Assembly (NCBI GenBank): GCA_016790515.1
Contig: JAEUOY010000129.1
Coordinates: forward strand, 1 to 47,187
From: Burkholderiaceae bacterium
GTDB taxonomy: Bacteria > Pseudomonadota > Gammaproteobacteria > Burkholderiales > Burkholderiaceae_C
Reading direction: 5' to 3'
Length of the DNA: 47,187 nt
Positions 1-47,187 of the stretch are shown in pieces. Each line of letters opens with the position of its first letter. Positions within the stretch are counted from its first letter, which is position 1. The notes under the pieces are model-generated. The model saw only the letters and a program-made list of their open reading frames with translations, was not told where the DNA came from and made no database searches. Made by a program: the position numbers and the translations under genes.

Positions 1-147
1 CGCTTCAACCGCTTCTTCCACGGCATGCTGCAACGCGGCGTCTACCTGGCGCCGGCGCTGTACGAAGCCGGCTTCGTCAGCAGCGCGCACAGCGCCGAGG
101 ACATCGCTGCCACCGTGCAGGCCGCAGCCGCGGCACTGCACGAATAG
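1..147 (+). CDS. hemL: glutamate-1-semialdehyde 2,1-aminomutase, C-terminal end (partial)
   Basis: The frame is open from the window edge and ends in TAG, giving 48 residues. The string [18 protein letters not shown] followed by an Ala-rich helix matches the C terminus of HemL, the PLP enzyme that converts glutamate-1-semialdehyde to 5-aminolevulinate in the C5 tetrapyrrole route. The PLP lysine and start lie outside the window. It runs in the same direction as mpl, 50 nt upstream of it. The call rests on a short but characteristic end. Confidence 0.85.
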
Positions 148-197
148 CCGCATCCGCGCGGGCCGCGGCGTCCGCCCGCGGCCCGGGAGCTTCGCCC

Positions 198-1559
198 ATG
201 CACCTGCACATCCTCGGCATCTGCGGCACCTTCATGGGCGGCCTGGCGGCGCTGGCGCGCGAAGCCGGGCACCGCGTCACCGGCTGCGACGCCGGCGTCT
301 ATCCGCCCATGAGCGACCAGCTGCGGGCCCTGGGCATCGAGCTGATCGAGGGCTACGGTGCCGACCAGCTGGCGCTGAAACCCGACCTGTTCGTCATCGG
401 CAATGTCGTCACTCGCGGCAACCCGCTGATGGAGGCGCTGATGGACGCCGGCGCGCCCTACACCAGCGGCCCGCAGTGGCTGGCCGAGCATGTGCTGCAG
501 GGCCGCCATGTGTTGGCGGTGGCCGGCACCCACGGCAAGACCAGCACCACCTCGATGCTGGCCTGGATCCTCGAACAGGCCGGGCTGCAGCCGGGTTTCC
601 TGGTCGGCGGCGTGCCGCTGAACTTCGGCGTCTCGGCGCGGCTGGGCCAGGGCCGGTGCTTCGTCATCGAGGCCGACGAATACGACACCGCGTTCTTCGA
701 CAAGCGCAGCAAGTTCGTGCATTACCGGCCGCGCACCGCGATCCTGAACAACCTGGAGTTCGACCACGCCGACATCTTTCCGGACCTGGCGGCGATCGAG
801 ACCCAGTTCCACCACCTGGTGCGCACCGTGCCGCACAGCGGCCGGCTGGTGGTGAACCTGCGCGAAGCGGCGCTCGAGCGGGTGCTGGCGCGCGGCTGCT
901 GGAGCGAGGTGCAGCGCTTCGGCGCGCGCAAGGAACAGCCCGGTGCGCTGCGTGCCCGCGGCGAGCCGCATGCCTTCGACGTGCTGCGCGGCAGCCTGAA
1001 GATCGCCCGCGTCGAATGGCAGCAGCTGGGCGAGCACAACCAGCTCAACGCGCTGGCGGCGATCGGCGCGGCCGAGCATGTGGGGGTACCTCCGGAGACC
1101 AGCGCCGCTGCGCTGGCCGGCTTCACCAACGTGCGCCGCCGGCTCGAGCTGCGCGGCGAGGCGGCGGGCGTCAAGGTCTACGACGACTTCGCCCACCATC
1201 CGACCGCGATGCGCACGACGATCAACGGCCTGCGCCGCAAGGTCGGGCTGGCGCGCATCCTGGCGGTGTTCGAGCCGCGCACCAACACGATGAAGCGCGG
1301 CGAGATGAAGGCCCAGCTGCCCTGGGCGCTGGAGGAGGCCGACCTGGCCTTCTGCCTGCAGGGCGACTATGGCTGGAGCGCCGCCGAGGCGCTGGCGCCG
1401 ATGGGCGCGCAGGCCGTCGTGGCCGACAGCGTCGACAAGCTGGTGGCGGCAATCGTCCAGGCCGCCGAGCCGGGCGACCAGGTGCTGGTGATGAGCAACG
1501 GCGGCTTCGGCGGCATCCACGAGAAGCTGCTGGCGGCGCTGGCGGCGCCGTCGCGCTGA
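198..1559 (+). CDS. mpl: UDP-N-acetylmuramate:L-alanyl-gamma-D-glutamyl-meso-diaminopimelate ligase
   Basis: Cytoplasmic Mur-ligase-family enzyme that joins the recycled tripeptide L-Ala-D-Glu-mDAP to UDP-MurNAc, returning cell-wall peptide to peptidoglycan synthesis. The 453-residue length is normal for Mpl. The N terminus MHLHILGICGTFMGGLAALA is the Mpl form of the nucleotide-binding start, the ATP loop GTHGKT is at residues 110-115, VIEADEYDTAFFDKRSKF is the central Mur signature, and VYDDFAHHPTA with EPRTNTMKRG follow in the C-terminal domain. The ATG has GGGAG a few bases upstream. A GC hairpin at 1565-1580 follows the stop. No anomalies. Confidence 0.97.
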   Translation: MHLHILGICGTFMGGLAALAREAGHRVTGCDAGVYPPMSDQLRALGIELIEGYGADQLALKPDLFVIGNVVTRGNPLMEALMDAGAPYTSGPQWLAEHVLQGRHVLAVAGTHGKTSTTSMLAWILEQAGLQPGFLVGGVPLNFGVSARLGQGRCFVIEADEYDTAFFDKRSKFVHYRPRTAILNNLEFDHADIFPDLAAIETQFHHLVRTVPHSGRLVVNLREAALERVLARGCWSEVQRFGARKEQPGALRARGEPHAFDVLRGSLKIARVEWQQLGEHNQLNALAAIGAAEHVGVPPETSAAALAGFTNVRRRLELRGEAAGVKVYDDFAHHPTAMRTTINGLRRKVGLARILAVFEPRTNTMKRGEMKAQLPWALEEADLAFCLQGDYGWSAAEALAPMGAQAVVADSVDKLVAAIVQAAEPGDQVLVMSNGGFGGIHEKLLAALAAPSR

Positions 1560-1564
1560 CCCTC

Positions 1565-1580
1565 CGGCGCCGCAGCGCCG
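1565..1580 (+). terminator. GC-rich hairpin just after mpl
   Basis: CGGCGC, loop CGCA, GCGCCG form a perfect 6-bp stem starting 6 nt after the mpl stop. There is no following T-run, so it is at best a weak or Rho-assisted terminator or an mRNA 3' end stabiliser. Confidence 0.3.
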
Positions 1581-1776
1581 CGCGATGCCCGACGCGAGGG
1601 CCCTGGCGAGGCGGGGCGTCCTTAGCAAGATTTAGCAACGGGACAGCGGCGCTGAAGGACGGCAGCGGCCCCGCGCTGCGACAGTGGCTGCGCCGCCGCG
1701 GCAAGCGGCGGCGAGCCGGCCACCCCGAGCGGCGGTACCGGCGCCGAAGCCCGACCGCCGCTCGAAGGAGCATCTC

Positions 1777-2058
1777 ATGGTCCCCGACAACGCCTCGTTC
1801 CAGACGACCCGGCCCCGCGAGCGACTGATGGCCGCCGTTGCCGCGCTGACGACCAGCGCGGGCATCACCGGCGCGCTCGTGATGTGCTTCGATACGGCAT
1901 CACCCGACCGGTGGCTGGTGCCCGACGACCTGCTGCTGTCCCAGGTGGCGCGCTGCGAGCAGCAAGCCTCGCGCAAGGCCAAGGACGACTGCAAGCGCCA
2001 GCTCGTCGCCGCCCACCTGGCGCGCGGCAAGCAGCCGATCCAGCTGGCCCGGCATTGA
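1777..2058 (+). CDS. small hypothetical membrane-anchored protein
   Basis: I chose this ATG because GAAGGAG lies at 1764-1770, 6 nt upstream; a longer frame from 1684 has no such site and an unlikely Pro/Arg-rich start. The 93-residue product has one hydrophobic stretch at about residues 17-35 (RLMAAVAALTTSAGITGALV), then a short soluble tail with two cysteines (RCEQQASRKAKDDC) and many Lys/Arg. This suggests a single-pass protein with a small charged domain. It stands alone between mpl and the amidohydrolase. I do not recognise a family. Confidence 0.6.
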   Translation: MVPDNASFQTTRPRERLMAAVAALTTSAGITGALVMCFDTASPDRWLVPDDLLLSQVARCEQQASRKAKDDCKRQLVAAHLARGKQPIQLARH

Positions 2059-2169
2059 TCGCCGCCGATCGCGGGCAGGCGCCGCCGCCCGCCCTGCTTC
2101 ACCGCGGGGCGGCAACGGCCACCCGGCTGCGGTAGCCTTCGGGCCTCGCCGACGCTGCCGAGGCCTGCC

Positions 2170-3021
2170 ATGCCGCCGACCGCCATCACCCGCCGCCGCT
2201 TCCAGGGCCTGCTGGCCGCCGCGCCGCTGCTGGCCGCCGCCGCGCCGCGCGCGGCCACCGCGCTGCCGCTGTTCGACGCCCACATCCACTACAGCCACGA
2301 CGCCTGGGCACTGGTGCCGCCCAAGCAGGCGGTGGCGATCCTGCGCCAGGCGGGCCTGCGCGGCGCGCTGGTCTCGTCGTCGAACGACGAGGGCACCCAG
2401 ATGCTGCTGGCCGAGGCGCCCGAGCTGATCGTGCCCGAGCTGCGGCCCTACCGCAGCCGCGGCGAGATCGGCAGCTGGATCAAGGACGACAGCGTCGTGC
2501 GCTACCTAGAGGAGCGGCTGGCGAGGTACCGCTATGCCGGCATCGGCGAGTTCCACCTCTACGGCGAGGATGCCGACCTGGCGGTGCCGCGCCGCATGGT
2601 CGCGCTGGCGCGCGAGCACCGGCTGGTGCTGCACGCCCATTCCGACGTCGATGCGATCGAGCGCCTGCTGCGCCAGTGGCCCGAGGCGCGAGTGCTGTGG
2701 GCGCACTCGGGCTTCGAGCGGCCCGAGAAGGTGCGCGAAACGCTGCGCCGCCACCCGCGGCTGTGGTGCGACCTGGCGTTCCGCGGCGACCATGCCAGCG
2801 GCGGCAAGGTCGACGCCGCCTGGCGCGAGGCCTTCGGCGAGTTCCCCGACCGCTTCATGATCGGCACCGACACCTTCACGCCCGAACGCTGGCACTACAT
2901 CGCCGACCACGGCGGCTGGTCGCGCGCCTGGCTCGCCGACCTGCCCGCGCCGCTGGCCGAAGGCATCGGCTGGCGCAACGCCGAGGCGCTGTTCAGGGGC
3001 CTTGCACGCCCGGCGGCATGA
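2170..3021 (+). CDS. Tat-exported TatD/amidohydrolase-like metal-dependent hydrolase
   Basis: The 283-residue protein starts with a twin-arginine signal (TRRRFQGLL, then an Ala-rich core, cleavage near residue 31), so it should fold in the cytoplasm and act in the periplasm. The mature part is an amidohydrolase-superfamily TIM barrel: metal motif DAHIHYS near the start, GIGEFHLYG, LVLHAHSDVD, VLWAHSGFE and MIGTDTFTPERW provide the His/Asp ligand positions typical of TatD-like hydrolases. The substrate is unknown. Its stop overlaps the next start (ATGA at 3018-3021), so it is translationally coupled to the YtkA-like and MauG genes, suggesting a shared periplasmic task. Confidence 0.8.
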   Translation: MPPTAITRRRFQGLLAAAPLLAAAAPRAATALPLFDAHIHYSHDAWALVPPKQAVAILRQAGLRGALVSSSNDEGTQMLLAEAPELIVPELRPYRSRGEIGSWIKDDSVVRYLEERLARYRYAGIGEFHLYGEDADLAVPRRMVALAREHRLVLHAHSDVDAIERLLRQWPEARVLWAHSGFERPEKVRETLRRHPRLWCDLAFRGDHASGGKVDAAWREAFGEFPDRFMIGTDTFTPERWHYIADHGGWSRAWLADLPAPLAEGIGWRNAEALFRGLARPAA

Positions 3022-3437
3022 TCCGGTCGCTGGCATGGGCGCCGGCGATCGCCGGGCTGTGCGGCGCCGGCGCCGCGGCGGCCGCCTGCGGCGATGCGCT
3101 GCCGGCGGCGGCGCGGCTGCAGGCCGAGGCCACCGGCTGGCAGCTGGCCTTCGCGCCGCGCCCGGCGCCGCTGGCGGTGGGGCGGCCGTTCGCGCTCGAC
3201 ATCGTCGTCTGCCCGCCGGCGGGCCAGCCGCTGCCGGCGACGCTGAAGGTCGATGCCGAGATGCCGGCGCACCGCCACGGCATGAACTACCGTGCCAGCG
3301 TGAAGCCGCTGGGCAGCGGGCGCTGGCAGGCCGAGGGGCTGATGTTCCACATGCCCGGGCGCTGGCGCGTGCTGTTCGACCTCGACCGGCCCGGCCAGCC
3401 GCCGCTGCGGCTGGCAAGCGAGCTCGATCTGCCGTGA
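3018..3437 (+). CDS. YtkA/FixH-like secreted beta-sandwich protein
   Basis: A 139-residue protein with an N-terminal signal (MIRSLAWAPAIAGLCGAGAA) followed by a small beta-rich domain. The stretch DAEMPAHRHGMNYRASVKP and FHMPGRWRVLFDL has the MP-x-HxHGM pattern of YtkA/FixH-like domains, which often accompany copper or cytochrome proteins. The histidine/methionine cluster (AHRHGM, FHM) could bind a metal; this is inference. Its ATG overlaps the stop of the amidohydrolase, and its TGA overlaps the GTG start of the dihaem peroxidase (GTGA at 3434-3437), so all three form one tightly coupled unit. Confidence 0.7.
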   Translation: MIRSLAWAPAIAGLCGAGAAAAACGDALPAAARLQAEATGWQLAFAPRPAPLAVGRPFALDIVVCPPAGQPLPATLKVDAEMPAHRHGMNYRASVKPLGSGRWQAEGLMFHMPGRWRVLFDLDRPGQPPLRLASELDLP

Positions 3438-4663
3438 CGGCTACAGGCTGGCGTCGCGCCGCGGCGCTGGGCGTGCTGGCCGCCGCGCTGGCGGCGCCGG
3501 CCGGTCGTGCGGGCCCTGCGGCGCCGGCCTTGCTGGACTTCGGCGCCGACGAGCAGCAGCGCATCCTGCGCCACGGCCCCTGGCCGCCGGCTGCGGCATT
3601 CGACCCCGGCAATGCCCAGGCCGGCCGGCCGGCGGCGATCGCGCTGGGCCGGCGGCTGTTCTTCGACCCCCGGCTGGCGGCCGACGGCCGGCTGGCCTGC
3701 GCCAGCTGCCACGCGCCGCAACTCGCCTTCACCGACGGCCAGGCCAGGGCCACCGGCCGCGAGCGGCTGGACCGCCACACGCCGTCGCTGTGGAACGCGG
3801 TGCACGGCCGCTGGTACGGCTGGGACGGCGCGTTCGACAGCCTGTGGTCGCAGGCGCTGCACCCGCTCGGCAACCCGCGCGAGATGGCCGCCGGCGCCGG
3901 GCACTTGCAGGCCCTGGTGGCCGGCGACCGCTCGCTGGGCTGCGCCTTCACCCAGGCCTTCGGCGCGCCGCCGGGCAGTGATGCCGAGGCGACGATGGTG
4001 CAGCTGGCCAAGGCGCTGGGCGCCTTCGTCGGCTCGCTGGTGTCGGGGCCGACGCCGTTCGACGAGTTCCGCGACGCGCTGGCGCGCGGCGACCGCCGCG
4101 CCGCCGCGCGCTACCCGCTGGACGCCCAGCGCGGCCTGCGGCTGTTCATCGGCAAGGGGCAGTGCAGCAACTGCCATGTCGGTGCGAGCTTCAGCAACGG
4201 CGAGTTCGCCGACATCGGCCTGCCGTTCTTCGTGCGCCCCGGCGTCGTCGACCCCGGCCGCCATGGCGGCATCGTCGTGCTGCGGCGCAGCCCCTACAAC
4301 CTGCTGGGCGCCTTCAGCGAAGCGCCGGCCAGCGAACGCGCCGGACTGACGCGCCATGTCGAGCTGCAGCACCGCAACTTCGGCGAGTACAAGGTGCCCG
4401 GCCTGCGCAACGTGGCCGACACCGCGCCGTACATGCACGACGGCCAGCTCGCGACGCTGGACGCGGTGATCGATCACTACTCGAACCTGAACCTCGACCG
4501 CCTTCATGCCGACGGCGAGCAGATCCTGAAGCCGCTGCGGCTGAACGATGGCGAGCGCGCCGACCTGGTGGCCTTCCTGCGCAGCCTGTCGGACCCGCAG
4601 GCCACCGCCTGGCAGAGGCCGGCCGAGGACGCGGCCCCGCCGCCCGGCTGCGGTAAGGTGTGA
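3434..4663 (+). CDS. MauG/cytochrome c peroxidase-family dihaem protein
   Basis: The GTG start overlaps the preceding stop; the 409-residue product begins with a secretion signal. Two c-type haem motifs are present, CASCH at residues 89-93 and CSNCH at 244-248, with the order and spacing of bacterial dihaem peroxidases and MauG. Conserved surrounding elements include LGRRLFFDPRL, HTPSLWNA, QALHPLGNPREM, EYKVPGLRNVADTAPYMHDG and the final LRLNDGERADLVAFLRSL. It is expected to be periplasmic and to perform peroxide-dependent oxidation, either of H2O2 itself or, like MauG, of a partner protein. The coupled amidohydrolase and YtkA-like protein are candidate partners. No cytochrome maturation genes are nearby. 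Confidence 0.9.
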   Translation: MTATGWRRAAALGVLAAALAAPAGRAGPAAPALLDFGADEQQRILRHGPWPPAAAFDPGNAQAGRPAAIALGRRLFFDPRLAADGRLACASCHAPQLAFTDGQARATGRERLDRHTPSLWNAVHGRWYGWDGAFDSLWSQALHPLGNPREMAAGAGHLQALVAGDRSLGCAFTQAFGAPPGSDAEATMVQLAKALGAFVGSLVSGPTPFDEFRDALARGDRRAAARYPLDAQRGLRLFIGKGQCSNCHVGASFSNGEFADIGLPFFVRPGVVDPGRHGGIVVLRRSPYNLLGAFSEAPASERAGLTRHVELQHRNFGEYKVPGLRNVADTAPYMHDGQLATLDAVIDHYSNLNLDRLHADGEQILKPLRLNDGERADLVAFLRSLSDPQATAWQRPAEDAAPPPGCGKV

Positions 4664-4691
4664 GCGGCCGAATCGACCCCGGAGCAACACG

Positions 4692-5336
4692 ATGGCCGAA
4701 CCCTGCGAGCACGACCATGAACACCCCGCCGCGAGCCCGGGCACGCTGGGCATCCCTCGCAGCGGCGACTTCGACGGCGCGGCCTTCGAGCAGGCGGTGG
4801 CCGACCTGCTGCGCGCCTGCGGCGTCGCGCCCGAGGGCGTGCACACCGGCAAGACGCCGAAGCGCGTGCGCGAGCTGTGGGAGCGCCGGCTGCTCGGCGG
4901 CTATGCACTCGACCCGGCCGAGGTGCTGGGCGAGGGCTTCGCCGACCCGCGCGAGGACATGGTGGTGGTGCGCGGCATCGCGGTGCACGGCGTCTGCCCG
5001 CACCACCTGGTGCCGTTTCGCGGCGTCGCCCACGTCGCCTACGTGCCCGGCGGCCGGCTGCACGGCTTCGGCCGCATCGCCCGGCTGGTCGACGCGATCG
5101 GCCACCGCTTCACCTACCAGGAATGGATGACGCGCGACATCGCCGACGCGCTGCTGCGCCACGGCCAGGCCCGGGGCGCCGCCTGCGTGATCGAGGCCGA
5201 GCAGCTATGCCTGCTGCTCGGCGAGGACCGCCGCGGCGACGAGCGCGTCGTCACCCAGGCCTTTGCCGGCTGCTTCGACGGCGACGCGCTGCTGCGCGGC
5301 GAGTTCATGCGGGCGATCGGGACGCGGGCGCCTTGA
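4692..5336 (+). CDS. folE: GTP cyclohydrolase I (divergent)
   Basis: The 214-residue protein carries the FolE core: TPKRVRELW, VCPHHLVPFRGVAHVAYVPGG, LHGFGRIARLVDAIGHRF and LTYQEW-like QEWMTRDIADAL. Zinc ligands equivalent to E. coli C110, H113 and C181 are C102, H105 and C173. FolE converts GTP to 7,8-dihydroneopterin triphosphate for folate or pterin synthesis. Two positions look unusual: the residue two before the last zinc Cys is Gln (E. coli H179), and the segment after it is CLLLGEDRR rather than CxxARG, so the usual Arg is displaced. It starts 28 nt after the MauG gene with GGAG upstream, and its last 32 nt overlap the convergent SIR2-like gene. Confidence 0.88.
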   Translation: MAEPCEHDHEHPAASPGTLGIPRSGDFDGAAFEQAVADLLRACGVAPEGVHTGKTPKRVRELWERRLLGGYALDPAEVLGEGFADPREDMVVVRGIAVHGVCPHHLVPFRGVAHVAYVPGGRLHGFGRIARLVDAIGHRFTYQEWMTRDIADALLRHGQARGAACVIEAEQLCLLLGEDRRGDERVVTQAFAGCFDGDALLRGEFMRAIGTRAP

Positions 5337-6561
5337 CGGTGCCCGCGAGCGTGGGCCCGAGCAGCGCGTCGCTCAGCGCACGCATCAGGCCGTCGGCGCC
5401 GGCGTCGCCCAGCGCCACGTAGGTCATCGCGCCGCCGCGCTCGGCATGCAGCCGCAGAACGTCCACGTTCGGCTCGGGACGCGTGTCGCACCACCACAAG
5501 TGGTGCCGGCCCGGGCCGCAGGCGGCCAGTGCGCGCGTCAGGCTGTCGTGCCAGCCGCTGTGGCCGACGACGATCGCATCGCGCTCGCCGAGCACCTGCG
5601 CCAGCGCTGCCAGGTTGGCGTCGGCCAGACCGGCGAGTTCGCGCGCGGTGCTGGCCGGGTTGCGGCGCAGGATGCTGCCGTGGGTGTAGACGAGATGGAT
5701 CGCCGCTTCGCGCTCGAACAGCGTGGTGTCGATCCCGCGCTCGGGCCGATCGGTCACGCAGGGCACGATGCCCACCTGCTGCAGCGCCACCTGCAGCAAG
5801 GTGTCGAAGTTCGTCGTGAAGATGTTGCGGCAGAACGGCCTGCAGCGAAATGCCCGCCCGTCCTGCTGCGCTTCGAGCAGCCTGGCCAGTTCACGGTGCG
5901 CCGGGTTCAGCTTGGTGCGGCCGGTGAAGCCGCTGCCGTGCTCGATGCCGGGGGCGACGATGTATTCGAGAAAGCCCTGCACGAAGTCGCGCCCAAGCTC
6001 AGCGTCGGCACCGGGCGAGTCGCCGCCATCGACAGCCGCCCGCAACGACCCGTGCCGCGGCCTCCGGCGCTGCGGGCGATCCTCGGGTCGGGTTCGAAAC
6101 ATCTCCGTGGCGATGTCGAACTGGAACAGCGTGCGGTACGCGGCGGCGCAATCGAGCGGCTGGCCGTCCCGGCTTCTCAGCGCGACGGCGTCGCACCCGT
6201 GCAGGCGATGCGCGGCGGCGTTGAACTCGCGCCAGAACTCGCCCGAGCGCCGCCTCAGCCAGCTGGGGCTGCGGTCCGAAGCCGTCCCTTCCATGTCGCC
6301 GACGAAGTAGTAGCCGCCAATGGTCTGCTGCATCAACTCACGCACCATCGGCACCACGCCGGCGCTGAAGCCGGCGCCGACCACCAGCGTGTAGGCCGCA
6401 GGCTCGACCGGCACCAGCGTCGGCCGCGCGACGTGGTAGTGCGCTCGGGGTTCGCTGCGCCGCAGGCTGGCCACGACCTGATCGACCAGCCCGGACGCGC
6501 CCAGGCGGGGCAGGTCGCTCAGCGCCGCGGCGGGCGCGTGCCGATCCAGGCGATCGTCCAT
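5305..6561 (-). CDS. SIR2-like NAD-binding domain protein
   Basis: The 418-residue protein carries SIR2-fold landmarks: VVGAGFSAG (nucleotide-binding GAGxS, residues 61-68), IFTTNFDTLL (TTNxD, 247-256), VYTHGSI with a candidate catalytic His (291-297), and IVVGHSGWHD (GxS, 330-339). The 180 residues between the first two motifs form a mainly helical insertion. In bacteria such SIR2-like domains often act as NAD-consuming effectors of anti-phage systems, but no partner gene (HerA, Argonaute, TIR, STING) is adjacent. The start is uncertain because no clear ribosome site is visible. The C-terminal 32 nt overlap convergent folE. Function is inferred only at domain level. Confidence 0.75.
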   Translation of the reverse strand: MDDRLDRHAPAAALSDLPRLGASGLVDQVVASLRRSEPRAHYHVARPTLVPVEPAAYTLVVGAGFSAGVVPMVRELMQQTIGGYYFVGDMEGTASDRSPSWLRRRSGEFWREFNAAAHRLHGCDAVALRSRDGQPLDCAAAYRTLFQFDIATEMFRTRPEDRPQRRRPRHGSLRAAVDGGDSPGADAELGRDFVQGFLEYIVAPGIEHGSGFTGRTKLNPAHRELARLLEAQQDGRAFRCRPFCRNIFTTNFDTLLQVALQQVGIVPCVTDRPERGIDTTLFEREAAIHLVYTHGSILRRNPASTARELAGLADANLAALAQVLGERDAIVVGHSGWHDSLTRALAACGPGRHHLWWCDTRPEPNVDVLRLHAERGGAMTYVALGDAGADGLMRALSDALLGPTLAGTVKAPASRSPA

Positions 6562-6680
6562 CCACGCATGCTAGCCGGCTGCCACATCGATGCGTCGAAC
6601 GCCGGCATCCCCGACCTGCCGCGCCACGAAAGCGCAGGCTGTCGGTGCGGACGCCTGCCGGGCAGGCGCCGCGTTCCGGA

Positions 6681-7379
6681 TCAGGCGGCGGCCTTGCGGC
6701 GGCCCGCCCAGCAAAGGCCGGTCAGCGCCAGGCCCGCCAATGCCAGGCTGCCGGGTTCGGGCACGTCGATCGGCGTCGCGTTGACGGCAATCCGGAAGAC
6801 CAGCCATTCATCGTGATTGAAGCCGGGGCTGGTCGGATCCGTGTCACCGTTGCTGCTGTACCAGACCCAGCGCGCGGCGGCGTCGATGCCGGGGCGCGAG
6901 CCCCAGGGTCCCCCACCATTGGCCGGTCCGGCGGTCAGCGCGGTCCAGCCGTTCGACGGATTGCCGCCGCCGTTCGCATCGAGGATCTCCTGCGTCAGCA
7001 AGGCCAGATCGGCCGCACTGCCGGTGTACGGCGCGGCGCTGCCCAGCCCCGTGGCCATCACCTGCCATTGCGGATCGTTGCTGTAGAACTTGTAGCCGGT
7101 GTCGAGGTTCTCGAACTGCCCCAGGAAGCCCTGGGCGACCGACAGATCGGACGCGGTCACGACATAGAGGTACTGGCTGCCCGTCAGGTTGAAGTTGTAG
7201 ACCTCGGTGGTGGTCCAGTCGAAGTTGCTGCCGACGAAGTTCGTGGCCGCCGTCTGCGTGCCGTAGAACAGCGCATAGGAGTTGTCGACGGTCATGCTGA
7301 CCTTGATGGCCGCCGCCTGGACCGCGCCTGCCAACAGCAACGACGCGCCGATCGCTGCCCTCTTCCAACTCGAAGCCAT
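6681..7379 (-). CDS. PEP-CTERM sorting domain-containing exported protein
   Basis: The ATG at 7379 has GGGAGAG 6 nt upstream and opens a classical signal peptide (MASSWKRAAIGASLLLAGAV). The 232-residue product ends with VPEPGSLALAGLALTGL followed by CWAGRRKAAA, the VPEP motif, hydrophobic segment and Arg cluster recognised by exosortase/EpsH for surface sorting. The body is rich in Asn, Gly, Thr, Tyr and Trp, as usual for these beta-rich extracellular proteins, and has no recognised enzymatic domain. Expected location: processed at the inner membrane and delivered to the surface or matrix. A candidate promoter and a 15-bp palindrome lie upstream. No exosortase gene is in the window. Confidence 0.9.
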   Translation of the reverse strand: MASSWKRAAIGASLLLAGAVQAAAIKVSMTVDNSYALFYGTQTAATNFVGSNFDWTTTEVYNFNLTGSQYLYVVTASDLSVAQGFLGQFENLDTGYKFYSNDPQWQVMATGLGSAAPYTGSAADLALLTQEILDANGGGNPSNGWTALTAGPANGGGPWGSRPGIDAAARWVWYSSNGDTDPTSPGFNHDEWLVFRIAVNATPIDVPEPGSLALAGLALTGLCWAGRRKAAA

Positions 7380-7411
7380 GGTCTCTCCCGATGATTTGCA
7401 CCGCTGCCCCG

Positions 7412-7426
7412 TGAACACCGTGTTCA
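7412..7426. promoter_or_regulatory. 15-bp perfect palindrome upstream of the PEP-CTERM gene
   Basis: TGAACAC-C-GTGTTCA is a perfect inverted repeat centred on 7419, 33 to 47 nt upstream of the start codon of the PEP-CTERM gene. It fits a dimeric repressor or activator operator. No regulator gene is adjacent, so the protein that would bind is unknown. Confidence 0.45.
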
Positions 7427-7473
7427 GGGTGGCCAGCGATCAGAACACATCAAGCAATTCTTGCGCCTCGAGC

Positions 7474-7502
7474 ATTTCAATCAGATTCCTCATATCTGAC
7501 AA
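7474..7502 (-). promoter_or_regulatory. candidate sigma-70 promoter for the PEP-CTERM gene
   Basis: On the minus strand TTGTCA (7497-7502) is separated by exactly 17 nt from TGAAAT (7474-7479), resembling -35 and -10 boxes. The surrounding 7437-7502 stretch is markedly more A/T-rich than the coding sequence. Transcription would begin near 7467, giving an untranslated leader of about 90 nt containing the palindrome at 7412-7426. The match is moderate. Confidence 0.4.
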
Positions 7503-7618
7503 GGGCTTGGGCCCGGTCGATGCCGGCCGGCCGCACGGGCGTGTCAATTCGGCCGACATCCGGGCCATCCGCCGAAACTGCGACGTGGCCTAGTCTGCCG
7601 CGGTGCGCGGCGCGGCGG

Positions 7619-8716
7619 TCAGCCCACCGCCACCCGCATCGGCACCCGCCGCCGCCCGATCCGCCCGGCAAAGCGCGGGTCGAAGCGCCCCGCCACCGCG
7701 GTGCCGCAATGCGGGCAGGCGCCGCGCTCGTCCAGCGCGTAGTGCAGCACCGCGTGCCAGTCGCGCTCGATCAGCGGCGCCTGGCAGCCGTGGCACAGCG
7801 TGGTGCCGCCTTCGGTGTCGTGCACGTTGCCGGTGTAGACATGGCGCAGCCCGGCGTCGCGGGCGATGCGGCGCGCACGCTGCAGCGTCTCGGCCGGCGT
7901 GCGCGGCCGGTCGGCCAGTTTGTAGTCGGGGTGGAAGGCGGTGAAGTGCAGCGGCACGTCGGGCCCCAGCTCGGTGACGATCCAGCGGCACATCGATTCC
8001 AGCTCGGCGGTGCTGTCGTTGAGCCCCGGGATCAGCAGCGTGGTGATCTCGAGCCAGCAGTCCGAGTCGTGGCGGATGTGCTGCAGCGTGTCGAGCACCG
8101 GCGCCAGGTGCGACGCGGTCTGCTCGACGTAGAACCTGTCGGTGAAGGCCTTCAGGTCGACGTTGGCGGCGTCCATCTTCGCGAAGAACTCGCGCCGCGG
8201 CTCGGGGTGGATGTAGCCGGCGGTCACCGCCACCGTCTTCACGCCCAGCGCATGGCAGGCGTCGGCGGTGTCCATCGCGTACTCGGCGAAGATCACCGGG
8301 TCGTTGTAGGTGAAGGCGACGCTGGCCGCACCGCTTGCCAGCGCCGCTTCGGCGATGCGCTGCGGCGAGGCCTCGTCCTGCAGCCGGTCCATCTCGCGGC
8401 TCTTCGAGATGTCCCAGTTCTGGCAGAACTTGCAGGCCAGGTTGCAGCCGGCGGTGCCGAAGGACAGCACCGCCGAGCCGGGCAGGAAGTGGTTCAGCGG
8501 CTTCTTCTCGATCGGGTCGATCGCGAAGCCCGAGCTGCGGCCGTAGGTGCTGAGCACCATCCGGTCGCCCTGGCGCTCGCGCACGAAGCACAGGCCGCGC
8601 TGGCCTTCGTGCAGCCGGCAGTCGCGCGGGCACAGGTCGCACTGCAGGCGGCCGTCGGGCAGCAGGTGCCACCAGCGGGCGGCGGTGTCCTGGCGGGGGT
8701 CAGTGGGTGCGTGCAT
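7619..8716 (-). CDS. amrS: AmmeMemoRadiSam system radical SAM enzyme
   Basis: I start at the ATG at 8716 because GAGGAG precedes it at good spacing; the longer frame is low-complexity. The 365-residue protein has the radical SAM cluster motif CNLACKFC at residues 91-98 after an N-terminal Cys block (CDLCPRDC and GLC) and ends with CHGC and CPHC pairs that may bind zinc or another cluster. Characteristic family strings are YGRSSGFAIDPIEKKPLNHF, FCQNWDISK, AFTYNDPVIFAEYA and ITTLLIPGLND. This is the radical SAM member of the AmmeMemoRadiSam trio, whose reaction I believe is still unassigned. It overlaps the MEMO1-AMMECR1 fusion by 17 nt and is downstream of it. Confidence 0.9.
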   Translation of the reverse strand: MHAPTDPRQDTAARWWHLLPDGRLQCDLCPRDCRLHEGQRGLCFVRERQGDRMVLSTYGRSSGFAIDPIEKKPLNHFLPGSAVLSFGTAGCNLACKFCQNWDISKSREMDRLQDEASPQRIAEAALASGAASVAFTYNDPVIFAEYAMDTADACHALGVKTVAVTAGYIHPEPRREFFAKMDAANVDLKAFTDRFYVEQTASHLAPVLDTLQHIRHDSDCWLEITTLLIPGLNDSTAELESMCRWIVTELGPDVPLHFTAFHPDYKLADRPRTPAETLQRARRIARDAGLRHVYTGNVHDTEGGTTLCHGCQAPLIERDWHAVLHYALDERGACPHCGTAVAGRFDPRFAGRIGRRRVPMRVAVG

Positions 8717-10118
8717 CGCGCGGCTCCTCGAAGGCGGTGACCCGGTAGCGCCACAGCTGGACGTCGGCGGCCCAGTAGTCTCGCGGCAACCCGGCCTTGC
8801 GCAGCAGCGCGGCCAGGAAATCATGGTGGTCGGGCAGCTGCGCCCAGACCTGCGGCAGGAAAGTGCCCTGGCGGCCCAGCGCGGCCAGCACGACGCCGTC
8901 GATGCCGGGCTGCAACTGCGCCGCGGCGGCGTCGAATCCGGCCGCCGCCGGCATCGCCTGCAGCGGGCCCAGCACCGAGACCTCGATGTGCAGCCCGGCC
9001 CATTCGGCGCGGGTCAGCGCCGGGAAGCGGTGGTCGCTGAACGCGGCGGCCAGCGCGTTGTGGCGCACGTCCCGGCCCAGCGGGCGGCGCGCCTGCAACT
9101 GGCCGACGCAGCCACGCAAGTCGCCGCGCTCGTCGTGCAGCGTGACGAAGCTGGCGCCGGGCCGGTGCAGCCGTCGGTGGTCCTGCACGGCCGGTGCGCC
9201 CAGGCCCAGCGCGTCGGCGATCTCGGCGCGGGCGGTGCTCAGCAAAGCAATGCCCAGCGCCGGGTCGGTGTCGGCCTCGTCGTCCGATGCGCGGTCGCCC
9301 GGCGCAGGCGCGGCGTCGGCCTCGAACGCGATCGCGCCGTAGCCGACCACGCGCTGGCGGTCGCCGCCGGCGGTATCGGCCGAATTGCGCAGGTCCAGCA
9401 GCCGCGGCACCAGGCCGTGGCGGCGGGCGGTGCGCAGCGCGCCGTTCAGCGGCCGGCAGCCGCAAGCTTCGTCGCCGCGCAGGTCGCCGCTGAAGGCCAG
9501 GATGCGCTGCACGGTGCCGCGATCGCGCTCGCGGGCCTCGGCATACGACAGGTAGTGCGACAGGTCGGAACTGATGACGATCAGGGTCTCGTCGCCGCCC
9601 CACAGCCGCTCGAGCACCTCGTCGACCTGCTGCGGCGTCGCGTCACCCACCGCCAGCGGCAGCAGGCCGAAGCCCTCGCCCAGCACGGTCTGCAGGAACG
9701 GCAGCTGCACCTCGAGCGAATGCTCCATCGCGTGCGCCCGGTCGCTGGCCAGCACCTGCGGCAGATCGGCGATCGTCGCCAGCGCCGCGCGGTCGATGCT
9801 CAGGCGGCCCAGCGGCGTCTCGAAGGCATCGGCCTGCGGCGCAGCGAGGCCCCGCAGCGCGACGCGGTGGGTCGGCCCCAGCAGCACGACGCGGCGGATG
9901 CGGCCGCGCAGCGGCGCCAGCAGCGCATAGGCGCTGGCCGCCACGTCGCCCGAATAGACATAGCCGGCATGCGGCACGACCAGCAGCTTCGGCCAGCGCG
10001 ACGGCGCGCCCCGGCCCGCGTCGGCACGCGCCAGGTGCATCGCCACCGCGGCCTGCAGCGCGCGGGGCTCGTCGGGGTAGAAGCTGCCGGCCACCGCGGC
10101 GGGTCGAACCTGGGTCAT
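8700..10118 (-). CDS. amrB: AmmeMemoRadiSam proteins B and A fused (MEMO1 + AMMECR1 domains)
   Basis: The ATG at 10118 follows a perfect AGGAGG. The 472-residue protein holds two domains. Residues about 4-265 are MEMO1: VRPAAVAGSFYP, PHAGYVYSG (H50), GPTH (H84), MEHSLEVQLPFL, SSDLSHYLSY (H188) and ACGCRPLNGAL (C219, C221), which supply the His/Cys residues of the Memo metal site. After an acidic linker (about 268-288), residues 289-472 are AMMECR1 with the family motif LRGCVGQL at 334-341 and FPALTRAEWAGLHIEVSVLGP. MEMO1 and AMMECR1 are separate proteins in many genomes, so a fusion supports a joint role with the radical SAM gene overlapping its 3' end. The chemistry is unknown. Confidence 0.9.
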   Translation of the reverse strand: MTQVRPAAVAGSFYPDEPRALQAAVAMHLARADAGRGAPSRWPKLLVVPHAGYVYSGDVAASAYALLAPLRGRIRRVVLLGPTHRVALRGLAAPQADAFETPLGRLSIDRAALATIADLPQVLASDRAHAMEHSLEVQLPFLQTVLGEGFGLLPLAVGDATPQQVDEVLERLWGGDETLIVISSDLSHYLSYAEARERDRGTVQRILAFSGDLRGDEACGCRPLNGALRTARRHGLVPRLLDLRNSADTAGGDRQRVVGYGAIAFEADAAPAPGDRASDDEADTDPALGIALLSTARAEIADALGLGAPAVQDHRRLHRPGASFVTLHDERGDLRGCVGQLQARRPLGRDVRHNALAAAFSDHRFPALTRAEWAGLHIEVSVLGPLQAMPAAAGFDAAAAQLQPGIDGVVLAALGRQGTFLPQVWAQLPDHHDFLAALLRKAGLPRDYWAADVQLWRYRVTAFEEPRDARTH

Positions 10119-10253
10119 CGTGAACCTCCTGATGCCCCCACTTTGAGCGCTCGGCGGCAAAGATCAAGGGCCGACCAGGGGCCACGGTCGCACTTCTGCC
10201 TTCGGGCTTGTCGCCGATCAAGCCGGCCGGCCCGAGACACCGACAATCGCGCG

Positions 10254-10829
10254 ATGCACCTGCTCTACCTGCACGGCTTCCGCTCGTCACCCGCATCGTT
10301 CAAGGCCCGGCGCATGGCCGCGTGGCTGCAGCAGCACCGGCCCGATGTGCACTGGTGGTGCCCGCAGCTGCCGCCGTCGCCGGCGGCGGCCTGGGCGCTG
10401 ATCAGCGACGGCATCGGCCGCTGGCCGCGCGACGACATGGCGGTGGTCGGCAGCTCGCTCGGCGGCTTCTACGCCACCGCGGTGGCCGAGGCCACCGGCT
10501 GCCGCGCGGTGCTGCTGAATCCTGCCGTCGACCCGGCGCGCGACCTGGCGGCGCACATCGGCGAGCAGACACAGTTCCACGACGCTGCCGAGCACTTCTT
10601 CTTCCGCGCCGAGTTCATCGGCGAGCTGCGCGCGCTGGCGCCGGCTGCGATCACCCGGCCCGGGCGCTACGCCGCGGTGGTCGCCAAGGGCGACGAGCTG
10701 CTCGACTGGCGCGAGATGTGCGCCCGCTACGCCGGCGCGACGATCCGCCTGCTGGACGGCAGCGACCACGGGCTGACCGATTTCGACGACCATCTGCCCT
10801 TCGTGCTGCACATCCTGGGACTGGCATGA
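10254..10829 (+). CDS. YqiA/YcfP-like alpha/beta-hydrolase fold esterase
   Basis: The 191-residue protein begins [20 protein letters not shown], the oxyanion HGF loop of the YqiA/UPF0227 esterases. The nucleophile elbow is GSSLGG with Ser68, an acid follows in [13 protein letters not shown] and the catalytic His lies in [12 protein letters not shown]. It should be a cytoplasmic hydrolase of short-chain esters or thioesters; the natural substrate is not known. The start is 135 nt from the divergent AmmeMemoRadiSam operon. Its stop overlaps the next start (ATGA, 10826-10829), linking it to the PLP enzyme. Confidence 0.85.
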
Positions 10830-11881
10830 ACGACGAGCCCCGCCGCGCCTGGGTGGCGCAGGCCCTGCAACGCATCGAGGCCGACGCGCGGCGCTCGGCC
10901 GACACCCACCTGATCCCGCTGGCGCTGCCCGAGGCGCCGGGCGTCACGCTGTACCTGAAGGACGAGTCGACCCACCCTTCCGGCAGCCTGAAGCACCGGC
11001 TGGCGCGATCGCTGTTCCTCTACGGGCTGTGCAACGGGCTGATCGGGCCGGGCACGACGATCGTCGAGGCCTCGTCGGGCTCCACCGCGATCAGCGAGGC
11101 CTATTTCGCCCGCCTGCTCGGCCTGCCCTTCGTCGCGGTGGTGCCGCAGGGCACGGCGCCGCGCAAGCTCGAGGAGATCGCCTTCCAGGGCGGCGAGTGC
11201 GTCGAGGTGCCGGCGCCGCAGGTCTATGCCGAGGCCGAGGCGCTTGCCGCGACCCGCGGCGGCCACTACATGGACCAGTTCACGCACGCCGAGCGGGCCA
11301 CCGACTGGCGCGGCAACAACAACATCGCCGAGAGCCTGTTCAACCAGCTGCAGCTCGAGCCGCAGCCGCTGCCGCGCTGGATCGTCGTCGGCGCCGGCAC
11401 CGGCGGCACCTCGGCGACGATCGGCCGCTACATCCGCTACCGGCGCGCAGCGCTGGCCACCACCCGGCTGGCGGTGGTCGACCCCGAACGGTCGGTGTTC
11501 TTCGACGCCTTCGTGCAGCGCCGGCGTGATCTCGCCGGCAGCGAACGCGGCCGCATCGAAGGCATCGGCCGGCCGCGGGTCGAGCCCAGCTTCGTGCCGA
11601 CGGTGATCGACCGCATGCTGCGCGTGCCCGATGCGATGAGCTTCGCCGCCGCGCTGGACCTGTCGGCCCGGCTCGGCCGGCGCGTGGGGCCGTCGACCGG
11701 CACCAACTTCGCCGGCGCGCTGCACCTGGCGCGCGAGATGGCCGCGCGCGGCGAGCCCGGCAGCATCGTCACGCTGATCTGCGACGCCGGCGAGCGCTAC
11801 CACGACACGCTGTTCGCGCCGGGCTGGCTGGCCGCGCAGGGGCTGGACCTGGACAGCGGGATCGAGGACAGCGCCGGCTGA
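10826..11881 (+). CDS. PLP-dependent cysteine synthase/desulfhydrase-family protein
   Basis: The 351-residue fold-type II PLP enzyme has the Schiff-base lysine at K56 in [13 protein letters not shown], the substrate loop [12 protein letters not shown] and the phosphate-binding [12 protein letters not shown]. The family (CysK/CBS/Cds1-like) catalyses beta-replacement or beta-elimination on cysteine or O-acetylserine. The segment [22 protein letters not shown] and the C-terminal [16 protein letters not shown] resemble Cds1-type cysteine desulfhydrases, which release H2S, more than biosynthetic CysK; this subdivision is from memory and less certain. It is translationally coupled to the upstream esterase and has no cys genes around it. 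Confidence 0.85.
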
Positions 11882-11890
11882 GCGGCTGCG

Positions 11891-12472
11891 TCAGACGCCC
11901 GGCAGCGAGGCCTGCACCGCCGGGTCGAGACCGTCGAAGATCTCGTCGGCCGGCAGGCTGACGCCCAGGCTGGCGAACTCGACCGCTGGCGCGCCGGTCA
12001 GGTCGTGCAGCGTGAACAAGCCCTCGGCACCGCGCCGGAACAGCTGCAGTTCACGGGTGTCGGGGTCGACCAGCAGGTATTCGCGCAGGCTGGCCAGCCG
12101 GCGGTAGAAGGTGAACTTGAGGCCGCGGTCGTAGGCCTGGGTCGACGGCGACAGCACTTCGACGACCACGGTGGGCGCGTTGAAGACGCGTTCCGTACGC
12201 AGGTCGGCCGGGTCGCAGGTGACGAAGACGTCGGGGTAGAACAGCGCGTCGTCGCCGGCCTGCAACTGCATCGATTCGATGAAGGCCCGGCAGGGGCTGC
12301 CGCGCAACTGCTGGCGCAGCGTGGCGAAGATGTTGCCGGCGACGATGCCATGCACGCGCCGCGCGCCGACCATCGCAAAGACCTCGCCGCGGACGAACTC
12401 ATGCCGCTCGGGCTGTTCTTCCTCCCAGGCCAGGAACTCGGCCAGGCCGAGGATCGGTTGCGCGTGTCCCAT
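11891..12472 (-). CDS. Uma2-family (DUF820) PD-(D/E)XK nuclease-like protein
   Basis: I start at the ATG at 12472 (MGHAQPILGLAEFLAWEEEQ), which gives the usual 193 residues; upstream in-frame sequence runs into the neighbouring gene's leader. The Uma2 signature is complete: PERHEFVRGEVFAM, FYPDVFVTCDP with the catalytic Asp, VVEVLSPST with Glu, and GLKFTFYRRLASLREYLLVD with Lys. Uma2 proteins have a restriction-endonuclease-like fold, are abundant as scattered single genes in cyanobacteria and other bacteria, and have no agreed function. It is divergent from the RNB nuclease with only 47 nt between starts. Confidence 0.85.
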   Translation of the reverse strand: MGHAQPILGLAEFLAWEEEQPERHEFVRGEVFAMVGARRVHGIVAGNIFATLRQQLRGSPCRAFIESMQLQAGDDALFYPDVFVTCDPADLRTERVFNAPTVVVEVLSPSTQAYDRGLKFTFYRRLASLREYLLVDPDTRELQLFRRGAEGLFTLHDLTGAPAVEFASLGVSLPADEIFDGLDPAVQASLPGV

Positions 12473-12519
12473 GGCATGGATATTAGCCGCGGCCGCCCAG
12501 CGGCGACAATCCACCGCCT

Positions 12520-14607
12520 ATGTCCTCCTATGCCCTGTTCGACGATGCCGGCAAGTTCCTCGCCGGGCGCGTGATGTCCGAAGCCGACGCCTCGGTGCAG
12601 ATCGAGCTCGATTCCGGCAAGCGCGTGAAGGTGAAGACCGCCAACGTGCTGCTGCGCTTCGCCAAGCCCGAGCCGGCAGCGCTGATCGCCGCGGCGCAGT
12701 CCCAGGCGGCCGAGATCGACCTCGAGATGGCCTGGGAGTTCGCGCCCGAGGGCGAGTTCGGCTTCGCCGCGCTGGCCAGGGACTATTTCTCGGCCAATGC
12801 CGGGCCCGAGCAGCAGGCGGCGATGCTGTTCCGCCTGTTCGAGGCGCCGCACTACTTCCGCCGCGCCGGCAAGGGCCAGTTCAGGAAGGCGCCCGAGGAG
12901 ATCGTCAAGGCCGCGCTGCTGGCGATCGAGCGCAAGGCCCAGCAGGCGGCGCTGGTCGAGCAGTGGGCCGGCGAACTGGCCGACGGCCGCTGCCCGGCGC
13001 CGGTGCGCGAGCAGCTGTTCCGCATCCTGTTCAAGCCCGACAAGAACGGCCCCGAGTACAAGGCGGTGGTCGAGGCCGCCCGGCGCACCCAGCGCGCGCC
13101 CCTGGACCTGCTGCAGGCCGCCGGCGCGATCGACAGCCCCTACCAGTTCCACTGGCGGCGCTTCCTGTTCGAGCAGTTTCCCAGGGGCACCGGCTTCCCG
13201 CCGCTGGCCGCGCCGGCGGTCAAGGACGAGCTGCCGCTGGCCCCGGTGCAGGCCTTCTCGATCGACGATTCGCAGACCACCGAGATCGACGATGCGCTGT
13301 CGGTCAACGGCCTGGGCAGCGGCAGCGTGATCTTCGGCGTGCACATCGCGGCGCCGGGGCTGGCGATTGCACCCGACTCGCCGCTCGACAAGGTCGCGCG
13401 CGAGCGGCTGTCCACCGTCTACCTGCCGGGTTGGAAGCTGACGATGCTGCCCGACGAGGTGGTGCAGGCCTGCACGCTCGACGAGGGCCGCGACTGCCCG
13501 GCGCTCAGCGTCTATTTCACGCTCGACGAGGCCAGTCTGGCGGTGCTGAAGGCCGAGACCCGGATCGAACGCGTGCCGATCGCGATGAACCTGCGCCACG
13601 ACCAGCTCGACGAGGTGATCACCGAGGCCTCGCTGACCGGCGACGCGGTCGCCGACTACCCGTTCGCGCCCGAGCTGGCCTTCGCCTTCCGCCTGGCGCG
13701 CCAGCTGAAGGCGCAGCGCGAGGTCGTGCGCGGCAAGCCGGAGAACTTCAACCGGCCCGACTACAGCTTCCGTCTCGACCGCGACGGCCCGGACCAGGAG
13801 CCGCGCGGCGACGAGACCGTGCGCATCGCCGAGCGCCGGCGCGGCGCGCCGCTGGACCTGATCGTCAGCGAGGCGATGATCCTGGCCAACTGCCACTGGG
13901 GCGGCTTCATCGCCGAATGCGGCGTGCCCGGCATCTACCGCAGCCAGGCGAGCATGGCACCGGGCATCAAGGTGCGCATGGGCACCAAGCCGGCGCCGCA
14001 TGCCGGCATGGGCGTGCCGCAGTACACCTGGGCGACCTCGCCGCTGCGGCGCTATGTCGACCTGGTCAACCAGTGGCAGATCATCGCCGCCGCCCGCCAC
14101 GGCCGCACCGCGGCGCTGGCCGCGCCGTTCAAGCCCAAGGACGCGACGCTGTTCTCGGTGATCTCGTCGTTCGACGCCGCCTACACCGCCTACAACGACT
14201 TCCAGCGCGACATCGAGCGCTTCTGGGCGCTGCGCTGGCTGCAGCAGAACACGGTGTCCGAGCTCGACGCCGCGGTGCTGAAGGACGGCCTGGTGCGCGC
14301 CGATGCGCTGCCGCTGGTGTTCAAGGCGCTGGGCTGCGAGAGCCTGGCCCGCGGCACCCATGTGCGGGTGCGCATCACCGGCATCGACCTGCTGACGCTG
14401 GACCTGCACGCCAGCCTGGCCACGCGGCTCGACGATGCGGCCCCGGTCGAAGTCGCCGCCGACGAGGGCGACGACGAGGCCGCCGCCGCCGCGCCGCTGC
14501 ACCTGGCCATCGACCTGGGCGACGCGCCGGCCGAAGCGGCGGCCGCGGCGCCCACCGCCGACGGCAACGCCACCGCGGTGCCGGCCGGGCCGGCGGCCGC
14601 CGGCTGA
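12520..14607 (+). CDS. RNB-domain (RNase II/VacB-family) 3'-5' exoribonuclease
   Basis: The 695-residue protein carries an RNB catalytic domain from about residue 245. The active-site block IDDSQTTEIDDALSV starts at residue 248 and supplies the Mg-binding aspartates (D250, D257, D258). SEAMILANCHWGGFIAECGVPGIYRSQ and YTWATSPLRRYVDLVNQWQ are further RNB landmarks. The N-terminal 240 residues replace the usual cold-shock domains with a charged helical region, as in the RNB proteins common in Burkholderiales. The C terminus lacks a clear S1 fold and ends in an Ala/Asp-rich tail. It should degrade single-stranded RNA in the cytoplasm. The TonB gene follows 20 nt later. Confidence 0.92.
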   Translation: MSSYALFDDAGKFLAGRVMSEADASVQIELDSGKRVKVKTANVLLRFAKPEPAALIAAAQSQAAEIDLEMAWEFAPEGEFGFAALARDYFSANAGPEQQAAMLFRLFEAPHYFRRAGKGQFRKAPEEIVKAALLAIERKAQQAALVEQWAGELADGRCPAPVREQLFRILFKPDKNGPEYKAVVEAARRTQRAPLDLLQAAGAIDSPYQFHWRRFLFEQFPRGTGFPPLAAPAVKDELPLAPVQAFSIDDSQTTEIDDALSVNGLGSGSVIFGVHIAAPGLAIAPDSPLDKVARERLSTVYLPGWKLTMLPDEVVQACTLDEGRDCPALSVYFTLDEASLAVLKAETRIERVPIAMNLRHDQLDEVITEASLTGDAVADYPFAPELAFAFRLARQLKAQREVVRGKPENFNRPDYSFRLDRDGPDQEPRGDETVRIAERRRGAPLDLIVSEAMILANCHWGGFIAECGVPGIYRSQASMAPGIKVRMGTKPAPHAGMGVPQYTWATSPLRRYVDLVNQWQIIAAARHGRTAALAAPFKPKDATLFSVISSFDAAYTAYNDFQRDIERFWALRWLQQNTVSELDAAVLKDGLVRADALPLVFKALGCESLARGTHVRVRITGIDLLTLDLHASLATRLDDAAPVEVAADEGDDEAAAAAPLHLAIDLGDAPAEAAAAAPTADGNATAVPAGPAAAG

Positions 14608-14627
14608 CCCAACGGCTGGCGCCGTCG

Positions 14628-15488
14628 ATGGCCTGGCGCGGCCCCGGCACGCTGCATTGGGCCTTCGGCCTTTCGCTGGCCGTTCACGGCGCGCTGCTGG
14701 GCCTGCGCTTCATCGACCCGGCGGGCTTCGAGCGCTTGTTCCGCGACACGCCGCTGCAGGTGATCCTGGTCAATGCCCGTTCGGCCGAGGCGCCGGCCCA
14801 CGCGCAGGCGGTGGCCCAGGCCGCGCTGGCCGGCGGCGGCGAGCTGAGCGACGGCCGCGCCGCTTCGCCGCTGCCGGCCACCGCGCTGGAACAGGTCGGC
14901 AACGACAGCGAGGAGACCCGCAAGCGCGTCGACCAGCTGCAGGACACCCAGCAGCAACTGCTGGCGCAGATCCGCCGCGAGATGGCGCTGCTGCCGGCGC
15001 CCGACCCGCGCCGCGAGAGCGGCACGCCGCTCGAGCAGGAGCAGGAAGAGCGCCGCCGCCAGTTGCTCAAGCTGCTGGCCGAAATCGAGAAGCGCATCAA
15101 CGAGGACAGTGCCAACCCGCGCCGGCGCTACGTCAGCCCGGCCACCCGCGAGGAGGCCTATGCGCTGTACTACGACCGGCTGCGCCGCCGCATCGAGGAG
15201 CGCGGCACCCGCCACTTCCCGCAGCACCAGGGCCGCAAGCTCTACGGCGAGCTGACGATGAACATCACCGTCGACGACGGCGGCCGGCTGGTCGAGGCCG
15301 AGGTCGTGCGCGGCTCGGGCAACCGGCTGCTCGACCAGCACGCGATGGCCATCGTTCGCGCCGCCGCGCCGTTCGGCGACTTCGACCCGGCGATGCGGCA
15401 GCAGGCGGACCAGATCGTCGTGACCTCGCGCTTCCGCTTCACCCGCGACGACGGCCTGCAGGCGATGCCGATGGACGGCCGGCACTGA
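14628..15488 (+). CDS. TonB-family energy transducer/cell-envelope protein
   Basis: I use the first ATG after the RNB stop, giving 286 residues; a CTG overlapping that stop would add eight residues. One N-terminal membrane anchor is seen at about 12-30 (LHWAFGLSLAVHGALLGLRF), followed by the DTPLQVILVNARS segment usual in TonB homologues, a long Gln/Arg/Glu-rich coiled coil (about 95-160) instead of the Pro-rich spacer, and a C-terminal TonB domain (YGELTMNITVDDGGRLVEAE, VRGSGNRLLDQHAMAIVRAA). It should span the periplasm from the inner membrane. No ExbBD or receptor is adjacent. The placement RNB-TonB-aroE is common in the order, interrupted here by three genes. Confidence 0.85.
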   Translation: MAWRGPGTLHWAFGLSLAVHGALLGLRFIDPAGFERLFRDTPLQVILVNARSAEAPAHAQAVAQAALAGGGELSDGRAASPLPATALEQVGNDSEETRKRVDQLQDTQQQLLAQIRREMALLPAPDPRRESGTPLEQEQEERRRQLLKLLAEIEKRINEDSANPRRRYVSPATREEAYALYYDRLRRRIEERGTRHFPQHQGRKLYGELTMNITVDDGGRLVEAEVVRGSGNRLLDQHAMAIVRAAAPFGDFDPAMRQQADQIVVTSRFRFTRDDGLQAMPMDGRH

Positions 15489-15514
15489 GCGGCAGGCGTC
15501 ACGGGGCCGTGCGC

Positions 15515-15539
15515 GAAAAAAAGCGGACCGCAGTCCGCT
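15515..15539 (-). terminator. Rho-independent terminator of the Lys-rich peptide gene
   Basis: Read on the minus strand, AGCGGAC-TGCG-GTCCGCT (15522-15539) is a perfect 7-bp stem followed by seven T residues (15516-15522). It lies 26 nt after the stop of the small gene at 15566-15769 and is the clearest intrinsic terminator in the window. Confidence 0.85.
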
Positions 15540-15565
15540 CGTGCGATGCAGGCGCAGGCCCGCGT

Positions 15566-15769
15566 TCACTTCTTGGGTTCGGCCTTCTTCTCCTCGGCCT
15601 TCTTGGCCTCTTCCATCTTCTTGCACTCGGCCTTCATCTTGTCGTCCATCTTGTCCTGCTTGGTGCAGTCCAGCTTGCCGTCCTTCATCGCCCCGCCGTG
15701 CGACATGGCGAAGGCGCCGACCGAAACCAGGGCCGCCGAGACGGCGACAATCGACAGCAGCTTGTTCAT
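15566..15769 (-). CDS. small secreted Lys/Glu/Met-rich protein
   Basis: The 67-residue product has a signal peptide (MNKLLSIVAVSAALVSVGAFA) and a short mature region very rich in Lys, Glu, Asp and Met with two cysteines (LDCTKQDKMDDKMKAECKK) and a highly charged end (EEAKKAEEKKAEPKK). GAGGAA lies 9 nt upstream of the ATG and a strong terminator follows, so it is a real monocistronic gene. The Met/Cys/His content could suggest periplasmic metal buffering, but I recognise no family. It is divergent from the TPR gene. Confidence 0.8.
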   Translation of the reverse strand: MNKLLSIVAVSAALVSVGAFAMSHGGAMKDGKLDCTKQDKMDDKMKAECKKMEEAKKAEEKKAEPKK

Positions 15770-15850
15770 GCTCGTTCCTCTTCATTTGCGGTGGATGCGC
15801 CAACCCCCCATGAGCGGCGCCATGCGCTTAACGACCGGGGGCCCGATCCG

Positions 15851-17080
15851 TTGACAGTGACTTCCCCGGCCTGCCGCCGGCTGGTGGCGCTTCTGCTGGC
15901 CGCGCTGACCGCGCTGGCCTGGCCCGTCACGGCCGCACCGCGCGTGCCGACCCGCGACGACGAGGTGCTCGAGACGCTGCCGCTGCGCGGACGCGACGCC
16001 GCCGCGCGCGAACTGGCCGCGCTGCGCGCCGAAGCCGCCGCCTCGGGACCGCAGGCCGGCGATCCGGCGGCCGCGGCGCGTCTGGCGCAGCGCTATTTCG
16101 ACCTGGCGCTGGCGCAGGGCGACCCGCGCTACGTCGGCTACGCCGAGGCGGTGGTCGCCCGCTTCGCCGACCCGCTGGGCGCGCCGCTGCGGCTGGTGCG
16201 GGCCCAGCTGCGCCAGTACCGCCACCAGTTCGATGCCGCGCTGGCCGACCTTGCCGCCGCGCTGGCGCTGGACCCGGACCTGGCCGCCGCGCATGCCTGG
16301 CGCGGCGCGATCTTCCTGGTGCAGGCCCGCTACGACGAGGCCGGCATCGAATGCGCCGCGTTGCAGCGGCTGCGACGCGAGGTGCTGGCCGGCGGCTGCC
16401 TCGGCCTGCTGCAGGCCTACGGCGGTGCATTGGCGCAAGCCGAGGCCACGCTGCAGCAGGCCCTGCGCGCCAGCGTCGACGCCGACCAGCGGCTGTGGCT
16501 GCTGACCCGCCTGGGCGAGGTGGCGCATTGGCGCGGCCAGCCGGCGCGCGCCGAGCACCACTACCGCGAGGCGCTCGCGCTGGACCGCGGCGACGTCTAC
16601 CTGCTGGCCGCCTGGAGCGATTTCCTGCTCGACAGCGGGCGCCCCGGCGAGGTCGTCGCGCTGCTGGCGCGCTGGGAGGCCGCCGACAGCCTGCTGCTGC
16701 GGCTGGCCGAGGCCGAGGCGGCGCTGCGGCGGCCCGAAGCCGCGCGGCATCGGCAGACCCTGGCCGACCGCTACGCGTCGGCCCGGCTGCGCGGCGATGC
16801 CACCCACCAGGCCGAGCAGGCGCGCTTCGAGCTTCGGCTGCGCGGCGACGCGGCGCAGGCGCTGCGGCTGGCCGCCGACAACTACCGGGTGCAACGCGAA
16901 CCGCGCGACGCGCGCATCCTGGTGGAAGCGGCGCTGGCCGCCGGCGACCCGGCGGCGGCGCAGCCGGTGCGCGACTGGCTGCAGCGCAGCGGCTTCGAGG
17001 ATGTTCGGCTGCGCCGGCTGGCGCTGGCCCAGGCGCCGGCGCCGGGTTCGACGTCCGCCAGCGCGAGCGCCCGGCGATGA
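15851..17080 (+). CDS. exported tetratricopeptide-repeat protein
   Basis: No in-frame ATG exists near the 5' end; I use TTG at 15851, with GTG at 15857 as an alternative, because a G-rich site lies about 10 nt upstream. The product of about 409 residues begins with a signal peptide (CRRLVALLLAALTALAWPVTA) and continues as repeated helical pairs, for example FDAALADLAAALALDPDLAAAHAW, AEATLQQALRASVDADQRLW and AEHHYREALALDRGDVYLLA, typical TPR units for protein contacts. Expected in the periplasm. Its stop overlaps the start of the HupE/UreJ-like gene (ATGA at 17077-17080), so the two are probably made together. Confidence 0.8.
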   Translation: MTVTSPACRRLVALLLAALTALAWPVTAAPRVPTRDDEVLETLPLRGRDAAARELAALRAEAAASGPQAGDPAAAARLAQRYFDLALAQGDPRYVGYAEAVVARFADPLGAPLRLVRAQLRQYRHQFDAALADLAAALALDPDLAAAHAWRGAIFLVQARYDEAGIECAALQRLRREVLAGGCLGLLQAYGGALAQAEATLQQALRASVDADQRLWLLTRLGEVAHWRGQPARAEHHYREALALDRGDVYLLAAWSDFLLDSGRPGEVVALLARWEAADSLLLRLAEAEAALRRPEAARHRQTLADRYASARLRGDATHQAEQARFELRLRGDAAQALRLAADNYRVQREPRDARILVEAALAAGDPAAAQPVRDWLQRSGFEDVRLRRLALAQAPAPGSTSASASARR

Positions 17081-18222
17081 GGACCATGCGCGGCGCGATC
17101 ACCGGGCTGCTGCTGGCCGCGCTGTGGCTGGCCGCCGCGCCCGCCGCCTGGGCCCACAAGGCCAGCGACAGCTACCTGGTGCTCGACGTCGACGGCCGCC
17201 GCATCAGCGGGCAGTGGGACATCGCGCTGCGCGACATCGATTTCGCGCTCGGTCTGGACCACGACGGCGATGGCCGCATCACCTGGGGCGAACTGCGCGC
17301 TCGCCATGCCGACATCGACGCCTGGGCGCTGGGACGCCTGGCCTTGCGGCGCGGCGGCGGCTGCACGCTGAGGGTCGGCGAACACCTCGTCGACGAGCAT
17401 GGCGACGGCGGCTACGCGGTGCTGCGGCTGGCCGGCGACTGCCCGGCCGCCGACGGCGAGCTGGCGCTGGACTACCGGCTGCTGTTCGAGATCGACGCGC
17501 TGCACCGCGGCCTGCTGCGCCTGGCGCTGGACGGCACGACGCACACCGCGGTGCTGTCGCCCGACCAGCCCGGCCAGCGCTTCCAGCCCGGCCAGCGCTC
17601 GGCGCCGGCGGCGTTCGGACAGTTCCTGGTCGAAGGCATCTGGCACATCTGGATCGGTTTCGACCACATCCTGTTCCTGCTCAGCCTGCTGCTGCCGGCG
17701 GTGCTGGTGCGTGACGGCGCGCGCTGGCGCGGTGTCGAGCGCTTCGGGCTGGCGCTGCGCGAGGTGCTGTGGATCGTCACCGCGTTCACCGCCGCGCACT
17801 CGATCACGCTGAGCCTGGCGGCGCTGCAGATCGTCGAGCTGCCCTCGCGCTGGGTCGAGGCGGCGATCGCCGCCTCGGTGGTGCTGGCCGCGCTGAACAA
17901 CCTGGTGCCGCTGGTGCAGCGGCGGCGCTGGGCGGTGGCCTTCGGCTTCGGCCTGATCCACGGCTTCGGCTTCGCCAGCGTGCTGACCGAGCTGGGGCTG
18001 CCGGCGCAGTCGCTGGTGCTGTCGCTGCTGGGCTTCAACCTCGGCGTCGAACTGGGCCAGCTGGCGATCGTCGCGGCCTTCCTGCCGGTGGCGTACGCGC
18101 TGCGCGGCACCGGCTTCTACCGGCGCGGCGTGTTCGTCGGCGGCTCGCTGTTCACCGCGGCCCTGGCCGGCTTCTGGCTGGTCGAGCGGGCGTTCGACCT
18201 GAAGATCTTCGGCGGCGGCTGA
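17077..18222 (+). CDS. HupE/UreJ-family membrane protein with an EF-hand loop
   Basis: The 381-residue protein has a signal peptide ending in AWAHKASDSYL, a periplasmic N-terminal domain of about 180 residues and a C-terminal membrane domain of about six or seven helices. The latter carries the HupE/UreJ_2 strings EGIWHIWIGFDHILFLLSLLLP, VTAFTAAHSITLSLA and FGFGLIHGFGFASVL, whose histidines suggest metal transport or binding; relatives are linked to nickel or cobalt. The N-terminal domain holds a canonical EF-hand loop, DHDGDGRITWGE at residues 61-72, predicting Ca binding. It is coupled to the upstream TPR gene. No hydrogenase or urease genes lie nearby, so the role is open. Confidence 0.85.
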   Translation: MRTMRGAITGLLLAALWLAAAPAAWAHKASDSYLVLDVDGRRISGQWDIALRDIDFALGLDHDGDGRITWGELRARHADIDAWALGRLALRRGGGCTLRVGEHLVDEHGDGGYAVLRLAGDCPAADGELALDYRLLFEIDALHRGLLRLALDGTTHTAVLSPDQPGQRFQPGQRSAPAAFGQFLVEGIWHIWIGFDHILFLLSLLLPAVLVRDGARWRGVERFGLALREVLWIVTAFTAAHSITLSLAALQIVELPSRWVEAAIAASVVLAALNNLVPLVQRRRWAVAFGFGLIHGFGFASVLTELGLPAQSLVLSLLGFNLGVELGQLAIVAAFLPVAYALRGTGFYRRGVFVGGSLFTAALAGFWLVERAFDLKIFGGG

Positions 18223-18254
18223 GAGGCCGTGACGCGCCGCGACAATCGCCGACC

Positions 18255-19130
18255 ATGACGAACCCGCTTCCCGACCGCTACGCGGTGCTCGGCCACCCGG
18301 TGGCGCACAGCCAGTCGCCGTTCATCCACGCCGAGTTCGCCCGCCAGACCGGGCAGAACCTGGTCTACGGCCGCATCGAGTGCCCGCTCGACGGCTTCGA
18401 GGCCGCAGTGCGCGCCTTCATCGCCAGCGCCGACCCCACCGCCGCCTTGGGCCCGGCGCGCGGCTGCAACATCACCGTGCCGTTCAAGTTCCAGGTCCTG
18501 CCGCTGGCCCGCCGGGCCAGCGAGCGCGCGCTGCTGGCCCAGGCCGCCAACGTGCTGCGATTCGACGCCGACGGCTGGTACGCCGAGAACACCGACGGCA
18601 CGGGCCTGGTGCGCGACATCCAGCAGCATGCCGGCGTGCCGCTGGCCGGCCGACGCGTGCTGCTGATCGGCGCCGGCGGTGCCGCCGCCGGCGTGCTGGG
18701 CCCGCTGATCGAGGCCGGTTGCGCGACCGTCACGGTGGCCAACCGCACGCTGGACAAGGCCGTCTCGCTGGTCCGGCGCCATGCCGACTGGGCCGATCGG
18801 CACGGCGTCAGGCTCGCCGCCAGCGGCCTGGCGGACTGCGGCGAGGGCTACGACGTGGTGCTCAACAGCAGCGCCAGCAGCCTGGCCGGCGCGGCGGTGC
18901 CGGTGTCCGGCGAGGTGCTGAAGCCGGGTTGCCTGGCGGTCGACCTGATGTACGGCGCCGCGGCGCGGCCGTTCCTGGACTGGGCCGCCGCGCATGGCGC
19001 TATCGGCCGCGACGGCCTGGGCATGCTGGTCGAACAGGCGGCTGGCGCCTTCCTGCTGTGGCGCGGCGTGATGCCCGAGACGGCGCCGGTGCTGGCGGCG
19101 CTGCGGGCCCGGCTTGCCGCCGCGGCCTGA
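18255..19130 (+). CDS. aroE: shikimate dehydrogenase (NADP-type, biosynthetic)
   Basis: The 291-residue enzyme reduces 3-dehydroshikimate to shikimate in aromatic amino acid synthesis. The carboxylate-binding pair is HSQSP (S19, S21), the Ser-x-Ser form of shikimate-specific enzymes; NITVPFK carries the catalytic Lys and ENTDGTG the catalytic Asp. The Rossmann loop GAGGAAAGV is followed by VANRT, the Asn-Arg-Thr signature that binds the NADP phosphate. The C-terminal GLGMLVEQAAGAFLLWRG is standard. It sits just before mtgA, as is common in Burkholderiales. Compare the paralogue at 44725-45591, which differs at both diagnostic sites. Confidence 0.96.
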   Translation: MTNPLPDRYAVLGHPVAHSQSPFIHAEFARQTGQNLVYGRIECPLDGFEAAVRAFIASADPTAALGPARGCNITVPFKFQVLPLARRASERALLAQAANVLRFDADGWYAENTDGTGLVRDIQQHAGVPLAGRRVLLIGAGGAAAGVLGPLIEAGCATVTVANRTLDKAVSLVRRHADWADRHGVRLAASGLADCGEGYDVVLNSSASSLAGAAVPVSGEVLKPGCLAVDLMYGAAARPFLDWAAAHGAIGRDGLGMLVEQAAGAFLLWRGVMPETAPVLAALRARLAAAA

Positions 19131-19149
19131 GTCTGCAAGCACTTCGGGC

Positions 19150-19956
19150 ATGGCGCTCGCCAACCGCTCCGCGCCTGCCGGCCGCTCGGCGATCGGCGCC
19201 CTGTGGCGCCTGCTGGCGCTGCTGCTGTTGTGCGCCGTGGCGCTGCAGATCTACTTCGTCGTCCGCATCGCGCTGATGGCGGTGCTGGCGCCGCAGTCGA
19301 CGACCTTCCAGCGCAGCGAGGCCTGGCGCCTGCTGGTCGAGAAGCAGCGCATCGACTGGTCGCAGACCTGGGTCGACGACGACCGCCTGTCGGCGAACCT
19401 CAAGCGGGCGGTGATCGCCAGCGAGGACGCCGGCTTCGCCGAGCACACCGGCGTCGAGTGGGACGCGCTGGAGCAGGCCTGGGAGAAGAACCGGCGCGCC
19501 GAAGCGGCGGCCGAGCGCCGCAATGCGCAGGCGCAGAAGCAGCAGGCCCAGAGGCCGCAGGCGCCGCCGCGCCGGGCGATCGAACCCAAGGTGGTCGGCG
19601 GCTCGACGATCAGCCAGCAGCTGGCGAAGAACCTGTTCCTGTCGGGCGAGCGCACGGTGCTTCGCAAGGGCCAGGAGTTCATGCTGACGATGGCGCTCGA
19701 GGCCCTGCTGTCGAAGCGCCGGATCCTGGAGGTCTACCTCAACAGCGTCGAGTGGGGCGAGGGCGTGTTCGGCGCCCAGGCTGCCGCGCGGCACTATTTC
19801 CGCACCGACGCGGCGCGTCTCGACGCCTACGCAGCCGCCCGGCTGGCGGTGATGCTGCCGGCACCCAAGCGCTTCGAGAAGAACCCCGGATCGGCCTACC
19901 TGGCCAGCCGGTCGGCGACGATCGTGGCCCGCATGGGCTCGGTCGCCCTGCCCTGA
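19150..19956 (+). CDS. mtgA: monofunctional biosynthetic peptidoglycan transglycosylase
   Basis: GT51 glycosyltransferase that polymerises lipid II into glycan strands at the outer face of the inner membrane. The 268-residue protein has one N-terminal membrane helix (LWRLLALLLLCAVALQIYFV), then ASEDAGFAEHTGVEWDALEQAW with the catalytic Glu, GGSTISQQLAKNLFLSGER and LEVYLNSVEWGEGVFGAQAAA. Between the first two motifs there is an extra segment of roughly 30 residues rich in Ala, Arg, Gln and Pro (about residues 114-145), longer than the short basic linker in E. coli MtgA. The start at 19150 gives a normal N terminus. Confidence 0.95.
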   Translation: MALANRSAPAGRSAIGALWRLLALLLLCAVALQIYFVVRIALMAVLAPQSTTFQRSEAWRLLVEKQRIDWSQTWVDDDRLSANLKRAVIASEDAGFAEHTGVEWDALEQAWEKNRRAEAAAERRNAQAQKQQAQRPQAPPRRAIEPKVVGGSTISQQLAKNLFLSGERTVLRKGQEFMLTMALEALLSKRRILEVYLNSVEWGEGVFGAQAAARHYFRTDAARLDAYAAARLAVMLPAPKRFEKNPGSAYLASRSATIVARMGSVALP

Positions 19957-19984
19957 ACAGGCTTGTGCCGCGTTTCCTACAATC

Positions 19985-20596
19985 ATGGGAATGGCCGCCG
20001 CGTTCACCGACGAGATCGCCACCGCCGCGGCCCGGCTGGTGGTCGACGAAGGCATGGAGTACGCCGCGGCCAAGCGCAAGGCGCAGCGCGCACTGGGCCG
20101 CCACGGCAGCGGCCGCGGCGAGTTGCCGAGCAACGAGCAGGTCGAGGACGAGGTCCGCGAGCACCTGGCGATCTTCTGCGCCGAGACCCAGCCGCACGAA
20201 CTGGACGTGCTGCGCCGGCTGGCCCTGAAGTGGATGCAGAGGCTGGCCGAGTTCAGGCCGCACCTCGCCGGCGCGGCATGGCGCGGCACCGCCACCCGGC
20301 TGTCGGCGATCCATCTCGATCTCTACTGCGACGACACCAAGTCGGCCGAGATCGCGCTGATCAACCTGGGGCTGGCCTACGACGTCGGCAGTCGCAGCGA
20401 CCCCCGCGGCGGTGAGGTCGACCTGCTGCGCATCGCGGTGCCTTGTCCCGAGTTCGGCGAGACGGTGACGCTGTTCCTCGCGATCCTCGATCACGACGAC
20501 CTGCGCGGCGCGCTGAAGCCCGACAGCCGCGGCCGCAGCTGGCGCGGCGACGCTGCCGCCCTGCGCCGGCTGCTGGCCGAGGAAGCCCGGCCGTGA
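19985..20596 (+). CDS. conserved protein of unknown function coupled to tlpA
   Basis: The 203-residue soluble protein begins MGMAAAFTDEIATAAARLVV; a second ATG two codons later is equally possible. The N-terminal third is helical and charged (YAAAKRKAQRALGR, VEDEVREHLAIFC), and the C-terminal part has alternating beta/alpha strings (TRLSAIHLDLYCDDTKSAEI, LINLGLAYDV, VDLLRIAVP). No signal peptide or membrane helix is visible. Its TGA overlaps the GTG start of the thioredoxin-like gene (GTGA at 20593-20596), implying coupled translation. I do not recognise the fold with confidence. Confidence 0.75.
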   Translation: MGMAAAFTDEIATAAARLVVDEGMEYAAAKRKAQRALGRHGSGRGELPSNEQVEDEVREHLAIFCAETQPHELDVLRRLALKWMQRLAEFRPHLAGAAWRGTATRLSAIHLDLYCDDTKSAEIALINLGLAYDVGSRSDPRGGEVDLLRIAVPCPEFGETVTLFLAILDHDDLRGALKPDSRGRSWRGDAAALRRLLAEEARP

Positions 20597-21177
20597 GCGA
20601 AGCCCCGCGCCACCCGCCGGGGCAGCCATCCCGCCCGGCCCGCCGCTGGCTGCTGACTGCCGGCGTCGGCGCCGCTGCGGCATTGGCCGGCCTCGGCGTC
20701 GATGGGTGGCGGCGCTCGCGGGCCCCGGCCAACGCGAGCCTAGCCGCCGGGGCCGACGGTGACCTGTCGGCGCTGTGGGCGCTGAACCTGGCGCGTCCCG
20801 AAGGCGGCAATCTGGCATTGGCCACGCTGCGCGGCAAGCCGCTGCTGGTCAATTTCTGGGCCACCTGGTGCGCGCCTTGCGTGCGCGAACTGCCCGAGAT
20901 CGACCGTTTCCACCGCGAGTTCGGCCCCCGCGGCTGGCAGGTGCTGGGTCTGGCGATCGACTCGCCCACTCCGGTGCGCGAGTTCCTCGCCAAGGTCAAG
21001 ATCGGCTTTCCGGTAGGTCTGGCCGGGCTGGAAGGCACCGACCTGGTCTTCCAGCTGGGCAATCCGCAGGGTGGCCTGCCGTTCAGCGTGATGATCGACG
21101 CCCATGGCAGGGTGCTTCACCGCAAGATGGGCGAGACCCATTACGATGAGCTGGCGGCCTGGGCCGCACGGGCCTGA
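20593..21177 (+). CDS. TlpA-family thiol:disulfide oxidoreductase
   Basis: GTG start overlapping the previous stop; 194 residues. An N-terminal signal anchor (RRWLLTAGVGAAAALAGLGV, preceded by twin Arg) precedes a thioredoxin fold with the active site WCAPC in NFWATWCAPCVRELPEIDRF and the cis-Pro segment GGLPFSVMIDAHGRV. TlpA/ResA proteins keep cysteines reduced in the periplasm, for example during cytochrome c or copper-centre assembly. The gene ends the coupled pair; a 298-bp intergenic stretch separates it from accB. Confidence 0.92.
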   Translation: MSEAPRHPPGQPSRPARRWLLTAGVGAAAALAGLGVDGWRRSRAPANASLAAGADGDLSALWALNLARPEGGNLALATLRGKPLLVNFWATWCAPCVRELPEIDRFHREFGPRGWQVLGLAIDSPTPVREFLAKVKIGFPVGLAGLEGTDLVFQLGNPQGGLPFSVMIDAHGRVLHRKMGETHYDELAAWAARA

Positions 21178-21327
21178 CAGGCCTCGCGGCCGACCGCCGC
21201 AGAATCACGAATTTCGCTCAAATCGACCGTAAGTCGCGATCTATGGCCGCGAACATCATCGATCTCGCCATCAGATAAATTTCGTCGTCGTGTCCGCGGA
21301 CGCCCTGAAGGGCAGCCAGGCTGTGAC

Positions 21328-21342
21328 ACAATTTGCAATTGT
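21328..21342. promoter_or_regulatory. palindrome in the accB leader region
   Basis: ACAATT-TGC-AATTGT is a perfect 15-bp inverted repeat about 135 nt upstream of accB, in the 298-bp gap 21178-21475. The A/T-rich patches in this otherwise GC-rich gap (21207-21225, 21268-21285, 21325-21345) suggest promoter DNA. I cannot identify convincing -35/-10 pairs. It may be an operator for a fatty-acid-synthesis regulator. Nothing else is seen in the gap. Confidence 0.4.
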
Positions 21343-21475
21343 TGTCCTACGTTGGCCGCAGAAGCCGTCAAGGCCGTGGCCGCAAGGGGTTCGATCGTCG
21401 CATGGCGGCAGTCCGATCGGACGAACCTGGCACCCGAGGCCCCGCAGGGGCCCCATCACAACAAGGAGTCCAGCC

Positions 21476-21949
21476 ATGGACCTGCGCAAGCTGAAGACGC
21501 TGATCGACCTGGTGTCCGAATCCAACATTTCCGAACTCGAGATCACCGAAGCCGAGGGCAAGGTGCGCATCGTCAAGGCCGGCGCCGCCGGCGCGGCCGG
21601 CACGGGCCTGCCGATGATGATGATGGCCCAGCCGCCGGGCGCGCCCGCCGTGACGCCGCCCGCAGCGCCGGCGGCGGCTGCCGCGCCGGCCGCGGTGGCC
21701 GAACCGGCGCCTGCCGGCCATGTCGTCAAGGCGCCGATGGTCGGCACGTTCTACCGCGCCAGCAGCCCTGGCGCCAAGCCGATGGTCGACGTCGGCCAGT
21801 CGGTCAAGGAAGGCGACGCGATCTGCATCATCGAGGCGATGAAGATCATGAACGAGATCGAGGCCGACAAGAGCGGCACCGTGACCAAGGTGCTGGTCGA
21901 GGACGGCCAGGCGGTCGAGTTCGGCCAGCCGCTTTTCGTCATCGAGTGA
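21476..21949 (+). CDS. accB: acetyl-CoA carboxylase biotin carboxyl carrier protein
   Basis: The ATG at 21476 follows AAGGAG at 21463-21468. The 157-residue protein has the N-terminal helix [20 protein letters not shown], a flexible Ala/Pro-rich linker (about 38-80) containing an unusual run of four Met, and the biotinyl domain with the attachment site EAMKIMNEI, where the Lys is biotinylated. It carries CO2 between AccC and AccAD in the first step of fatty acid synthesis. accC follows after 169 nt, much farther than usual, because of the duplication/insertion described below. aroQ, which I expect just upstream of accB in this order, is not there. Confidence 0.97.
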
Positions 21950-21968
21950 CGGCGCGCAGCGGCGGTCT

Positions 21969-22000
21969 CATGTTCAAGAAGATTCTCATCGCCAACCGAG
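21969..22000 (+). repeat. displaced copy of the accC start (direct repeat 1)
   Basis: These 32 bases are identical to 22118-22149, the true start of accC, covering the base before the ATG and the first ten codons ([10 protein letters not shown]). After this copy the sequence diverges completely from accC. The two copies are offset by exactly 149 bp. Confidence 0.95.
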
Positions 22001-22107
22001 TCGACAGCGCTGCAGGCGCCGCAGGCGCTGCGGCGCAGGGTGACTTCGCGGCCGCGAAGTCGGCCGGAGCCAGAATGCCCAGCACGCGCAGCGTGCGTGG
22101 CGATTGA
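21970..22107 (+). CDS. 45-codon frame opening with a duplicated accC start
   Basis: Beginning at the displaced accC ATG, this frame encodes the first ten AccC residues and then 35 unrelated residues rich in Ala, Gly and Ser, ending in TGA 11 nt before the real accC ATG. No good ribosome-binding site precedes it. It may be a meaningless by-product of the duplication, or, if translated, a leader whose termination delivers ribosomes to accC. I regard translation as possible but unproven. Confidence 0.3.
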
Positions 22108-22117
22108 GCCGAGGCAC
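22001..22117. repeat. palindrome-rich insert between the two accC starts
   Basis: The 117 bases between the direct repeats are packed with inverted repeats: a bulged stem at 22005-22030 (CAGCGC-TGC with GCAGGCGCTG), a perfect 20-bp palindrome at 22042-22061 (GACTTCGCGG/CCGCGAAGTC) and a 6-bp hairpin GCACGC-GCA-GCGTGC at 22082-22096. The structure resembles a REP-like or miniature mobile element. No second copy of it was noticed in the window. Confidence 0.6.
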
Positions 22118-22118
22118 C

Positions 22119-23465
22119 ATGTTCAAGAAGATTCTCATCGCCAACCGAGGCGAAATCGCCCTGCGGATCCAGCGCGCCTGCCGCGAGATGGGCATCAAGT
22201 CGGTAGTGGTCTACTCCGAAGCCGACCGCGAGGCCAAGTACGTCAAGCTCGCCGACGAGGCGGTGTGCATCGGTCCGGCACCGTCGGCGCAGAGCTACCT
22301 CAACATGCCGGCGATCATCGCCACCGCCGAGGTCACCGACGCCGAGGCAATCCACCCCGGCTACGGTTTCCTGTCGGAGAACGCCGACTTCGCCGAGCGG
22401 GTCGAGAAGAGCGGCTTCACCTTCATCGGCCCGACGCCCGAGTCGATCCGGCTGATGGGCGACAAGGTTTCGGCCAAGCAGGCGATGATCCGCTCGGGCG
22501 TGCCCTGCGTGCCCGGCGGCGAAGGCGCGCTGCCCGACGACCCGAAGGCCATCGTGCAGGCCGCGCGGGCGACCGGCTACCCGGTGATCATCAAGGCCTC
22601 GGGCGGCGGCGGCGGTCGCGGCATGCGCGTGGTGCACACCGAGGCGGCGCTGCTGCATGCGGTGCAGACCACCCGTACCGAGGCCGGCGCGGCCTTCGGC
22701 AACCCGTCGGTCTACATGGAGAAGTTCCTGCAGAACCCGCGGCACGTCGAGATCCAGGTGCTGGCCGACGAGCACAAGAACGCCGTCTGGCTCGGCGAGC
22801 GCGACTGCTCGATGCAGCGCCGCCACCAGAAGATCATCGAGGAGGCGCCGGCGCCGGGCATCCCGCGGCGCACGATCGAGCGCATCGGCGACCGCTGCGC
22901 CGCGGCCTGCAAGAAGATCGGCTACCGCGGCGCCGGCACCTTCGAGTTCCTGTTCGAGAACGGCGAGTTCTACTTCATCGAGATGAACACCCGGGTGCAG
23001 GTCGAGCACCCGGTGACCGAGATGGTGACCGGCATCGACATCGTGCAGATGCAGATCCGCGTCGCCGCCGGCGAGAAGCTGCCGTTCACGCAGCGCCAGA
23101 TCCAGATGCGCGGCCACGCGATCGAATGCCGCATCAACGCCGAGGACCCGTACAAGTTCACGCCGTCGCCGGGCCGCATCGCGATGTGGCACCCGCCCGG
23201 CGGCCCCGGCGTGCGCGTCGATTCGCATGCCTACACGAACTACAGCGTGCCGCCGAACTACGACTCGATGATCGGCAAGATCATCGTCCACGGCGACACC
23301 CGCGATCAGGCGCTGGCTCGGATGCGAACCGCGCTGTCCGAGACCGTGGTCGAGGGCATCAGCACCAACATCGCGCTGCACCGCGAGCTGATGGTCGACG
23401 CCAAGTTCATCCAGGGCGGCACCAGCATCCACTACCTGGAGGGCTGGCTGGAGCGCAGGAAGTGA
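22119..23465 (+). CDS. accC: acetyl-CoA carboxylase biotin carboxylase subunit
   Basis: The 448-residue ATP-grasp enzyme carboxylates the biotin of AccB using ATP and bicarbonate. Seen are the N-terminal [20 protein letters not shown], the glycine-rich ATP loop [47 protein letters not shown], the metal/bicarbonate block [19 protein letters not shown] and the C-terminal [16 protein letters not shown]. Length and motifs are standard. GAGG lies 5 nt upstream of the ATG, inside the inserted segment, so the insertion has supplied the present ribosome-binding context. Confidence 0.98.
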
Positions 23466-23483
23466 TGCGGCCGGGGCGCGTCG

Positions 23484-24386
23484 TTGTTTGAGCTGCTGCT
23501 GCGGCTGCCCGAGGCGCTGGTCGAACCGGTGTCCGAAGCGCTGGTCGACGAGCTCGACGCGCTGAGCGTGTCGGTCGCCGACGCCGACGCCGGCACCGCT
23601 GCCGAGCAGGCGCTGTTCGGCGAGCCCGGCCTGCCGGCGCCGCGCGAGGGCTGGCAGCGCTCGGACCTGACCGCGCTGTTCGAGACCGAGGCCCAGGCCA
23701 CCGCGGCGGCCACCCTGCTGCGGGCCCAGGACTGGGCGGCCGACCTGTCGGTGCTGGCGCTGCGCGAGGTGGCCGACCAGGACTGGGTGCGGCTGACGCA
23801 GTCGCAGTTCGCGCCGGTCGAGATCACGCCCCGCTTCTGGATCGTGCCGAGCTGGCACCAGGTGCCGCCTCAGGCCGAACAGGTCATCCGCCTCGACCCC
23901 GGCCTGGCCTTCGGCACCGGCACCCACCCGACCACCCGGATGTGCCTGCGCTGGATCGCGCTGCAGTCACCGGCGCTGTCCGGCCGCTGGCAGCGGGTGC
24001 TCGACTACGGCTGCGGCTCGGGCATCCTGGCGATCGGCGCGGCGCTGCACGGCGCCCGCGGCATCGATGCGGTCGACATCGACGAAGCCGCGGTCACCGC
24101 GACCCGGGCCAACGCCGTGGCCAACGGCGTCGCGCTGACCGCCGGGCTGCCCGACACCGCGAACGGCGCCTACCCGCTGGTGCTGGCCAACATCCTGGCC
24201 ACGCCGCTGAAGCTGCTGGCGCCGCTGCTGGCGGGCCATGTCGCACCCGGCGGCCAGCTGGTGCTGGCCGGCATCCTCGAGCGCCAGGCCGACGAGCTGA
24301 TCGCGGCCTACGCGCCGTCGCTGGCGCTGCAGGTCGGCGACCGGGAGGACGGCTGGATCCTGATGACCGCGCAGCGGCCGGCCTGA
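23484..24386 (+). CDS. prmA: ribosomal protein L11 methyltransferase
   Basis: The 300-residue protein starts at TTG 18 nt after accC, the only start that preserves the usual N terminus (FELLLRLPEALVEPVSEAL). PrmA methylates L11 on several amino groups. The SAM-binding part shows RLDPGLAFGTGTHPTTRMCL, DYGCGSGILAIGAALHGA, VDIDEAAVTATRANA and the catalytic-type VLANILATPL. The gene order accB-accC-prmA-DUF3426 is conserved in Burkholderiales. The weak start suggests translational dependence on accC. Confidence 0.95.
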   Translation: MFELLLRLPEALVEPVSEALVDELDALSVSVADADAGTAAEQALFGEPGLPAPREGWQRSDLTALFETEAQATAAATLLRAQDWAADLSVLALREVADQDWVRLTQSQFAPVEITPRFWIVPSWHQVPPQAEQVIRLDPGLAFGTGTHPTTRMCLRWIALQSPALSGRWQRVLDYGCGSGILAIGAALHGARGIDAVDIDEAAVTATRANAVANGVALTAGLPDTANGAYPLVLANILATPLKLLAPLLAGHVAPGGQLVLAGILERQADELIAAYAPSLALQVGDREDGWILMTAQRPA

Positions 24387-24459
24387 GGCCGCCGCCGCTG
24401 CGTCGCGGGGTGCATGGCATCATCGCGCCGACCATGAGCACCCTGCCGTCGCACTCCGG

Positions 24460-25557
24460 ATGAGCCTGGCCACACGCTGCCCCTCCTGCGGCACGGTGTT
24501 CCGTGTCGTGCAGGACCAGTTGCGGGTGTCCGAAGGCTGGGTCCGCTGCGGCCGCTGCAACGGCGTGTTCAACGCCGCCGAGGTGCTGTTCGACATCGAT
24601 TCCGGCGCGGCGGTGGTGGTCGATCTCGGGCTGGCGCCCTCGGACGCGGCGGCGCGCCCTGCCCCGCCGCAAACCGACGCCGGCCTGCCCGAACGGGCGC
24701 CGCCGTCACCACCCCCGTTGCCGCCGCCGCCACCCTGGCCGGACGGCCGCCGGGAACCGCAGTTCGACGCCACGGCCGCCCAGCACGCCGAACCGATGCC
24801 CGACCGCGAGCCGCTGTTGCGCTCGCCGTCGCGCGACGACGACGCCCCGCTGCGCGCAGCGGTTGCCGGCCCGCGCCTCGAAGCGGCCGTCGACGACCAT
24901 CACGACGACATCGTCGTCACCGACCACGTGCCGCCGCAGCCCGCCCCACCGCCGGCGGTGCCGGGCGGGCCCGATGCCGCGGACGAGACGCAGGCGAGCG
25001 AGACGCCGCAACGCAGCGGCCCCGCCGTCTCGCCGGTGCAGGCGGTGCCATCGTTCATGCGCAGCGCCGAGCGCGGCGCGCGGTGGCGCCGTCCTGCCGC
25101 GCGGGCCGCGCTCGGCGTCGGCGTGGCCGGCCTGGCGCTGGCGCTGCTGGCCCAGGGGGCGCTGCTCGGGCGCGACGCGCTGGCCGCCCGCTGGCCTGCC
25201 AGCCAGCCCGCGCTGTCCGCGCTGTGCCAGGTGGCCGGCTGCAGCGTGCAGCCGCTGCGCCGCATCGAGGCGCTGTCGGTGCACAGCTCGGGGCTGAACC
25301 GGCTCGAAGGCTCGACGCTCTACCGGCTGCAGGTGGTGCTGCAGAACCGCGCCGACATCGCGGTGATGATGCCGGCGCTCGAACTCTCGCTGACCGACGG
25401 CCAGGGCCGCCTGGTGGTGCGCCGGGCGCTGCAGGCCGCCGAGCTGGGCGCTGCGCAGCCGGTGCTGCAGGCCGGCGAGGAACTGCCGATCAAGGCGCTG
25501 ATCTCCACCGGGGACCAGCGCGTCGACGGCTACACGCTGGAGCTGTTCTACCCCTGA
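24460..25557 (+). CDS. zinc-ribbon and DUF3426 domain membrane protein
   Basis: The 365-residue protein opens with an MJ0042-type zinc ribbon (C7, C10, C30, C33 in RCPSCGTVF and VRCGRCNGVFNA), continues with about 170 residues of low-complexity Pro/Ala/Asp sequence, has one membrane helix near residues 215-235 (ALGVGVAGLALALLAQGALL) and ends in a DUF3426 domain (VHSSGLNRLEGSTLYRLQVVLQNRADIAV). Such proteins lie downstream of prmA across betaproteobacteria; their role is unknown. The zinc ribbon would be cytoplasmic and DUF3426 periplasmic. Confidence 0.88.
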   Translation: MSLATRCPSCGTVFRVVQDQLRVSEGWVRCGRCNGVFNAAEVLFDIDSGAAVVVDLGLAPSDAAARPAPPQTDAGLPERAPPSPPPLPPPPPWPDGRREPQFDATAAQHAEPMPDREPLLRSPSRDDDAPLRAAVAGPRLEAAVDDHHDDIVVTDHVPPQPAPPPAVPGGPDAADETQASETPQRSGPAVSPVQAVPSFMRSAERGARWRRPAARAALGVGVAGLALALLAQGALLGRDALAARWPASQPALSALCQVAGCSVQPLRRIEALSVHSSGLNRLEGSTLYRLQVVLQNRADIAVMMPALELSLTDGQGRLVVRRALQAAELGAAQPVLQAGEELPIKALISTGDQRVDGYTLELFYP

Positions 25558-25625
25558 TATCCGGCGCGCCCGCGGCGCGCTACCCGTCAACCCACCCCGC
25601 ACGGCCCCGGCCGGCCCCACGCAAA

Positions 25626-26540
25626 ATGTCAGTCCTGATCTGCGGCTCGCTCGCCTTCGACACCATCACCAACTTTCCCGGCCAGTTCTCGCAGCAGATC
25701 ATGCCGGACAAGGTGCACATCCTGAACGTCTCGTTCCTGGTGCCGACGATGCGCCGCGAGTTCGGCGGCTGCGCCGGCAACATCGCCTACAACCTGCACC
25801 TGCTCGGCGGTGCGCCGCTGGTGCTGGCCGCGCTCGGCAACGACGGCGCCGAGTACCTGCAGCGCCTGCAGGGCTGGGGCCTGGACACCTCGCAGGTGCT
25901 GGTGGCCGACGACACCTACACCGCGCAGGCGATCATCATCACCGACGGCGACAACAACCAGATCACCGCCTTCCACCCCGGCGCGATGCAGCTGGCCCAC
26001 CAGACCCCGGTGCCCGCCGGCCGCAGCGACATCACGCTGGCGATCATCGCCCCCGATGGCCGCGACGCGATGCTCGGCCATGCCCGGCAGCTGGCCGACG
26101 CGAAGATCCCGTTCGTCTTCGACCCCGGCCAGGGCCTGCCGATGTTCGACGGCGACGACCTGCGCCGCTTCACCGCCCAGGCCAGCTGGGTCGCCGTCAA
26201 CGACTACGAGGGCGCGATGCTGTGCGAGCGCATGGGCGTCTCGCTCGAGGCGCTGTCGCGCCAGCCCAACCTGCGCGGCGTGATCGTCACCCTGGGCGCC
26301 GACGGCTGCGAGGTCTGGCAGGACGGCCAGCGCACGCACGTGCCCGGCGTGGCCGCCGAGGCGGTGGTCGACCCCACCGGCTGCGGCGACGCCTTCCGCG
26401 GCGCCTTGCTGCACGGCCTTTCCTTGGGTTGGCCGCTGCAGCGCTGCGTGGCGCTGGGCAACCGCGTCGGCGCGCTGAAGATCGCCCGCCGCGGCGGCCA
26501 GAACCACCGCATTCCGGCCGAACTGCTCGCGCTGGCCTGA
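25626..26540 (+). CDS. PfkB-family carbohydrate/nucleoside kinase
   Basis: The 304-residue protein is a ribokinase-fold kinase: N-terminal SVLICGSLAFDTITNFPG, the substrate-side GGCAGNIAYNLHLLGG and the C-terminal anion-hole motif DPTGCGDAFRGALLHG with the catalytic Asp (GCGD instead of the common GAGD). The features resemble adenosine kinase-like members of the family, but the sugar or nucleoside substrate cannot be read from sequence. It follows the DUF3426 gene, which is its usual neighbour. Cytoplasmic, no anomalies. Confidence 0.9.
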   Translation: MSVLICGSLAFDTITNFPGQFSQQIMPDKVHILNVSFLVPTMRREFGGCAGNIAYNLHLLGGAPLVLAALGNDGAEYLQRLQGWGLDTSQVLVADDTYTAQAIIITDGDNNQITAFHPGAMQLAHQTPVPAGRSDITLAIIAPDGRDAMLGHARQLADAKIPFVFDPGQGLPMFDGDDLRRFTAQASWVAVNDYEGAMLCERMGVSLEALSRQPNLRGVIVTLGADGCEVWQDGQRTHVPGVAAEAVVDPTGCGDAFRGALLHGLSLGWPLQRCVALGNRVGALKIARRGGQNHRIPAELLALA

Positions 26541-26576
26541 CCGTCGACCCGCTCGTCCCGCTCGCTCGGACCCCGC

Positions 26577-27089
26577 ATGTCCTGGATCGACAAGGAATTG
26601 CACAAGCGCAGGAAGGTCGAGGCGCGCTCGCGCGAAGTCGGCTCGGTCATCCCGTCGCAGCGCGCCGAAGGCCATGAGATCGAACGCATCACGGCCTTGT
26701 GGGAGCGATTCGAGGAGACCAACCGGGCCCTGCCGCCCGAGCTGGGACTGCAACGGCGGACCGCGGCCAGCGGCAGCTTCCCGCCCGAGCTGTCGATGCT
26801 GGGCACGCTGCTGATGTCGGGCAACGGCGCGGCGATCGGCTTCTCCGGCAGGGCGATCCGGTACTTCTGGCCCAAGCCCAACGCGAAGAAGAGCAACAAC
26901 TTCTGGATCCGATGCGATCCGGACCGCGGCTTCGTGTTGAACCGGCGGATCAAGCCGTCTGCGCTGGGGACCGGGACCGACGAAGCGGCCTTCGACGAAC
27001 GCTCGATCGACCACATCTTCAAGTGCCTGGTGACCGGCAAGCGCGTGACCTGGCGCTCGGTGCGCAAGCGCCGCCTGTGGCTGTTCTGA
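26577..27089 (+). CDS. hypothetical protein
   Basis: A 170-residue soluble protein with a basic helical N terminus (MSWIDKELHKRRKVEARSRE) and a compact central region (ELSMLGTLLMSGNGAAIGFSG, RYFWPKPNAKKSNNFWIRCD) that looks beta-rich, ending RRLWLF. No signal peptide, membrane segment or known motif is visible. The start at 26577 is 36 nt after the kinase stop. The protein may contact nucleic acid given its basic ends, but this is speculation. Confidence 0.65.
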   Translation: MSWIDKELHKRRKVEARSREVGSVIPSQRAEGHEIERITALWERFEETNRALPPELGLQRRTAASGSFPPELSMLGTLLMSGNGAAIGFSGRAIRYFWPKPNAKKSNNFWIRCDPDRGFVLNRRIKPSALGTGTDEAAFDERSIDHIFKCLVTGKRVTWRSVRKRRLWLF

Positions 27090-27164
27090 CCCGGGCAGGC
27101 CGCAGCTTGCAGGCCCCCGGGGGATCCGCTCCAATCGGCTCTCCCCGTCGATGCAGGAGCGTTC

Positions 27165-27584
27165 ATGTCGAAGATCTCGGGCAGTTGCCTTTGCGGCGCG
27201 GTGAAGTACAGCGCGCCGGTCGAGCCGGTGGTGGTCGCGCTGTGCCATTGCACCCACTGCCAGAGGCAGTCGGGCGCCGCGTTCTCGGTCAACGTCGGCA
27301 TTCCCAAGGGCTCGCTGCAGTTCAGCGCGGGCCAGCCCGCGACCTACCAGGACACCGGCGGCAGCGGCCTACCGGTGTACCGCCACTTCTGCCGCGACTG
27401 CGGCTCGCCGATCTTCTCCGACGTGGTGGCGTCGCCGCAGCTGGACTGGCTGAAGGCCGGCACGCTGACCGACACCTCCTGGGTCAAGCCGGCCGTCATC
27501 GTCTGGTGCGAATCGGCCCAGCCCTGGGTGGCCTATCCCGAAGGCGTGCCGCGCTTCGCGCGCAACCCGCCGGCGGCAGCCTGA
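27165..27584 (+). CDS. GFA-family (CENP-V/GFA) zinc protein
   Basis: The 139-residue protein has the full GFA pattern: SCLCGAVKY, LCHCTHCQRQSGAAFSVNV and FCRDCGSPIF, giving the two structural and catalytic zinc sites. The family was named for glutathione-dependent formaldehyde activation, but most members have no proven substrate. AGGAG lies upstream of the ATG. It is independent of its neighbours as far as can be seen. Confidence 0.9.
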   Translation: MSKISGSCLCGAVKYSAPVEPVVVALCHCTHCQRQSGAAFSVNVGIPKGSLQFSAGQPATYQDTGGSGLPVYRHFCRDCGSPIFSDVVASPQLDWLKAGTLTDTSWVKPAVIVWCESAQPWVAYPEGVPRFARNPPAAA

Positions 27585-27642
27585 CTTGGCCGGCAGCGCC
27601 GGGCCCGAGCCCGCGGCTGGCGCCGGCCTGGGCCCGGTCGCG

Positions 27643-28152
27643 ATGTCCACGCCGCCAGCGACACCCGCGCCGGGCATGGCCGGCCCGGCGTTGGCCGAGC
27701 TCGTCTCGCGCCACGTCTCGATCATCGTCGCCAGCCGCGACCGGGCGCTGCGGCCGCACCTGATGCGCGCGGTCGGCTGCAGGCTGTCACCGGACCGTCG
27801 GCGCATGACGCTGCTGATGCCGCAGGACCGCAGCGCCGAGCTGCTGGCCGACCTGCGCGACAACGGGCAGGTCGCGGTGGTCCTCAGCGAGCCCTCGTCG
27901 AACCGGTCGATCCAGGTCAAGGGCCACGATGCCAGCGTCGCGCCCTGTGGTCCCGACGACCCGGCGCTGGCCGAGGCCTACCTGCAGGGCATCGTCGAGG
28001 AACTCGGCCAGATCGGCCTCACCGCCGACGTCGCGCACACCATCCTGGGCCACGATGCCGGGCTGGTGGCGGTGCACTTCGGCATCGCCGCGGCCTTCGA
28101 CCAGACGCCGGGCCCGGCGGCCGGCCGCGCGCTGGACGCGACGACGGGCTGA
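27643..28152 (+). CDS. FMN-binding split-barrel (pyridoxamine 5'-phosphate oxidase-like) protein
   Basis: I use the ATG at 27643; a TTG at 27586 would add 19 low-complexity residues. The 169-residue product resembles the flavin-binding split barrel of the PPOX superfamily: LVSRHVSIIVASRDRALRPHLM, LSPDRRRMTLLMPQDRSAELL and NGQVAVVLSEPSSNRSIQVKG. These proteins bind FMN or related flavins or haem and act in many oxidations. A second split-barrel protein is encoded at 29122-30465, so the two may be related functionally. Substrate unknown. Confidence 0.65.
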   Translation: MSTPPATPAPGMAGPALAELVSRHVSIIVASRDRALRPHLMRAVGCRLSPDRRRMTLLMPQDRSAELLADLRDNGQVAVVLSEPSSNRSIQVKGHDASVAPCGPDDPALAEAYLQGIVEELGQIGLTADVAHTILGHDAGLVAVHFGIAAAFDQTPGPAAGRALDATTG

Positions 28153-28192
28153 GCCCGAAGGCCCGCGGCCGCGAGCGATCGAGTGGCCTGGC

Positions 28193-28972
28193 ATGCGGCG
28201 CGTCGCCCACTGGGCCCCGGTCTTCTTGCTGCTGTTCGCCTGGTACCAGGCCGCGGAAGGTGTCGGTGTCCTCTGGCTGAACCAGCCGGCGATCGCCGCG
28301 GCGATCATGCTGGGCTTCCTGCCGCTGGCCTGGATCGCCGCGCGCGCGCTCGGCGCGCGGCCGGCGGTCGCCTACGGGCTGTGCTGGAGCGGCCGCAACG
28401 CGGCCTGGCTGGCCGCCGGGCTGGCGCTGGCCCTCGCGGCCAAGGCGATCTCGCTGGCCGTCGGCACGGCGCTGAACATCGTCGTGCCGGCCGCTGCGCC
28501 GCCGGCAGCGCCGGCCGCCTGGCAGGCCGCCGGCGCCTTGGGCTGGCTGGCGCTGGCGACCTTCGTGCCTTCGCTGGCCGAGGACATCCTCGCGCGCGGA
28601 TTCTGGTCGCGCCTCCCGGCCTGGCACTGGTCCGCACCCGGCTTCGTGCTGTCGACCTCGCTGGTCTACACGCTGAACCATGTCTACCGGCTGAAGAACG
28701 GCCCGGCCGAATGGTTCATGCTGTTCTGTTTCGGCCTGCTCTACGCCACCGCGTTCTGGCGCAGCGGCACGCTGTGGGCCGCCGTCGGCCTGCACTGGGG
28801 CTGGAACCTGGCCGGCCAGTCGATCCCGCTGGGCTGGCCGACCGAGGTCGTCGATCCCGTTTCGGCGCGGCTTCTGTCGGGCCTGACCCACCTCGCGATG
28901 CTGGCCCTGGTGCTGGGCATCACGCCGTGTGTCGGCCTGCGTCGTGCGCGCCCGGCACCGCCCGGCGGCTGA
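28193..28972 (+). CDS. CPBP-family intramembrane metalloprotease
   Basis: The 259-residue integral membrane protein has about seven hydrophobic helices. CPBP (ABI/CAAX protease) motifs are visible: PSLAEDILARGFW supplies the acidic pair and Arg (usual EExxxR, here EDxxxR), VYTLNHVYRL the first His, and GLHWGWNLAG the HxxxN motif. Related proteins process prenylated or bacteriocin-type peptides, or act in membrane stress. It starts 40 nt after the split-barrel gene. The Glu-to-Asp change in the first motif is seen in some family members and need not abolish activity. Confidence 0.8.
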   Translation: MRRVAHWAPVFLLLFAWYQAAEGVGVLWLNQPAIAAAIMLGFLPLAWIAARALGARPAVAYGLCWSGRNAAWLAAGLALALAAKAISLAVGTALNIVVPAAAPPAAPAAWQAAGALGWLALATFVPSLAEDILARGFWSRLPAWHWSAPGFVLSTSLVYTLNHVYRLKNGPAEWFMLFCFGLLYATAFWRSGTLWAAVGLHWGWNLAGQSIPLGWPTEVVDPVSARLLSGLTHLAMLALVLGITPCVGLRRARPAPPGG

Positions 28973-29121
28973 CCCGGGCCGGCCGGCAGCGGGCCGTTGA
29001 CGCCGCGACCAGCCTACACTTTGTGGCGATGCCTGCCCTGTCCAGCGTGCCGACCCCTGGCCCGGTTGCGTCCGGCGCCGGCCTGAACGACCGCGCCGCG
29101 GCGACCTCAGGCTGAGCGGCG

Positions 29122-30465
29122 ATGACGCTGGACCTCGACGCGATCCGCGCCTGCCTGGAAGGCGCGATCCCCGGCGTGATGGCCACCTGCGATGGCGACG
29201 GCACGCCCAACGTCACCTACGTGTCGCAGGTCGAATACGTCGACGCCCGGCACCTGGCGCTGTCGTTCCAGTTCTTCAACAAGACGCGGCGCAACGTGCT
29301 GGCCAATCCGGTGGTCGAGCTGCTGGTGATCCACCCGGCGCATGGCGCGATGTACCGCGTCGCGGCGCGCTACCTGCGCACCGAGACCGACGGCGCGCTG
29401 TTCGAGCGCATGAAGGCCAAGCTCGCCGGCATCGCCTCGCACACCGGGATGAGCGGGGTGTTCAGGTTGCGCGGCGCCGACCTCTATGCCGTCGACCGGG
29501 TCGACCTGGTCGCCGCGCCGCGCCGCGAGGCCATCGGCGGCGGCCTGAACCGGCTGTCGGCACTGCGCCGTTGCGCCCAGCGCGTGGCCGACAGCGGCGA
29601 CCTGGACGGCCTCGTCGAACGCCTGCTCGACGGCGTGACCGAGCACTTCGGCATCCGCCACGCGATGCTGCTGATGTTCGATGCCGCGGCGCAGCGGCTG
29701 TACACCGTGGGCAGCCGCGGCTACGGGCGCTCGGGGGCCGGCTCGGAGATCCCGCTCGACGCCGGCGTGATCGGCGTCGCCGCGCGCGCGAACACGCCGA
29801 TCCGCATCAACCACGCGACGCTGGAATACGCCTACATCCGCACGATGCGCGAGGCGCTGCCGGGGCAGCCGCTCGAACGCGAGATCCCGCTGCCCGGGCT
29901 GGCCGAGCCGGGCAGCCAGCTCGCGGTGCCGCTGGCCTGCGCCGGCCAGCTGCAGGGCGTGCTGTTCGTCGAGAGCCCGCAGGACATGCGCTTCAGCTGG
30001 GACGACGAGGACGCACTGGTCACGCTGGCGGCGCAGGCCGCGTCGCTGGCGCGCGGCTTCCAGGCCTGCGCCGACGTGCCCGACGACGACGCGCCCGCCG
30101 CCGCGGCCTCGCCGCCAGCCGAGCCGGCCGGCGCTGCCGCGCCGCTGGTCGTTCGCCACTACGACGCCGATGGCAGCGTCTTCTTCGGCGACGACTACCT
30201 GATCAAGGGCGTGGCCGGCGCGGTGCTGTGGAAGCTGCTGCGCGAACATGCCCGCGACGGCCGCACCGAGTTCACCAACCGCGAGATCCGCCTGTCGCCC
30301 GAGATCGGCCTGCCCGAGGTCGGCGACAACCTCGAGGCCAGGCTGGTGCTGCTGACGCGGCGGCTGGCCGACCGCCAGGCCAGCGTGCGGCTGCTGAAGA
30401 CCGGCCGCGGCCGCTTCCGGCTGTGCGTCGCGCGGCCGCTGCAGCTGGTGAACATGCCGCGCTGA
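29122..30465 (+). CDS. three-domain PPOX-like/GAF/winged-helix-like protein
   Basis: The 447-residue protein joins an N-terminal flavin-type split barrel (about 1-140, GVMATCDGDGTPNVTYVSQVE), a GAF sensor domain (about 155-320, VERLLDGVTEHFGIRHAMLL, GVIGVAARANTPIRI, GSQLAVPLACAGQLQGVLFV), an acidic Ala/Pro linker and a C-terminal region (about 345-447, VLWKLLREHARDGRTEFTNREIRL, VRLLKTGRGRFRLCVARPL) resembling an OmpR-type winged helix. This suggests a one-component sensor that reads a flavin, haem or redox ligand and binds DNA. It converges 7 nt from the hemerythrin-like gene. The C-terminal call is my own reading. Confidence 0.7.
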   Translation: MTLDLDAIRACLEGAIPGVMATCDGDGTPNVTYVSQVEYVDARHLALSFQFFNKTRRNVLANPVVELLVIHPAHGAMYRVAARYLRTETDGALFERMKAKLAGIASHTGMSGVFRLRGADLYAVDRVDLVAAPRREAIGGGLNRLSALRRCAQRVADSGDLDGLVERLLDGVTEHFGIRHAMLLMFDAAAQRLYTVGSRGYGRSGAGSEIPLDAGVIGVAARANTPIRINHATLEYAYIRTMREALPGQPLEREIPLPGLAEPGSQLAVPLACAGQLQGVLFVESPQDMRFSWDDEDALVTLAAQAASLARGFQACADVPDDDAPAAAASPPAEPAGAAAPLVVRHYDADGSVFFGDDYLIKGVAGAVLWKLLREHARDGRTEFTNREIRLSPEIGLPEVGDNLEARLVLLTRRLADRQASVRLLKTGRGRFRLCVARPLQLVNMPR

Positions 30466-30472
30466 CACCGCC

Positions 30473-31234
30473 TCAGACCGTCACCAGCCCGGGCACCGGG
30501 GGCAGGCCCAGCGAGCGCATCAGCGCGGCATGTGCCGGCACCGACAGCGTGCGCCGGGCGATCTCCAGCACCGCCGCGAAGGGCTCGGGCGGCATGCCCA
30601 GCTGCATGCCGGCGAGCATCGCCGCACGCTCGGGGGCGTTCAGCGCCGGCAGGAACCAGTGCAGCGCCTCGGCCATTGCCGCCGGCGGGATCGAGGCGAC
30701 CAGCGCCTGCTCGATCGCCGCCAGCTCGGCATCGCTGTAGTGGGCCCACAGCAGCGCGTTGTGCGCCGTCTCCTCGACCTGCATGTGCTGGAAGTTCTCG
30801 GCGACGAACAGCGCCAGCGCGCGGTACAGCCGGCCGCAGGCCGCGGCGCGCACCGCGCCGCTGCTGTCGGCGACCAGACCGGCCAGGTCGCGCAGGTCGG
30901 CGATCGCCTCGGCGTGGTGCACGTGCTCGGTGGCGATGCGCGCTGCACTGCCGGGGCGGGCGCGCTCCAGCGCCGGGTGGATGAACTCGTTCTCGTCGGT
31001 CAGGTGCAGCTCGCACAGGCCGAGCAGCCGCTCGAGCTGGCCGAGCGCGGTCTTCACTTCATCCGGATTGCCAGGATCGGTGCTGCCCAGCTCGCACAGC
31101 GTGCGGCTCATGAACAGCCGCAGCGCCTTGTGGATGCCGGCGTAGAGGTCGTGGCGGCCGGCGGCCGACGCGGCCGCTGGCGCGCTGGCTTCGACGCTGG
31201 GCTGGCTGTGCAGTTCGGAAGTGCTCGTGCTCAT
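30473..31234 (-). CDS. hemerythrin-like domain protein
   Basis: The 253-residue cytoplasmic protein follows AAGGAGAG at good spacing. After a Ser/Ala-rich start it shows a four-helix bundle with spaced metal ligands: LYAGIHKALRLFM, LCELHLTDENEFIHPALE, ATEHVHHAEAIADL and NFQHMQVEETAHNALLW. Bacterial hemerythrins bind O2 or NO at a di-iron site, or report iron and oxygen state. The C-terminal 90 residues form a second helical domain. It is divergent from the acyl-CoA ligase; two CTTAAG boxes lie upstream. Confidence 0.82.
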   Translation of the reverse strand: MSTSTSELHSQPSVEASAPAAASAAGRHDLYAGIHKALRLFMSRTLCELGSTDPGNPDEVKTALGQLERLLGLCELHLTDENEFIHPALERARPGSAARIATEHVHHAEAIADLRDLAGLVADSSGAVRAAACGRLYRALALFVAENFQHMQVEETAHNALLWAHYSDAELAAIEQALVASIPPAAMAEALHWFLPALNAPERAAMLAGMQLGMPPEPFAAVLEIARRTLSVPAHAALMRSLGLPPVPGLVTV

Positions 31235-31315
31235 GGTTTCTCTCCTTCAGTGGGTTCGCCGGCAAACCGATCGGTCGGCGTGGGATCACTGTAGGAAGCG
31301 GCGGCGAGGCACGCT

Positions 31316-31343
31316 CTTAAGACTTCCGTCAGCGCACCTTAAG
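31316..31343. promoter_or_regulatory. paired CTTAAG boxes upstream of the hemerythrin-like gene
   Basis: CTTAAG occurs at 31316-31321 and again at 31338-31343, 22 bp apart, so both face the same side of the helix, in the 270-bp divergent region 31235-31504. The six-base site is self-complementary and rare in such GC-rich DNA. It may be a two-site operator. A 4-bp stem closed by a GAAA loop at 31356-31367 follows. Nothing else is seen in the region. Confidence 0.35.
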
Positions 31344-31504
31344 CGATTCTTCACCCCCCGAAAGGGGCGGCGCAGGGCATCCGCCCGCGTGCCTGCGCGC
31401 GCTGCCCTTCGAGGGTTCGACCCAGGCCTACGCCGGCGAGCGGTTCGCCGAGAATTTGCCGGCCATCGGCGCGATCGCGCGCCGGCACCGACCCCGGAGA
31501 CGGC

Positions 31505-33118
31505 ATGTCCCACGACGACCCGGCGGCGATCGCCGCGATGCGCAGCTCCCGGCCGCCCGGCCGCGGCGCGGTGCGCGCCTACGACTGGATCGCCCACCAC
31601 CGGGCGCACCGGCCGGCCAAGGAGGCGGTGCGCGAGCTGGCCTCGCAGCGCAGCCACAGCTACGCCGACCTCGACCGCCGCGCCGACGCGCTGGCGGCCT
31701 ACCTGGGCTCGCTGGGCATCGTCCGCGGCGATCGCGTCGCGCTGCTGGCGCACAACGGCGTCGAGTTCTTCGACCTGCAGTTCGCCTGCATGCGCACCGG
31801 CGCGATCGCGGTGCTGCTGAACTGGCGGCTGACGGTCAGCGAGCTCGAGTACATCGTCAACGACAGTTCGCCCCGGCTGCTGATCCACGATGCCGAGTTC
31901 GGCGACACCGCACAGGCGCTGCAGGCGCGCTGCGGCATAGGTGCGCTGCTGCGCATCGACGCGCGCGCGGCGCCGGCGGCCAACCCCTACGAGTCGATCG
32001 TCGAGGCATTCAGCGGCCAACCGGTGACGCGCGAGCCGCTGACCCACGACGACGTGGTCACGATCATGTACACGTCGGGCACGACCGGGCACCCGAAGGG
32101 CGCGATGATCACCCACGGCATGAACTTCTGGAACTGCGTCAACCTCGGCCTGCCGGCCGGGGTCGGCCAGGACACCGTCCACCTGTCGGTGCTGCCGCTG
32201 TTCCACACCGGCGGGCTGAACTGCTACTCCAACCCGGTGCTGCATGCCGGCGGCACCGTGGTGATCATGCGCAGCTTCGACCCGGGCCAGGCGCTGCAGG
32301 TGATCGGCGACCCGGCCCAGGGCATCAGCCATTTCTTCGCGGTGCCGGCGCCCTACCAGTTCATGATCCAGCACCCCGACTTCGCGACCACCGACCTGGG
32401 CCGGCTGCGCAGCGCCGGGGTCGGCGGCGCGCCCTGCGCGCTGAGCATCCTGCAGGCCTGGGCCGACCGCGGCGTGCGGCTGATGCAGGGCTTCGGGATG
32501 ACCGAGACCAGCCCGGCCTGCATCTTCCTCGACCCGGCCGACGCGATGCGCAAGCTCGGCTCGACCGGCAAGGTGCTGATGCACACCGAGGCGCGCATCG
32601 TCGACGAGACGGGCGGCGACTGCGGCCCGAACCAGATCGGCGAGCTGTGGGTCGCCGGGCCGAACATCACGCCGGGCTACTGGAACCGGCCCGACGCCAC
32701 CGCGGCGAGCTTCGAAGGCCGCTGGCTGAAGACCGGCGATGCCGCGCGCTGCGACGACGAAGGCTTCTTCTACATCGTCGACCGCTGGAAGGACATGTAC
32801 ATCTCCGGCGGCGAGAACGTCTACCCGGCCGAGGTCGAGAACGTGCTGTACCAGCTGCCGCAGGTGGCCGAGGCGGCGGTGATCGGCGTGCCGAGCGACA
32901 AGTGGGGCGAGGTGGGGCTGGCGGTGCTGGCACTCAAGCCGGGCCAGCCGCTCGATCGCGACGCGGTGATCGGCCATTGCAGCGGGCGGCTGGCGCGCTT
33001 CAAGTGGCCGCACGATGTCGCGTTCGTCGACGCGCTGCCGCGCAATGCCACCGGCAAGGTGCTCAAGCGCGAACTGCGCAAGCGCTTCGTCGGCAGCGGC
33101 GCGCCGGCGATCACCTGA
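31505..33118 (+). CDS. AMP-dependent acyl-CoA synthetase/ligase
   Basis: The 537-residue ANL-superfamily enzyme activates a carboxylic acid to its acyl-AMP and then CoA thioester. Seen are the P-loop-like VTIMYTSGTTGHPKGAMITH, LPLFHTGGLN, the adenine motif GFGMTETSPA, LKTGDAARCDDEGFFYIVDR, DMYISGGENVYPAEVE and the C-terminal lysine segment PRNATGKVLKRELRKRF. The HTGG and GMTETSP forms fit medium/long-chain or aromatic acid ligases, but the substrate cannot be fixed. GGAGA precedes the ATG. It stands alone, converging with the ABC transporter operon. Confidence 0.92.
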   Translation: MSHDDPAAIAAMRSSRPPGRGAVRAYDWIAHHRAHRPAKEAVRELASQRSHSYADLDRRADALAAYLGSLGIVRGDRVALLAHNGVEFFDLQFACMRTGAIAVLLNWRLTVSELEYIVNDSSPRLLIHDAEFGDTAQALQARCGIGALLRIDARAAPAANPYESIVEAFSGQPVTREPLTHDDVVTIMYTSGTTGHPKGAMITHGMNFWNCVNLGLPAGVGQDTVHLSVLPLFHTGGLNCYSNPVLHAGGTVVIMRSFDPGQALQVIGDPAQGISHFFAVPAPYQFMIQHPDFATTDLGRLRSAGVGGAPCALSILQAWADRGVRLMQGFGMTETSPACIFLDPADAMRKLGSTGKVLMHTEARIVDETGGDCGPNQIGELWVAGPNITPGYWNRPDATAASFEGRWLKTGDAARCDDEGFFYIVDRWKDMYISGGENVYPAEVENVLYQLPQVAEAAVIGVPSDKWGEVGLAVLALKPGQPLDRDAVIGHCSGRLARFKWPHDVAFVDALPRNATGKVLKRELRKRFVGSGAPAIT

Positions 33119-33122
33119 GCCC

Positions 33123-33159
33123 CGCCCGGCGCCAGCGGCGACCAGGCCTTCGCCGGGCG
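33123..33159. terminator. candidate bidirectional hairpin between convergent genes
   Basis: CGCCCGGCG (33123-33131) and CGCCGGGCG (33151-33159) are exactly complementary, 9 bp, with a 19-nt loop, in the 66-nt gap between the acyl-CoA ligase and the ABC permease gene. There is no T-run on either strand, so intrinsic termination would be weak. Confidence 0.35.
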
Positions 33160-33184
33160 CAACCGACAGGCCGCGGGCGCGCGC

Positions 33185-34015
33185 TCAGCGGGTCAGCCCG
33201 CGCCGCGCGCCATAGCTCAGCGCGTCGACCAGCGCGACCAGCAGCAGCATCGCGCCGAGGATCGTCGCGGTCTTGCCCATGTGGAACAGGCCCATGTGGA
33301 AGGCCAGCAGCTGGCCCAGCCCGCCGGCGCCGACGACGCCCAGCACCGCGGCGGCGCGGATGTTGTTCTCCCAGCGGTACAGCGTGTAGCTGACCAGCTG
33401 CGGCAGCACCTGCGGCAGCGTGGCGTACAGCAGCACCGGCAGCACGCCGACGCCCTGCGCGCGCAGCGCGGCCGCCGGGCCGGGCGGCGCGTTCTCGAGG
33501 CTTTCGGCGAACAGCCGGCCGAGCACGCCGGTGGTGTGCACGGCCAGCGCCAGCGTGCCGGCAAAGGGCCCCAGCCCGGCCGAGATCAGCAGCAGTCCGG
33601 CCCAGACCAGCTCGGGCACCGCGCGCAACGCGTTCAGCAGCCAGCGGGTCGGCGCGCGGCCGCGTGCGGCGTCGCCGGCATGCCGCCGGCTGGCCGGCAG
33701 CGCCAGCAGCAGGCCAGCCGCCGCGGCCAGCAGCGTGCCCAGCGCCGACATCGCCAGCGTCTCCCAGGTCGCCGCCAGCAGCTGGCGCAGGAAGGCCGGC
33801 GAGGTGTCGGGCGGGAAGAACTCGGCGACGAAGCGGCCCATGCTGCGCGCTGAGTCGGCCGACAGGAACTGCGCCCACTGCAGGTCCAGGCTCCAGAAGC
33901 TGGCGACCACCAGCCCGATCGCGGCCAGCGTGAACCAGCTGGCGCGGCAGCGTGCGTCGAAGATCGGCGGCGGCAGCCTGTACGGCGGATTCGTGGCCTG
34001 GCGCGGGCGTGTCAT
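33185..34015 (-). CDS. PhnE-type ABC transporter permease, second subunit
   Basis: The 276-residue inner-membrane protein has about six helices and the binding-protein-dependent permease loop region (ALRAQGVGVLPVLLYATLP with an EAA-like segment ESLENAPPG). RAVPELVWAGLLLISAGLGPFAGTLAL and YRWENNIRAAAVLGVVGAGGLGQLL are diagnostic of PhnE relatives. It is the last gene of the phnD-C-E-E-like operon, starting 4 nt after the first permease ends, and presumably forms a heterodimer with it. The likely substrate is discussed under the binding protein. Confidence 0.88.
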   Translation of the reverse strand: MTRPRQATNPPYRLPPPIFDARCRASWFTLAAIGLVVASFWSLDLQWAQFLSADSARSMGRFVAEFFPPDTSPAFLRQLLAATWETLAMSALGTLLAAAAGLLLALPASRRHAGDAARGRAPTRWLLNALRAVPELVWAGLLLISAGLGPFAGTLALAVHTTGVLGRLFAESLENAPPGPAAALRAQGVGVLPVLLYATLPQVLPQLVSYTLYRWENNIRAAAVLGVVGAGGLGQLLAFHMGLFHMGKTATILGAMLLLVALVDALSYGARRGLTR

Positions 34016-34019
34016 GCGG

Positions 34020-34880
34020 TCATCCCAGGCGCTCGCGCAGCCCGCTGCTGATGCGGTCGGACAGCGCCACCAGCGCGACGAAGACGGCCAGCATCGTCAG
34101 CACCTCGCCGCCGTTGAACATCTTCATCGAGCTGTCCATCTGCTGGCCCAGGCCGCCGGCGCCGACGAAGCCCAGCACCACCGAGCTGCGGATCGCGCAT
34201 TCCCAGCGGTAGACGGTGTAGCTGGTCAGCTCGGCGGCGTTCTGCGGCAGCAGGCCGTAGGCGAAGGCCTGCAGCCGCGACGCGCCGTTGCGCAGCAGCG
34301 TCTCGGTGGCATGGGTCTCGCCGCTTTCGAGGATCTCGCCGTAGACCTTGCCGAGCATGCCGCCGTAGGTCAGCGCGATCGCCAGCACGCCGGCGGTGGG
34401 GCCCAGACCGACCACCCGCACGAAGACCAGCGCCCAGACCAGCTCGGGCACGCTGCGCAGCACGATCAGCAGCCAGCGCAGCGCCTGGCGCAGCCAGAAG
34501 GCGCCAAGCGCCATGCGGCCCGACAGCGCCGAGATCGACAGCACGCGGGTCGACAGCAGCGTCAGCGGCAGCGCGATCGCCAGCGCCAGCGTCATGCCGG
34601 CGGTGGCGATCGCCACCGTGCGCCAGGCCTCGCGCGCCACCAGCGCCAGGAAATCGGGCGCATGCGCCGGCGGCAGGAAGCTGGCGAGGAAGCGGCCGGT
34701 GACCTTCAGGCTCTGCGGCTCGAACAGCACCCAGGGCCTGAACTCGGTGGCGACGAAAAGCGGCGCCAGCAGCACCGCCGCGGCGCCGCACCAGAACAGC
34801 CGGCCGAGCCAGGCCGGGTCGTGGTCCGGCGCTCTGTCCGGTGAACGACGCGGCGGCGGTCGCAGCGCGACGGTGTTCAT
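34020..34880 (-). CDS. PhnE-type ABC transporter permease, first subunit
   Basis: The 286-residue permease has an N-terminal cytoplasmic arm, about six membrane helices and the family strings VLRSVPELVWALVFVRVVGLGP, GKVYGEILESGETHATETLLR (EAA loop) and YRWECAIRSSVVLGFVGAGGLGQQM. It starts 8 nt after the ATPase gene and is paralogous to the permease that follows, giving a two-permease importer. Phosphonate and phosphite importers share this layout, so the family name does not define the substrate. Confidence 0.88.
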   Translation of the reverse strand: MNTVALRPPPRRSPDRAPDHDPAWLGRLFWCGAAAVLLAPLFVATEFRPWVLFEPQSLKVTGRFLASFLPPAHAPDFLALVAREAWRTVAIATAGMTLALAIALPLTLLSTRVLSISALSGRMALGAFWLRQALRWLLIVLRSVPELVWALVFVRVVGLGPTAGVLAIALTYGGMLGKVYGEILESGETHATETLLRNGASRLQAFAYGLLPQNAAELTSYTVYRWECAIRSSVVLGFVGAGGLGQQMDSSMKMFNGGEVLTMLAVFVALVALSDRISSGLRERLG

Positions 34881-34888
34881 CGCGAGGA

Positions 34889-35725
34889 TCAGCGGCAGTG
34901 CATCACCACCGGCGCCGGTGCGGCAGGCGCGGAATCGGCAGCGCTCGCCGCGGCCTCGCCGCGCAGTTCGTGCTCATGCTGGGCGTACAGCGCGGCCAGG
35001 TGGGCGCGCGAGACCTGCGACGCCGGCAGGTCGAAGGCCAGCTGTCCGTCGCGCAGCCCGACGATGCGCGGAAAGTGCGCCAGCGCCATGTCGACCTGGT
35101 GCAGCGTGGCCACCAGCGTGATGCCTCGCTCGTGCGCCTGCCGCACCAGCGTGCCCAGCGCCTGCGCGGCGCGGGCCGGGTCCAGCGCCGACAGCGGCTC
35201 GTCGACCAGCCAAAGCCGCGCCGGCGCCAGCAGCGCGCGCGCCAGCCCGACGCGCTGGCGCTCGCCGCCGGAGAGCCGGTCGACGCGTTCGAACAGCTTG
35301 TCGGCGAGGTCGAAATGGTCCAGCGCCTCGTGCGCGGCCGGGATGTCGTGCGGGTAGAACAGCGAGCGCAGGCTGGCCCACAGCCCCATCGCCGGCAGCC
35401 GGCCGGCCAGCACCGCGGTGACCACGCGCTGGCGCGGCGGCAGCGGCGGCACCTGCGGCGCCAGGAACAGCCGGCCGCGCAGGCGCTGCAACGCGCGCCG
35501 CGGCAATGTCCAGGGATCTTGCCCGTCGATCTGCAGCGCACCGGCCGACGGCGGCATCGCGCCGGCCAGCACCTGCAGCAGCGTCGTCTTGCCGGCGCCC
35601 GAGGGCCCGATCACCGCCACCTGCTCGCCCGCGGCGACGGCCAGCGCCAGCCCGCGCAGCGCCGCCGCGCTGCCGGCGCGGGCAGCCGGGTGGCGCGCCC
35701 ACAGCGCGTCGGTCTGCAGCTTCAC
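34889..35725 (-). CDS. PhnC-type ABC transporter ATP-binding protein
   Basis: I choose the GTG at 35725, 13 nt after the binding-protein stop, because it begins at the usual domain edge (VKLQTDALWARHP); an ATG at 35818 would lie inside the upstream gene. The 278-residue ATPase has Walker A GPSGAGKTT, signature LSGGERQRVGLARALLA, Walker B LWLVDEPLSALDP and H-loop ATLHQVD. The C terminus carries an extra Ala/His tail ending VVMHCR. It powers the PhnE-type permeases. Confidence 0.9.
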   Translation of the reverse strand: MKLQTDALWARHPAARAGSAAALRGLALAVAAGEQVAVIGPSGAGKTTLLQVLAGAMPPSAGALQIDGQDPWTLPRRALQRLRGRLFLAPQVPPLPPRQRVVTAVLAGRLPAMGLWASLRSLFYPHDIPAAHEALDHFDLADKLFERVDRLSGGERQRVGLARALLAPARLWLVDEPLSALDPARAAQALGTLVRQAHERGITLVATLHQVDMALAHFPRIVGLRDGQLAFDLPASQVSRAHLAALYAQHEHELRGEAAASAADSAPAAPAPVVMHCR

Positions 35726-35738
35726 GGGAAGCCGGCCT

Positions 35739-36611
35739 TCAGAGCAGCCCGGCCGAGCGCGCCGCGGCCTCGATGCCCTTGTAGTTGTCGGCCTGCGTCG
35801 GCACGAAGCGGGTGGCACGCTGCAGGTCGAGGATCTCCTTGCCCTCGGCGCTGTCGCGGCTCAGCGCCAGGAAGGCCTGGCGCAGCTTCTCGCGCAGCGC
35901 GGCGGGCATCTCGGCGTGCACGGTCCAGTTGTAGTCGTAGTACGGCGGCGTGGTGTAGACGACCCGCACCTGGGCCGGGTCGACCTTCTTGTCGGCGACG
36001 AACTTGTCCCACACCGAGATGTTCAGCGCCCCGCCCTGCACCTTGCCCGAGGCCACCGCGGCGATCGTCGCGTCGTGCGCGCCGCTGTAGGCGACGCGGC
36101 GGAAATCCTTCTCGGGGACGATGCCGGCGGCGAGCAGGAAGCTGCGCGGCATCAGGTGGCCCGAGGTGCTGCTCTGCGCGCCGAAGCTGAGGTCCTTGCC
36201 CTTCAGGTCGGCCAGCGCCTTGACTGCCGGGTCGCTGGTGATGAAGACCGAGCGGAACTTCTCGTCCTCCTCGCGCTGCACCAGCGGGATCACCTTGCCG
36301 CCCGACCGAACATTCGCCTGCACGAAGGTGAAGCCGCCGAACCAGGCCAGGTCGACTTTCTTGTTGACCAGCGCCTCGACCGACGCGGCGTAATCGGTCA
36401 CCGGCGTGTACTCGACCTTCATGCCCAGCTTGCCCTCCAGGTACTTGACCAGCGGGCCGGCCTTGCGCGCCAGCTCTGTCGGCGATTCGTCGGGGATCGC
36501 GGTGACGCGGAACACGCCCTGGGCCTGCGCCGGGTTGCCGAAGGCAAGCAGCGCGCAGGCCAGCAGCGATGACAGCACGCACACGGCGCGCCGGGACGAC
36601 GGACGGAACAT
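35739..36611 (-). CDS. PhnD-type periplasmic binding protein, putative selenium-oxyanion importer
   Basis: The ATG at 36611 has AGGAG upstream and gives 290 residues with a signal peptide cleaved near AQA (28-30). The mature protein is a PhnD-family solute receptor: AIPDESPTELARKAGPLVKYLE, VTDYAASVEALVNKKVDLAW, SSTSGHLMPRSFL, RVAYSGAHDATIAAVASGKV, YTTPPYYDYNWTVHAEMP and the end YKGIEAAARSAGLL. From memory these strings match the clade proposed by genome context to bind selenate or a related selenium oxyanion rather than phosphonate. Its divergent neighbour is the egtD/sen/selD locus, which supports that reading. Phosphonate or phosphite remain alternatives. It is the first gene of its operon. 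Confidence 0.82.
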   Translation of the reverse strand: MFRPSSRRAVCVLSSLLACALLAFGNPAQAQGVFRVTAIPDESPTELARKAGPLVKYLEGKLGMKVEYTPVTDYAASVEALVNKKVDLAWFGGFTFVQANVRSGGKVIPLVQREEDEKFRSVFITSDPAVKALADLKGKDLSFGAQSSTSGHLMPRSFLLAAGIVPEKDFRRVAYSGAHDATIAAVASGKVQGGALNISVWDKFVADKKVDPAQVRVVYTTPPYYDYNWTVHAEMPAALREKLRQAFLALSRDSAEGKEILDLQRATRFVPTQADNYKGIEAAARSAGLL

Positions 36612-36652
36612 TGGAGGGACTCCTGGTGATTGGCCGCAAGGGCCGACGGTGC

Positions 36653-36701
36653 GCCACTCTATACGGCTATGCGGCGATGCGTCCCGCGCTGATAGAGTGG
36701 C
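36653..36701. promoter_or_regulatory. 10-bp inverted repeat in the divergent importer/egtD promoter region
   Basis: GCCACTCTAT (36653-36662) and ATAGAGTGGC (36692-36701) are exact inverted copies separated by 29 nt, inside the 110-bp region between the divergent starts of the binding protein (36611) and egtD (36722). A site placed symmetrically between two divergent genes suggests co-regulation or mirrored promoter elements. The right arm lies 21 nt before the chosen egtD start, which argues against a longer egtD reading frame. Confidence 0.5.
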
Positions 36702-36721
36702 CGCGCCCACCGCGCAGCCCG

Positions 36722-37684
36722 ATGAAGTCCCCGCAGTTCCTGCAGTTGCACCGCCCCGACGACCGCGCGCTGGCCGCCGGGGCCGCCGCCGGCCTGCTGG
36801 CGCGCCCGGCGCAGGTGTCGCCCAAGTTCTTCTACGACGCGCTGGGCTCGCGGCTGTTCGACGCGATCACCGAGCTGGCCGAGTACTACCCCACCCGCAC
36901 CGAGGCGGCGATCTTCGAGCGCCACGGCGCGGCGATCGCCCAGGCCGCGCTGGCCGCCACCGGCGCCCAGCCGGTGCTGGTCGATCTGGGCGCGGGCAAC
37001 TGCGCGAAGGCGGCGCGGCTGTTCGGCGCGCTGGCACCGCGGCGCTACGTGGCGGTGGACATCGCGGCGGACTTCCTGCGGCAGTCACTGCAGCAGCTTC
37101 AGCAGGCCCATCCGCTGATCGCGATGCTGGGCCTGGGGCTGGACTTCTCGATGCGGCTGGAACTGCCGGCCGACACCGTCAGCGGCCCGGCGCTGGTGTT
37201 CTACCCCGGCTCCAGCATCGGCAACTTCGCGCCGGACGGCGCGCTGCGCCTGCTGCGCGAGGCGCGCGAGGTCGCCGCCGGCGGCGCGCTGCTGATCGGC
37301 GCCGACCTGGTCAAGCCCACCGCGCTGCTGGAGGCCGCCTACGACGACGACCTGGGCGTCACCGCGGCCTTCAACCTGAACCTGCTGAAGCACCTGAACC
37401 GGCTGCTGGGCGCCGATTTCGACGTGCGCGGCTGGCGCCATCTCGCCTGCTTCGACGCCGAGGCCTCGCGCATCGAGATGCACCTGGAGGCGCGCGGCGC
37501 GACCACCGTGCGCTGGCCGGGCGGCGAGCGCGCGTTCCGGCCGGGCGAACGCATCCACACCGAGAACTCGTACAAGTGGACGCCCGAGGGCTTCGGCGCG
37601 CTGCTGCGCCGGGCCGGCTTCGAGCGGCTGCAGGTCTGGACCGACCCGAAGGGCTGGTTCGGCGTGTGGCTGGCCTGCGATTAG
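36722..37684 (+). CDS. egtD: L-histidine N-alpha-methyltransferase
   Basis: The 320-residue SAM-dependent enzyme trimethylates histidine to hercynine, the precursor of ergothioneine and selenoneine. Family features are SPKFFYDALGSRLFDAITEL, EYYPTRTEAAIF, LVDLGAGNCAKAARL (SAM site), YVAVDIAADFL, FYPGSSIGNF, GADLVKP and the C-terminal HTENSYKWTPEGF. Upstream in-frame ATGs exist, but 36722 gives the family N terminus (MKSPQFLQLHRP). Its last bases overlap the convergent senA-like pseudogene by 4 nt. It is intact and should supply hercynine to EgtB encoded downstream. Confidence 0.95.
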   Translation: MKSPQFLQLHRPDDRALAAGAAAGLLARPAQVSPKFFYDALGSRLFDAITELAEYYPTRTEAAIFERHGAAIAQAALAATGAQPVLVDLGAGNCAKAARLFGALAPRRYVAVDIAADFLRQSLQQLQQAHPLIAMLGLGLDFSMRLELPADTVSGPALVFYPGSSIGNFAPDGALRLLREAREVAAGGALLIGADLVKPTALLEAAYDDDLGVTAAFNLNLLKHLNRLLGADFDVRGWRHLACFDAEASRIEMHLEARGATTVRWPGGERAFRPGERIHTENSYKWTPEGFGALLRRAGFERLQVWTDPKGWFGVWLACD

Positions 37685-38361
37685 GTCGCGCAGCTTCGAA
37701 ACCCCGCCGGCACGTCGTTGCGATGGGCCGCGACGAAGTCGAGGTAGTGCGGGTGGCGCAGGCGCGGCTGGGTCATGAACGACGCGCCGCGCAGCACCGG
37801 CCGGCCGTCGAACCAGGGCGCCGAGTCATCGCCGCCGGGGTGTGGGCGAAAGCCCGGATACGGCGCAAACGGACTCGCGGTCCACTCCCAGACCTGCCCC
37901 CAGCGGAAGCCATCCGGCCGACCGATCGCCGCGCGCTCCCGTTCGGCCTCGGTCGGCAGGCGGCGGCCGGCCCAGCGGCACCAGGCCTCGGCCTCGAAGC
38001 CGCTCAGGTGGCAAGCCGCCTCGTCCAGCGGCCGCCGGCGCGGGCCCTCGGGGTCGGCACGCCAGCCCTGCCGCCAGGCCAGGAAACGCGCCAGCCAGCA
38101 GTCCTGGAACCGGCCGACGTGGCCCAGCTCCCACAGCGGCGGGTTCGGCTCGGCGCGCAGCGGCACCTGCAGTCCGGGCAGCGCTCGCTCGTAACGCGCG
38201 AACAGCGCCGGCGTGTCGGCACGTGACGCGGCCAGCGCGGCCGCCAGCGCGCCCGGCGTCGACGGGCGGGCCTGGGCGGCGGCTGGGGGTATGCTGGACG
38301 GGTTCCAACCGGGGTCAAACGGATCGGACCGACGTCGGGGGCGCCACCGTGGCGCCGCCAT
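37681..38361 (-). pseudogene. senA: senA-like selenoneine synthase remnant with internal deletion
   Basis: The open frame encodes 226 residues, about half the length I expect for SenA/EgtB-type proteins. The N-terminal piece of the DinB-like domain is recognisable (LWELGHVGRFQDCWLARFLAWR) and runs directly into the C-terminal FGE-sulfatase part (DEAACHLSGFEAEAWCRWAG, LPTEAERERAAIG, GASFMTQPRLRHPHY, AHRNDVPAGFRSC). The intervening region with the second iron-binding His motif (HExxH-like) is missing, and tryptophans conserved in relatives are replaced (HVGRF for HxGWF, LSGFEA for LSWFEA, EAERERA for EAEWERA). No stop interrupts the frame. I infer a non-functional remnant; a shortened protein with a new role cannot be excluded. 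Confidence 0.7.
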
Positions 38362-38400
38362 CGCGGTTGCCGACATCTCTGCCAGATCAGCGCAGCCGCC

Positions 38401-39693
38401 ATGCTTCCAGCCATCGATGGGTCCCCGGCCGAGCTGGCCCGCCGCTACCGGTCGGTGCGCGCGGCCACGCTGGCGCTGACCGCGCCGCTGAGCGAGGCCG
38501 ACGCGCAGGCGCAGAGCATGACCGACGCCAGCCCGGCCAAATGGCACCTGGCGCACACCACCTGGTTCTTCGAGACGCTGGTGCTCGAACGCTTCGAGCC
38601 CGGTTTCCGGCCGCACCAGGGCGCCTACCGGATGCTGTTCAACAGCTACTACAACGCGATCGGCCAACCCGCGCAGCGTTCGCAGCGCGGGCTGATCACG
38701 CGGCCGGGACTGGCCGAGGTGCTCGCCTACCGCCGCGCGGTCGACGAACGCGTGCAGGCGCTGCTGGGCGGCGACCCGGGCGCGACCGCGCTGTCGCTGC
38801 TGACGCTGGGCCTGCACCATGAGCAGCAGCACCAGGAGCTGATCCTCACCGACCTGCTGCACCTGCTGTCGTGCCACCCGCTGCTGCCGGCCTACCGCCC
38901 GGCGCCGGCGCCGGCCGTGGGCGGCGCGGTGCCGCTGTCGTGGATCGCGAACGAGGGCGGGCTGGTCGAGATCGGCCATGGCGGCGCCGGCTTTGTGTTC
39001 GACAACGAACAGCCGCGCCACCGCCAGTGGCTGGCGCCCTACGCGCTGGCCAACCGGCTGGTGACGCAGGGCGAGTGGGCCGACTTCGTCGCCGACGGCG
39101 GCTACCGCGAGCCGCGCTGGTGGCTGGCCGCCGGCTGGGACTGGCTGCGCACGCATCGCATCGAGCATCCGCTGTACTGGCAGCGCGACGGCGCCGGCCT
39201 CTGGCAGGTGTTCTCGCTGCGGGGCCTGCAGCCGCTGCAGCGCGAGCGCCCGGTGGTGCAGGTGAGCCTGTACGAGGCCGATGCGTTCGCCGCCTGGTCG
39301 GCCGCGCAGTCGGGGCTGCCGCTGCGGCTGCCGACCGAAGCCGAATGGGAGCATGCCGCCGCGCCGCTCGCCCCGGCCGGCCTGGCCGAGGGCAACCTGC
39401 TCGACGACGACCGGCTCGAGCCGCAGCCGGCGGCCGATCGGCCGGGCCTGCAGCAGCTGTTCGGCGACGTCTGGGAATGGACGCGCAGCGCCTACGCGCC
39501 CTACCCCGGCTTCCGGCCCTGGGACGGCGCGGTCGGCGAATACAACGGCAAGTTCATGGCCAACCAGGTCGTGCTGCGTGGCGGCTCCTGCGCGACGCCG
39601 CGATCGCACCTGCGCGCCAGCTACCGCAACTTCTTCCCGACCGACGCGCGCTGGCAGTTCAGCGGCCTGCGCCTGGCCTGCGACGCGGCGTGA
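38401..39693 (+). CDS. egtB: ergothioneine biosynthesis protein EgtB (hercynine oxygenase)
   Basis: The 430-residue non-haem iron enzyme joins hercynine to a thiol donor as a sulfoxide. The DinB-like N-terminal domain shows DASPAKWHLAHTTWFFETLV (H49/H52) and LHHEQQHQELILTDLL (H140, H144, E146), which hold the iron ligands. The FGE-sulfatase domain follows with NRLVTQGEWADF, LRLPTEAEWEHAA, DVWEWTRSAYAPYPGF, NGKFMANQVVLRGGSCATP and YRNFFPTDARWQFSGLRLAC. All signature residues look intact, in contrast to the senA-like remnant 40 nt away on the other strand. Its stop overlaps a GTG that opens the senB-like fragment. Confidence 0.95.
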   Translation: MLPAIDGSPAELARRYRSVRAATLALTAPLSEADAQAQSMTDASPAKWHLAHTTWFFETLVLERFEPGFRPHQGAYRMLFNSYYNAIGQPAQRSQRGLITRPGLAEVLAYRRAVDERVQALLGGDPGATALSLLTLGLHHEQQHQELILTDLLHLLSCHPLLPAYRPAPAPAVGGAVPLSWIANEGGLVEIGHGGAGFVFDNEQPRHRQWLAPYALANRLVTQGEWADFVADGGYREPRWWLAAGWDWLRTHRIEHPLYWQRDGAGLWQVFSLRGLQPLQRERPVVQVSLYEADAFAAWSAAQSGLPLRLPTEAEWEHAAAPLAPAGLAEGNLLDDDRLEPQPAADRPGLQQLFGDVWEWTRSAYAPYPGFRPWDGAVGEYNGKFMANQVVLRGGSCATPRSHLRASYRNFFPTDARWQFSGLRLACDAA

Positions 39694-39950
39694 CCGACCG
39701 CTGGCGCGGCGGCACGCCGGTGATCGCCTCGCGCATCGACGGCAACCTGGGCCTGCTCGGCGACGACTGGCCGGCGACCTTCCCGGTCGGCGACGATGCC
39801 GCCCTGGCGGCGCAGTTGCTGAGCGCGCGCGACGATCCGGCTATGCTGCCGGGTCTGTGCGACCGCGCGGCGCGGCGCGCGCCGCTGTTCACCGCCGAGG
39901 CCGAGGCCGCCGCGCCGCGCCGCATCGCCGGCGGGCTGCTGCCGGCCTGA
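39690..39950 (+). pseudogene. senB: C-terminal fragment of a senB-like selenosugar synthase (GT4 glycosyltransferase)
   Basis: From a GTG overlapping the egtB stop, 86 residues remain. RWRGGTPVIASRIDGNLGLLGDDWP and FPVGDDAALAAQLLSARDDP match the end of GT4-type glycosyltransferases, where the donor-binding and C-terminal helices lie. The N-terminal acceptor domain and most of the donor domain are absent. SenB makes a selenosugar from a UDP-sugar and selenophosphate in selenoneine synthesis; its place between a senA remnant and selD/senC supports the assignment. The fragment cannot be an active glycosyltransferase. The preserved start overlap means it may still be translated. Confidence 0.7.
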
Positions 39951-39965
39951 TCCTGGAGACCGACC

Positions 39966-41042
39966 ATGAATGCCCCCGAGACGCTGGCGCAGTGTCCCGC
40001 CGAACCCCGCCTGACCTCGCTGTCGCACGGCGGCGGCTGCGGCTGCAAGATCGCCCCCGGGGTGTTGTCCGAGATCCTGAAGGGCACCGCGGCGATGCCG
40101 ATGCCCAGGGAACTGCTGGTCGGCATCGAGACCGCCGACGACGCCGCGGTGTACCAGCTCAACGACGAGCAGGCGCTGATCGCGACCACCGATTTCTTCA
40201 TGCCGATCGTCGACGACCCGTTCGACTTCGGCCGCATCGCCGCGACCAACGCGATCAGCGACGTCTACGCGATGGGCGGCCGGCCGATCCTGGCGCTGGC
40301 GCTGGTCGGCATGCCGATCAATGTGCTGTCGGTCGCGACGATCGCCAAGGTGCTCGAAGGCGGGGCAGCGGTCTGCCGTGCGGCCGGCATCCCGGTCGCC
40401 GGCGGCCACACGATCGATTCGGTCGAGGCGATCTACGGCCTGGTCGCACTGGGGCTGGTGCACCCGAAGCGGGTCAAGCGCAACGCCGATGCGAAGCCGG
40501 GCGACCTGCTGGTGCTGGGCAAGCCGCTGGGCGTCGGCGTGATGAGCGCGGCACTGAAGAAGGGCGAGCTCGATGCCGCCGGCTACGCCCGGATGATCGC
40601 CACGACGACGAAGCTGAACACGCCCGGCCCGGACCTGGCCGAACTGCCCGGGGTGCATGCGATCACCGACGTGACCGGCTTCGGCCTGGCCGGCCATGCG
40701 CTGGAGATGGCGCGCGGCGCCGGCTGCGAGACGCAGATCGACTGGCGCTCGGTACCGTTGCTGGCTGGCACGCGCGCGCTCGCGGCGCAGGGTTTCGTCA
40801 CCGGTGCCTCGGGCCGCAACTGGACCGGCTACGGCGCCGACGTGACGCTGCCGACCGGCTTCGCGGCCGAGGACCAGGCGCTGCTGAGCGACCCGCAGAC
40901 CAGCGGCGGCCTGCTGGTGGCCTGCGACCCGACCGTCGTCGATGCGGTGCTGGCGATCTTCCAGCGCCACGGCTTCGAGCAGGCGGCGGTGGTCGGGCGC
41001 GTGACCGCGGCCAGCGGCAGACCGGGCCTGCGGGTCGGCTGA
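39966..41042 (+). CDS. selD: selenophosphate synthetase (selenide, water dikinase; SelD/SenC)
   Basis: The 358-residue enzyme makes selenophosphate from selenide and ATP. The N-terminal active site SHGGGCGCKIAPGV has Cys25 and Lys28 at the positions of E. coli C17 and K20. ETADDAAVYQLND, TTDFFMPIVDDPFDFGRIAATNAISDVYAMGGRP, AGGHTIDSVE, MTDVTGFG-like ITDVTGFGLAGHALEM and LLSDPQTSGGLL follow. Length and motifs are normal, so it is active by appearance. By position it is the senC of a sen cluster, but it can equally serve selenocysteine or selenouridine synthesis, which would explain why it stays intact while senA and senB decay. Confidence 0.95.
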   Translation: MNAPETLAQCPAEPRLTSLSHGGGCGCKIAPGVLSEILKGTAAMPMPRELLVGIETADDAAVYQLNDEQALIATTDFFMPIVDDPFDFGRIAATNAISDVYAMGGRPILALALVGMPINVLSVATIAKVLEGGAAVCRAAGIPVAGGHTIDSVEAIYGLVALGLVHPKRVKRNADAKPGDLLVLGKPLGVGVMSAALKKGELDAAGYARMIATTTKLNTPGPDLAELPGVHAITDVTGFGLAGHALEMARGAGCETQIDWRSVPLLAGTRALAAQGFVTGASGRNWTGYGADVTLPTGFAAEDQALLSDPQTSGGLLVACDPTVVDAVLAIFQRHGFEQAAVVGRVTAASGRPGLRVG

Positions 41043-41106
41043 CCGGCCGGGAACGGCGAGTGCATCGGGCCTGGTGAGGCATGACGACATCGAGACTGGA
41101 GCGAGG

Positions 41107-41754
41107 ATGAAGACGACGAACGTCGAACAAGCCGTTGCCCGCATCCCCGACGGCGCGAGCCTGATGGTCGGCGGCTTCATGGGCGTGGGCACGCCCGAGG
41201 CCCTGATGGACGAGCTGGTGCGCCAGGGCCGGCGCGAGCTGACGCTGATCGCCAACGACACCGCGATGCCGGGAGTGGGCATCGGCAAGCTGGTGTCGGC
41301 CCGGCTGCTGCGCAAGGTGATCGCCAGCCACATCGGGCTGAACCCCGAAACCCAGAGGCGGATGATCGCCGGCGAGATCGAGGTCGAACTGGTGCCGCAG
41401 GGCACGCTGATCGAGCGCATCCGCGCCGCCGGCCACGGCCTGGGCGGGGTGCTGACGCCGACCGGCGTCGGCACCGTCGTCGAGCAGGGCAAGCAGAAGA
41501 TCGCGGTCGACGGCCGCGACTACCTGCTCGAGACCGCGCTGCACGCCGACTTCGCGCTGGTGCACGCCTTCATGGCCGACTACCTCGGCAACCTGACCTA
41601 CACGCTGACCGCGCGCAACTTCAACCCGGTGATCGCGATGGCCGGCAAGACGGTGATCGTCGAGGCCGAGCATGTGATGCCGGTCGGGATGATCGCGCCC
41701 GACCATGTGATGACGCCGGCGCCCTTGGTCGACTACCTGATCGTGAAGGCCTGA
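41107..41754 (+). CDS. atoD: acetate/acetoacetate CoA-transferase subunit A (AtoD-type)
   Basis: I use the ATG at 41107, preceded by a GGAG/GAGG stretch, giving 215 residues. MVGGFMGVGTPEALMDELV, LTLIANDTAMPGVGIG, KVIASHIGLNPETQRRMIAGE, LVPQGTLIERIRAAGHGLGG and TPTGVGTVVEQGK follow E. coli AtoD closely. With the next gene it forms the heteromeric class I CoA-transferase that activates acetoacetate or short-chain acids from acetyl-CoA or succinyl-CoA. It starts 64 nt after selD. Confidence 0.9.
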   Translation: MKTTNVEQAVARIPDGASLMVGGFMGVGTPEALMDELVRQGRRELTLIANDTAMPGVGIGKLVSARLLRKVIASHIGLNPETQRRMIAGEIEVELVPQGTLIERIRAAGHGLGGVLTPTGVGTVVEQGKQKIAVDGRDYLLETALHADFALVHAFMADYLGNLTYTLTARNFNPVIAMAGKTVIVEAEHVMPVGMIAPDHVMTPAPLVDYLIVKA

Positions 41755-41756
41755 CG

Positions 41757-42410
<654 letters not shown>

Positions 42411-42415
42411 ACGGG

Positions 42416-42886
42416 TCAGCCCTGCGCCGCCCTCGTCCTGCGCAACAGCCCGTCGATCGCCAGCACGTAGCCGTCGACGCCGAAGCCGACGACGATGCCC
42501 ACCGCCGCCGGCGAGACGTAGCTGTGGTGGCGGAACTCCTCGCGCGCGTGCACGTTGCTGATGTGGATCTCGGCCACCGGCAGCATCGAGCCCTTGATCG
42601 CGTCGTGCAGCGCGACGCTGGTGTGGGTGTAGGCGCCGGGGTTGAACACCGCGCCGGCGAGCTGGCCGGCGCGGAAGGCGGCGCCGGCCTCGTGGATCCA
42701 GTCGATCAGCTGGCCCTCGTGGTTGCTCTGCCGGCAGTCGGCCTCGGCGCCGCGCTCGGCGGCGGCGGCGCGGCACAGCGCCTCGACGTCGGCCAGCGTG
42801 GTCGAGCCGTAGACGGCGGGTTCGCGCAGGCCCAGCAGGTTCAGGTTGGGACCGTTGAGGACGAGGATCTTGGTCGGTGAGCTCAT
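42416..42886 (-). CDS. aroQ: type II 3-dehydroquinate dehydratase
   Basis: The 156-residue enzyme interconverts 3-dehydroquinate and 3-dehydroshikimate. [20 protein letters not shown] carries R21 and Y26, [12 protein letters not shown] and [16 protein letters not shown] follow, and [16 protein letters not shown] holds the catalytic His108. It is the last gene of the quinate/shikimate operon, with its ATG overlapping the stop of the dehydratase gene (ATGA). aroQ is absent upstream of accB, where I would expect it, so this may be either a catabolic extra copy or the only aroQ of the genome. Confidence 0.95.
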
Positions 42887-43791
42887 GATGGCTTGGCGGG
42901 CGTTTTCAGTCGCATGCGGTTGGGCAGCGGCACCGAGCGGCGCAGCACCTCCTCGCCCAGCCATTCGGCCGAGGCGCGGGCGCGCTGCGCCACCAGCGGC
43001 AGCGGCATCTGCTGGTAGTCGTCGTTGAAGACCTCGAAACTGTAGTCGCCGCGGTAGCCCAGCGCGGCCAGCCGCATCACCAGGTCGGCGACCTGGCTGC
43101 TGTGCACGCCTTCGCCGGGAAAGACGCGAAACGTACGCGCGGTGCTGATGCGCTCCTCGACGGTGCGGATCTCCTGCCACATGAAGTCGGCCAGCTGGAC
43201 CAGGAAGATCTTCTGCGGGTCCAGCAGCTCCAGCTCGTCGAGCGAGGTCTTGGTCGCGAAGGCGTGGAAGCTGTCGATGCCCAACCCCAGGTTGGGTGCG
43301 TCGGCGCGGCAGACCACCTCCCAGGCGGTGGTGAACTCGTTGATCGTGCGGCCCCAGCTGAGCCCCTCGTAGGCGATCTTGATGCCCAGCGGCACCGCCA
43401 GCATCGCCAGCTTGCGCAGGTCGCGGGCGATCGCGTCCAGGTCCTGCGTCGCGTGCTGGCTGGTCGAGCTGCAGGCCAGCAGCAGCGGCGCACCGAGGGC
43501 ATGCGCCATCTCCAGCATCGCCTTCGCAATGTCGACCTTGTAGGCATGAAGGTGCCCCGACAGCCCCTCGAAATCGCGCAGCACCTGAAAACCGGTGACG
43601 CGAAGGCCGCTGGCCTTGACCGCGCGCACCGCGGCGTCGACCCCGCGGTCGTGGCCGACGATGTCGTTGGCCTTCAGCATCACCTGGCTGAAGCCGGCCT
43701 CGCGCATCGCCTTCAGCTTGTTCTCCAGCGACCCGGCGAGCGAGATCGTGTCCATGCCGAAGTCGTCGAAATTGCCGGTCACCTGCGACAT
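42883..43791 (-). CDS. quiC: 3-dehydroshikimate dehydratase (QuiC-type sugar isomerase/epimerase domain)
   Basis: The 302-residue TIM-barrel protein starts at an ATG inside TGATG, overlapping the stop of the HPPD-like gene by one base. Candidate metal ligands E142 ([10 protein letters not shown]), D173 ([10 protein letters not shown]), Q199 (FLVQLADF) and E253 (YSFEVFND) occur in the order of the P. putida QuiC1 ligands, the first three with identical spacing. The reaction converts 3-dehydroshikimate to protocatechuate, the exit from quinate/shikimate catabolism. In QuiC1 this unit is fused to an HPPD-like domain; here the two are separate adjacent genes. Confidence 0.85.
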
Positions 43792-44693
43792 CACGAGCTC
43801 CGCTGGTCGTGCACCAGCTCGAACATCACGCCGCCGAGCCAGCTGCGGGTCAGCGCGCCGCGGTCCTCGGTGTGGATGTCGGTCGATTCGACGAACTCGA
43901 CGCCGCGCGTGCGCAGCGCCGCCACCGCCGCCGGCACGTCGGGCGCGCCCAGGCCCATGCGCTGCAGCGTCTCCTCGCCCTCGACGTCGACGATGCCGGG
44001 CTCGGGCTCGATCAGCTGCAGGTAGAACGTGCGGCAGGGGCTGCGCAGGATGCGGCCCTTGGGCAGGATGCCGAAGCGCTGGCTGTCGGGCAGCTCGTCG
44101 AACGAGAACAGCTCGCGGTAGAACTCGGTCCAGTCGTCGAGCCGGTCGGTGCCGACGTACTGCACGATGCCGAACCAGTGCAGCCCGGCGATCGCCGGAG
44201 GCCGCGGGTCGACGGTGGGGATAGCCACGAAGTCGACATCCCAGATCGAGAAATCCTGGCAGCGGTCGACGAAATAGATCCGGCTGGCGCCGACGCCGTG
44301 GATCGCCGGGATGTTCAGCTCCATCACCTCGACATGGGTCGGCACCGCCCAGGCGCCGCGGTCGAGCGCGCGCCGGTAGGCTGCCGCCGCGTCGCGCACG
44401 CGCAGCGCCACCGCGGTGATCTCGGGCGTCTCGGTCGGCGGCCGGTTGTTGGGGCGGTCGCCCGGCCGGCCGCCGACATGGGCGTTGATCACCACGTTCA
44501 TGCCGCCCTGGCGGTACAGCAGCACCTCGCGCGAGCGGTGGCGCGCCACCGGGCGGAAGCCCATCGTCTCGAGCACCTGGCCCAGCGCCTGCGGCCGGGT
44601 GGTGGCGTACTCGATGAACTCGATGCCGTCCAGCCCCAGCGGGTTGGGCACGTCGCCGAGGGCTTCGCGGTCGCGCAGCGTGTCTTGGGTCAT
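43791..44693 (-). CDS. HPPD-like VOC-fold protein (detached QuiC C-terminal domain)
   Basis: The 300-residue protein has two vicinal-oxygen-chelate repeats like 4-hydroxyphenylpyruvate dioxygenase: [20 protein letters not shown] at the front and [27 protein letters not shown] in the second half, with FELVHD near the end. H172 and E292 match iron-ligand positions, but the second HPPD histidine (usually in VQHIA) is not evident (RMGLGAPDV instead), so true HPPD activity is doubtful. Its place before the dehydratase mirrors the two-domain QuiC1, with domain order reversed. A supporting or regulatory role in protocatechuate formation is likely. Confidence 0.78.
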
Positions 44694-44724
44694 CGTCGGG
44701 TCTCGCCGTTGAAGAGGTTGCCGA

Positions 44725-45591
44725 TCAGGAGGTGGCGCGCTCGGCCACCATGCCGAGGAAATGCTCGCGCACGCGAGCCGGGTCGGCGGGGCGGCCGGTG
44801 AAGAGCTCGAAGGCCCCCACCGCCTGGCCCACTGCCATGCCGCCGCCGTCGGACACCTTGCAGCCCCGCGCGCGGGCGGCCTTCAGCAGCGCGGTCTCGA
44901 GCGGAAAGTACACGATCTCGGCGACCCACAGGTCGGGGCGCAGCAGCGCGGCGTCCAGCGGCAGGCCGGGCAGCTTGGCCATGCCGGTGGGCGTGGCGTG
45001 GATCAGCCCGCTGGCGCCGGCCAGTGCCGCCGCCGCATCGCTGCCGGCGCTGACCCGGCCGGCACCGTACAGCGCGTTCAGGCTGTCGGCCAGCGCCTGG
45101 GCGCGCACCGGCTCGGTGTCGACCAGCGTCAGCCGGCCCACGCCCAGGCGCAGCGCGGCATGGGCGATCGCCGAACCGGCGCCGCCGGTGCCCAGCAGCA
45201 CGACCCGCGACAGGTCGGCGCCGGGCAGCGCGCGGGTGAAGCCCCAGGCCCAGCCCGAGCCGTCGGTGTTGTGACCGATCGCCTTGCCGTCGCGGAAGAC
45301 GACGGTGTTGACCGCGCCCATCGCCCGCGCCTCGTCGGACAGCTCGTCGAGCAGCGGGATCACCGCCTGCTTGCAGGGGTAGGTGATGTTCAGCCCGGCA
45401 AAGCCCATGATGCGGGCGGCCTGGATCAGCGTGGGCAGCGCCTCGACGCCGACGCCGGCGCGGTCCAGGTCGATCAGCTGGTAATGCGCGCGCAGGCCCT
45501 GCGCGGCCGCTTCCTGTTCCTGCATCGCCGGGGTCAGCGACTGCTGGATGCCGGCGCCGATCAGGCCCAGCAGCAGCTTCGGGGAATTCAT
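44725..45591 (-). CDS. quinate/shikimate dehydrogenase (NAD-type AroE paralogue)
   Basis: The 288-residue paralogue of AroE starts at the ATG at 45591. Its carboxylate site is QQSLTPAM (S18, T20): the Ser-x-Thr form reported for quinate dehydrogenases, unlike the Ser-x-Ser of the aroE at 18255. GLNITYPCKQ and GHNTDGSGWAW hold the catalytic Lys and Asp. After the Rossmann loop GTGGAGSAI the second strand ends LVDTE, an acidic residue favouring NAD over NADP. Together these indicate a catabolic enzyme oxidising quinate or shikimate. It sits between the TRAP binding protein and the dehydratase genes. Confidence 0.88.
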   Translation of the reverse strand: MNSPKLLLGLIGAGIQQSLTPAMQEQEAAAQGLRAHYQLIDLDRAGVGVEALPTLIQAARIMGFAGLNITYPCKQAVIPLLDELSDEARAMGAVNTVVFRDGKAIGHNTDGSGWAWGFTRALPGADLSRVVLLGTGGAGSAIAHAALRLGVGRLTLVDTEPVRAQALADSLNALYGAGRVSAGSDAAAALAGASGLIHATPTGMAKLPGLPLDAALLRPDLWVAEIVYFPLETALLKAARARGCKVSDGGGMAVGQAVGAFELFTGRPADPARVREHFLGMVAERATS

Positions 45592-45650
45592 GCGGAGAGA
45601 TCCTTGCTGAAGGCCCGGCCCGGCGCTGTCGCCGGACCGGTCCGGGACGT

Positions 45651-46655
45651 TCACTTGCGCAGCCTGGCCAGTTCGGCCTGCAGTTCCTTGACGGTCTCGG
45701 CGATCGCAGCGCCGTGCTTGTCGATCACCGGCTCGAGCTTCTTGCGCAGCTTGGCCTGCTCGGCCGCCGAGAGCTCGGTGACCTGCATGCCGGCCTTCTT
45801 CAGCGCATCGAGGTCGCCGGCGGCCTTGTCGCGGTTGACCTGGCGCTGGTACTTCGCGGCCTCGACCGCCGAATCCTGCAGGATCTTGCGCTGCTCGGGC
45901 GTCAGCGTGTCCCAGACCTTCTTGCTGAAGACGATCGACTGCGGGTTGTACTGGTGGTTGGTCAGCGCCAGGTGCTTCTGGACCTCGAAGAACTTGTTGG
46001 CGACGATCACCGAGAGCGGGTTCTCCTGGCCGTCGATCGCCTTCTGCTCCAGCGCGGCGTAGACCTCGGGGAAGGCCAGCGGCGTCGGGTTGGCGCCCAG
46101 CGCCTTGACCCAGTCGACGTTGATCGCGTTGGGGATCACGCGCAGCTTCAGGCCGGCGATGTCGTCGACCGTGCTGATCGGCTTCTTGCTGTTGGTGATG
46201 TTGCGGAAGCCCAGCTCGGTGTAGGCCAGGCCGATGATGCCCTTGTCGGCCAGCCTGGCGTGCAGCTTCTGGCCGAACGCGCCGTCGACCACCGCATCGG
46301 CTTCCTTGGCGTTGGCGAACATGAACGGGAAGTCGTAGACCTCGAAGTCCTTGACCTGCGAGGCCAGGATGCCCGAGTTGAGCATCACGAACTCGATCGT
46401 GCCGCCCTGCAGCGCCGAGACGTTCTGCGCGTCGCCGCCCAGCGTGCCGCCGGGAAAGACGTTGACCTTCAGCTTGCCGCCGCTCTTGGCGGCCACCAGT
46501 TCGGCGAACTTGGTCGCGCCCAGCTCCAGCGGGTGGCCCTTGGGGTTCTGCAGCGCGAACTTGAAGCTGCGCTCCTGGGCCTGGGCCAGGCCGCTGGCGG
46601 CCAGCGTGGCGACGGTGATCGCGGCCAGCACGGCGCGGCGGGTGAATCGGGTCAT
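45651..46655 (-). CDS. dctP: TRAP transporter solute-binding protein (DctP family)
   Basis: The ATG at 46655 follows AAGGAGA, giving 334 residues with a signal peptide (MTRFTRRAVLAAITVATLAA, cleavage after AQA at 26). The DctP fold is shown by FALQNPKGHPLELGATKFAE, FPGGTLGGDAQNVSALQGG, GLKLRVIPNAINVDWVKALG with the carboxylate-binding Arg, and FPEVYAALEQKAIDGQENP. It captures organic acids in the periplasm for the membrane subunits. The operon suggests quinate or shikimate as ligand. Downstream genes are aroE-like, 59 nt later. Confidence 0.93.
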   Translation of the reverse strand: MTRFTRRAVLAAITVATLAASGLAQAQERSFKFALQNPKGHPLELGATKFAELVAAKSGGKLKVNVFPGGTLGGDAQNVSALQGGTIEFVMLNSGILASQVKDFEVYDFPFMFANAKEADAVVDGAFGQKLHARLADKGIIGLAYTELGFRNITNSKKPISTVDDIAGLKLRVIPNAINVDWVKALGANPTPLAFPEVYAALEQKAIDGQENPLSVIVANKFFEVQKHLALTNHQYNPQSIVFSKKVWDTLTPEQRKILQDSAVEAAKYQRQVNRDKAAGDLDALKKAGMQVTELSAAEQAKLRKKLEPVIDKHGAAIAETVKELQAELARLRK

Positions 46656-46744
46656 GCTTGTCTCCTTGAAGCGATTGCGGACAGTGGGGCGGGAAGACGA
46701 ACGCTGAGCGTGGGCGAATTCCGTCGCGAGCGCGTCGAGGTCGG

Positions 46745-46786
46745 GGCGAGCAGCGCAGCCGTACACCCGTACGGCGAGCAGCGCAG
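46745..46786. repeat. hairpin flanked by direct repeats between dctM and dctP
   Basis: GGCGAGCAGCGCAG occurs at 46745-46758 and 46773-46786, flanking a perfect 7-bp hairpin GCCGTAC-ACCC-GTACGGC (46758-46775). Outside these, related strings CGAGGTCGG and CGAGATCGG extend the symmetry. The composite lies in the 169-nt gap between dctM and dctP and resembles a REP-like element. It could protect the dctM 3' end or tune the subunit ratio. Confidence 0.6.
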
Positions 46787-46824
46787 ACTCGAGATCGGCG
46801 CGCGCAGCAGGAAGGCGCCCATGC

Positions 46825-47187
46825 TCAGTTGGCGAACCAGCGGGCCGGCACGAGCACCAGCGACGGGAAAAACACCATCAGGAACATCACGATGAACTGC
46901 GCGGTCATGAACGGCAGCACGCCGCGGGTGACCTCGTCCATCTTCATCCTGCCGACGCCGGCCACCACGTTGAGCACGGTGCCCACCGGCGGGGTGATCA
47001 GGCCGATCGCGTTGTTCATGATGAACAGCACGCCGAAGTACACCGGGTCGATGCCCGCGGCCTTGATCACCGGCATCAGCACCGGGGTCATGATCAGGAT
47101 CGTCGGCGTCATGTCCATCGCGGTGCCCACCGCCATCACCAGCACCATGATGGCCAGCAGCAGCAGCGTCTTGTTGTCCATCAGCGG
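46825..47187 (-). CDS. dctM: TRAP transporter large permease (DctM), C-terminal end (partial)
   Basis: The frame is open through the window edge (at least 120 residues, ending at 46825), roughly the last quarter of a DctM protein of about 430 residues. Hydrophobic helices with the family strings MDMTPTILIMTPVLMPVIKAAG, DPVYFGVLFIMNNAIGLITPP and VGTVLNVVAGVGRMKMDEV identify the large sodium-coupled membrane subunit of TRAP systems. The small subunit DctQ is expected upstream, outside the window. It leads the quinate/shikimate operon as far as visible. Confidence 0.92.
   Translation of the reverse strand, partial: PLMDNKTLLLLAIMVLVMAVGTAMDMTPTILIMTPVLMPVIKAAGIDPVYFGVLFIMNNAIGLITPPVGTVLNVVAGVGRMKMDEVTRGVLPFMTAQFIVMFLMVFFPSLVLVPARWFAN

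Follow-up and report, generated by a model that had tools for sequence, protein, structure and literature searches.

The window analyzed here, the whole 47,187-nt stretch, is the entire contig C9 of a betaproteobacterial genome of 5.0 Mb in 176 contigs (82% complete), and the reading of the locus rests on this single genome of its species, compared with relatives by sequence. Selenoneine synthesis is a selenium pathway that was described recently. The founding paper on the sen cluster is reportedly that of Kayrouz et al. 2022. On the minus strand of the window, an ABC transporter at 33188-36611 is retained beside the locus and comprises the second (33188..34015; TIGR01097 255 bits, above the cut-off of 217) and the first (34023..34880; 197 bits, below that cut-off) of two phosphonate-type permeases, both collinear with the relative G017, an ATP-binding protein (34892..35815; best profile TIGR02315, 187 bits, below the cut-off of 266; 79% identity to G017), and a substrate-binding protein (35742..36611; TIGR04553 405 bits, cut-off 250), which makes the system a putative selenate transporter. 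It is followed by egtD (36722..37684, plus strand), encoding an intact histidine N-methyltransferase (TIGR03438 359 bits over 36722-37681, cut-off 291), a senA remnant of 226 codons (37681..38361, minus strand), an intact egtB (38401..39693, plus strand; TIGR03440 541 bits, cut-off 360), a senB remnant of 86 codons (39690..39950, plus strand), and an intact selenophosphate synthetase gene, selD/senC (39966..41042, plus strand; NF002098 531 bits, cut-off 299; TIGR00476 421 bits, cut-off 125). The first-pass annotation had called egtD, egtB and selD/senC intact, and all three were indeed found above the curated profile cut-offs; its coordinates were right in general, apart from the start of egtD, which is most likely the ATG at 36722 and not 36653.

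The senA-like frame had been described as lacking the middle of the protein, and this was borne out by blastn against G017, in which 17 bp at the deletion junction (38017..38033) face 623 bp of the relative (L132 10998-11620); the net difference of 606 bp (202 codons) leaves the reading frame unchanged. The remnant aligns with the SenA structure 8k5i over residues 22-142 and 293-423 (of 427), and failed the SenA equivalog test NF041186 (208 bits against a cut-off of 420, E 1.9e-61), on which the intact SenA of three relatives scored 504-510 bits. A three-histidine iron triad is stated for EgtB, at the level of an abstract, and by homology the HEDMHH segment would carry two of the three iron-binding histidines of SenA; in the remnant the first histidine (residue 81) is kept and the HEDMHH segment is deleted, leaving the site incomplete. 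That the frame is open says little, because it stays open for 719 codons and passes antisense through egtB. To this was added a conserved-column test, with 31 of 38 extracted SenA rows kept (identity to G017 SenA of 45% or more, length of 380 residues or more) and near-invariant positions defined as at least 97% uniform in these 31 other rows. Seven of 43 such positions are changed in the remnant (L51P, W84R, W141R, Y176G, Y179D, R207L and N208D, in window residue numbers), while the same positions show no change in 26 of the other rows and 1-3 changes in five, the divergent row L154 having three. The earlier remark on replaced conserved tryptophans holds for two, both turned into arginine (residues 84 and 141); 'several' was too many, the rest of the seven changes affecting other residues.

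The senB-like frame is a C-terminal tail, as had been proposed, covering only positions 234-306 of the 310 in the TIGR04348 profile and aligning with residues 240-326 (of 331) of the SenB structure 8jjq. It failed the TIGR04348 equivalog test with 72 bits (cut-off 300, E 4.6e-20), a model on which G017 SenB reaches 443 bits. Alignment to G017 resumes at 39690, at senB codon 236, with 705 bp (codons 1-235) lost; the junction between the egtB 3′ end and the senB tail thus falls at 39684..39704, the egtB match stopping at 39683, and the GTG of the remnant overlaps the egtB stop. In the accessible part of PMC10891094, N20, T23, T83, T85, K158 and E231 are reported as key residues of SenB, with Lys158, Asn20, Thr23 and Glu231 needed for activity. 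All of these (residues 20, 23, 83, 85, 158 and 231) precede residue 240, where the tail starts, and are therefore absent. Among near-invariant positions, the tail changes 3 of 15; the 19 other rows, kept from 33 extracted at a length of at least 280 residues and including two rows from one genome (G081), show no change in 16 and 1-3 in three, L034 having three. As rows L154 and L034 also show three changes each, the near-invariant columns give strong evidence for SenA and modest evidence for SenB. Profile and solved-structure alignments identify the two frames as SenA and SenB remnants, the fragments scoring as nothing else; the alternative that they are full-length members of other families was ruled out by the curated profiles and by the 8k5i and 8jjq matches. 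Neither remnant can be a working enzyme of its family, since the HEDMHH segment falls in the senA gap and the SenB tail begins beyond the key residues.

Thirteen sen regions of relatives, nine of them within the genus and four in other parts of the family, were compared with the window. The order transporter (minus), egtD (plus), senA (minus), senB (plus), senC (plus) was found in G017, G020, G008, G002 and, mirrored, G082, and 12 of the 13 regions have a head-to-head senA-senB pair. The exception is G014, in which senB directly follows egtD; this region was also considered as a second decaying locus and rejected, the break in its senC being a run of N and its SenA lying on another contig (477 bits). 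In G017, G008, G002 and G082 (mirrored in the last), egtB is found on the far side of the transporter and points the opposite way to the window's gene. The window is collinear with G017 DNA over 33170-37679 (83% identity), 37688-38016, 38034-38295 and 39690-41042, and this collinearity is broken at two places only, the senA gap and egtB. As a separate observation, G020 shows the reverse of the window's situation: its sen locus is intact, and its 96%-complete genome has no EgtB over the cut-off.

In the window, egtB occupies the place of the first 235 codons of senB, within the former head-to-head senA-senB pair. Its stretch 38455-39683 aligns in reverse to the distant egtB of G017, and DNA matches were also found in the inverted egtB of G008 and G002. 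In a tree of 94 EgtB rows, picked by length from 99 extracted, the window EgtB falls in a starred clade with EgtBs of the genus (5 rows, 97/87; 6 rows, 99/96). When the window was searched with G017 EgtB, no leftover egtB emerged at the old site: apart from the present gene and the senA remnant, every match had an E of at least 2. We therefore favour relocation of egtB within the locus over its arrival from an unsampled relative. A gain from outside followed by insertion was rejected as the favoured reading on the clade placement; it is kept as a rival that we consider unlikely yet worth weighing, given that the window EgtB is only 62-64% identical to the EgtBs of the genus (G017 to G008, 67%) and sits on a long tip (0.52), against which stand the placement in the genus clade and a GC3 of 0.942, like that of the neighbours. 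The genus was also observed to hold two unrelated egtB-egtD types, one linked to sen and the other a separate pair (for example in G003, G015 and G005) with its own starred clade.

The intact genes of the locus served as controls for the substitutions. EgtB changes 1 of 108 near-invariant positions (other rows up to 11), EgtD 2 of 83 (up to 8) and SenC 2 of 185 (up to 3), all inside the range of the other rows. In rate trees of five or six taxa, with the topology fixed by us and the SenC tree built without G002, the SenA and SenB trees have their longest tip at the window (0.49 and 0.64; G010 follows with 0.45 and 0.47), unlike those of EgtD (0.30 versus 0.38 in G010) and SenC (0.10 versus 0.14 in G008). 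For the window tip, the length at codon positions 1+2 relative to position 3 amounts to 0.58 in SenA and 0.88 in SenB (other tips pooled, 0.46 and 0.53), and to 0.32 in EgtD and 0.23 in SenC (other tips, 0.35 and 0.33). Pairwise dN/dS between the window and G017 is 0.41 for SenA and 0.60 for SenB; the intact genes of G017 and G008 give 0.36 and 0.57, so that the ratios hint only weakly at relaxed selection on the remnants. GC3 is 0.88-0.89 in the SenA remnant, 0.91 in the intact senA of G017, and 0.94-0.97 in egtD, egtB, senC and the binding protein. Rates and GC3 would fit a loss of sen that is recent relative to the split from G017.

To place the locus within the family, 399 genomes, drawn evenly from a larger group, were searched for SenB with matches accepted at E up to 1e-16. 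Matches were obtained in 145 genomes, 142 of them over the curated cut-off; within the genus, SenB passes it in 9 of 21 genomes. The three genomes below the cut-off are the window's, G367, whose match is cut at a contig end, and G420, whose match (67 bits, in the middle of the SenB model) is probably a general glycosyltransferase. Only the window's genome carries a SenB tail inside a contig, so that the short forms do not represent a conserved variant in the genomes searched, and its locus is the only decaying one identifiable among the 145 SenB-matching genomes. For SenA, short and truncated-looking hits were found in G075, G060, G001 and G019. A full-length SenB over the cut-off with one internal TGA was seen at G342:C132:25019-25951, which may be a further decaying copy or reflect an error in sequencing. 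A literature search on selenoneine together with pseudogenes returned a sole match, which concerned histidine production.

A SenA paralogue of full length was observed in 16 genomes of the genus (L112, L267-L281), scoring 302-306 bits on NF041186, below the cut-off of 420. Its iron site is degenerate, with the second histidine of HxxxH lost in 16 of 16 and the first-ligand histidine replaced by Gln or Arg in 13 of 16. Five neighbourhoods (L282-L286) were fetched; there the gene comes after ispA and dxs, and a response regulator and a gene for a Rieske-type oxygenase occur close to it. The paralogue, which was not found in the 82%-complete assembly of the window's genome, looks like a conserved pseudoenzyme.

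Elsewhere in the genome, evidence for another use of selenium was found. A single copy of selD was detected, the one in the window. A full selA is present on contig C165 (561 bits), and selB was recovered in two pieces at the ends of C165 and C117 (197 and 154 bits, each below the cut-off of 242), with a tRNA-Sec beside the second piece on C117. Because selB is split across their ends, the start of C165, which bears selA, and the end of C117, which bears the tRNA-Sec, are probably neighbours. Formate dehydrogenase-like matches, from the one selenoprotein family tried, have no stop inside the matched stretch, and no selenoprotein with TGA read as a residue was found near selA. The selU gene, present in 18 of 21 genomes of the genus, was not found in the 82%-complete assembly. 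The earlier proposal that SelD was kept for other uses is supported by selA, the split selB and the tRNA-Sec, together with the single selD: selD would be retained because selenophosphate is still needed for selenocysteine.

These results lead us to read the locus as a recently inactivated selenoneine (sen) locus, in which selenoneine synthesis would have been lost and ergothioneine kept, with a probability of about 0.88. The fall-back to ergothioneine that the first-pass annotation suggested is supported by the intact egtB and egtD and by the retention of selD with selA, split selB and tRNA-Sec. As to mechanism, an in-frame deletion would have removed about 202 senA codons, including the HEDMHH segment, and a rearrangement would have set egtB in place of senB codons 1-235, in an order that, like the loss of product and the move of egtB within the locus, we infer from the present arrangement. 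EgtD would still yield hercynine and EgtB the sulfoxide precursor of ergothioneine, so that ergothioneine, and no selenoneine, is the expected product of the cell, and selenium uptake and activation would be retained for selenocysteine. A more specific version is an in-place switch from selenium to sulfur, in which relocation of egtB both disabled selenoneine synthesis and aligned egtB with selD, so that an ergothioneine enzyme is expressed from the old selenium locus. The egtB stop and the GTG of the senB remnant overlap, and this remnant in turn extends as far as selD, which places egtB in line with selD; we regard this switch as a tentative possibility, with the odds against it.

Other explanations would leave selenoneine synthesis in place or give the remnant a function. 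The assembly is of a metagenome type, with 176 contigs and 82% completeness, and a chimeric or collapsed contig from an organism with an intact sen locus could in principle imitate gene loss. However, near-invariant substitutions do not arise by misjoining, and the contig is collinear with relatives on either side. The longest exact repeats at the three junctions (13, 12 and 16 nt) also lie within the background of 40 random stretches (median 14, maximum 17). An artefact is therefore improbable. It is very improbable that selenoneine is still made, whether by EgtB using a selenium donor or by another sen copy in the portion of the genome that the assembly lacks. This route could draw on the intact selD and selenate-type transporter, on the 18% of the genome that is missing, and on the former attribution of selenoneine to non-specific use of the ergothioneine pathway, reported in the accessible part of PMC10702425; yet the selenocysteine machinery already accounts for selD, and the second intact sen cluster that had been offered as an alternative was not found, no further senA or senB appearing in the 82%-complete assembly searched.

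Retention of the 226-residue SenA-like protein for a non-catalytic job, such as hercynine binding, is scarcely credible. Its frame is open and in phase across the deletion, and SenA-fold proteins without the triad can persist, as shown by the paralogue that 16 aligned genomes of the genus conserve despite its degenerate iron site. Open frames are cheap here, however, as the 719-codon open stretch that crosses egtB on the antisense strand illustrates, the protein lacks the segment of 8k5i from about 110 to 310 with 7 of 43 near-invariant positions broken in what is left, and the short form was not seen in 149 relatives searched, bar the four truncated-looking hits mentioned above. Inactivation of the sen locus with retention of ergothioneine accordingly stays the preferred reading. 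Together with G017 and G020, the locus offers a natural before-and-after pair on when selenium becomes dispensable to the ergothioneine/selenoneine antioxidant pair, and it means that a selD adjoining egt genes is no proof of selenoneine production.

Compared with known systems, the senA remnant shares the N-terminal ~110 and the C-terminal ~130 residues with SenA (NF041186; solved structures 8k5i and 8ryz) and differs from 8k5i in lacking the ~200 middle residues, between about 110 and 310. The senB tail shares the last ~86 residues of SenB (TIGR04348; 8jjq and 8fbx), whereas the first ~235 are gone, including all key residues given in the part of the source available. As in the ergothioneine pair egtB-egtD, both window genes are intact and over the curated cut-offs, but egtB stands in the old sen pair, separate from egtD. 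With the sen cluster (senA-senB-senC) the window shares genes, order and surroundings as in G017, G020, G008, G002 and G082, and differs from that of the relatives in having senA and senB broken, with egtB between them. The locus is thus a confirmed pseudogene locus of a known pathway, dated well by synteny, and what is new here is the place of egtB.
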